Positions 1-38,158 of a stretch of 38,158 bases of DNA are shown in pieces. The translations under genes were made by a program, and so were the position numbers. Position 1 is the first letter of the stretch; every line of letters starts with the position of its first letter. Under the pieces are notes generated by a model. It ran no database searches and was not told the DNA's origin. It saw only the letters and a program-made list of their open reading frames with translations. Source of the stretch: Okeania sp. KiyG1 (GTDB lineage Bacteria; Cyanobacteriota; Cyanobacteriia; Cyanobacteriales; Microcoleaceae); NCBI RefSeq assembly GCF_014132355.1, contig NZ_BLZO01000139.1, positions 1-38,158 of the forward strand. Reading direction: 5' to 3'.

Positions 1-675
1 AACTTTCTTAATTTCTTAATTCGTTTTTTGAGTGGTTTTGGTGCATCAATCTTTGTACCGTCACTCAATGTAGCAAAGGTTTTAATACCTAAATCTATAC
101 CTACTGAATTATCAGTTTTAGGTAAGATTTCTGGTTGTATTTCTACTACAAAACTCAAGAAATATCTAGTAGGGCGATTCGCGTTCGCCTACAATCTTTG
201 ATTACTGTTACTGATGATGGAGCAGTAGGCAATTCTCTTGACCAGACTATTTTCAGCTTTCCAATTTTGGCTAAATAAACTTTATGTTGACCAACTTTAA
301 ACCCACCTTTTGTAAACCTAGCAGTCTGTTTTGATTTTCTACTCTTAAATTTAGGAGGTTTAACAGGTTTACCTTTTCTCTGACCTTTAGTTGATTTGAA
401 AAAGTTTTGATAAGCCTGGTTTAAATCATTTAAAGATTGCTGCAATGGTATAGCAGAAACCTCTGATAACCACTCTCTATCTTCATTTTTTTTAGCCTTA
501 GTAATAAACTGTTTTTGTAGTTGTGAGTTAACAGGCTTCTTCTCTCCTGATTTGTACTTTTCTTGGCAGGAAGCTAGACTATCATTCCAAACCACACGGA
601 CACAACCAAATAGCTTGGCTAATTGGTATTTTGTCCCGGTGTTGGATAGATACGATACTTAAATCTAGCTTTCAT
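1..675 (-). pseudogene. tnpB: TnpB (IS200/IS605 family), copy 1, broken, runs off left edge
   Basis: This is an RNA-guided-nuclease-type accessory protein of IS200/IS605 (IS1341-like) elements. The start ATG at 675 gives MKARFKYRIYPTPGQ, then a one-base loss in an A run (629-632 on the plus strand, four instead of five) shifts the frame. The central part (595 down to about 200) reads cleanly through the basic KPVKPPKFKSRKSKQTARFT segment to SSVTVIKD. A palindromic insert at 169-192 then shifts the frame again. After it the RuvC-I motif GIDLGIKTFATLSDGTK is readable at about 100-50. The C-terminal half, with the other RuvC residues and the zinc motif, lies outside the window. Unlike copies 2 and 3, this copy keeps DLNQAYQNFFKS and lacks the first palindrome. 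No tnpA is present. The gene is nonfunctional as written. Confidence 0.85.
169..192. repeat. Palindromic repeat inside tnpB copy 1
   Basis: A 24-bp imperfect palindrome (GTAGGGCGA...TCGCCTAC) lies at the same coding site, after VIKD, where copies 2 and 3 carry a 28-bp perfect palindrome. This version is shorter and puts the downstream RYFLSF segment out of frame. The shared site suggests one ancestral insertion that later diverged. Confidence 0.7.
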
Positions 676-735
676 AATTTGACTCTTGAACTAACAACAT
701 GATAACGTATCGATTGAAATAAAATCAACCCGTAA

Positions 736-784
736 TAAAAAGTCGCCCGCTTATGGGCGAGGCTTTAAACCCAATTTTTCGGTA
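736..784 (-). mobile_element. Left end (LE) hairpin of the copy 1 IS200/IS605 element
   Basis: The hairpin TCGCCCGCTTATGGGCGA (743-760) is followed by a stretch shared with the copy 2 left end (GGCTTTAAACCCAATTTTT). IS200/IS605 ends are recognised as subterminal hairpins, and this sits about 60 bp upstream of the tnpB start, as expected. The shared sequence runs into the 3' end of the neighbouring small ORF, so the insertion boundary is near 784. Confidence 0.7.
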
Positions 785-1016
785 AATCTTCTTCCAGGAG
801 CATAGAGATATCGGGGTCTAAGAAGACTTTGATTTCTTCTTTGCCTATTTCGATGGAGATGGGGCGATCGCACCCGTAACAAAAACTCCTAATTCCCATT
901 TCAAAATGAGACAATTCTCCTAAGACATCTTCCGGAGGAGCAGCAAATTTTTCTAATAAAGGTTCTCCCCATCTGATTTGAAATTTATGAAGATGTATAT
1001 CGCGTTTTATAATCAC
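765..1016 (-). CDS. Hypothetical protein, 83 aa, 3' end formed by IS left end
   Basis: I do not recognise the family. The protein starts with GTG at 1016; an in-frame TAA a few codons upstream rules out a much longer N-terminus. It is acidic, with a CYGCD cysteine pair near residue 47 followed by a beta-strand-like stretch (PISIEIGKEEIKVFLDPD). The last codons (NWV and the TAA) fall in sequence shared with the left end of the adjacent IS200/IS605 element. The stop is therefore supplied by the insertion and the original C-terminus may have been longer. No convincing ribosome binding site is visible. It has no operon partner, since the next gene on this strand begins about 2 kb away. Confidence 0.5.
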   Translation of the reverse strand: MIIKRDIHLHKFQIRWGEPLLEKFAAPPEDVLGELSHFEMGIRSFCYGCDRPISIEIGKEEIKVFLDPDISMLLEEDLPKNWV

Positions 1017-1191
1017 AATTAACCTTTTTTACCAAGCAGTAAATAAAATCGTGACAATAGAGGAAGTGTTTAGTTGGAGGAAGTAGACCTATTGTCCCAC
1101 ATATACCAACAGGAACTTACAATAATCATAACCAATCTCTCTGTGTATTATCTTGTTATTACAATATCTTAACAAAAAGACTGCAATCACT

Positions 1192-1361
1192 TATAGCAAT
1201 ATGATTTGAGTTGTGAGATATTGGAAACTTTTAGGCAACAGCTCCGAAAGGCAACAGGCAACAGAAAAGAAGAAAAAACGTATCATATGAATGTAATAAT
1301 TCCTATATTCTGTACTTTTAAGGAATACTTCAATTCTCACAACTGATTCCTGATTGCTATA
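1192..1361. mobile_element. MITE with TATAGCAAT termini, 170 bp
   Basis: The left end (TATAGCAATATGATTTG, then AGTTGTGAGA) and the right end (TCTCACAACT...ATTGCTATA) form about 27-bp terminal inverted repeats with a perfect inner 10 bp and a perfect outer 9 bp. The interior carries short GGCAACAG repeats and no ORF. The outer TATAGC matches the MITEs at 3289 and 18245. This element is the main content of the 1017-1473 gene-free stretch; I see nothing else there. Confidence 0.7.
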
Positions 1362-1473
1362 TTTAATAAATCAAATCAACAAATTTGACAAGAAAATTAG
1401 ATGAGGTAGGGGGCGAGTTCCACGTTAAATTAATGGGAATTAAACAAAATCAAATAAACCCGCTCCTACAATT

Positions 1474-3111
1474 TCACTTATCAGAAAATTGAGCAATTTC
1501 TCGACGGAATTTTTCCCATCCATCAAGCGCATCAGGATTAGAAACTACTCCTTTTTCCATCAAAACTACACCATCTGCAAAACCAGTAATTCCATATTCA
1601 CCAGAATTATAAAGATCCTCAATTCGAGGTACAATTTTTTCCAGTCGTTGCCGATCGCTCTTAAATGCTACTCGATATCTATTCAACCGCCACAAGTCAA
1701 CAATAATATATTCTACTTTTTCAACTTCTCTAGCATCATTTCTAAATTGCATTCTGGGAAACCGCAATATTGCTCGACGACCTGATAAGTGAGGAATAAT
1801 ATAAGTTGTTGCTGCCACACTAGCATCATCAGGAATTTTCCCTAACAACGGTCGCATTTGACTAACGTGTTGCCATTGTTGATGTGCAGGTACATAAACC
1901 CAAGGTTGTACTGAGTCTGGTACTAAAAAATAGAAGGTACGATTAGGATTAGAAGTGAAGGTAAAAAATAGAGATAAGCAAAGACAAATTACCCAGAAAC
2001 GCTGAAACTTTAGTGATGGCAGTGGTGAGTTTTCAACTTCTGATTCTCTCTTTCCCCACCATAAAATTGCACCATAAAATAATCCAGGTACTACTGTCAT
2101 TGCGTAGCGAATAGTAATTGACAGTACAGACAAACCTTGAGCAGAAAATAATTTTAACAAAGGAAACCCCGCGATCATCCAAGAAGCGGGAGCAACAGCA
2201 GGCACAAATGCTAAAGGCAACCATTGACCTAATAAATATTTGATGGTGCCAAAAAATGGGGTAAAAATTTCTCCAATTAAACGCCAAGGGTTGCTAATCA
2301 TACCCCAAATTATTTCTAGAGTAGAAGCTTCTTCTCCTTCCGCATATTGACCGAATCTTTCCATCATAAATCTCTGGGAAATATCTTCGGAAAATATAGG
2401 CATAATCAGATTTGTTAAAGCCACCATATAAACAAAACTGAGAGTACAAATAGCTAAACCTATTTTGGGGTAGCGCTTACTCAAAATTAGATAGAATCCT
2501 ACTCCAAATAAAACTACTCCCGCATCTTCTCTCACTGCTAAAATTAATATTGCTAAAATCCAAAATAAAGACCATCGGCGTTTTTCCATTGCCAATAGTA
2601 AGCTAAATACAAATATAGGTATCTGACAAATATCATGGAAATTTGCGAGAGTAGGGCCAATTACTGCATTAGCACAATAGAAGCTAATAGTAATTATGGC
2701 TGATAAGGGTGGCTGGAGATAGTGCCTAGCTAAAATGTATAAAACTAAACCAGCACCAGTAACTAATGTGACTTGTAAAACTGTTAGGGTAATGGGATAT
2801 GGAAATAGAGCATATATTGGCAACCACAGCAATAGAGCTGGAGTAAAATGTTGGCCTAAGCGGTGATAGTATACTTCTGGTATTTGGCCTTGGTGAACTA
2901 CATTTGTGGAAAGAGCAGAAGAGAGAGAACTTTGAAAAAAACGACCGTGTATATTATTCCAAAAGACTTGGTTAAATATACCCTGGTCGTAGGAAGCGTA
3001 AAAACTATAATAGCGATGCAGATTAAATAATAGACAGAGAACAAAGAAGGCGATCGCCACCACAAGCACCATTCTGAGGGACTGATTTTTTTGCCAGCTA
3101 ACCAACTTCAT
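1474..3111 (-). CDS. DUF2079 family polytopic membrane protein
   Basis: This 545-residue integral membrane protein matches the DUF2079 family, predicted multi-pass proteins common in cyanobacteria and related to GT-C-type glycosyltransferase folds. The diagnostic N-terminal region is visible: a membrane helix (residues 13-30), then YYSFYASYDQGIFNQVFWN, then the loop YHRLGQHFTPALLLWLPIYALFP. About ten hydrophobic helices follow up to residue 390. A soluble C-terminal part holds VAATTYIIPHLSGRR and the VEYIIVDLWRLNRYR segment, features usual for the family. The DQG acidic residue after the first helix sits where GT-C enzymes keep a catalytic acid; that parallel is inference. The gene starts with ATG at 3111, is monocistronic, and shows no frameshift. 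Substrate is unknown. Confidence 0.85.
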   Translation of the reverse strand: MKLVSWQKNQSLRMVLVVAIAFFVLCLLFNLHRYYSFYASYDQGIFNQVFWNNIHGRFFQSSLSSALSTNVVHQGQIPEVYYHRLGQHFTPALLLWLPIYALFPYPITLTVLQVTLVTGAGLVLYILARHYLQPPLSAIITISFYCANAVIGPTLANFHDICQIPIFVFSLLLAMEKRRWSLFWILAILILAVREDAGVVLFGVGFYLILSKRYPKIGLAICTLSFVYMVALTNLIMPIFSEDISQRFMMERFGQYAEGEEASTLEIIWGMISNPWRLIGEIFTPFFGTIKYLLGQWLPLAFVPAVAPASWMIAGFPLLKLFSAQGLSVLSITIRYAMTVVPGLFYGAILWWGKRESEVENSPLPSLKFQRFWVICLCLSLFFTFTSNPNRTFYFLVPDSVQPWVYVPAHQQWQHVSQMRPLLGKIPDDASVAATTYIIPHLSGRRAILRFPRMQFRNDAREVEKVEYIIVDLWRLNRYRVAFKSDRQRLEKIVPRIEDLYNSGEYGITGFADGVVLMEKGVVSNPDALDGWEKFRREIAQFSDK

Positions 3112-3288
3112 CCACTTTATAGTAATATTTCAAAATTAAAATTTTATAGCACTACGTGCTAGGGAATAGGGAATAGGGAATGGGGAATAGTAAATTGTTA
3201 AAGGGTTTTCGGTGCTCAAATGCTCCGCTAACAGGGTTTAGAAATGTCAAACACATTAATGCGTAGCGCTATAAAAAAAATTTTAGAT

Positions 3289-3421
3289 TATAGCAATGTG
3301 CGCTGGCATATTTACAAATTACAAGAACTGTCCAATAGCTAAAAGTCTTATATTATCAGTTTTTTATTCCCCCTTCCGGAGCTGTTGCTTTCCGGAGCTG
3401 TTGCCTGCGCACAGCGCTATA
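3289..3421 (+). mobile_element. MITE with TATAGC termini, 133 bp (copy 1 of an inverted pair)
   Basis: The termini are TATAGCAATGTGCGCTGG and CCTGCGCACAGCGCTATA, imperfect inverted repeats (14 of 18). The interior (AAAAGTCTTAT, ATTTACAAATT, GTTGCCTGCGCACAG) is shared in reverse complement with 18245-18373. The centre holds a duplicated GGAGCTGTTGCTTTCC unit. No ORF is credible. Confidence 0.8.
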
Positions 3422-3819
3422 AATGAGGCACAAAGTCATCAGAGTATCCTTAGCAAACCTCTAACTACCATAAAATTGAAGCTTGCAGTATACCACTTAC
3501 CAGAAAATTATCCCTCGTTTGAGTCATTATAACCACTGGTAAGATTTATCTGTGTTTACATACTATAAAGTATCAATTATGTCAAGTAAGCATTAGATAA
3601 TCTCGATACACTCTAGAAGGCGAATTTAAAGTATTAGTGTCACAATATGAAATAGATATTAAATTATCTCAGAAACAAATTTTATTTTATAGGCCATTAA
3701 TAGAAAAATATAAAATTCAACATTTTGTTTTTTAATCGTAAGTGGTAAACCCCGCCCCGCTTACACTATCGGGCCAAGTATCTAGGTAGGCGGGAATATT
3801 CAATATGGATTACTACTAA
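3422..3819. other. Gene-free stretch with a possible coding remnant
   Basis: Between the MITE and sasA I see no gene. A short open stretch at about 3612-3735 on the plus strand (EGEFKVLVSQYEIDIKLSQK, ending HFVF then TAA) has protein-like composition but no start and an upstream stop. It may be the tail of a lost gene; I cannot name it. A small GC-rich patch (3748-3790) precedes the sasA start and has no clear structure. Confidence 0.3.
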
Positions 3820-5066
3820 ATGGTAAATTATTCTATTTGCAAAAGAGATGCTAATAGCCTATCCCACTTACCTAGAGATTTTGTACAGGTGTCTTCAGAA
3901 AAATCTAATAATAATAATGAGCAGGGATGTTTACAGATTTTATTGTTTATCAATAAACGTCCTGGCTCTCAACAGCAAATTCAAGCCATTCGTAAGTCTC
4001 TCAACAATTTAAAAAAGATTATGATTATCCCTTTGAATTTCAAGTCATTGACGTAGAAGAACAACCCTATATGGCAGAGCATTTCAAGTTAATTGCTACT
4101 CCTGCCCTACTCAAAATTTATCCTGAACCGAGACAAACCCTAACTGGTACAGATTTAATTGCCAAATTGGAATATTGGTGGCCACGCTGGCAACGTTCTA
4201 TCGCCGAATATTGGCACACTCATAACTCTCAGCCTCAGTCTAAACAGGTTGTTAATCAAAAATTATCTGTTAGTTCCATCGACTGTGCTGCGGAATTAAT
4301 GCAAATGTCAGATGAGATTTTTCGTCTCAAACAGGAGAAAGAACAACTTCAAGCTCAACTAAGATTTAAAGACCGTATTGTGGCAATGTTGGCTCACGAC
4401 TTACGCAACCCTCTGACAGCAGTTTCTTTGGCTTTAGAGACTTTAGAATCAACTCAAAAAACGGCTAATAGTGAGGTTCCCAGAAGGTCTCCAACTCTTG
4501 TGGAAAGGCTAATTAAGCAGGCACGTTACCAAGTTCGCACGATCGACAAAATGATTATAGATATTCTGGAGAGGCCAAGAGGCAAAAGTACGCGGTTACA
4601 AATTCAGCCTGAAAAATTAGATTTGGGGGCATTGTGTAGCGAGGTGATAATTAGTTTTCGAGACCGACTTAAGTCAAAAGATTTGCAGTTGAAAAAGGAT
4701 ATTCCTAGTGATTTACCGTTAGTTTATGCCGACCGAGAAAGAATACGTCAGGTAATAGTTAATTTGCTGGATAATGCCATTAAGTATACTCCTAAACAAG
4801 GAAAAATACAGGTTTTAATTCTCGATCGCACTACTCAAAAGATTCAAGTAACAATTTGTGATAGTGGCCCTGGCATTCCTAAAGAAAATCACGGCCGTAT
4901 TTTTGAAGATAGTTTTAGGCTCAAGCGTGATGAGTCAAAAGAAGGTTATGGTATTGGTCTAGCTCTATGTCAGAGGATTATTTTATCCCACTACGGCAAA
5001 ATTTGGGTAGAGTCTAACCCTAATCATGGTAGTTGTTTTAAGTTTACTTTACCAGTTTATCGGTGA
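3820..5066 (+). CDS. sasA: SasA circadian two-component sensor histidine kinase, split by one frameshift
   Basis: SasA binds KaiC through a KaiB-like N-terminal domain and phosphorylates RpaA to drive clock output. The first reading frame (3820-4056) carries the first half of the KaiB-like domain (LQILLFINKRPGSQQQIQAI). The other half (DYDYPFEFQVIDVEEQPYM, then AEHFKLIATPALLKIYPEPR) lies in the -1 frame, which continues open to 5066. The kinase core is complete: H-box MLAHDLRNPLTAV (phosphoacceptor His at about 4395), N-box VIVNLLDNAIKYTP, G1 DSGPGIP and G2 GYGIGLALC. The frames meet at the slippery heptamer A-AAA-AAG (4011-4017); a -1 slip, or one extra A, gives a full-length protein of about 415 residues. 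Without either, the kinase frame could only start at internal ATG 4071 and would lack half of the KaiC-binding domain. Family identity is certain; whether the break is real is not. Confidence 0.9.
4011..4017 (+). promoter_or_regulatory. Candidate -1 frameshift site (A-AAA-AAG) in sasA
   Basis: In the frame starting at 3820 the codons are AAT TTA AAA AAG, so the heptamer has the X-XXY-YYZ phasing used in dnaX-type -1 frameshifting. A slip at this point leads straight into GAT TAT GAT TAT CCC, which encodes the missing KaiB-like residues. I see no strong Shine-Dalgarno-like stimulator upstream or obvious stem-loop directly downstream. An A7 run in the true genome would give the same result. Confidence 0.45.
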
Positions 5067-5400
5067 GGAGATGGGAAGATAGGGAGATGGGGAGATAGGG
5101 AGATGGGGAGATGGGGAGATGGGGAGATAGGGAGATGGGGAGATAGGGAGATGGGGAGATGGGGAGATAGGGAGATGGGGAGATAGGGAGATGGGGAGAT
5201 GGGGAGATGGAATATTTTTTGATACGGAATTAAGCGGATTTGATATAAAATATCACTTTTAACTTTTGACTTTTGACTTTTGACTTTAGTGAATGGGGAG
5301 ATGAGAAGATGGAACATTTTTTGATACCGAATTAAGCGTATTTGATATAGAATATCACTTTTAACTTTTAACTTTTGACTTTTGACTTTTGACTTTAAAT
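5067..5400. repeat. GGGGAGATAGGGAGAT tandem tract and duplicated 80-bp unit
   Basis: From 5067 to about 5215 the sequence is a run of 8-bp GGGGAGAT/AGGGAGAT units. It is followed by two direct copies of a roughly 80-bp unit (5216-5290 and 5311-5395) beginning with TTTTTTGATAC, containing GAATTAAGCG and ending in repeated TTTTGACT. A related TTTTTTATACCGAAT-ATTAAG unit recurs near 34520, and the AAAAGTCAAAAGTTA tail recurs near 26270. The tract lies just past the sasA stop and has no credible gene. Confidence 0.8.
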
Positions 5401-5479
5401 TCCACATTATGTCCAAAATGAATAGTTTTTCAGACTATTCTGTGAGACCTTAATAGCAGTTGTTTTAGGTGAATTATCT

Positions 5480-6346
5480 ATGCCTGCTAATGTTGGACAA
5501 AATCAAAATCAACCCTATATCCTTTCTGATGAGACCACTCAGTCTTTAGTCGTAGTTGTTCCCGAACGAGGTGGCATTATTACTGACTGGCGTACTCAAG
5601 ACCAAAAAATATTTTATATGGATAAGGAACGTTTTGCTGACCCCACTCTTTCGGTGCGCGGTGGCATTCCTCTATTGTTCCCTATTTGTGGCAACGTGGT
5701 TGACGATACCTATACGTTAGATGGAGAAAGCTACAAAATCAAGCAACATGGTTTTGCTCGTACCCTTCCTTGGGAAGTTACACAACAGTCTACCGAGAAT
5801 GGCGCAAGTATTACTGTGACTCTCCGCAGCAGTGATGAAACTCGGGCAGTATATCCATTTAATTTTGAGTTGAATTATACCTATATATTGCGGGGTAATA
5901 CTCTAGAGATGCGATATTCTCACACGAATTTATCTCAGAAACCTATGCCATTTGCTACAGGAATTCATCCTTATTTTGCTGTGAATGATAAGAGTCAATT
6001 AGAATTTGATTTACCTTCAAATGAATATAAACTTAAGGGTGAACCAACTGTTAATACTTTTTCTGGAGAGTTTGATTTTAATGCCGAAGAAATTGATTGG
6101 GCTTTTGTAAATTTGTCGAAGCAGTCCGCAGTAGTTACTGATAAAAGTCGTAATTTAAAGTTAACTATTAACTACGATAGTAATTACTCTACTCTGGTTT
6201 TTTGGACTGTGAAAGGTAAAGATTTTTATTGTTTAGAACCTTGGACTGCACCTCGTAATGCTATGAATACTGGGGAAAGTTTATTAATTGCTGAACCGGG
6301 TAAAACTGTGGAAACAGTTATTAGTATGACGGCGGAAATTGGCTAA
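5480..6346 (+). CDS. Aldose 1-epimerase family protein
   Basis: The enzyme belongs to the galactose mutarotase-like family, which interconverts alpha and beta anomers of aldoses or hexose-6-phosphates in the cytoplasm. In 288 residues the visible motifs are the N-terminal strand VVPERGGIITDW, the sugar-pocket segment RGGIPLLFPICGNV, KQHGFARTLPW with the usual catalytic-region His, the second conserved His in ATGIHPYFAV, and a C-terminal CLEPWTAPRNAMNTGE, where the Glu is a good candidate for the catalytic base. Length fits the YeaD/slr-type cyanobacterial branch. The start at 5480 is favoured by TTAGGTG about ten bases upstream. It stands alone, 0.4 kb after sasA. The exact sugar is unknown. 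Confidence 0.88.
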   Translation: MPANVGQNQNQPYILSDETTQSLVVVVPERGGIITDWRTQDQKIFYMDKERFADPTLSVRGGIPLLFPICGNVVDDTYTLDGESYKIKQHGFARTLPWEVTQQSTENGASITVTLRSSDETRAVYPFNFELNYTYILRGNTLEMRYSHTNLSQKPMPFATGIHPYFAVNDKSQLEFDLPSNEYKLKGEPTVNTFSGEFDFNAEEIDWAFVNLSKQSAVVTDKSRNLKLTINYDSNYSTLVFWTVKGKDFYCLEPWTAPRNAMNTGESLLIAEPGKTVETVISMTAEIG

Positions 6347-6439
6347 TTTTCAACTCTTTGGGCCACTGACTTTGTAATTCCCATTTATTCTACGTCCTAA
6401 CTACTGCCTACTGCCTTTTTCCGCTCCTGGGAGGGGTTA

Positions 6440-6604
6440 TATAGAATCCGGTTATATAGTATATGTTGATAATTTCTTAAATTACTTTAAACCTTTAATC
6501 TCCCCTACTCCCACACTCCCCCACTCCCCTCTTCCCCTCCTGGGAGCAGTAGGGGTGGGTCCCCTACTCCCAACTATACAATAACTATTCAACCGGATTC
6601 TATA
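6440..6604. mobile_element. MITE with TATAGAATCCGGTT inverted repeats, inserted in another repeat
   Basis: Perfect 14-bp terminal inverted repeats (TATAGAATCCGGTT at 6440, AACCGGATTCTATA ending 6604) are flanked on both sides by TTA, a probable 3-bp target duplication. The interrupted site, CTCCTGGGAGGGGTTA plus GGGGTGGGTCCC, is present unbroken about 20 bp downstream (6625-6655). It recurs in reverse complement near 34105-34135. The interior is C-rich and non-coding. Confidence 0.8.
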
Positions 6605-6689
6605 TTAGGGGTGGGTCCCTTTTTCCCCTCCTGGGAGGGGTTAGGGGTGGGTCCCTATCCCAGCAAAAAGACTTTCCATAAGCAAACCC

Positions 6690-6945
6690 TAATTAGGGTC
6701 TGCTGAAAAAATTGGTTGGTGGACGTAGGACACGGGGACGCACCAGACGCGGGGACGGGTCGGTTTGTGGAGAACAGGCAATGGTTTTGGCAATTTTATG
6801 TGAAGAAATTTTGTTGAATTTCAGCAGAAAATTTCAGTAAATTGATGCCAATAAGAGCCAATAACTTAGGAGATAAATTGAATATAAAAAGCTCAATTAC
6901 CTTAGCTATTCTGACTTTTAGCTTTATGAGTGCAAGCCCTAATTA
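6690..6945. mobile_element. MITE with TAATTAGGG(T/C)TTGC-like termini, 256 bp
   Basis: The left end TAATTAGGGTCTGCT and right end GCAAGCCCTAATTA are inverted repeats. The left end abuts a second inward-facing end (AGCAAACCCTAATTA, 6681-6695), sharing TAATTA as if two copies meet. Relatives are at 31288-31515 and 36741-37050. The interior has a GC-rich patch and no gene. The rest of the 6946-7068 gap is AT-rich without visible features. Confidence 0.6.
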
Positions 6946-7068
6946 AAAATAAAAAATAATATATAAAAGAATACAAACCCCTAGATAAATCAAAGAGCTT
7001 TTAAGCATTTTTTGATGATAAATATACCTCAACATAATAGAGCATATTTATTACTGTATAAAACTGAT

Positions 7069-7860
7069 TTAATACTTTTCATAAATCAGGATATTTTTCA
7101 CATCACTACCAACTTTTTCTGAACGAAATAAACCTGGTTTATATATCCAAGCTGCTCGTACATCTGCAGTAACTTTATGTAAGTTTTTGGGTTTTTTAAT
7201 TGTCAGAGCTACTCTCACATCATTTTTAATCCCATTACCTTGAAAAAACCAAGCTGGTTGAGAAGTTAATCCACCGGAAAAATCAATTGTGACATCTCTC
7301 ATACGTCCCACATTAAATTCCCAAGGTTCTAGTTCAATATCAGCAGGTAACATATTTAAAACATTAACAGTTACAGGAATAAATTTTAGTAATTTATCAA
7401 CTGCTACTGTAACTTTGCCTTGGACTAGATATTTTTCATCAAATAAATCAGATGGTAATCCATCTACAGCTATTATTGGTTCAGAATCATTACCTCCTAT
7501 TAAAGAAACTTCTAATCTGAGTTGTTCAATTTTGCCTTTGGGAATAATAATATTCATCCCTAGTTCGGCTTTAATTTTATCGTATTTATTGTCTGAACCA
7601 ATAATAGTTGATTCTGCATATTCAGCAATCTCAATTCTAGTTTGTTTAATTAACCGAACTATTTCCCAAGGTTCGAGGTTATCTTGTAATTGTTTTGGAT
7701 ATCCGTGACGACTGAACTGTTCTGGGAAATCTTGATTTTCAGTAATCTGACTGGGGATTTTTTCATAGTTATCAGTCAAGTTAATTGTTTGAGTTAGTGG
7801 ATTTTCATCATTAAAAATATAAGTTGGTTCTAGTAGTATACTTTTCATATTGTTCTCCAT
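7069..7860 (-). CDS. Unknown conserved-looking protein, 263 aa
   Basis: I do not recognise the family. The start at 7860 (MENNMKSILLEPTYIF) is the first ATG after an upstream stop; a second ATG four codons in is equally possible. There is no signal peptide or membrane helix. The N-terminal 60 residues are low-structure and polar. From about residue 65 (EPWEIVRLIKQTRIEIAEYA) the protein alternates short hydrophobic strands, with two DGLPSDLF/LPADIELEPWEF turns, and ends in IYEKY. The predicted shape is a beta-rich soluble domain with a helical N-terminus. Codon usage and AT content match its neighbours. It is monocistronic, with repeat-rich DNA on both sides, so context gives no function. Confidence 0.65.
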   Translation of the reverse strand: MENNMKSILLEPTYIFNDENPLTQTINLTDNYEKIPSQITENQDFPEQFSRHGYPKQLQDNLEPWEIVRLIKQTRIEIAEYAESTIIGSDNKYDKIKAELGMNIIIPKGKIEQLRLEVSLIGGNDSEPIIAVDGLPSDLFDEKYLVQGKVTVAVDKLLKFIPVTVNVLNMLPADIELEPWEFNVGRMRDVTIDFSGGLTSQPAWFFQGNGIKNDVRVALTIKKPKNLHKVTADVRAAWIYKPGLFRSEKVGSDVKNILIYEKY

Positions 7861-8432
7861 AAAAATTGATTAAAATCGGAATTAGTGGTAAGCATTCAGC
7901 CGTCAGCAATCAGCAATCAGCAATCAGCTATTGCTTTTAGTTTTAGATAAAAGCTTTACTAATTGAGGCAGAATTTATACTTAACTATAAAATCTGGCTG
8001 AAACAGTCTATATTCATTAAAACCCCATCATGATAGCTGAGAGCTGACAGCTAATAGCTGTTTGCGCAGCAGTCCGCAGGAAATGCTTACAATTAGTGAC
8101 AACTATTTAATGTTTTTATTTGTAATTACTGACAAATTAATTGTTCTCTATCATAAACTTTCTCAACTTCAAAGTCAAACTCCGGATTTTTTCATAATAT
8201 AATACTTATCTTTAACAGAATTTATCCACAATAGGGGGTTTAATACTTTAGTCCTGAGTTAGTAACTTTTTTACCGAAAAATTTTGGTATAAAGCCTCCC
8301 CTTTTAAGGGGATAAAAAAATAGGATAGTCCTTATATCAAGCCTCCTTATTGCAGAAGTACTGATAACTGTTAGCGTAGCTCCTCCGACAGGAGGCTAAC
8401 TGATGACTGATAACTGAAATGACATCCATAAT
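7861..8432. repeat. Gene-free repeat cluster
   Basis: This stretch holds CAGCAATCAG direct repeats (7898-7930), the dispersed unit TTTGCGCAGCAGTCCGCAGG plus AAATGCTTAC (8061-8090; also near 16560, 18878 and 24317), and a partial copy of the IS605-LE-like small repeat (8268-8320: TTACCGAAAAATT then GCCTCCCCTTTTAAGGGG). A short hairpin CTCCTCCGACAGGAGG-type unit lies near 8377. I see no gene. Confidence 0.6.
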
Positions 8433-9155
8433 TTATATTTTTTGAAATTCAGTAATTCGATCTAAGGGTACATCCAAAATAGCAAATTTTTGCCATCCTA
8501 TTGCATCAAAATGCCACCATTCTGTTATTAAAGCTTCAAAGCCATACTTGTTCATTTTCTCTACTAATAGTTCGCTATTTCTCTGAACTTCTAATTTATT
8601 ACCTAAATAATTGCGCCAAGCTTTTTCAGAAAAATCATCAAATTCTGTAGGCATTTCTAACTCTTTACCAGTGTTTAAATCAACTAAAGTCACATCAACT
8701 GCAGCACCACGATTATGTCGAGAACCTTTCTCAGGATTAGCAACATAACGAGAATCTGGCAAAACTTCCCACATCTTTTTTGTAACTGATAGAGGTCGAT
8801 AGCAATCATAAACTTTTAAACCTAATCCTATTGTTTTTAAATCTGCCTGAACTTGTGATAATTTTTCTGCTACTTCTTTTCTTAAAGCACATTTTGCTAC
8901 AGGGTATAATTTTTGGTTGAGGAAATTATTTGTAGTGGCGTAGCGAATATCTAAAATAATCTCAGAATTAAGAGTTTTTATATCTACTAATCTTGCCCAT
9001 TCAGGTATTTTAGATTCAGCTATGTTATGATTCAATATTGCTTGAGTAATACCTACTTTGACTTGCGGAAAATTGATAGATATTGCAAATATAAGTGCTG
9101 CTAAAATGAGAACTATCGATCTTTGTAAAAGTAGTAGTAGGTAAGAAGTTTTCAT
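8433..9155 (-). CDS. D-alanyl-D-alanine dipeptidase (VanX/DdpX family, peptidase M15D)
   Basis: This zinc peptidase hydrolyses D-Ala-D-Ala and acts in peptidoglycan turnover or dipeptide recycling. Residues 5-27 form one hydrophobic segment, so the enzyme is exported or membrane-anchored. Catalytic elements are complete: DIRYATTNNF (69-78), the substrate-binding Arg in YDCYRP (Arg120), SRHNRGAAVD (145-154) giving zinc ligands His147 and Asp154, and EWWHF with Glu212 as base and His215 as third ligand. The length of 240 aa is normal including the leader. The ATG at 9155 overlaps the stop of the 46-residue ORF upstream by four bases (ATGA), suggesting coupled translation. Resistance to vancomycin is not implied, since no vanH or vanA homologue is nearby. 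Confidence 0.88.
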   Translation of the reverse strand: MKTSYLLLLLQRSIVLILAALIFAISINFPQVKVGITQAILNHNIAESKIPEWARLVDIKTLNSEIILDIRYATTNNFLNQKLYPVAKCALRKEVAEKLSQVQADLKTIGLGLKVYDCYRPLSVTKKMWEVLPDSRYVANPEKGSRHNRGAAVDVTLVDLNTGKELEMPTEFDDFSEKAWRNYLGNKLEVQRNSELLVEKMNKYGFEALITEWWHFDAIGWQKFAILDVPLDRITEFQKI

Positions 9156-9292
9156 AATATTTTATGTAAGCATTCCGTTGAACTAGCATTTAATTCCCGC
9201 ATTCCTAGCTCTAAAATTTGGGGTAATTGTTCTTCAAAATAATGGATACGTGAAATTAATTCATCGGGGATATTTAGGGTGATTTGTGGCAT
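9152..9292 (-). CDS. Small antitoxin-like protein, 46 aa, probably truncated
   Basis: Reading from ATG 9292 gives MPQITLNIPDELISRIHYFE, then about 26 more residues to a TGA at 9152. The opening resembles the N-termini of cyanobacterial antitoxin-type proteins that begin with a beta strand and an IPDEL turn and are normally about twice this length. The last residues (ECLHKIL) are encoded by AAGCATTCC, a fragment of a dispersed repeat found elsewhere in the window. The original 3' end was therefore probably replaced when that repeat arrived. Its stop overlaps the vanX-like ATG. It lies 40 bp after another antitoxin-like gene on the same strand, so the two likely formed an operon. Confidence 0.5.
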   Translation of the reverse strand: MPQITLNIPDELISRIHYFEEQLPQILELGMRELNASSTECLHKIL

Positions 9293-9328
9293 ATATTTAT
9301 CCTGTTTTTTATTTGATATTAAAGGGTA

Positions 9329-9583
9329 TTATTCAACGTCTATTCCTTCCCACATTTCAGAAATTGGTTTAGTTTGTCCAGATTTTGCTTGTTGCAATGC
9401 TCTTCTGAGACTAGCTTTTATTTCTTCAACGGGAGTATCGTCAGGATCGGGTTCATCTTCTTCTGCTACTTCGGGAAAAAGTAGGATAACTCGCACTTTT
9501 CCTGGAGGTAAATTTTCAATAGGTTGGTCGAGGAATAATTGTCCGTTTTCATCAATAGTTCCTGTTACTTCAATGGCTTTCAT
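9329..9583 (-). CDS. RelN-like antitoxin-type protein, 84 aa
   Basis: The protein opens MKAIEVTGTIDENGQLFLDQ and continues PIENLPPGKVRVILLFPE, a beta-strand-rich N-terminus typical of cyanobacterial type II antitoxins. A very acidic linker follows (EEDEPDPDDTPVEE), then a helical tail (IKASLRRALQQAKSG) of the kind that wraps a toxin. I chose the ATG at 9583 because the conserved part begins there; an in-frame ATG at 9610 would add nine residues rich in Lys and Leu without support. The downstream partner is the truncated 46-aa ORF, so a matching toxin is not identifiable here. Function is inferred from architecture only. Confidence 0.6.
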   Translation of the reverse strand: MKAIEVTGTIDENGQLFLDQPIENLPPGKVRVILLFPEVAEEDEPDPDDTPVEEIKASLRRALQQAKSGQTKPISEMWEGIDVE

Positions 9584-9667
9584 TTGTTTTTTCAATAATA
9601 TAATGGTCAATTATATTATAATTTGTTTGAAACTAATTATTTTCTCTTTTTCAGAGTCAGATTTACA

Positions 9668-9997
9668 ATGGATAATACCATAGATTTTTATAAGCAATGT
9701 GTCAAAAAACTTCTCTGTGAATATGAATATCTCAAGGATGAAGATTCGTAAATTGAGCTAATTTTTGATGATGAAAGAATGCGTTATTTGGTTTTGTGGG
9801 TGGGATGGTATAAATATAAGCCTATTCATCAATGTGTTGTACATATTGATATTGTTGAGGATAGTATTATTATTCAATGTAATGATACGGAAGAATCAAT
9901 AGTAGAAAAATTAGTAGAGATGGGAATTTATCAGGAGAATATTAGTTTGAATTTTATACATCCTCAACATCGAGGTTATTTGGAAATAGCTACCTAA
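9668..9997 (+). pseudogene. xisI: XisI-family protein with an in-frame stop
   Basis: XisI proteins are small factors first described as controlling excision of the fdxN element in Anabaena and are now known as multicopy families in filamentous cyanobacteria. From ATG 9668 the frame reads MDNTIDFYKQCVKKLLCEYE, hits TAA at 9749-9751, and continues in the same frame (IELIFDDERMRYLVLWVGWY, then VHIDIVEDSIIIQCNDTEES) to 9997. The strands and the VHIDI core align with the intact XisI at 18386-18718. One nonsense substitution therefore broke it. The open part from 9779 alone lacks the N-terminal helix. No xisH lies beside it. Confidence 0.8.
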
Positions 9998-10117
9998 TTT
10001 TATCCTCTGGAAAAAAGGCGATCGCTCGACTTAAGTAGCAATAAAAATAGAGTCAATATTACAGAAGATTTCTCGCATAAGAAGTACAGATATTAACAAT
10101 TAAATGTTCCCAGTGCG

Positions 10118-10136
10118 GGCATCTTGCCCGCGTGGA
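10118..10136. repeat. GCGGGCATCTTGCCCGC palindrome
   Basis: This is a short inverted repeat around CATCTTG. Relatives with different arms are in tandem at about 15948-15993 (GCAGGCATCTTGCCTGC) and at 34463-34480 (GGGAGCAAGATGCTCCC). It is the only feature in the short gap after the XisI pseudogene. Confidence 0.55.
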
Positions 10137-10227
10137 TGTATCTCAATAAGTTGAAATATTTTGTTCTGGTTTTAAACCACTGACATTAATTGTTTGGTTC
10201 ATAGTTTATTGTGATTATAGAATTGTA

Positions 10228-10323
10228 TTATTTTAGCACCAATTCGTTTTGAGTAGCTTTTATAGCAGAAATAATTCTAATAATAGAATCTTCTTCTCGA
10301 AAACAATGAACTAGAATTAATAT
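10228..10323 (-). pseudogene. C-terminal remnant of a BrnT-type toxin
   Basis: The minus-strand frame reads RILILVHCFREEDSIIRIIS then AIKATQNELVLK and a stop at 10228. The core V-(V/H)-C-F-R-E-E-D-x-I-R-I-I-S-A matches the C-terminal strand of BrnT ribonuclease toxins, which normally have an R-x-I-S-A-R-K/E-A motif; here Arg is Ile in ISAIKAT. The N-terminal two-thirds and any BrnA antitoxin are missing. It directly abuts the MazF-type gene, suggesting that a later insertion or deletion removed the rest. Confidence 0.6.
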
Positions 10324-10339
10324 TCTCAATGAGAATATT

Positions 10340-10687
10340 CTATAACCCTAAACAATAACGAATTGATGCCTCAATTTCTGCCATTTTAGTTTCAGAAATT
10401 CGTCCCGCTGGAGAATCAGGAAAACGATTTTTATCTAAAGAACGGATTTGAAAACATAAAAAAACAGTCTCCATTGGCAATCCACTTTCAGAAGAAGAAA
10501 CACGCACATTAGTGGGAAAGTCACGGGTGATATTTTCACCTTTTGTTCCTACAATTACAGTAATAACTAAGGGTAGTTGGTTAAGAGAATCAATTGATAA
10601 AATTAACACAGGTCTTTGTCCTGCTTGTTCTCTGCCTTGAACCGGATTAAGATTAACAAAATAAATCTCGCCTCTTTGAATGGTCAT
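10340..10687 (-). CDS. MazF/PemK-family mRNA interferase toxin
   Basis: This type II toxin family cleaves mRNA. In 115 aa the family pattern is clear: MTIQRGEIYFVNLNPVQGRE at the N-terminus (catalytic-region RG-I-Y and the P-V-x-G-x-E-Q loop), QRPVLILS, a central strand VITVIVGTKG, SGLPMETVFLCFQIRSLDK with the usual S-G-L and Q-I-R-x-L-D segments, and a helical end KMAEIEASIRYCLGL. It begins four bases before the stop of the antitoxin gene (ATGA overlap), so the pair is one operon with coupled translation. The reading frame is intact. Confidence 0.9.
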   Translation of the reverse strand: MTIQRGEIYFVNLNPVQGREQAGQRPVLILSIDSLNQLPLVITVIVGTKGENITRDFPTNVRVSSSESGLPMETVFLCFQIRSLDKNRFPDSPAGRISETKMAEIEASIRYCLGL

Positions 10688-10899
10688 AAATCAGTTAAAC
10701 CATCCATTTCAGTGATTTTAAATTCCTGTTCTATTTGCTGAATTTCAGCTTGAATAGATGGATCGTTTGCCATTGCTTCTAGTTGTGTTGTTAAGTTAGA
10801 AACACTGATTTCTATTTCTTGATCTCCATAAGTAGCTTTTAATCTTTCTAAAAAGCTCTGATCGAGTTCACTAGCTTTTAAACGATAGGTAGTTACCAT
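10684..10899 (-). CDS. Antitoxin partner of the MazF-type toxin, 71 aa
   Basis: The small acidic protein begins MVTTYRLKASELDQSFLERL and has an N-terminal strand followed by a helix, then a long helical tail (ISVSNLTTQLEAMANDPSIQ) ending EMDGLTDL. It resembles cyanobacterial antitoxins that precede MazF-type genes; the C-terminal helix would bind and block the toxin. The start at 10899 is the first ATG, with an upstream A/T-rich leader that could hold the autoregulated promoter. The stop overlaps the toxin start by four bases. Classification as antitoxin rests on position and size more than on sequence motifs. Confidence 0.75.
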   Translation of the reverse strand: MVTTYRLKASELDQSFLERLKATYGDQEIEISVSNLTTQLEAMANDPSIQAEIQQIEQEFKITEMDGLTDL

Positions 10900-10979
10900 T
10901 TTGAGTTATTATTTTTGTTAAAGTTGATTTGCGGGCTAAGAAGTTTGCATAAATTATATTATATTTGCTCCAAGAAATT

Positions 10980-11375
10980 TCAAGGGATAAAAATTCGCAT
11001 TGTACCTTGGTAATATTCAATATCTATCGCAATTTCTACTAAGCGGTTGACACAACGTTCTCGATAATTTGAGTCAGCTAGGAGTCTATCGACATTAGCG
11101 ATGGTTAATACAGGAAAAGAAGTAGGGGTATTTTCTTCACGGATGACTTGCTCCAAAGAATCTTTACCTTTCATACTGCGGTTAGCGGTTAGCAAAATCA
11201 TTTGATTAGCTTGTGCAAACCTCCAAACTTGGCGATCGCTACTATTCATTGGTAATTCTACTTCGGAAAAATTGACAAAACGAACGTCAATCAAATCTAA
11301 CCAACCGCTAGCAGTCAGACTACCTAGTAGAATTAGAGCAGGCCCATTGAGATTATAATCTATCAAAAAGTTCAT
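10980..11375 (-). CDS. PIN-like (DUF5615-type) toxin candidate
   Basis: The protein of 131 aa opens MNFLIDYNLNGPALILLGSL, with an acidic residue (Asp6) at the end of the first strand as in PIN-like nucleases. The middle reads DRQVWRFAQANQMILLTANR, matching the D-x-x-V-W-x-x-A-x-x-x-x-x-x-L-L-T pattern of DUF5615/Mut7-C-like domains, although the Asp usually found after LLT is Asn here. The second half (RERCVNRLVEIAIDIEYYQG) is helical. It is preceded by a DUF433-type gene with a four-base overlap, the common antitoxin partner of DUF5615 proteins. The change at the catalytic position could mean reduced nuclease activity. Confidence 0.65.
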   Translation of the reverse strand: MNFLIDYNLNGPALILLGSLTASGWLDLIDVRFVNFSEVELPMNSSDRQVWRFAQANQMILLTANRSMKGKDSLEQVIREENTPTSFPVLTIANVDRLLADSNYRERCVNRLVEIAIDIEYYQGTMRIFIP

Positions 11376-11746
11376 ACTTGCGATCCCAGTTGAGCTTTAG
11401 CTCTTTGCAGTTTGGCACGGATAGCTTCTGTTCCTGGTTTTGGTGGTGTGGTAGCAATGCGAGCAAATAGGGTGCTATTTTGTGCTTCCCAATATTTTTG
11501 GAGTGCTTCTGCTTCTTGGAGTACCGTTTGATATTCTGCTTCAACTTCTGGACGGTGAGCTTCGATGTAAGATAAAGCTGCCTGAAGTTGTTCGTCGGTG
11601 AGACTTAGCATACTGCGGATAAACTGAGGTGGGTACTGTGCTGTTAAATAGTCCATGATGTCGTAGATGGTTATGCGAGTTCCTGTTATTGTTAATCCTC
11701 GTTCGGTTATGGCGATCGCTTTTTGTTGATTAGATGGAGATGTCAT
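11372..11746 (-). CDS. DUF433-domain antitoxin, 124 aa
   Basis: DUF433 proteins are winged-helix DNA-binding antitoxins that pair with DUF5615 or PIN toxins. The signature is visible at residues 10-60: ITERGLTITGTRITIYDIMD, then YLTAQYPPQFIRSMLSLTDE, QLQAALSYIEAHRPEVEAEY. The extra C-terminal 60 residues form a helical, charged tail (EAEALQKYWEAQN, KLQRAKAQL) that would contact the toxin. ATG at 11746 is the only reasonable start. The stop overlaps the downstream toxin start (ATGA), so the two are one operon, and autorepression by the antitoxin is expected from the family but no operator can be pinned down. Confidence 0.85.
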   Translation of the reverse strand: MTSPSNQQKAIAITERGLTITGTRITIYDIMDYLTAQYPPQFIRSMLSLTDEQLQAALSYIEAHRPEVEAEYQTVLQEAEALQKYWEAQNSTLFARIATTPPKPGTEAIRAKLQRAKAQLGSQV

Positions 11747-11800
11747 TTTGAGATTTATTATGAATTTGTCTTGATTATATTATCAAAGCTAAGTTCTATA

Positions 11801-12170
11801 TCATAGTTGATAAGCCAAAATAGAGTCAATATTTATCTGCCAATTTTCATCTAAAAATTGTAGATTTTCATCATAAATTATAGTTAGTTCTCCCAGATTT
11901 TGTGCAGCTATATCATTAGCTTTGAGAAAAATTTTAATTTAATCCAACGTTTTTATTGGTAACACCAATTGAGTTACTAACTAACTCAGCAGATAGGGAA
12001 CGAGGCAAGATAATTTCTTCATAATATTTATCTTCTTCATCCCAATAACCGCAGATTTTATAATCGCATAATTCTAGATGTTCTCTCACTAAAGAGTTAG
12101 CATCTAAATTTTCTATTACTTCTGTTAAATCTTGCCAAACGGGGTGATTTTTTAATTCTATTTGAGTCAT
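11801..12170 (-). CDS. Unknown protein, frameshifted near its middle; possible immunity protein
   Basis: The frame from ATG 12170 gives MTQIELKNHPVWQDLTEVIE and runs to GVTNKNVGLN, then a TAA at 11934. In the next frame the sequence continues without a gap as KIFLKANDIAAQNLGELTII, then YDENLQFLDENWQINIDSIL and AYQL to a stop at 11801. One surplus T, or two missing bases, in AAATTAAAATTTTT would explain the split. The joined protein would be about 122 aa, acidic and soluble. It starts 13 bp after a possible toxin-domain gene on the same strand, an arrangement typical of polymorphic toxin-immunity pairs. I do not recognise the family, so immunity function is inference from position. Confidence 0.5.
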
Positions 12171-12183
12171 AGTTAATTGATAA

Positions 12184-12492
12184 TTAATGTTCTGTTACAA
12201 AACCAGGAAAGTGTAAAACTTCATCTATAATTATTCCGTGAAATCGGCGATCGCCTCCTTTTCCTAATACTTTTGATTTTAGGTCAAAACCTTCTATTTC
12301 GGAAGCAACAAGTCCAATATTACCGCGAGGGGGAACTATTCCTTTTTCAATAGCTTTTAAATGTTTGTTATTTTGGTCATATTTTATCCCCAGTTGTATT
12401 TGCTCTTTGCTAAAAGATACTAACTGATCGTTAGTTGTTTGGTATATTTTATCGGGCTGAATATCTGCCCAGTTATTGGATAGGGGTTCCAT
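12184..12492 (-). CDS. Unknown 102-aa protein resembling a detached toxin C-terminal domain
   Basis: The sequence MEPLSNNWADIQPDKIYQTT leads to a helix (DQLVSFSKEQIQLGIKYDQN), then GIVPPRGNIGLVASEIEGFD and the close LGKGGDRRFHGIIIDEVLHF followed by PGFVTEH. The C-terminal cluster of D, R, R, H and H looks like a catalytic face and resembles the tail domains of some secreted polymorphic toxins, but I cannot assign it to a named clade. There is no signal sequence or delivery region. Upstream is the WD40 tail of the CHAT pseudogene; downstream, 13 bp away, is the possible immunity gene. An orphan toxin cassette left behind by recombination is one reading. Confidence 0.45.
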   Translation of the reverse strand: MEPLSNNWADIQPDKIYQTTNDQLVSFSKEQIQLGIKYDQNNKHLKAIEKGIVPPRGNIGLVASEIEGFDLKSKVLGKGGDRRFHGIIIDEVLHFPGFVTEH

Positions 12493-12544
12493 TTATTTTT
12501 TGGGCAAGTTTGAATGATTAATTATCATACTATGAATTTTCTAA

Positions 12545-15500
12545 CTATTTGACTTCTTCTTGACACACTTTTAATTTCTCTTTTTCTTGGGGGCGAGTAG
12601 TTAAATATTCTTGCAACCAATCGCATCCTGTTGCTAATAGTTCGTTTAAGTTTTTATTCTGCCAAATAAATACTTTGCTTTGACCAGTTGCTATATATTT
12701 ACCATCGGGGGAAAAGACTATTTTACCTTGATTTTCTTCGGGAATTGTATGTTTAGCAATTTGTTTTCCGTCAAGAGTCCAGATGGTGAATTCATTGGGG
12801 TCTAAAACTGCAATTTGCTGACTATCAGGACTAAAAGCTATCCTAGAAGGAACTTGTAGCAGCTTAATTTCATTAACTAAATTTCCAGAAAAATCCCAAA
12901 TTCTGATTGAATTATCTGTATTAGTTACTGCTAAAAGTTTACTATCAGGACTGAAATCAACAGTGATAATCTCCTCTGGATTATTGATTTCAACCAGTTT
13001 GTTAGTTTTTATGTTTCTTAAGGATAAATTGCTCCCTTTCCACATTGCCAAATATTGACTATCAGGGCTAAATTTTATCCCTTCTGCAGCAAAAAGCGAT
13101 AAATTGGTTATATCATAAACAAATTTTCTCTAAGAATTGTTTTTCCTGCCTTTCAAAACCACGCTCAGAACTCATAAAGTTAATTTTTACAGGAGTACCA
13201 GGTTCTCCCATGAGCAATTTAAATACGTCACTTAAATTGTTAGGAATTTCTTGACCATCTATTGCCTCAATTACGTCACCACTTCTCAAACCTGCTTTCA
13301 TTGCTGTAGAATTTTGGAAAACATCAAGTATGTGTACTTCATAACTACCCGAAATGGTTTTCTTTATTGAACCTGGTACAATAGCTAGCATTGAAACTTC
13401 CTCTTGATTTGAGGAGTGTTTTGCATCAACATCTAGCGGATAGAGCAAATTACCAGAGGTATCCCAAAGTTTAGTTACTAAATCTGTTGAAATAGTCAAA
13501 ATATATTTGCCGTTTGGACTAACTAATACTTGGCGCAAATAACCAAAATTGTTTTTAAACTGCTTGACTTGCTGGGTTGATAAATCCCAGAAGCGCAGGG
13601 GGGGTTGCCCCATAGTAAAAAATCCAATTGTAGCTATTGTGCTGCCATCTAAACTTGAGTTATAGTATCTATGACCAATGTATGTGCCAGCAGACCAAGA
13701 GTGCAAAACTTTTTCCTCTGGACCAATACTTGCTTTTAGTTCAGGAATTAAATTACCTTCTAAATCAAATTTTTGAATGCTTTTTCTAGTAACAATAATT
13801 ATAAATTTTCCATCAGGAGTTATGCTGGCAAAATTACGATTACCAACATTAATTCTTCTTTTTTCTTTTTCTTGCCAATCCCAAATATCTACATAATTCT
13901 TACCATAATCTTTATTGATTACAATAATTTTTTACCATCTGCGCTATACTGCAAATCAATAAAACCTTTTTGTTTCATTTGGTTGATTTCCTTTTCATAG
14001 TCAGCAGGCAATTCTATAAAATCTGATTTAGCTTTGTAATTTAGCAATTTAATGCCCGATAACCCATTAAAAGCAATTGTTTTACTATCAGGACTGTAAC
14101 TGAAGTTAAAGCCTGAAAGACTGTTTGTTGTACTTCGAGGGATGAGCTTTCCAGAGCTAGAATCATAAAATTTGAATGTACCCTGGTTTTTTGTGATTAC
14201 TATAGCAATTTCTTTACCATTGGGGCTAAAACTAACATCACCAAGAAAACCTATAGTGTTTTGGAAAAAATCAATATCTGCAATTGGTTTACCTGATAAA
14301 TCCCAAAGCTTTGCTGCAAGGCCAGGAGTTTTATCTGAATTAATATCAACTCCTAAAGTTAATATTTGCTTTCCATCAGGACTAACAGCTATTTTAGTAA
14401 TTTGATTAGTATTGGCTTTAAATTCTCTAATTTTTTCCCAAGTTTCTAAGTTCCAAAAATGCACTACACCAGAACTATCTCCTATTAAAATTTCTTTGCC
14501 ATTAGGAGTAAACTCCATTGAGGAAAACCAGGACGAATTTTCACGACAAAATGGGGTAAAATTTCCGTAGCTTGAGCCAACCATTGAGGAATTAAACCAG
14601 CAGCAACCAAGGAAGATTTCCCACTACCCGAAGCACCAATAATAGCTACCAAATTTTGCCTTGCCACCTTTTCCAATAAAGAATTAGTCAACACTTTCCT
14701 GCCAAAAAATATTTCTGTATCATTTTCAGTAAAAGCACTCAATCCTTTATAGGGAGATATCTGAATTTTTCCTCCCAACTCCCACCAACGGGGAGGAATT
14801 TCCGCAGGATTTTGACATAAAACAGGCAACCAACTGACACAGGGAAAATCCTTTTCTAATATTTGTAACCTCTGGCGACTCTCCCGCAAAGAACTATATA
14901 AAGATAAACCTTGAGTATAATTTTCTAGAAAATATTGGAGAAACTTTGGAGCAATAACTACAGGCAAATTTTCCCGCATCACAATAATTTGCGGTAAATG
15001 TAAATCCTCACCTTCTGCCAATTGATAAGCCAAACCTAAACCATCACAAGCATTAAAAATTGCCAACTTTAAACCAGACTTAACAGCTTGTAGAAGATGA
15101 TTTTTTATTTCAGAAATAGTCAAAACATCTTGAGCATTAATTTGAATCGTACCAATACTCCCATTATCTTTCGTCTTGCCATGACCAGCAAAAAATAAAA
15201 TATCCCAAGATTGTTGCCATAAAGGTTCATCTAATTCTGTACGTTGAGGTTCTATTAACCAACAAATTTCTGCATCAGGAATTAATTCCCGAATCACCTT
15301 TTCATCAGCATCAGTCCCCGCATCATCTCCCAAAATAACTAAAATTTTTATCTTATCTTTTTGTCTAAATTTTTAGTCGTATCAACTCGTTGAAAATTAG
15401 GAGTAGCTAGAGCAATTTCAGCCTTCGGAAAATCCTTTAAAAATTCCATTCATGCCAAGGCAAACGTCGTAAACCATAATTTTCAGTTGTCAATAAAATT

Positions 15501-15894
15501 CTCGTACTTTCCGATTTATCTAAATAATTCCGAAGCAAAATTTCTATCGGTTGAAAATCGGAGGAACCAAACCAAGTATTGAAAGTTTTGGATAATAAAG
15601 TAGCTGCCTTTTTACAACCTGCAAAAGCTCCATTTTTATCATTATCAGAAATATTAGTAAAACCTGCTTTAGATTTTAAACGATTAGAAAAAAGACATCT
15701 AAATTTGTATATAAACTTTGCCAATGACGATACTGCTCTAAGATTTCTAAATGTGGAGGTAAATGTGCTGACTTACTAGCGATCGCTAAATTAGGTTCAT
15801 TTTTTATCGAATCTACATCTTGCCAAATTTCACCCCGCACCGAAAAACCCTCGTGAAACCCGCCATCAATATTGAGAGTAACTAACTTTCCCAT
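12545..15894 (-). pseudogene. CHAT protease / STAND NTPase / WD40-PDZ-WD40 protein, heavily decayed
   Basis: Starting at ATG 15894 ([20 protein letters not shown]) the gene encodes a large cyanobacterial CHAT-STAND protein. The caspase-like CHAT domain has its catalytic His in DILFFAGHGKT and Cys in LAIFNACDGLG (about 15200-15040). A STAND-type NTPase follows, with PYKGLSAFTENDTEIFFGR and Walker A GASGSGKSS (about 14770-14620). Soon after the P-loop (KIRPGFPQWS) the sequence jumps into WD40 repeats (SPDGKQILTL, SPDSKTIAF), so most of the NTPase is deleted near 14525. The WD40 array is interrupted by a PDZ-like domain (about 13390-13140: GSYEVHILDVF, AMKAGLRSGDVIEAIDGQEI) and resumes to 12545. 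Four frameshifts (near 15690, 15441, 15360, 13930) are each cured by one base in an A/T run; another lies near 13117. Such proteins are predicted to sense invasion and cleave a target. Confidence 0.85.
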
Positions 15895-15944
15895 AACTGC
15901 TCCTAAATTTATCAAAATGATGTACAAGGTAAATGCTGAAAATC

Positions 15945-16003
15945 TTGTGGCGCATGCATCTTGCCTCTTGTGGCGCAGGCATCTTGCCTGCATAGCCCGA
16001 TGG
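15945..16003. repeat. Tandem CATCTTGCC palindrome units
   Basis: Two tandem copies of a CTTGTGGCGCA(G/T)GCATCTTGCC unit lie between the CHAT gene start and the right end of the copy 2 element. The second is a palindrome (GCAGGCATCTTGCCTGC). It belongs to the same family as the unit at 10118. A 23/27 match of the adjacent GTACCTCATAACA segment recurs on the far side of the IS at about 17510. Confidence 0.55.
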
Positions 16004-16558
16004 CTGTACCTCATAACAGTAGAAAGCACTTTGACATCCTCCCCGGCCTAAAGGCATGGGGATTCCTACCGAGCCGTAACTCCTCGGCGGGTTGACGTTT
16101 TGCTTCGCATAGCTGCCGCTAACACTGGCTGCTGCTACCTTGACGCTAGTCTTACGCTTACCTCCACGTCCGTTTAATGTCTCGGACTGCCCGCCCGCAA
16201 CTAATATATTTATCGCTGCATTCTCATCTCTATCATGTTTTGCACCGCAGTTGAGACACTCCCATTCTCGCACCTTAAGGTCTAGCTTGCCACCTTTAAA
16301 GCCACAATTTGAGCAAATTTGAGAAGTAGGTTCAAGGGCGACTAATTACTCTAAAATCGCGACCATATTTTTCTGCTTTTCCTTCTAAGAATGTCCGGAA
16401 TTGTCTCCAACCTAAATCTGATATGGCTCTGGATAATTTACGGTTTTTAACCATTCCAGAAACGTTGTTATACTTCTAAAACAACTGTTTGGTTTTCACG
16501 AATTATTTTAGTAGATAATTTATGTAGAAAATCTGTCAAGCGTATCTTTCAGTTTGGC

Positions 16559-16586
16559 ATGTTTGCGCAGCATTCCGTAGGAAAAC
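16559..16586. repeat. Dispersed unit TTTGCGCAGCATTCCG(T)AGGAAA, read in frame in tnpB copy 2
   Basis: The unit TTTGCGCAGCATTCCGTAGG lies within tnpB copy 2 and adds about nine residues (YGMLRKHAK region) without shifting the frame, where copy 3 has only HG. Other copies: 8061-8090, 18878-18907, and in reverse complement near 24317; a fragment is at 9171. Confidence 0.65.
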
Positions 16587-16824
16587 TTAGCAACTCTTAG
16601 TCTTGCTTTTTCATACCTTTTAGACCCTTTGGTTTTATGAGATAATGACTTACTTAACTTTCTTAACTTCTTAATTCGTTTCTTAAGTGGTTTAGGAGCA
16701 TCAACCTTTGTACCATCACTAAATGTAGCAAAGGTAGATATGCCTAAATCTATACCTACTGAATTATCAGTTTGAGGTAAGATTTCTGGTTGTATTTCTA
16801 CTACAAAACTCAAGAAATATCTAT

Positions 16825-16852
16825 GTAGGGGCGAACGGCCGTTCGCCCCTAC
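16825..16852. repeat. 28-bp perfect palindrome, tnpB site 2 (copy 2)
   Basis: GTAGGGGCGAACGG is followed by its exact reverse complement. It is read in frame as VGANGRSPLH between VIKD and RYFLSF. An identical palindrome sits at the same codon position in copy 3 (30419-30446). Confidence 0.9.
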
Positions 16853-17066
16853 GTCTTTGATTACTGTTACTGATGATGGAGGAGCAGGTAACTCTCTTGA
16901 CCAAACTATTTTCAGCTTTCCTATCTTAGCCAAATAAACTTTATGTTGACCAACTTTAAATCCTCACGAGTGTAAACCTAGCAGTTTGCTTTGACTTTCT
17001 ACTTTTAAATTTAGGAGGTTTAATTGGTCTACCTTTTCTCTGACCTTTAGTCGATTTAAAAAGTTT

Positions 17067-17094
17067 GTAGGGGCAAACGGCCGTTTGCCCCTAC
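17067..17094. repeat. 28-bp perfect palindrome, tnpB site 1 (copy 2)
   Basis: GTAGGGGCAAACGG is followed by its exact reverse complement; one base per arm differs from the site 2 palindrome. It is read in frame as RRGKRPFAPT in place of QAYQ of copy 1. An identical palindrome sits at the same codon position in copy 3 (30176-30203). Confidence 0.9.
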
Positions 17095-17455
17095 GGTTTA
17101 AATCATTCAATGATTGCTGCAATGGTATAGCAGAAACTTCTGATAACCATTCTCTGTCTTCAGTCTTTTTAGATTGCGTGATAAACTTTTTTTGTAGTTG
17201 AGAATTATTGGGTTTCTTTTCTCCCGATCTATACTTTTCTTGACAACAAGCTAGGCTATCATTCCAAACCACACGCACACAACCAAATAGCTTTGCGCTC
17301 TCGGTATTTTTGTCCCGGTGTTGGATAGATACGATACTTAAATCTAGCTTTCATAATTCCTATCTGAACTAACAGTATGATAACATATTTATTGAAATCA
17401 AATCAACTAAAAAGTCGCCATAGAAGGGTGAGGCTTTAAACCCAATTTTTTGGTA

Positions 17456-18244
17456 AGTTAATGAATCCTCAACATTTAAAAAACTGGTTTGCTAAGTGCT
17501 GCTACCGTACCTCATAACAACGGAAAGCGCTGTAATTGTATATTTTAATAATTAGGATTTCAGGTGAATCCCTTCAAATTAAATTTTTCGTATTGGTCAG
17601 CTTGAATTATAGTGCTACAAGCAAATCAAAAATTTCTGCCTGCCTCTACCCTTCAATTTTTGGATACTATCAGAACAAATTTGTCAATAGTTATAATTTC
17701 TTAAGCACCGACACCTGTTCAAAATTAGTTTTTTGAGATTTATTCATCCGTAGAAAGGGTATAAATTTTTGCATCCTATATTGACGAAAAATAGAAGGTT
17801 GTAGCTTTTTCTAGGGAAAATTTCTTATTTTTAAATACAAAATTGGCACAATAAACTATGTATCCATATGATACCAAATCGCTGAAATAACGCAAGTACG
17901 TGAAATATTTTGTAACAATTAGCCGAAATCAGAGATTTTTTTATAAGCAGAAAAAATAATAATAGTTGATTATATTTTTTTACTTATACTTTTGCGTTCT
18001 TGCGGGAAACTGTTTTTTAATTTTGGTCATAGAAGAAAGCGATCGCAACTTCTGGATTTTAAATAGGGAATCAACAGAACAGGTAATTAATTTTGCATAA
18101 GCACTTAAATGGTGAGAAATAGAAGCTGTAAGCAAGGAAATGCTTACTAGAAGCTTATGAGAGTTATATGAGTTTTTTAGTGCAGTAGAAAATCCATACG
18201 AAAAACTTTGGCACAGAATATACAATTAATTTTGCATAAGCACT
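17456..18244. other. Gene-free stretch with a 23-bp direct repeat
   Basis: No credible gene is visible; the short ORFs here lack ribosome binding sites and protein-like composition. AATTAATTTTGCATAAGCAC plus TTA occurs identically at 18085-18107 and 18224-18246, about 140 bp apart, enclosing a CTGTAAGCAAGGAAATGCTTACTAG-type hairpin region. The second copy is immediately followed by the TATAGC MITE. Confidence 0.5.
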
Positions 18245-18373
18245 TATAGCGCTGTGCGCAGGCAACAGGCAACAGGCAACAGGCAACAGGGGGAATAAAT
18301 TGCTGATCATATAAGACTTTTAGCTATTTGGCCTTTCCTGCAATTTGTAAATATACCAGCGCTCATTGCTATA
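18245..18373 (-). mobile_element. MITE with TATAGC termini, 129 bp (copy 2, inverted)
   Basis: The termini TATAGCGCTGTGCGCAGG and CCAGCGCTCATTGCTATA match the element at 3289-3421 in reverse complement, including AAGACTTTTAGCTATTTGG and AATTTGTAAATAT in the interior. It contains a short array of four GGCAACA units instead of the GGAGCTGTTGC pair in the other copy. TA flanks the element, as in Tc1/mariner-type MITEs. Confidence 0.8.
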
Positions 18374-18385
18374 AAGTCAAAATTT

Positions 18386-18718
18386 CTAGTTTACAGAAAA
18401 ATCAGAAAATTGCCGCACAAAAGGCGAACGAAAAGCCAAAACAATATCCGATTTTGGCACACCTAAATCTAATAATTGTTGAGCAATTCCTTGCTCAGTA
18501 AAATCTTGTTGAATCCAAATTTTTCCATCTTTAATATCAACATGAATAGAACAACCATAATCCCGTTGTTCATTTTGCCAACGCAAAGAAATTAAGAGGT
18601 AATGATTTCTTTCCGAATCCAAAATCAGTTGTGTTTCATATTGTGAATCTTGAGTATGATATTGATAGTGTTCTTTAAGTATTTGTGTGACAATTTCTGA
18701 ATAATTTAATCGCTCCAT
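18386..18718 (-). CDS. xisI: XisI-family protein, 110 aa
   Basis: This complete XisI paralog starts MERLNYSEIVTQILKEHYQY and continues with ETQLILDSERNHYLLISLRW, YGCSIHVDIKDGKIWIQQDF, EQGIAQQLLDLGVPKSDIVL and a closing FRSPFVRQF. The CxIHxDIKDGKIWIQ core is the family hallmark. XisI proteins pair with XisH, are needed for fdxN-element excision in Anabaena, and elsewhere have unknown, possibly toxin-antitoxin-like roles. Its ATG lies inside the 3' end of xisH (13-base overlap), so the two are coupled. Because xisH is broken here, this gene is probably an orphan. The MITE at 18245 ends 12 bp after its stop. Confidence 0.9.
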   Translation of the reverse strand: MERLNYSEIVTQILKEHYQYHTQDSQYETQLILDSERNHYLLISLRWQNEQRDYGCSIHVDIKDGKIWIQQDFTEQGIAQQLLDLGVPKSDIVLAFRSPFVRQFSDFSVN

Positions 18719-19147
18719 AAAACAATTACCTCTTCTAAAGGATCGAAAATTAATAATTTAACTTGATAGGTACTTACAGAAAGTTTAATAAAAGAGTCAT
18801 TTCAGTTATCAGTTATCAGTTATCAGTACCTTGTAGCTGTTGCATCGGGATAGCTGATAGCTAATAGCTGACGGCTGTTTGCGCAGCATTCCGGAGGAAA
18901 TGCTTACTAAGAAATTGACCAAGAGCAGTATGAAATTCTGCCAAGGGTGACATTGACAAAAAACTTTTAATTTCTACTGCTATTATTTGACCATCTTTTT
19001 CTGCACCAATAGCTCGTTCGCCACCTATATCAATGTATAAAGATATTTTAGTGCTAGGCTTAATAAATAGAGGATCGTCCGTAATTTTCCAACCATCTTT
19101 GATTAAAGCTGATGTAACAGCATGATGAAAAAGTCTTTAGCTGGCAT
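18706..19147 (-). pseudogene. xisH: XisH-family protein, broken by a frameshift and a repeat insertion
   Basis: XisH has an endonuclease-like fold and acts with XisI. From ATG 19147 the sequence reads MPAKDF, then one T is missing (A5 at 19128-19132 on the plus strand) and the frame changes to HHAVTSALIKDGWKITDDPL, FIKPSTKISLYIDIGGERAI, GAEKDGQIIAVEIKSFLSMS and PLAEFHTALGQFL, with the E-I-K-S strand typical of the family. At about 18908 a block of dispersed repeats (18785-18908, TTTGCGCAGCATTCCGGAGG plus CAGCTATTAGCTATCAGC-type units) interrupts it. The C-terminal end resumes as LSVSTYQVKLLIFDPLEEVI and VLWSD, stopping at 18706 inside xisI. Two independent lesions suggest true decay. Confidence 0.85.
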
Positions 19148-19171
19148 AACTTTAAAATAAATCTAATTTAA

Positions 19172-20241
19172 TTAAATAACAAAATCCTCCGTAATTACGG
19201 CTTCATCTAACACTAATTTTACCGTAAATTCTTCCCCTACTTCTCCTGCAAATTTACATTGAATAATCCTATCTTCACTTCTAGCAGTAACTTCTTGAAA
19301 AACTTCATTTTCACTTAAAACAATCAATTTCAAATTAGGAGGAAGATAAACATTATCCCTAGTGGGATAAACCCGTAAAGTTATTTCTACTTCAGGAAGA
19401 TCATCATCTTCTCGTCTTAAATTGACCAATAAAACTACAGCATGACTTAACATATTTGCTCGTAAATCAATTAACTTTCCAGCTTTAATTTCTGCACTTC
19501 TAACTAATGCTAATTGTGAAGGAGTTAATAATTCATTTGCTCCTTGCCATCCAGATGTCAAAATATACTCAAACCATTGAGTTAAATTAACCTGACTAGG
19601 CATGATTTCTACATCTATAATAGGAACACCTAATCTATCTGAAAGTAAACCTTGTTGGTGCAAAGATTCTATTTGCTCGCAAGCAGATTGAGAACCTTTT
19701 AAATGCAAAATTATACTACCCATTTTAATTTCCACTACCCTAAGATAAGGACATCCTGTTATCGCCCTCACTTTGTTCTCAATTTCTAACAATTGTTTTG
19801 CTGAAACATCATCGGGTATTCTAATTAATAAACTTCTTTCTTTTTCAAAATTAGGAGGTTGAGGTTGCTTTCTATATTGAGAATTAAATAAATGAAAAAT
19901 GATATCTTGAGGATTACCAATTTCTTGTTTCAGCAATTTTTGTAAGCAAAAATGAATACCTTTTTTTCTTTTATCATTACTTAGTTTAGTCCTGAGAGAA
20001 TCAACTGATGAAATATCTTCCAGTTCAGCCACCATATCCGGAAGTTGTTTCCCTACTAATACCATTAATAAATACTGCTTGTGAAATTTGGTTAAACCTT
20101 CTCCTATTGGCGGGTATTGTTCTCTAATTTTTCTAAGTCATAAATTAAATTATTAACATTCCAACTAGCTTGAGCTTCAGCATAAAAGTTATAATTAATT
20201 AAATCTTGAATAAATTTATAATTACTTGCAGTTTGATTCAT
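19172..20241 (-). CDS. DUF1822 family protein, split by one frameshift
   Basis: The C-terminal half matches DUF1822, a cyanobacterial family of unknown function often found near CHAT or STAND signalling genes: VNLTQWFEYILTSGWQGANE, AGKLIDLRANMLSHAVVLLV, VYLPPNLKLIVLSENEVFQE and the ending VKLVLDEAVITEDFVI. The middle part (RIPDDVSAKQLLEIENKV, MGSIILHLKGSQSACEQIES) looks like the small alpha/beta domain that precedes effector modules in such proteins. The N-terminal part (ATG 20241, MNQTASNYKFIQDLINYNFY) is in another frame; adding one A at the T5 run 20128-20132 (plus strand) joins it as YDLEKIREQYPPIGEGLTKF. The joined protein is about 356 aa. Without that base, translation could only begin internally near 20065. 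It neighbours a small glycine-rich hydrophobic protein and xisHI. Confidence 0.8.
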
Positions 20242-20420
20242 CGAATTTACTTCAAAACGATTTTTTTGATGATAGTCATCATTTTATCATTGTTGTTAAT
20301 AATGACCGTTAGTCAGGAATAATTTATATTATCAATTCAGCCACTAAAGTATTAATTGAGAGGCAAAAAAATGCTTGATTAAGCCTCATCAATTTTACTT
20401 AAAAAGGAGTCATTTTTTTT

Positions 20421-20693
20421 ATGAGCAATTCTATCGTAGCAACAACTTTAGCAGGCGGTGCATTAGCTACTATCGGTGCATTAGCTACTATCGGTGGAGC
20501 AGCTACTACAGGCAGTACATTAGCAACTGTTACCGGAGCAACTGCCACTGGTATAGCTACCACAACTGGGGGTGTTGGTATAACTGTAGCAACAACAACA
20601 GGAGCAGCATCAGTAGCGATCGCTCCAATAGTTGCAGTAGTAGCAGCACCAGTTGCTGTTGGTGCATTTATTTGGTGGTTAGCGCGCGATTAA
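20421..20693 (+). CDS. Small glycine-zipper-like hydrophobic protein, 90 aa
   Basis: I do not recognise a named family. From MSNSIVATTLAGGALATIGA the whole protein is Gly, Ala, Thr, Ile and Val, with almost no charge until the final WWLARD. It contains GxxxG- and GG-spaced stretches (GGAATTGSTLATVTGATATG, then GIATTTGGVGITVATTTGAA), as in membrane-inserting glycine-zipper proteins, and ends in a hydrophobic helix VAPVAVGAFIWWL. ALATIG is tandemly duplicated by an 18-bp repeat. A strong AAAAAGGAG binding site lies about 12 bases upstream of the ATG, and a perfect hairpin follows the stop, so it is a real, self-contained transcription unit. It diverges from the DUF1822 gene. Membrane or pore-forming action is inference from composition. 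Confidence 0.75.
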   Translation: MSNSIVATTLAGGALATIGALATIGGAATTGSTLATVTGATATGIATTTGGVGITVATTTGAASVAIAPIVAVVAAPVAVGAFIWWLARD

Positions 20694-20717
20694 TTTTTAC
20701 TAAATATTGCCAAACTC

Positions 20718-20770
20718 ATAGTTCCGCTCAACCCGATATTACTTTAATTGGGTGCAGTTAGCGGAACTAT
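20718..20770 (+). terminator. Perfect 11-bp hairpin after the glycine-zipper gene
   Basis: ATAGTTCCGCT and AGCGGAACTAT enclose a 31-base loop with a second inner pairing (AACCC/GGGT). The T-run comes about 9 bases later (GATTTTTCT). It is probably a terminator, though a small mobile hairpin repeat is also possible. The following 20771-21021 gap shows nothing else. Confidence 0.6.
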
Positions 20771-21021
20771 AAATTGAGATTTTTCTTATAGAAACTTCTG
20801 TTTAGGAGCTACCAACATCCTTAATTGAAATTACTGATTAATTCAGTTTCAAAAAAATCAACCAAATTTAACGCTATAATTTGGCATGAATAAATAAGTA
20901 ATTTATAGCTTCAATAATTCAACCTAAATGGCAAAAATCACCAAGTATTTTATCTCGATCGCTCAACATTTGAAAGTTACTATCAACGGAGAAAAAATCT
21001 CTACATACTCAAAATCAAACT

Positions 21022-22317
21022 TCAAATACCTAATCTTTGATACACATCATCCAAATGTTTTAAATGATGTTTCGGGTCAAAACAAGCTGCAATTTCTGCC
21101 TCAGATAACCTACTTTTAATTTCTTCATTCTTGCAAATTAAATCCTGAAAATTACCATTAGGTTGATTCCAAGCTTGATGAGCGCAAGACTGAACAATTT
21201 GATAAGCATCCTCTCGAATCATCCCCTTTTCTACTAAAGCCAAAAGCACTCGCTGACTAAAAATCACCCCTCCATAAACATTCATATTTCGCTTCATGTT
21301 TTCTGGATAAACTAACAAATTTTTGACTAAATTAGTAGTTTCTTTGATCATAAAATGAGTTAAAATGCAAGCATCAGGCAAAATCACTCTTTCAACAGAA
21401 CTATGAGAAATATCCCGTTCGTGCCAGAGAGCAACATTTTCCAAAGCAGCAACAGCATGACCCCGCACAATTCTCGCCATTCCCGTTAACCTCTCCGAAC
21501 GAATGGGGTTACGTTTGTGAGGCATTGCACTCGATCCTTTTTGACCCTTAGAAAAATATTCCTCAACCTCTAAAACATCAGTACGCTGAAGGTTACGAAT
21601 TTCCACAGCAAAACGTTCTATAGAAGCAGTCAGCAACGCTAAAATTTGCACATACTCAGCATGGCGATCGCGTGAAATTACTTGAGTAGATGCAGTATCC
21701 GGTTGAAGTCCCAGTTTTTGGCAAGCGATCGCCTCAACTCGTGGGTCAATATTTGCATAAGTTCCCACTGCTCCAGAAATCTTACCCACAGCAATATTAT
21801 CCCGCATTTTTACCAATCTCTGGCGGTTCCGACAAACCTCTGCCAACCATCCTGCCAACTTAAAACCAAAAGTCATAGGTTCCGCATGAATACCGTGGGA
21901 ACGACCCACCATCACAGTTTCCCGATGCTGTTGTGCCTGATAGCGAATTGCTTGTCCCAACTCTTCAACACATGACAACAATAAATCTAGACTCGCAACC
22001 ATCTGCAATGCTAATGCAGTATCCAAAACATCGGAACTTGTCAACCCTAAGTGAATATACCGCCCAACATCACCAACATATTCATTCACATTTGTCAAGA
22101 AAGCAATCACATCATGGCGGACTTCTGCCTCAATTTCCAGAACCCGTTTTGGGTCAAAATTAGCCTTGGCCTTGATTTCTTCTACAGCCTCAGTAGGTAC
22201 ATAACCAAGTTCTGCCTGAGCTTCACAGACAGCTATTTCTACTTCTAACCAAGTTTTTAGCTTGGCATTCTCAGTCCAAAGTTCACCCATTTCGGGCAAG
22301 GTGTAACGTTCAATCAC
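21022..22317 (-). CDS. purB: Adenylosuccinate lyase
   Basis: This homotetrameric purine enzyme cleaves SAICAR and adenylosuccinate, releasing fumarate. Its 431 aa are full length. The fumarase/aspartase superfamily signature GSSAMPHKRNP (residues 261-271, flexible catalytic-Ser loop) is exact. Other active-site elements are GLTSSDVLDTA (91-101), the general-acid His in GRSHGIHAEP (His141) and the N-terminal RYTLPEMGELWTE typical of PurB. The gene starts with GTG at 22317 (MIERYTL); no earlier in-frame start is plausible. It is monocistronic, uninterrupted, and flanked by mobile DNA on its 5' side. Identification is secure. Confidence 0.97.
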   Translation of the reverse strand: MIERYTLPEMGELWTENAKLKTWLEVEIAVCEAQAELGYVPTEAVEEIKAKANFDPKRVLEIEAEVRHDVIAFLTNVNEYVGDVGRYIHLGLTSSDVLDTALALQMVASLDLLLSCVEELGQAIRYQAQQHRETVMVGRSHGIHAEPMTFGFKLAGWLAEVCRNRQRLVKMRDNIAVGKISGAVGTYANIDPRVEAIACQKLGLQPDTASTQVISRDRHAEYVQILALLTASIERFAVEIRNLQRTDVLEVEEYFSKGQKGSSAMPHKRNPIRSERLTGMARIVRGHAVAALENVALWHERDISHSSVERVILPDACILTHFMIKETTNLVKNLLVYPENMKRNMNVYGGVIFSQRVLLALVEKGMIREDAYQIVQSCAHQAWNQPNGNFQDLICKNEEIKSRLSEAEIAACFDPKHHLKHLDDVYQRLGI

Positions 22318-22487
22318 ACTCTATAATAAAACTAAAACAACCGTTATATTGTACTACTGGCAACCACAAATGGGGAAAACTTGAAAATTATAGCCTACGC
22401 CCTAGGGAATAGGGAACAGTTCATTAATTGATAATTTATAATGGATAATTGATAATTACCTCGGGTTTTAACCGTTACGGAATTGAA

Positions 22488-24564
22488 CCCACATTCCGCA
22501 GGACAAAATGTAGTATACAAAGAGGGTAAAACTTGAGTAAGTATTGAGACATCTCAAAAAAAACCTCAAAGTGTAATTATAGACCTCAGGTAAAGAGCAA
22601 AAAAAGAGGAGAAAATGTCAATAGAAGTGACTAATGTAGACCATCTAGGTTTAGTAGCAGGAATTATTGATGAGATTGGTATAGAAGAGAAAATTAATCA
22701 ATTACGCTGGAGTTGAGCTACCAGAAAAAATAACAGGGGGTCAAGTAGTCAAAGGAATGCTCTTAAATGGGTTAGGTAAGGTTTCATCTCCACTATATTT
22801 ATTTAGTCAATTTTTTGATGGAAAAGCAATAGAACACTTAATTGGAAAAGCTGTGAAAACAGAGTATTTTAATGATGATAAATTAGGTCTGGTATTAGAC
22901 CAAATGTATCGCAGAGGATTAAATGAGATTTTTATGTCTGTGGTGGAGCGAAGCAGTGAAAATTTATCAATTAGAAACAAATACAGTCCACCTAGATTCT
23001 ACTTCGTTTCATGTTCATGGAGATGAACACACAGATGAAGATGAATATGAAGAAGATTTAGAGCCAAAAACTATCGCGCATCACTTATGGATATTCATAA
23101 GATAATTGACAGTCTTAAAACAATTTATGAGCGATTTAATTTGTACAAACGATGGAGATGTGCCATTGTGGATGAGAATTGGGTCGGGAAATGAATAGCA
23201 GCCAAAAACAATTTGTGCAAGCCATGAAAGAGTTTAAAAATCAGTTAAAATTTGATAGTTTCATGGTGGCAGATAGTGCTTGATCTACCCAAGAAAATCT
23301 ACAGTTACTAACAAATATTAGATGGTTAAGCCGAGTTTCGGTTCGTATAAAAGCAGCGCAGAAGCTAGTTGAAGAAGTAGATAGTGCGGATTTGAATCCC
23401 AGTGAGCTTAAAGGATATAGCTATCAAGAACTCTCAAAAACCTAGGGAGGGATTCAACAAAGATGGTTAGTAGTTGAAACTCAACAGCGCCGAGAATCGG
23501 ATTTGAAAAGTCTAGAGAAAAAAATCCAGAAAGAACGAGCTGAAGTTGACAAAAAACTGGGCTCTTTAAAATCTGAAAAATTTGCTTGTGTATCAGATGC
23601 AGAAACAGCAACAAGAAAGCTATTAAAAAAGGTTTTAGACCACGAATTGACAGAAATTAACGTTCAATTCGTAGAGTCAAAATCTGATACGGATTTTCCT
23701 GATCAACTCCAAGTTCAAGTGGGCTTAAGAGAGTCAAAAATCCAACTAGAAAAGAAACGAGCAGGTCGATTTATATTAGCAACAAATGTCCTGGATAAGA
23801 TCGAATTAACTTGATTAAGAAATGTTGTCTAAATATCAAGGACAACAATCAGTTGAAAGAGGTTTCAGGTTTCTGGGCATACCCTCTATTTTTAACTGAT
23901 AGTGTCTTCCTTAAATCTCCCCGTCGAATCGAAGCTTTGGGACTAATTATGGGTTGATGTTTATTGGTTTACACGTGATTGCCAGCGTCAATTACCTCAA
24001 ACTTTAAACCGAACTAAATCTACTGTAAAAAATCAACTAGGTCGCCCTACTAATAGACCAACAAAACCATTGGATATTTCAGTGTTTTCAGTCGATTCAT
24101 TTATTGATTAATTCTGGAGTTAAGAGTATATCTAATCTCACTTATGAGCGTGCGCGAATTATTGAAGTTTTTTCCTCCTAGTTGTCAAAGATACTATCTA
24201 CTCAGTTGAGAAACTTGAGATGAAAAGAGGTAGAAGGCCAAAATCATCAATGATTGAATAGTAGTAGAATAAACCCCTTGGCAATTAGTGCGATAGAACT
24301 CCGTTCCGCTTTCCTACCGAATGCTGCGCAAACGCGTTGGCGGAGGGAGCAAGTGCGGCAGCTATCACGCTTAGCGTGATAGAGGAACTTTGGCAATTTT
24401 TGAATTGGTATATTGGTGAGTTCTGGCAACTTATAACATTCTATTGATTTGCGTTGGCGGAGCAAGTGCGGCAGCTACATCGCTTCTTACCCATACTATA
24501 AGTCTAAATACTTACTCAAGTTTTACCCTCTTTGTATACTACATTTTGTCGTGCGGAATGTGGG
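22488..24564 (+). mobile_element. IS1634-family element, 2.08 kb, decayed inside
   Basis: Terminal inverted repeats of 58 bp (CCCACATTCCGCA, one mismatch, then GACAAAATGTAGTATACAAA and so on) lie at 22488-22545 and 24507-24564 and are otherwise identical. The flanks are ATTGAA (22482-22487 and 24565-24570), a 6-bp target duplication. The ends are well preserved while the transposase is full of stops. The right interior (about 24290-24480) has picked up short GC-rich dispersed repeats (GCGTTGGCGGAG...CAAGTGCGGCAGC, twice). Confidence 0.88.
22615..24181 (+). pseudogene. IS1634-family transposase (DUF4277 N-terminus), degenerate
   Basis: A DDE transposase remnant. From ATG 22615, 11 bases after AAGAGGAGAA, it reads MSIEVTNVDHLGLVAGIIDE and IGIEEKINQL, the DUF4277 opening of IS1634 proteins, then breaks. 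Segments in several frames follow: TGGQVVKGMLLNGLGKVSSP, LYLFSQFFDGKAIEHLIGKA, then HLDSTSFHVHGDEH, which holds the first catalytic Asp. Later parts include the VADSA-type strand followed by an in-frame TGA (about 23283), TNIRWLSRVSVRIK, and SLEKKIQKERAEVDKKLGSL. The end near 24181 is unclear. At least eight stops or shifts make it inactive, so any movement would need an outside enzyme. Confidence 0.85.
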
Positions 24565-24767
24565 ATTGAATATCAGGAAATATTATTTCTTTTCTTGGTC
24601 GATGGTCGGACAGCGAGGAGACCTCGCCATCCCTCGACCGCTTTTTCTCCTTAAAAGGGGAGGCTTCAAGGCGCGAATTATTTAATTATTAATTATTAAT
24701 TATTAATTATTAATTATTCGGTAATAGCAAACTTTCAATAATTGATAATTGATAATGGATAATTGAT

Positions 24768-24893
24768 AATTACCTCTCCCTAAAAGGAAGAGGATTGAAT
24801 AAAAGGAAAATTTTTCTTGTTTCCCCTTGAAAGGGAGGCTTTAAACCTAAATTATTTAATTATTTAATTATTTAATTCTTAATTCTTCGGTAA
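24768..24893 (-). repeat. IS605-LE-like small repeat, intact copy
   Basis: In reverse complement it reads GGTTTAAAGCCTCCC, TTTCAAGGGGAAACAAGAAA, ATTTTCC, TCAATCCTCTTCC and GGAGAGGTAATTAT. That is two hairpins about 50 bp apart, with AT-rich TAATTATTTAATT tails. It matches 35820-35955 closely and shows the uninterrupted form of the IS1634 target. No ORF. Confidence 0.75.
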
Positions 24894-25123
24894 AAGGATG
24901 TTAGGATTGAAAAATGTCCGCGCCCAATTCTTGTAGTGCTATAACGTATGTGAATGTTTTTAACCAACGATCTAGATTTATCGCTCAAGAAGGTACTCCC
25001 CCATAGGGGTGAAGCGACATAAGAGGAATAGAATACTCTTCTACTTGCGCGATCGCTTAATTCGATCTAATTTATACCAATTACCATGTATTAATGCTTA
25101 ACTTAGGTAGCACTTCAATTATT

Positions 25124-25218
25124 AACAGGATTTACGCACAGACACTAAATCCAGTGAGGGCGAATGCCATTCGCCCCTACAGATGGTGCTTTCAAGGTGA
25201 ATTTGCGTAAGTCCTGTT
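25124..25218. mobile_element. MITE with AACAGGA(T/C)TTACGCA termini, palindromic core
   Basis: Inverted termini AACAGGATTTACGCA and TGCGTAAGTCCTGTT (one mismatch) bound a 95-bp element. Its centre is GTGAGGGCGAATGCC followed by a near reverse complement ending GCCCCTAC, the same design as the palindromes inside tnpB. A longer relative is at 31669-31822. This, a TAATTA-rich tract (24680-24720) and a possible CCCCATAGGGG hairpin (25009) are all I see in 24571-25346. Confidence 0.75.
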
Positions 25219-25346
25219 ATTAAGTAATTAACACAGACAGAATCACCTCTTTGATAATTAGCACCCTAGGAGCGCATTAATTATTCTTATGTTTACTTCT
25301 CGCTCTCGGACGTTCCATGCAACGTCCCTAGCGCTCCCCCACTCCT

Positions 25347-25453
25347 GTACGGGCGAACGGCCGTTCGCCCCTACTCCCCTACTCCCCCACTCCCTACTCC
25401 CCTACTCCCCTACTCCCCACTCCCCTACTCCCCTACTCCCCACTTCCCCACAT
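25347..25453. repeat. 28-bp palindrome followed by CTCCCCTACTCCC tandem tract
   Basis: GTACGGGCGAACGG followed by GCCGTTCGCCCCTAC-type sequence (25347-25374) is one base from the tnpB palindrome but lies between genes. It runs into a simple CTCCCCTACTCCC tract (25375-25447) that reaches the Anbu gene end. The same tract, inverted, is at 36775-36910. Confidence 0.8.
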
Positions 25454-26221
25454 TCAATCAATCAAAATATCTTCCTGAGATTCTTGAGAATCATGTAACC
25501 AGTTTAAATCTGGCATTTCATCAAGAGCTTGCTTAATAGACTCCTCCCATAACTTTCGTACTTTAGCTAAATAAGGATCGCCCAGACGCATTTGTAGACG
25601 ATGCCGAATTTGAAAACTATCCTTTTCATACATCACCAAATTAATCGGAGGTCCCACAGAAAGATTAGATTTCATTGTCGAATCTAGAGAAACTAAAGCA
25701 CATTTAGCAGCAGCTTCTAAAGAAGTAGAGAAACTCAAAGCACGATCTAAAATTGGTTTGCCATACTTAGTCTCACCTATCTGTAAAAAAGGTGTTTCTT
25801 TTGTAGCAGAAATACAATTCCCTTGAGAATAAATCAAAAATAATTCCGGGTCTTGTCCTTTAATTTGACCCCCCAGTAAAATGCTGCATCCCGTGTCAAT
25901 TCGATCCTTTTGTAGCCAAGAGCGGTCTTTTTCTTGAATCTCTCGAATTTTACCTCCAATGTAGCGAGCAATTTCGTAAAGGGTAGGAATAGTATGAAGA
26001 TTAGTATCCTCAGATATCTTGAAGTCTTTTTTTAGTTCAGTTATTACTCCTTGAGTAATTGACAAATTTCCAGAAGTGCTGATGAGGATAACCCGCTCTC
26101 CAGTTAGAGAAAAATCAAATAGCTTCAGGTAAGTGGAAATATAGTCTACTCCCGCATTAGTACGAGAGTCAGAGGCCATTACAATACCAGATTCAGTAAT
26201 AATACCAAGGCAATAAGTCAT
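25454..26221 (-). CDS. Anbu-type proteasome-related protease
   Basis: Anbu is a bacterial Ntn-hydrolase homologue of proteasome beta subunits that forms a helical-washer dodecamer. In 255 aa the match is strong: MTYCLGIITESGIVMASDSR with the N-terminal catalytic Thr2 exposed after Met removal, NAGVDYISTYLKLFDF, Asp18 and Lys33 at the positions used by Ntn proteases, then TGCSILLGGQIKGQDPELFL and SLEAAAKCALVSLDSTMKSN. The start at ATG 26221 places Thr exactly at position 2. Anbu often sits with a glutathione-synthetase-like ligase and a transglutaminase-like gene; neither is within this window. The C-terminal tail is acidic and overlaps nothing. Confidence 0.9.
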   Translation of the reverse strand: MTYCLGIITESGIVMASDSRTNAGVDYISTYLKLFDFSLTGERVILISTSGNLSITQGVITELKKDFKISEDTNLHTIPTLYEIARYIGGKIREIQEKDRSWLQKDRIDTGCSILLGGQIKGQDPELFLIYSQGNCISATKETPFLQIGETKYGKPILDRALSFSTSLEAAAKCALVSLDSTMKSNLSVGPPINLVMYEKDSFQIRHRLQMRLGDPYLAKVRKLWEESIKQALDEMPDLNWLHDSQESQEDILID

Positions 26222-27244
26222 ATATTAAGTAACTCAACCGTTTCGCGGAAGCCAACAAAATTCAAAAGTTAAAAGTCAAAAGTTAAAAGTTAAATAAATA
26301 TACTGTATCAAAATAATTGGGTCTAAAACCCCGCCGGGAAATGGCGAAATGTTTTTGGAGCAAATCCCCGTTACAAAAACAACTTCTGACTTCTGACTTC
26401 TGACTTCTGACTTCGTTAAAGACTCTTCTTTGTTTTTGACTTTGTTAAGTATTTTTGCAAAATTTTTCTGATTTTGTTGTGCAGGATGCAATTTTTTTAA
26501 GGATTTATGAGTAACCTCTTATAGTTAATCAACTTATTTAAGTAATTAAACTCATTCATCCGAAAAATCTAGCTTTGGGTATAGTCATAATGCCTAGTAT
26601 AATGTTAACATTCTTAACATAGTATTGAGTAGTGTAAAGGCCATAATAATTATCTCAAGAGATAGGAAACGAAAAAGCTCTACTTTAGGCCAATTTGGTC
26701 TGGATTCTGTACTAAAGTACTTAAACTTTAGCTAAACCCTCGAGAAGCCTGCGCGCGAAATTTTCAATTTGGTGTGAGATGAATCGGCGGTAAGCGTAAA
26801 ATCTGATTGCCTAGCTAGGCGCGTAGTTTTTCGATCTACAAAAAGGGCGACATCCCGTCCTTAGAGCTTCGCTCTTGTCCGATGCAATAGCAGGACTGCG
26901 AAGCGAGAGAGCTTATACTATACCGCAATGGTTAGTGTGGGAGTATGTCACTTAAGCCATAATCTCAATTCTCAAAAAATAGTAAAACTTTTTTATTGTC
27001 CACAAATTCTGACACATTAGGGTCAAAAGATAAAATTTAATTTGCTTTTTTGACCATATCTAAAATCTCAGAAATCTCAAACCTATAACTTAGGATTTCT
27101 GTAGGCCAAATCAACCAGTAAATGGCCATAAAACAAATTTATTAAAAAATCCAAGGAAAGCGTAATACCCGCCCGTTTTTCTTGCTAACTGAAATCAGGG
27201 TGATTCAAACCCTACCAGTGGAGATATCTAGCGGGAGAAAAGTT
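26222..27244. other. Long gene-free leader region of the sigma factor gene
   Basis: No gene is visible. The stretch includes AAAAGTCAAAAGTTAAAAGT repeats (26264-26292), CTTCTGACTTCTGACTTCTG repeats (26382-26415), an inverted repeat around ATGTTAACATTCTTAACAT (26600-26619), and a GC-richer block with CCGTCCTTAGAGCTTCGCTC (26860-26880). The region from 26590 onward may hold the sigma gene promoter and a long 5' leader, but I cannot fix a start point. Confidence 0.3.
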
Positions 27245-28201
27245 ATGAAGATGAAAACCTCAGATACCGATTCTGTACGCACTTACCTCAGAGAAATTGG
27301 TCGTGTACCTCTATTAACACATGAAGAAGAAATTCTTTATGGAAAACAAGTCCAACGCTTGACAGCTTTGCAAGAAGTAAATCAGACTCTCGCTGAAAGT
27401 TTAGGCCATAAACCAACAATAGCAGAATGGGCTGAGGCAACGAACTTATCTAGCCGTGAGTTGCAGCGAATTATTCGTGAAGGTGAAAGAGCCAAACGAA
27501 AAATGGTAGAGGCAAATCTACGACTGGTAGTGTCTGTTGCTAAAAAGTATATCAAACGAAATGTAGATTTGTTGGACTTAATTCAGGAAGGCACTATCGG
27601 TATGCAGAGAGGGGTAGAAAAGTTTGACCCTACCAAGGGTTATAGATTTTCTACTTATGCTTATTGGTGGATTCGCCAGGCCATAACTAGGGCCATAGCA
27701 GAAAAAGGTCGTACAATTCGTTTGCCGATCCACATTACAGAAAAGCTGAATAAGATAAAAAAAGCCCAACGCCAACTAACTCAAGAGTTAGGACGTTCTG
27801 CTACTACCCATGAACTAGCAGAAGAACTAGGTTTCACTCCAAAACAAATTCGTGAATGTTTGGAACGCGCTCGCTTACCTCTTTCACTGGATTTACGAGT
27901 AGGGGACAATCAAGATACGGAGTTAGGAGACTTACTTGAAGATACAGGAGCTTCTCCAGAAGATTATGCTCTTCAATCTTCCATGCGTACCGATCTAGAA
28001 TCAATTATGACTGACCTGACTCCTCAACAAAAGCAAGTTTTGGCCTTAAGATTTGGCTTAGAGGATGGGCAAAGTATGACTCTATCAAAAATTGGCGATC
28101 GCCTGAATATTAGTCGTGAGAGAGTAAGACAAATAGAGAGAGAAGCTCTGAGTAAACTGCGTAAAAGAAAACAAGATATGAATGATTATTTAGCTAGTTA
28201 A
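27245..28201 (+). CDS. Group 2 RNA polymerase sigma factor (RpoD-like)
   Basis: This is a non-essential primary-type sigma factor, used by cyanobacteria for stress, light or nitrogen responses. Its 318 aa from ATG 27245 contain region 1.2 ([20 protein letters not shown]), region 2 ([60 protein letters not shown]), region 3 ([20 protein letters not shown]) and region 4 ([20 protein letters not shown] then [19 protein letters not shown]). There is no group 1-specific N-terminal extension. I chose ATG 27245, nine bases after GGGAG, over an in-frame TTG at 27182. Which of SigB, SigC, SigD or SigE it corresponds to cannot be settled by eye. Confidence 0.95.
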
Positions 28202-28973
28202 CTTTTCTGGCGGTAAGTCCCCCTGCTGTAATATTTGAATCAGCGCCGTATGAGAGGGCCAAAACACGGAATACTAATAGACACAGGGGGAGGACATCAC
28301 CTCTGTATAACCTGTAACTCCTCTACAGGTCGAAGAATCCCGCGTTGTCGTTCAACGGCAGCGTTGGGACCGTATAAAATACTTTTAACCCTATAAATAA
28401 TATATAATGAAAGGTAGAGGAAAGAAAATACTTTTTCTCTGCTTGAGAGTTTTCAGCTACTCAATTTTCTAAATCAATTTATTGCTCATATCATTTCCGT
28501 TGGTATCGTTTTTGTAAAAACTGGGGAAATATATACATTTATTCTTATTCTTTCTTTTAAATCTTCTTCCTTACCTGAACTCTATCGCACCGCTCCTGGC
28601 GGACTTGAGTTCGATGGACATTGAAGGTGTCAAAATGTATAATAAAAAATTGCATTTTTATAGAGCTTAGAAAAATAACATTCAAATTTTTCCCAACCAA
28701 TATAGCAGTCGAAGAAAAGGGCGCGAACAGCTCAAGAATCTAGAACTTAGACCAGGTAAGATTTTTCCTTCTGCCCTTTGCCTTCTGTATTCTGCATTCT
28801 GCTATACCTGAAGTAATAAGTTCGGTTATACCTACTTTGATGTGACAATTATGCTGCTACATTGGTTTATAGGATGTAAAGATATTAACAACCGCAATAT
28901 ATTATGTGGTTAATTGACTTAACCACACTTGACTTGTCGATATAAACAAAGTTTCTGAAACGGAGTTAGTAAA
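28202..28973. other. Gene-free stretch with a possible IS605 right-end remnant
   Basis: GAATCCCGCGTTGTCG followed by GCAGCGTTGGGA (28334-28371) resembles the right-end hairpin seen in reverse complement at 32047-32095, so it may be a degenerate IS200/IS605 end. CTTCTGCCCTTTGCCTTCTG is a simple repeat (28771-28800). A perfect hairpin lies at 28905-28927. I see no gene. Confidence 0.35.
28905..28927. promoter_or_regulatory. Perfect 9-bp inverted repeat upstream of the DUF760 gene
   Basis: TGTGGTTAA and TTAACCACA are separated by five bases and end 46 bp before the GTG start. No T-run follows, so an operator or an mRNA leader hairpin is more likely than a terminator. Confidence 0.4.
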
Positions 28974-29315
28974 GTGACCAATAGAAGAAATCAAACGCGA
29001 GAGTTTTTTGAAGAAAGTTCAGAAGGAAATAATTTACTCTGGGAATATGTCCAATCTATGAGTCCAGACACAGTTTCTCAATTATCAAAACCAAATTCTC
29101 AAGAAGTTTTTCAAGTGATGGAAAGAAACATTGTGGGACTTTTAGGTAATCTACCCTCAGAACAATTTAATGTGAGTATAACAACCAGTAGAGAAAATTT
29201 AGGCAAGTTATTAGCTTCAGCAATGATCAGTGGTTATTTTCTCAGAAATGCCGAACAGAGAATGACATTTGAAAAATCTTTGCCAGGAAATCAAATCAGC
29301 AATAATGAAGGTTAA
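28974..29315 (+). CDS. DUF760 family protein, 113 aa
   Basis: DUF760 is a small, highly conserved cyanobacterial and plastid family without an established biochemical role. The match covers NNLLWEYVQSMSPDTVSQLS, KPNSQEVFQVMERNIVGLLG, NLPSEQFNVSITTSRENLGK and LLASAMISGYFLRNAEQRMT. The start is GTG at 28974 with CGGAG eight bases upstream; no nearby ATG fits. The N-terminal 17 residues are polar and variable, as usual. A hairpin precedes it and a terminator follows, so it is its own transcription unit ahead of mutT. Confidence 0.92.
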   Translation: MTNRRNQTREFFEESSEGNNLLWEYVQSMSPDTVSQLSKPNSQEVFQVMERNIVGLLGNLPSEQFNVSITTSRENLGKLLASAMISGYFLRNAEQRMTFEKSLPGNQISNNEG

Positions 29316-29332
29316 TTAATTAAGTTTTGATC

Positions 29333-29363
29333 GTCCTCTTGGTTAATTAACCAGGGGATTTTT
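29333..29363 (+). terminator. Rho-independent terminator after the DUF760 gene
   Basis: CCTCTTGGTTAATTAACCAGGGG folds into a 9-10 bp stem with some G-U pairs, followed by ATTTTTG. It separates the DUF760 gene from mutT. Confidence 0.7.
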
Positions 29364-29388
29364 GTTTGAAATAGATAAAGATTGAAAT

Positions 29389-29790
29389 ATGATATTGCCT
29401 CATAAGTTAATTGGTGTTGCTATCATCTGGAATGAAGCAGGACAAATTTTAATTGATAAACGAAAACCTGGGGGTACATTTGGCGGTTTATGGGAATTTC
29501 CAGGTGGCAAAAAAGAAGCAGGTGAAACAATAGAAAATTGTATTAAAAGAGAAATTTTAGAAGAGTTAGGAATTGATATTGCAGTAGAAGAACATTTAAT
29601 TACAATAGAACATACTTATTCTGAAATTAAAGTAACACTTCATGTCTATCATTGTCGCTATTTGCAGGGAACACCACAAACGATAGAATGTGATGAGTTT
29701 AAATGGGTAACTTTAGATAATATCGATCAATTTACATTTCCCCAAGCAAATCATCAGATTATTACTGCTCTGAAAAAAAATCCACATTAA
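29389..29790 (+). CDS. mutT: MutT, 8-oxo-dGTP diphosphatase (Nudix hydrolase)
   Basis: This enzyme clears oxidised dGTP from the nucleotide pool and prevents A:T to C:G changes. In 133 aa the Nudix box is exact: Gly40, five residues, Glu46, seven residues, Arg54-Glu55-Ile-Leu-Glu58-Glu59-Leu-Gly61, which binds the metal. The flanking GGTFGGLWEFPGGK is the MutT-type substrate segment, and HTYSEIKVTLHVYHC with the acidic ECDEFKWVTLDNIDQFTFPQ end fits the branch. ATG 29389 has GATTGAAAT upstream, a weak site. Many bacterial MutT domains are fused to MutY; here it is free-standing. Confidence 0.93.
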   Translation: MILPHKLIGVAIIWNEAGQILIDKRKPGGTFGGLWEFPGGKKEAGETIENCIKREILEELGIDIAVEEHLITIEHTYSEIKVTLHVYHCRYLQGTPQTIECDEFKWVTLDNIDQFTFPQANHQIITALKKNPH

Positions 29791-30175
29791 TTGATATATT
29801 CTCCGACCTATTTTGACCAGAAAAATGGGTTTCAAGCCTCGCCCTTCTAGGGCGACTTTTTAGTTGATTTTTGTCTATAAATATGTTATGATATTATTAG
29901 TTTGAACGTCAAGTTATGAAAGCTAGATTTAAGTACCGTATATATCCAACCCCGGGACAAAAATACCGATTAGCCAAGCTATTTGGCTGTGTCCGTGTGG
30001 CGAGTGAATGATAGTCTAGCTTACTCCCAACAGAAGTATAAATCAGGAGAAAAGAAATCTGACTTATCAGAACTACAAAAGCTTTTTATTACTCAAGCTA
30101 AAAAGACTGAATGCAGAGAATGGTTGTCAGAGGTTTCTAATATACCATTGCAGCAATCTTTGAATGATTTAAACC

Positions 30176-30203
30176 GTAGGGGCAAACGGCCGTTTGCCCC
30201 TAC
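30176..30203. repeat. 28-bp perfect palindrome, tnpB site 1 (copy 3)
   Basis: Identical to 17067-17094: GTAGGGGCAAACGG and its reverse complement. Read as RRGKRPFAPT with no frame loss. Confidence 0.9.
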
Positions 30204-30418
30204 AAACTTTTTTAAATCAACTCAAGGCAAGAGAAAAGGTAAACCTGTTAAACCTCCTAAATTTAAAAGTAGAAAGTCAAAGCAAACTGCGAGGTTTACA
30301 AAGGGAGGATTTAAAGTTGGTCAACACAAAATTTATTTAGCCAAGATTGGAAAGCTGAAAATTGTATGGCCTGTGAGAATTACCTACTGCTCCATCATCA
30401 GTAACAGTAATTAAAGAC

Positions 30419-30446
30419 GTAGGGGCGAACGGCCGTTCGCCCCTAC
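30419..30446. repeat. 28-bp perfect palindrome, tnpB site 2 (copy 3)
   Basis: Identical to 16825-16852: GTAGGGGCGAACGG and its reverse complement. Read as VGANGRSPLH with no frame loss, in a different phase from site 1. Confidence 0.9.
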
Positions 30447-31069
30447 ATAGATATTTCTTGAGTTTTGTAGTAGAAATACAACCAGAAGTATTACCTAAAA
30501 CTGATAATTCAGTAGGTATAGATTTAGGTATTAAAACCTTTGCTACATTTAGTGACGGTACAAAGGTTGATGCTCCTAAACCACTTAAGAAACGAATTAA
30601 GAAGTATCAAAAGTTAAGTAAGTCATTATCTCATAAAACTAAAGGCTCTAAAAGGTATGAAAAAGCCAGGATTAGAGTAGCTAAATTCCATGGCAAACTG
30701 AAAGATACAAGAACTGATTTTCTACATAAATTATCTACTAAAATAATTCGTGAAAACCAAACAGTTGTTTTAGAAGATTTAAACGTTTCTGGAATGGTGA
30801 AAAACCGTAAATTATCCAGAGCAATTTCTGATTTAGGTTGGAGACAATTCCGGACATTCTTAGAAGGAAAAGCAGAAAAATATGGTCGTGATTTTAGAGT
30901 AATTAGTCGTTGGGAACCGACCTCTCAAATTTGCTCAAATTGTGGCTTTAAAGGTGGAAAATTAGACCTTCAGGTGCGAGAGTGGGAGTGTCTCAACTGT
31001 GGTGCAAAACATGATAGAGACGAGAATGCAGCAATAAATATATTAGTCGCGGGCGGGCAGTCCGAGACA

Positions 31070-31120
31070 AAAAAGCGCACCGAACCCGAGCCGCCGAAAG
31101 GCGCAAGGGAACGCGGAGCA
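31070..31120. repeat. 51-nt in-frame insertion in the tnpB copy 3 C-terminus
   Basis: Copy 2 reads [11 protein letters not shown] while copy 3 reads SETKK...RGARNGRGGKR, a net gain of 17 residues. The inserted DNA (AGCGCACCGAACCCGAGCCG, then CCGAAAGGCGC) is far more GC-rich than its surroundings. No second copy of the whole segment is visible in the window. Confidence 0.65.
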
Positions 31121-31287
31121 AGAAACGGACGTGGAGGCAAGCGTAAGACTACCGCCAAGGTAGTAGCAGTCAATGTTAGCGGAGCTATGCGTCAGCAAAG
31201 TGTCAACCCACCGAGGAGCTTAGGCTCGGTAGGAATCCCCGTGCCTTTAGGCCGGGGAGGATGTCAATGTCGCCGACATATTTACGG

Positions 31288-31515
31288 TAATTAGGGTTTG
31301 CGCTCATGAGGGTAGGAGACAGGAGATAGGAGGAACGGGGAATTATAGAGGAGGCAATCGGAAAAATTGTCCCTTGATTTGTCTGCCATAATCCTCCCAA
31401 AATACTAGCTTTTTGCAGCTCAAGCCACTGAAAACAGGCGCACTTTTTTTAGATAAAAAAATGCTACAACCAATATCAGTCAATGCTTTGAGATTTAATC
31501 AGCAAGCCCTAATTA
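31288..31515. mobile_element. MITE with TAATTAGGG(T/C)TTGC termini, 228 bp
   Basis: TAATTAGGGTTTGCGCT at the left and AGCAAGCCCTAATTA at the right are inverted repeats. It shares CTGAAAACAGG, the TAGATAAAAAAATGCT region and GCTTTGAGATTTAATCAGCA with 36741-37050. It begins 20 bp after the right end of the copy 3 IS. Confidence 0.7.
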
Positions 31516-31668
31516 CAGTACTTTTTAGGAGCGTGGGGTACAGTTTTAAGATTAATATTTTTTCCCTACTCCCTACTCTTTACGGATGTTGCGTGCAACC
31601 TCCCTACTCCCTAAAGTCCTAAAATTTTGTACCTCATCAACTCCAAAACTGCTGTAATATCATGTCCG

Positions 31669-31822
31669 CAGGACTTACGCATGCTTCACCTGGAAACGCC
31701 ATATGTAGGGGCGTTAACGATAGTTATGCGAAGCAAATGGCATTTGCGCTCCGCAAAGCTCCGCTTTATATGTTGCGGAGCAAAACGCCCTCACTAGATT
31801 TAGCCTCCGTGCGTAAGTTCTG
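31669..31822. mobile_element. MITE with CAGGACTTACGCA termini, carrying nested inserts
   Basis: It is a relative of 25124-25218 in reverse orientation: CAGGACTTACGCA, TTCACCTGGAAACGCCAT, GTAGGGGCG at one side and CGCCCTCACTAGATTTAG, GTGCGTAAGTTCTG at the other. The core palindrome is interrupted by CGATAGTTATGCGAAGC and by CTCCGCAAAGCTCCGC-type units, which recur in short form elsewhere. AATAGTTATCAATAA just outside (31829) resembles the inner edge of the 6440 MITE. Confidence 0.65.
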
Positions 31823-31926
31823 GTCCGGTTGAATAGTTATCAATAAACGACACAGGAGTCAGGAGGGAAGAAAGAAGAAGAAAGAGAAAGTTTTTTTTAT
31901 CACTAATTATCCGGACATGATATAAA

Positions 31927-32038
31927 TTAGACATCTCCGGAAAAGAGGGAGTAGGGAGTAGGGAGTAGGGAGTAGGGGAAATAATTGATGATTTATCTAC
32001 GATAATTGATTTTATTTTTTATTATTGGAGATGTCTAT
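31927..32038. mobile_element. Small element with TAGACATCTCC inverted ends
   Basis: TTAGACATCTCCGG (31927) and GGAGATGTCTATT (ending about 32039) are 11-bp perfect inverted repeats around a GAGGGAGTAGGGAGTAGGG tract. A third end of this type, TTAGACATCTCCAG, occurs at 34013 in the same orientation as the first. Confidence 0.6.
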
Positions 32039-32046
32039 TAAATATT

Positions 32047-32095
32047 TGACATCCTCCCGACGTTGCGCTTACGCGACAACACGGGACTCCCGCTC
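32047..32095 (-). mobile_element. Solo IS200/IS605 right-end remnant
   Basis: TTGACATCCTCCCGACGTTG, CGCTTACGCGACAACACGGG and ACTCCC match the architecture of the copy 2 right end (TTGACATCCTCCCC...GGGGATTCC) with a different stem. No tnpB is attached. It lies in the leader of the S8 protease gene; a CTTCCTTCTTCCT tract (32160-32222) follows. Confidence 0.55.
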
Positions 32096-32228
32096 CATCA
32101 CTAATACCTTGAGGTGCGTAAGTCCTAAAAAACCTAAAACTCAAACAAAGCTAGATTTTGCCTCCTTCCTCCTTCCTCTTTCCTTTTTCCTTCTTCCTCC
32201 TTCCTTCTTCCTTCTTCCTTCTAATGAT

Positions 32229-34016
32229 ATGAAACCAGAAAAAATTGCTCCAGGATTAATAACTGCCTTAGAAAACTATCAACAACAGGGTGAAAAAGGT
32301 CTCAACCTACATCTGAGGTCATTAGGTATTATTAATCATCCCAAAACCTCTAAACCACCCTTAGCATCAGTATTTATCCGCTGTGAAGAAAACGCTAACC
32401 TCAATCATCTCAGCGAGTATGGAATACAAATTAAACAGTCTAAAGGAAAAATTCGCACAGCTTTTGTTCCCTTAGAAAATATCGGGCGTTTATCCGAAGA
32501 ATCAGCGATCGCTCGTATTACTCCCTCTCGTTACCTAAAACCATTATTAGACGAAGCAAAAAACACTATTGGTTTACCAGATTTTCAGCTCAAAACTGGG
32601 TTAACAGGCAAAGGAGTAATTATTGGCATCATCGACAGTGGCATCGATACTACCCACCCCGCCTTTACTGGTAGAATTTTGCGGATATGGGACCATACCC
32701 TCTCTAATGATGGTAACTCGGAATATCCCGAAGGTTTAGAACTCACTGGCAACCTACCCAAAGGAATATTAGCAATGTCTCGCGACCAAACTGGTCACGG
32801 CACTCATATAGCTGGCATTGCCGCAGGTAATGACCATGCCTTTACAGGAGTTGCCCCTGCAGCAGACTTAGTAATAGTCAAAGCAGGTTTAAATACATAT
32901 ATTGCCGATGCGATCGACTATATATTTCGGGTAGCAGATGAACTTCAGCGACCTGCAGTAGTTAATCTCAGTTTAGGAGACCACTACAATGCCCATGACG
33001 GTAGCGATCCGTTATCTAATTTCATCGATCAAGAATCAGGTCCAGGGAAAATTGTTTGTTGTGCTGCGGGTAACGAAGGTAACGCTGATATTCATGCAGA
33101 AACTATTGTGCAACAAAATCAACAAGTCTGTATCCGTTTCCTTATACCTGCCTCCATTTGCTCCAGTCCCTTAAAATGGCGTGCAGAACTAAATGGTTGG
33201 TACGCCAGCAGCGATAATATTGAAGTTGCGGTTCAATCACCAGAAGGTAGTCGCACGCATTTTCAGAATATCAGCGACAATGGTTACTCTCAGAAAATAC
33301 ACCATATATCAGGGGCACAAGTACAGATTATTATGTACGGTCCAGAAAATACAGACAACGGCGAATATTGGTTCAATATTGAGATTACTCACGACCCTAA
33401 TTCTGTATCGATCGCCACTGGAAATACTGGTACTTGGCGACTTTTGTTAAATGGTGTTGCTGTCAAGAATGGAAAAGTTAATGTTTGGAGTGGGGAGAGC
33501 AAAAAAGGATTTGATGTTGTATTTACAGGGTCTGGAGTGCAAGATTTAATGAAAATAGGTTCTCCAGGAGCAGCAGCTAGGGCAATAACAGTGGGTTCTT
33601 ACACGGCGCGACTATCCTGGCAAGATGTGGAGAAAAATTGGCAAAAGGTAGGACTAGATTTGAATACAGTTTCAGAATTTAGTAGTCCAGGTCCTTTGCG
33701 TAATGGTATGATGAAGCCAGATGTAGTTGCACCGGGAGCGATGATAGTTTCTGCTTTGTCTTCTGCTTCTACTTGTTTGTCTATGATGCAAGTTGACCAG
33801 TTTCATAAAGTAATGGCAGGTACGAGTATGGCAACGCCTTTTATTACTGGGTTGATAGCATTGTTGTTGGAGAGAGAGCCGCAGTTAACTCCTGAAGAAA
33901 TTAAGCAACGTTTGCATTCAAGTAGTTTTATTCCTGAACAACCTATGGGCAGTTTCGATCCAAAATGGGGTTTTGGTTTGATTAATGCTGAGAAATTATT
34001 GGCGTTGGTGAATTAG
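32229..34016 (+). CDS. Subtilisin-family (S8) serine protease
   Basis: This 595-residue protease has the full catalytic triad: Asp136 in IIGIIDSGIDTTHPAF, His190 in TGHGTHIAGIAAG, and Ser533 in VMAGTSMATPF; the oxyanion-hole Asn lies in CCAAGNEGNADI. Residues 1-105 form a prodomain-like N-terminus with no signal peptide, and an insert of about 150 residues between the Asn and Ser motifs (LKWRAELNGWYASSDNIEVA on) is beta-rich, as in CspA/B-like subtilases. I chose ATG 32229: the open frame extends upstream to a TTG at 32025 but those 68 residues are encoded by repeats (FFLLPPSFFLLP). The TAG stop is part of a TTAGACATCTCC mobile-element end, so the last residues may not be original. Intracellular action is inferred from the missing leader. 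Confidence 0.93.
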   Translation: MKPEKIAPGLITALENYQQQGEKGLNLHLRSLGIINHPKTSKPPLASVFIRCEENANLNHLSEYGIQIKQSKGKIRTAFVPLENIGRLSEESAIARITPSRYLKPLLDEAKNTIGLPDFQLKTGLTGKGVIIGIIDSGIDTTHPAFTGRILRIWDHTLSNDGNSEYPEGLELTGNLPKGILAMSRDQTGHGTHIAGIAAGNDHAFTGVAPAADLVIVKAGLNTYIADAIDYIFRVADELQRPAVVNLSLGDHYNAHDGSDPLSNFIDQESGPGKIVCCAAGNEGNADIHAETIVQQNQQVCIRFLIPASICSSPLKWRAELNGWYASSDNIEVAVQSPEGSRTHFQNISDNGYSQKIHHISGAQVQIIMYGPENTDNGEYWFNIEITHDPNSVSIATGNTGTWRLLLNGVAVKNGKVNVWSGESKKGFDVVFTGSGVQDLMKIGSPGAAARAITVGSYTARLSWQDVEKNWQKVGLDLNTVSEFSSPGPLRNGMMKPDVVAPGAMIVSALSSASTCLSMMQVDQFHKVMAGTSMATPFITGLIALLLEREPQLTPEEIKQRLHSSSFIPEQPMGSFDPKWGFGLINAEKLLALVN

Positions 34017-34602
34017 ACATCTCCAGAAAAGAGGTAATAGGGAATAGGGAATAGGGGGTTGTGCGTCAAGAAAGTGTGGGAAGTGTGGGAAGTGTGGGGA
34101 GGGTGGGGACCCACCCTAACCCTCCCAGGAGGGGAATGTGGGGAGGGTGGGGGGAGACGTCCGAAAGTAGGAGGAATAATTCTACCTGTATCTTTTCCTA
34201 ACTTTTGGTCCAAGAAGCTTAAATATTTGCACCCCCTTCGCGACCCAAATGCGCTCAACGTTTATATATCAGTTATATATCAGTGCTTTTAGATTAGATT
34301 CGCCAGCCATACTTACTTATCCCACACATTATGCGCTCTGCACAACCGAATAGGGAATAGGAAGAAAGAATTGATAATTTATGTACGATAGTTGAAGGAA
34401 GATGGAAGATTTTTTGGTAGTCATGCTCGCGTAATGGTATGCAAGGAAGAAGGGATGTCTGGCACGGGAGCAAGATGCTCCCACTATTATCGTAACAAAA
34501 ATAATGACAATACACCACTTTTTTATACCGAATGAATTAAGTGGATTTGATATTACACTCAGATTTGAAAAAAAGAATGTTATGAATTATTAAGGGCGAT
34601 CA
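34017..34602. repeat. Gene-free repeat cluster after the S8 protease
   Basis: It contains the third TAGACATCTCC end (34013-34024), GGAAGTGTGGGAAGTGTGGG repeats, the CCACCCTAACCCTCCCAGGA unit (reverse complement of the target at 6625), a GGGAGCAAGATGCTCCC palindrome (34463-34480), and a TTTTTTATACCGAATGAATT unit akin to 5216. No gene is visible. Confidence 0.6.
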
Positions 34603-34790
34603 AAAGAATTTACCGAAAAATTGTGGGTATGCGCCTCCCCTTTTAAGGGGATAATAAGCGGTCGTTTGCGGAGCAGTCCGTTAGGATGGGATGGCGAGGA
34701 AACCTGCGCCATATCCAATCGACCAAGAGAAGAAAATTTTTCATTATTAGTCAATCCTCTTCTTTTCAAGGAGAGGTAATTATTCATTAT
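34603..34790 (+). repeat. IS605-LE-like small repeat with inserted units
   Basis: ACCGAAAAATTG, GCGCCTCCCCTTTTAAGGGG, then TTTGCGGAGCAGTCCGTTAG (an inserted dispersed unit), GATGGCGAGG, CGACCAAGAGAAG, and TCAATCCTCTTCTTTTCAAG with GAGAGGTAATTATT. Both hairpins of the family are present. From 34791 to 35095 I see only AT-rich DNA and a short AAAAGTGATTTTTTGG-type region. Confidence 0.7.
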
Positions 34791-35095
34791 TCATTATTCA
34801 TTGTTGAAAGAATATGTCCCTTTGACTAAGCGGTGCGACCCCGCGACGATGCCAGTCCCACATGGTAGCGCACCAAGAGAAGAAAAAGATAAATTACAAC
34901 CTAAAAAATGGGATTAAAGCTATTCATTATGACTACTGACTCCTGATTAATGTAATATTGTGACAAACGTCACAAAAACTTACATATTTGCTTCACTAGA
35001 TCGATGCCAAAAAATCACTTTTGGTTGTACTATTAATCACTACCACATCAAAAAAAAGAGTGGATGATTGAAATGTACAGTTCAAGGTGGATCTC

Positions 35096-35290
35096 ATGCT
35101 TCAAATTAACTTACTTCCCGGTGCAATCAACGAAATTATGGCTTCTGCTGCCAAAAGTGGTTTACTCACAAAATTAGACTGCTATGGCCTCATGGCTGCA
35201 GTATTGGACGATTCTCTAAGCTCAGAAGAGCGCTCTACTGTTAAGCGACTTTCGTATTTTGTTGTTAGAGGATGGGTGCGAGTAGAATAG
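35096..35290 (+). CDS. Small unknown protein, 64 aa
   Basis: The protein MLQINLLPGAINEIMASAAK is followed by SGLLTKLDCYGLMAAVLDDS, LSSEERSTVKRLSYFVVRGW and VRVE. The ATG at 35096 is preceded by AAGGTGG at a spacing of five bases, better than an in-frame GTG at 35087. It is mostly helical with one Cys and a basic helix near the end; it has no membrane segment. The composition and the good binding site argue for a real gene. It resembles short cyanobacterial proteins of unknown function, but I cannot name a family. It is transcribed alone. Confidence 0.7.
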   Translation: MLQINLLPGAINEIMASAAKSGLLTKLDCYGLMAAVLDDSLSSEERSTVKRLSYFVVRGWVRVE

Positions 35291-35399
35291 AGTTGCTTAT
35301 CAATACTTTACTTTGTCTAATGTTAAACCTCAAAAATTTCATAATTTTAATCAGGAAATTCTGATACTCAATCCTACATAAAGTTAACTTTGAAGAGGA

Positions 35400-35722
35400 T
35401 TAGTTACACTAAATCTAGCTCCCTATGCTACGAGCATCTTGAATTACGAGGGTAAAACCAGAGGGCTAGTAACTGTTAGCTATAATCTGGTATTATCTAT
35501 AATAATCTCTGCTGGATATATTTTAAATCTAGCTATGGCGGTCAGTAAGAGCTACGCTTCGCTAACGCGAACGACCGTTACAGCTTGCGGACTGGACAGG
35601 TGCCGACGTTACCGAGTGGGAAGCAGGAATAGAACAGATAATCTTAATGTTTCTATAGATTATCGTAGGTTTCTAAGAACGGCAATTTACAACATCCGTA
35701 TATTTGACGTTGAATTTTGCTA
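35400..35722. other. Unexplained non-repeat region, possible small RNA or gene remnant
   Basis: This stretch has higher GC and more structure than other gaps. After an AT-rich TATTATCTATAATAATC (35495-35511, promoter-like) comes GCTATGGCGGTCAGTAA, an inserted GCTACGCTTCGCTAACGCGA unit, and GACCGTTACAGC with GTGCCGACGTTACCGAGTGG. One frame ends RTGQVPTLPSGKQE before TAG, which looks protein-like, but there is no start. I cannot assign it. Confidence 0.25.
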
Positions 35723-35819
35723 ACCTAATTACTGAGGGTTAAAAGCATTTATTTAAGTCTATTTAATATAAAACATCTCAATTTAGTCTAGGTTTTTAAC
35801 TCATTTTGAGCTCCCTATT

Positions 35820-35955
35820 TTTACCGAATAATTAAGGTTTAAAGCCTCTCCTTTAAAGGAGAAACAAGAAAAAATTTTCCCTACCGTGTCAACCCTCTTC
35901 TTTTCAAGGAGAGGTTATTATTAATAATTAATAATTAATTATTAATTATTAATTG
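35820..35955 (+). repeat. IS605-LE-like small repeat, intact copy
   Basis: ACCGAATAATTAAGGTTTAA, AGCCTCTCCTTTAAAGGAG, AAACAAGAAAAAATTTTCCC and CAACCCTCTTCTTTTCAAGG with AGAGGTTATTATT, then TAATTA tails. It is nearly the same as 24768-24893 in reverse complement. Its left hairpin sequence parallels the tnpB left ends (ACCGAAAAATTGGGTTTAAA then GCCTCGCCC). Confidence 0.75.
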
Positions 35956-35969
35956 TTTAACCTACATAT

Positions 35970-36356
35970 CTAAGTTTTAATTCTTCTTGAAAGTAATTGT
36001 TCTTCTAAAGCTGCAATTCTATTATAGGCCGCAGTCAATTGAGCTGTTAGTCGTTGAATTTGAATCTCTGATGTTAATTCTCCATCCATATTTTGACTAC
36101 CTTGATTCATATAGTCATCATCTACTAGCACGTCTTTGTGTTCTAATTCTAGATCGAAATCGTTATATTTTTGTTTTAGCTCATTTAGCTGTATCAGATC
36201 GGAAGTATTTTCTGTAGATTTATGTTTATTTAAATCTTGTTTAATGATAAAGTTTGATACCTGATCGTTCAGTTTTTCAAGAATTGTGTGTATTGCTTCA
36301 ATTTTTTTACTCAAAGCCATTATTTCTTCTTGCAATAGTTCCATATATTTCTTCAC
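35970..36356 (-). CDS. Coiled-coil protein of unknown function, 128 aa
   Basis: There are two predicted coiled coils: residues 5-40 (LLQEEIMALSKKIEAIHTIL and on) and 98-124 (IQIQRLTAQLTAAYNRIAAL then EEQLLSRR). They are joined by an acidic, disordered middle (ENTSDLIQLNE, KDVLVDDDYMNQGSQNMDGE). The C-terminal heptads look well conserved in character and resemble tails of other cyanobacterial hypotheticals, possibly an oligomerisation or partner-binding module. ATG 36356 is chosen; a second Met at residue 5 is possible. It is alone on its strand, and the intact frame in a repeat-rich area supports it as a real gene. No function can be given. Confidence 0.7.
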   Translation of the reverse strand: MKKYMELLQEEIMALSKKIEAIHTILEKLNDQVSNFIIKQDLNKHKSTENTSDLIQLNELKQKYNDFDLELEHKDVLVDDDYMNQGSQNMDGELTSEIQIQRLTAQLTAAYNRIAALEEQLLSRRIKT

Positions 36357-36740
36357 TACCAGAAAATTAAGTTTACATTGTTCAATTTTAATAAATATTA
36401 AGTATAATTGGTTATTATTTCCAATTTCTTAATTTTATAATAAGAATTAATTTATTAAAAAAGATTAAATTTTAATACCTTTAAAGAGATGTTAAGGTCA
36501 AAAGTCAAAAATAACTCTCTATAGGTATACTATGAATGAGTTGTGTAAAGTTTGTTGTAAATAACTTTACTTTATTTGACAGTGATTTTTTCAGAAGTTT
36601 GAGATGCATAAGGGAAACTACACCCGATAAATAAATTTAAGCGCTTTTAAGTATTTTTTTATTTGTAAAAATTCAAAATCTATAGCAGTACCTTCTTTTG
36701 TTAGGACAATAAATTTGAGTCAAAAGGGAGTAGGGAATAA
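36357..36740. other. Gene-free AT-rich stretch
   Basis: No gene, hairpin or dispersed repeat stands out, apart from a poly-purine GGTCAAAAGTCAAAAATAA unit (36493-36511). It presumably contains the promoter of the coiled-coil gene. Confidence 0.3.
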
Positions 36741-37050
36741 TAAATAGGGTTTGCGCTCAAAAGTCTTTTTTAAGGAGTAGGAGAGCGGGGAGTAGGGGAG
36801 TAGGGAAGTAGGGGAGTAGGGAAGTAGGAGAGCGGGGAGTAGGGGAGTAGGAAGTAGGGAGTAGGGGAGTAGGGGAGTAGGGGAGTAGGGGAGTAGGGGA
36901 GTAGGGGAGAATTTTTTTGCCCAACTCTCGCCCAAAATACGCTCTTTCTTTGAGCATGAAGAGCTGAAAACCAGGTACAATTTCTATATCTAAAAAGTCT
37001 AAAACCTTTACCTGTAAATACTTTGAGATTTATTCAGCAAATCCTAAATA
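36741..37050. mobile_element. MITE related to 31288, filled with a GGGGAGTAGG tract
   Basis: The ends AAATAGGGTTTGCGCTCA and CAGCAAATCCTAAATA, and the inner GAGCTGAAAACCAGG and ACTTTGAGATTTATTCAGCA, match 31288-31515. The middle (36775-36906) is expanded by a GGGGAGTAGGGGAGTAGG tandem tract. From 37051 to 37383 there is a HIP1 site and the AT-rich left end of the following tnpB element. Confidence 0.65.
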
Positions 37051-37383
37051 GAGGAAGGAATGTCCGCGTCCTTTGATTCGACTGCTATAACTATATGCTG
37101 TGCGATCGCTATATTCCTCATATTCCTCAAAATTTCTAACTTTTGACTTTTAGCTATTAAGGTATAATAAAAGTTATACATAAATATAGTCTTATGTAGT
37201 CAAGTGATGTCAAATATCTTCGTTGATTTGTACAAGCATAGCTACTAAATATTTGACAACATTTAATCACTCTTGACCATCTGTATTAATGGTATAATGA
37301 AATTGGCACGCTTAGTTTCAGACTAAACAATCAAAAAAATTCCGAATCGATCAAATCTTAATAGAATTTTAACTCCTGGATCT

Positions 37384-38158
37384 ATGAAATTAGTTGAGAG
37401 ACATATTATTCAGAAAAATCATCGGTTTTATCCTGAAATTGACCGACTGTGTTTTTTGTCGAAAAATCTCTATAACTATGCCAATTATTTAGTTCGTCAA
37501 TCTTTCATATTTGAAAATAATTATCGTCACTATTACGACCTGCAAAAAACACTCTCTACTCAATCAGATTATCAAGCAATACCAGCTAAAGTCTCTCAAC
37601 AAATCTTGATTATTTTAGATAGAAACTGGAAAAGTTTTTTAGCCGCGAACGAAGTTTATCTAAAGAACCCATCAAAGTTGAAATCTCGTCCTCGTCTTCC
37701 TGGATATAAAAATAAAGTAACGGGAAGAAATATTGTAGTTTATACCATACAAGCCATCAGCAAGAAGCAACTTAAACAAAGAATTATTAATCCGAGTAAA
37801 ACAGAGATTTATCTAAAAACATTAGTACCTACTTCACAAATTAAACAAGTTCGTCTCGTCCCCAGACTTAACCATTATGTAATAGAGGTGATTTATGAGA
37901 AATGCGAAAAACAATACGAGCTAGAGAAAAATTGTTGTGGCAGTATTGATATAGGATTAAACAACTTAGCTACATTAACTTTTAATCAAGCCGGAATCAA
38001 ACCGCTCTTGATCAATGGCAGACCGTTAAAATCTATCAATCAATACTATAATAAAATCAAAAGCTTCCTACAATCTCAACTCCAGGAAAATCAATCAAGT
38101 AAGAGACTGAAAAAGCTTTGTAATAAAAGAGAATTTAAAATCAACGATTATCTACATA
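37384..38158 (+). CDS. tnpB: TnpB-family protein of a different subgroup, uninterrupted, cut by window edge
   Basis: The frame is open from ATG 37384 to the last base, 258 codons with no stop. It opens MKLVERHIIQKNHRFYPEID and RLCFLSKNLYNYANYLVRQS, the N-terminal wedge of TnpB proteins, then VSQQILIILDRNWKSFLAAN, KSRPRLPGYKNKVTGRNIVV and IKQVRLVPRLNHYVIEVIYE. CGSIDIGLNNLATLTF supplies the RuvC-I Asp. The sequence is only distantly related to copies 1-3 and contains no palindromic inserts. Upstream (37150-37330) is AT-rich with hairpin potential, as expected for a left end. The C-terminal half with the Glu, zinc ribbon and last Asp lies beyond the window, so activity cannot be judged. Confidence 0.9.
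   Translation, partial: MKLVERHIIQKNHRFYPEIDRLCFLSKNLYNYANYLVRQSFIFENNYRHYYDLQKTLSTQSDYQAIPAKVSQQILIILDRNWKSFLAANEVYLKNPSKLKSRPRLPGYKNKVTGRNIVVYTIQAISKKQLKQRIINPSKTEIYLKTLVPTSQIKQVRLVPRLNHYVIEVIYEKCEKQYELEKNCCGSIDIGLNNLATLTFNQAGIKPLLINGRPLKSINQYYNKIKSFLQSQLQENQSSKRLKKLCNKREFKINDYLH

Follow-up and report, generated by a model that had tools for sequence, protein, structure and literature searches.

Double-foot GTAG REP palindromes at the same nucleotides of many tnpB genes in Okeania, with replacement of target bases

Palindromes of 28 bp occupy the same two tnpB nucleotides, here named site 1 and site 2, in many separate tnpB lineages of Okeania sp. KiyG1 and its relatives. In the stretch of DNA analysed (38,158 nucleotides of strain KiyG1, referred to as the window), they are replacements rather than simple insertions, 28 bp having been gained and 10 bp (site 1) or 7 bp (site 2) of the target lost. 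This pattern is probably explained by recurrent insertion of palindromes of the double-foot GTAG REP type at fixed targets in tnpB, where they were tolerated as neutral passengers. In-frame REPs as such are already known, but among the open-licence articles listed by our searches (supplementary files aside) there were no published REPs in tnpB, no target replacement and no recurrence at the same nucleotide, and the repeated, position-exact occurrence of REPs in TnpB, with target replacement, is thus apparently new. The way in which REPs insert is made testable by the tnpB paralogues and their matched empty copies: they form a natural series in which the REP target, the bases lost and the outcome for the reading frame can be read per base. 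In addition, natural TnpB variants with peptide inserts, found beside insert-free relatives, are useful for mapping tolerated positions in small RNA-guided nucleases.

The palindromes of the window and their family

The window contains three tnpB elements, whose inserts are given below together with a related palindrome outside them.

29808..31267, plus strand: tnpB element copy 3 (IS605 OrfB type), pseudogene
30176..30203: site 1 palindrome of copy 3, GTAGGGGCAAACGGCCGTTTGCCCCTAC, peptide RRGKRPFAPT, net +18, 10 target bp replaced
30419..30446: site 2 palindrome (type A) of copy 3, GTAGGGGCGAACGGCCGTTCGCCCCTAC, peptide VGANGRSPLH, net +21, 7 target bp replaced
16030..17457, minus strand: tnpB element copy 2, pseudogene
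17067..17094: site 1 palindrome of copy 2 (tnpB on minus strand)
16825..16852: site 2 palindrome of copy 2 (tnpB on minus strand)
16560..16584, minus strand: second micro-repeat of copy 2, 21-nt unit TCCTACGGAATGCTGCGCAAA, peptide SYGMLRK, net +21
1..785, minus strand: tnpB element copy 1, truncated by the window end, pseudogene
169..194 (approximate extent), minus strand: site 2 relic of copy 1, GTAGGCGAACGCGAATCGCCCTAC, net +17
25347..25374, no strand assigned: near-identical palindrome with GTAC as one foot, not within the tnpB elements

In a sequence-only reading of the window, copies 2 and 3 had each been assigned a perfect 28-bp palindrome at two common codon positions. All four are indeed perfect, 28 bp long and so placed; the translations given in that reading, RRGKRPFAPT for QAYQ and VGANGRSPLH after VIKD, are correct. 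DNA alignment with the uninserted copy C180 gives net lengths of +18 at site 1 and +21 at site 2, as follows from the loss of 10 and 7 target bases. It should be noted that copies 1 and 2 are broken elsewhere too, as is copy 3, which has frame changes near amino acids 28/29 (about 29995-29999) and between amino acids 148 and 162 (about 30377-30408). Because the window copies are pseudogenes through these other breaks, the inserts keep the frame locally but not across whole genes. Site 1 of copy 1 is empty, as had been read. Its site 2 relic, which had been taken as an earlier variant, breaks the frame (+17), and its boundaries match those of the other site-2 palindrome (GATTCGCGAATC type, with a 1-bp shift); it is no evident precursor of site 2 in copies 2 and 3. 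Positions 13844-20143 of the window are 99.95% identical, over 6.3 kb and on opposite strands, to positions 18700-25000 of contig C138 of the same genome (G000), and the pair is either a duplicated segment or an unmerged contig overlap; as contigs C138 and C139 share at least 6.3 kb, one copy with site 1 and site 2 is counted twice in several counts, and it was dropped from the 78-row tree discussed below.

The palindrome has GTAG as its 5' foot and CTAC as its 3' foot, the combination that characterises double-foot GTAG REPs, and its hairpin folds with -13.4 kcal/mol (z -5.1). A search of its own genome with the palindrome pattern gave 56 mismatch-free places, against 0 for a reversed-pattern control, so that the palindromes are not due to chance; with up to 3 mismatches the number rises to 132. 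The palindromes are therefore a dispersed multi-copy family, and palindromes of this type are present in 9 of the 40 genomes searched, the own genome included. The Rfam scan of the window gave 0 matches at the gathering score. The own genome also has 165 tnpB-like matches, obtained from 150 scored of 510 candidate stretches, and 32 of 55 own-genome palindromes, in a set that is enriched for tnpB loci, are flanked on both sides by parts of one TnpB match; a further copy, C198:44044, is outside these 55. Genome G001 has 57 palindromes of the form GTAGGGGC-N12-GCCCCTAC, and 21 of the 25 listed are exactly of the GATTCGCGAATC type. Site-1 junctions without mismatch number 17 in G000 (one counted twice via C138/C139), 3 in G004, 2 in G002 and 0 in G001, G003 and G005; the corresponding numbers for site 2B, the second type at site 2, are 15 in G001, 6 in G000, 3 in G004, 1 each in G002 and G003, and 0 in G005. 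A search of genome contigs, possibly lacking the own-genome records, returned the site-1 junction in one record, Okeania sp. SIO2C9.

Several intergenic palindromes of the own genome (e.g. C71:64911 and C106:56676) are enclosed centrally by a larger palindrome that is imperfect (TACACCATCT..AGATGGTGTA). At the homologous intergenic positions L130:2037 and C89:14221 two different palindrome types are found, as if one had replaced the other. The small dispersed repeats of Nostoc, reportedly described by Elhai et al. in 2008 as very small, mobile repeats of filamentous cyanobacteria with nested insertions, are similar by description.

Recurrence at the same nucleotides and loss of target bases

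The distribution of the inserts was mapped on a tree of clade A tnpB sequences built with the site columns removed (78 rows; an earlier version had 80), from which C84 was excluded because its site-1 left edge is fused to its site-2B right edge. Site 1 is occupied in 17 of the 78 rows and requires 12 changes on the tree, site 2A has 14 carriers and 11 changes, and site 2B has 6 carriers and 6 changes, with the caveat that tnpB sequences may recombine. A single origin by descent, with the site-1 carriers as one clade, was rejected (p-AU 1.3e-7). The order proposed in the sequence-only reading, site 2 first, then site 1, followed by spread of the double form, is not supported: copies with site 1 only and with site 2 only are both found, the site-1 carriers are no clade, none of the double-insert copies examined is intact, and deriving the order from copy 1 is ruled out by the relic, whose boundaries are those of the other palindrome type.

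Related tnpB copies can differ by the insert alone, and the members of such pairs keep their own flanks (L195/L225, 2.7% apart; C118/L146, 5.6%; C198/L228, 5.7%). More than one palindrome type is found at either site: several at site 1, and at site 2 two whose boundaries differ by 1 bp. The palindromes are less variable than their flanks: all 11 un-nested site-2B palindromes are identical and their left flanks are about 16% apart (15 comparable pairs), and the 14 un-nested site-1 inserts come in two forms that differ by one paired change. Pairs of palindromes can also delete the stretch between them: at C84:583 in the own genome, the site-1 left edge and the site-2B right edge have been brought together by a deletion and the interval is missing, as if the two palindromes had recombined.

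Instead of recurrent insertion, each palindrome might have entered tnpB a single time and then spread among the paralogues by short-tract gene conversion. This would fit the scattered states, the frame-shifting alleles that are common to distant copies, and the insert combinations, which resemble exchange; moreover, carriers coexist in G000, G004 and G002, and the set of tnpB copies is incomplete, which leaves room for an unseen donor. Nevertheless, we regard this explanation as unlikely in view of the flanks. For C118, C198 (copy at 21499), C172 and L230, the longest flank identity to another carrier is at most 34 nt, whereas identity to the nearest empty copy extends over 68+15, 81+21, 197+164 and 76+3 nt, respectively; in the case of C172 the empty copy is L250 (the A run at the junction aside), and the longest flank match to any other carrier compared is 22+3 nt. 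Single entry followed by conversion is also at odds with the different palindrome types at one site and with the occupation of site 1 in clade B (L240), a clade that is about 65% identical at the protein level.

Replacement of target bases extends beyond the window. An empty relative was available for 46 of the 105 query palindromes, which by our grouping represent 13 sites, and 8 of these 13 groups lost 7-11 bp, in coding and in non-coding DNA (site 1, site 2A, the clade B 3' end, clade D, C174, the C46 group, L113 and L126). Clade C lost 4 bp; the alignments of L108, L120, L122 and L129 are weak or of low complexity and can be read as a loss of as little as about 0 bp; and C110 gives -4 via a poor alignment. 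A palindrome in a glutamate synthase gene (L062) has a net length of +9, with about 19 bp lost, and 5 of 5 sister species are empty at this place. By eye, AGCT or GCTA is among the bases lost at site 2, clade C, the clade B 3' end and L126, and AAGCTT is present at site 1 in some copies; neither AGCT nor GCTA was seen among the lost bases at clade D, site 3, the glutamate synthase gene and C46. We therefore treat AGCT/GCTA only as a lead to a possible target motif.

Reading frame and intact carriers

The three phases of the palindrome read VGANGRSPL.,.RGERPFAPT and a third that contains TAG, which means that just two phases can stay open and explains why two are observed. Intact TnpB ORFs with an in-frame palindrome are present in the own Okeania genome and in a sister species. 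Among them are C118 (410 aa; site 1), C479 of G003 (site 2, other palindrome type), and C53 (447 aa) and C89 (434 aa), which have a palindrome at a third site, and it is these four that substantiate the idea of protein-coding palindromes in a many-copy cyanobacterial mobile element; for the intact carrier L219 the frame is 444 codons from stop to stop. The intact carriers found are single-site only, and 0 of the double-insert (site 1 plus site 2) copies examined are intact. Some palindrome-carrying tnpB ORFs are intact and under purifying selection: the dN/dS ratio is 0.12 between the two site-3 carriers, although the value of 0.23 for C118 versus its nearest empty copy exceeds that of insert-free pairs (0.06-0.13). 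The TnpB proteins have OrfB_IS605, Cas12f1-like TNB and HTH domains above cut-off and the TnpB fold, in structure models of middling confidence (mean pLDDT 69 and 63).

The claim that neither site breaks the frame stands for the window copies (+18 and +21) but not in general. In L230 (G004:C79), a site-1 palindrome of +19 is the sole break found and both halves are otherwise readable; site 1 is likewise +19 in C172 and C198. In L240, a tnpB of clade B, site 1 is occupied by a different palindrome type; 8 bp were lost, the net length is +20 and the two halves of the gene are in different frames. The clade D copies C67 and C172:14089 are also +20. In C174 the length is +21 but the phase is that with TAG, and the palindrome stops an otherwise continuous TnpB frame. 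The nine TnpB cases that could be scored are site 1 (+18), site 1 (+19), site 1 in clade B (+20), site 2A (+21), site 2B (+21), site 3 (+18), clade C (+24), clade D (+20) and C174 (+21, TAG phase); the C68 palindrome is outside them, being too diverged from any relative examined. Net lengths based on tblastn are off by one compared with DNA alignment where frame changes adjoin, and sister tnpB loci were partly picked as long or intact, which makes carrier fractions among them meaningless.

The sequence-only reading had proposed to set in-frame palindromes against the 1:2 ratio expected by chance. By our count, 6 of the 9 TnpB cases have a net length divisible by three, and 5 of the 9 are open as well; the former figure gives P=0.04 for at least 6 of 9 versus an expectation of 1/3 (binomial, calculated by hand, for cases chosen post hoc). 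Selection for frame is thus supported weakly at best, and frame keeping seems to be in part a matter of fixed footprints and in part of survival, with no rule. The same count would suit pure chance survival, in which insertions land at random and what is seen is limited to in-frame cases in tolerant loops, as it indicates that frame selection is weak at best. We consider this very improbable, since random insertion gives no reason to expect that one nucleotide is used repeatedly, with loss of the same bases, pseudogenes included. Hardest of all to credit is that the palindromes are kept, like those of Rickettsia, because the added peptide is useful to TnpB: intact in-frame carriers exist, and intact TnpBs from clades A, B and D also contain several unrelated micro-repeats in frame, in part at shared positions, but the same site has out-of-frame occupants (L230, C172, C198, L240), the C174 site is in the TAG phase, many carriers are pseudogenes and the same palindromes also occur outside genes.

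As to these micro-repeats, the 21-nt TCCTACGGAATGCTGCGCAAA repeat (SYGMLRK or close variants) is in frame at several positions of intact TnpB ORFs; its loci, besides that of the window (16560-16584), are L009, L204, L219, L198, L203, L200-L202, L196 and L197, and one insertion position is common to clades A and B. Longer repeats coding KRCDPATTPVARERAPR or KRTEPAPPKGARERGAR are in frame in the intact TnpBs of L095, L218, L153, L222 and L223, and other copies have a related form of 53 nt that is not in frame. The in-frame presence of other micro-repeats, chiefly the 21-nt unit, at several TnpB positions means that the tolerance of TnpB at certain positions matters too.

In L035 and L039, clade B tnpB seems to end at a stop codon provided by the TAG in the foot of a palindrome at its 3' end. 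Outside tnpB, in-frame palindromes are found in a ferredoxin-type glutamate synthase, named as such from its sequence, directly before the N-terminal Cys-Gly-Val motif (L062:3083-3110), in a 3585-codon open frame of the own genome (L056:3028-3055), and in a 747-codon ORF of G029 that resembles a DNA methylase or restriction enzyme (L141:1997-2024).

RAYT transposases and related systems

RAYT (tnpA-REP) genes of Okeania and of other genera have palindromes of this design beside or within them. GTAG palindromes occur at 9 of the 31 RAYT-like loci examined; 7 of these loci have one within 250 bp of the ORF (L187, L188, L256, L258, L263, L266 and L267) and 6 have one inside the stop-to-stop frame. 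None was seen at the other 22, among which L280 had no ORF found and L262 is partly masked. In the own genome, a 213-codon Y1 transposase ORF (C94:142491-143084, PF01797) contains a window-type palindrome in frame, 18 residues past the start of the HuH motif. L186 (G002), L256 (G038) and L258 (G007) have palindromes in the same loop, those of G038 and G007 being of other types, and L188 has a degenerate one; in L266 the internal palindrome precedes the HuH motif by about 104 residues and may be upstream of the true start. The RAYT L187 of G001 is flanked by a GATTCGCGAATC-type palindrome, and RAYTs that look alike by eye have the same palindrome type across genera (L187/L266, GATTCGCGAATC; L188/L263, GACGTTGCATGCAACGTC). 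L185 matches PF01797. The motifs read from the alignment are NHLH/NHFH/NHIH, WQ and YI.ENP or YI.NNP, compared with NH[IFV]H, WQ and YIxNNP in subclass 2.4. Between RAYT presence and palindrome number there is only a loose relation: G005, with 3 palindromes, gave no RAYT match. The C94 RAYT as sole mobiliser is unsupported, as neither G004 nor G005, both of which have palindromes, contains a close copy of it.

According to the excerpted text of PMC6006769, genes of tnpA-REP subclass 2.4 are accompanied by double-foot REPs and have REPs inserted in frame between HuH and Y; TnpB carriers are absent from that text. The palindromes described here resemble these in having a GTAG foot with its reverse complement at the other foot and in their occurrence in cyanobacteria; they differ in lying in TnpB genes, at fixed nucleotides, and in mostly replacing 7-10 bp of target. 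Intragenic copies of cyanobacterial GTAG REPs and use of the foot as a stop codon are reported in the excerpts of PMC3733652. The likeness to GTAG-12/15/16 of that article comprises the GTAG tag, the cyanobacterial hosts, peptide-coding intragenic copies, insertion in larger palindromes and the TAG of the foot as stop codon; for GTAG-15/16 the comparison is one of descriptions rather than of consensus sequences, and TnpB and target replacement are absent from these excerpts. The parallel that had been drawn with Rickettsia palindromic elements (RPE) applies to behaviour, as these are also palindromes fused in frame into protein genes, but excerpts of PMC2229807 give them a length of 105-146 bp, a rickettsial distribution and no known dedicated transposase, compared with 28 bp and Okeania here, and those of PMC3733652 give a CGTC tag for R. 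conorii instead of GTAG feet. The palindromes thus share in-frame insertion into protein genes with RPE, but not the Rickettsia host, the CGTC tag or the length, and the double-foot GTAG REPs of RAYT transposases are the closer match.

We infer that insertion takes place by a RAYT-type single-stranded DNA (ssDNA) reaction at a preferred target. Double-foot GTAG REPs would be non-autonomous substrates of RAYT (Y1/HuH) transposases, and a RAYT or similar ssDNA process would insert the hairpin at a preferred sequence present in every tnpB paralogue, which would make the tnpB family an array of identical landing pads. The 28-10 and 28-7 footprints would be multiples of three by coincidence; products that are in frame in tolerant parts of TnpB would persist as neutral passengers carried along by the element, and the others would end as pseudogenes. 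Tentatively, and with clear doubt, this may be taken further, to REP hairpins that home into TnpB, a RAYT-type ssDNA transposase replacing 7-10 bp at a fixed target recurrently across paralogues and species. If homing is true, a selfish REP/RAYT system marks the genes of its IS605 relatives, and the RNA-guided nuclease is sometimes inactivated and sometimes decorated.
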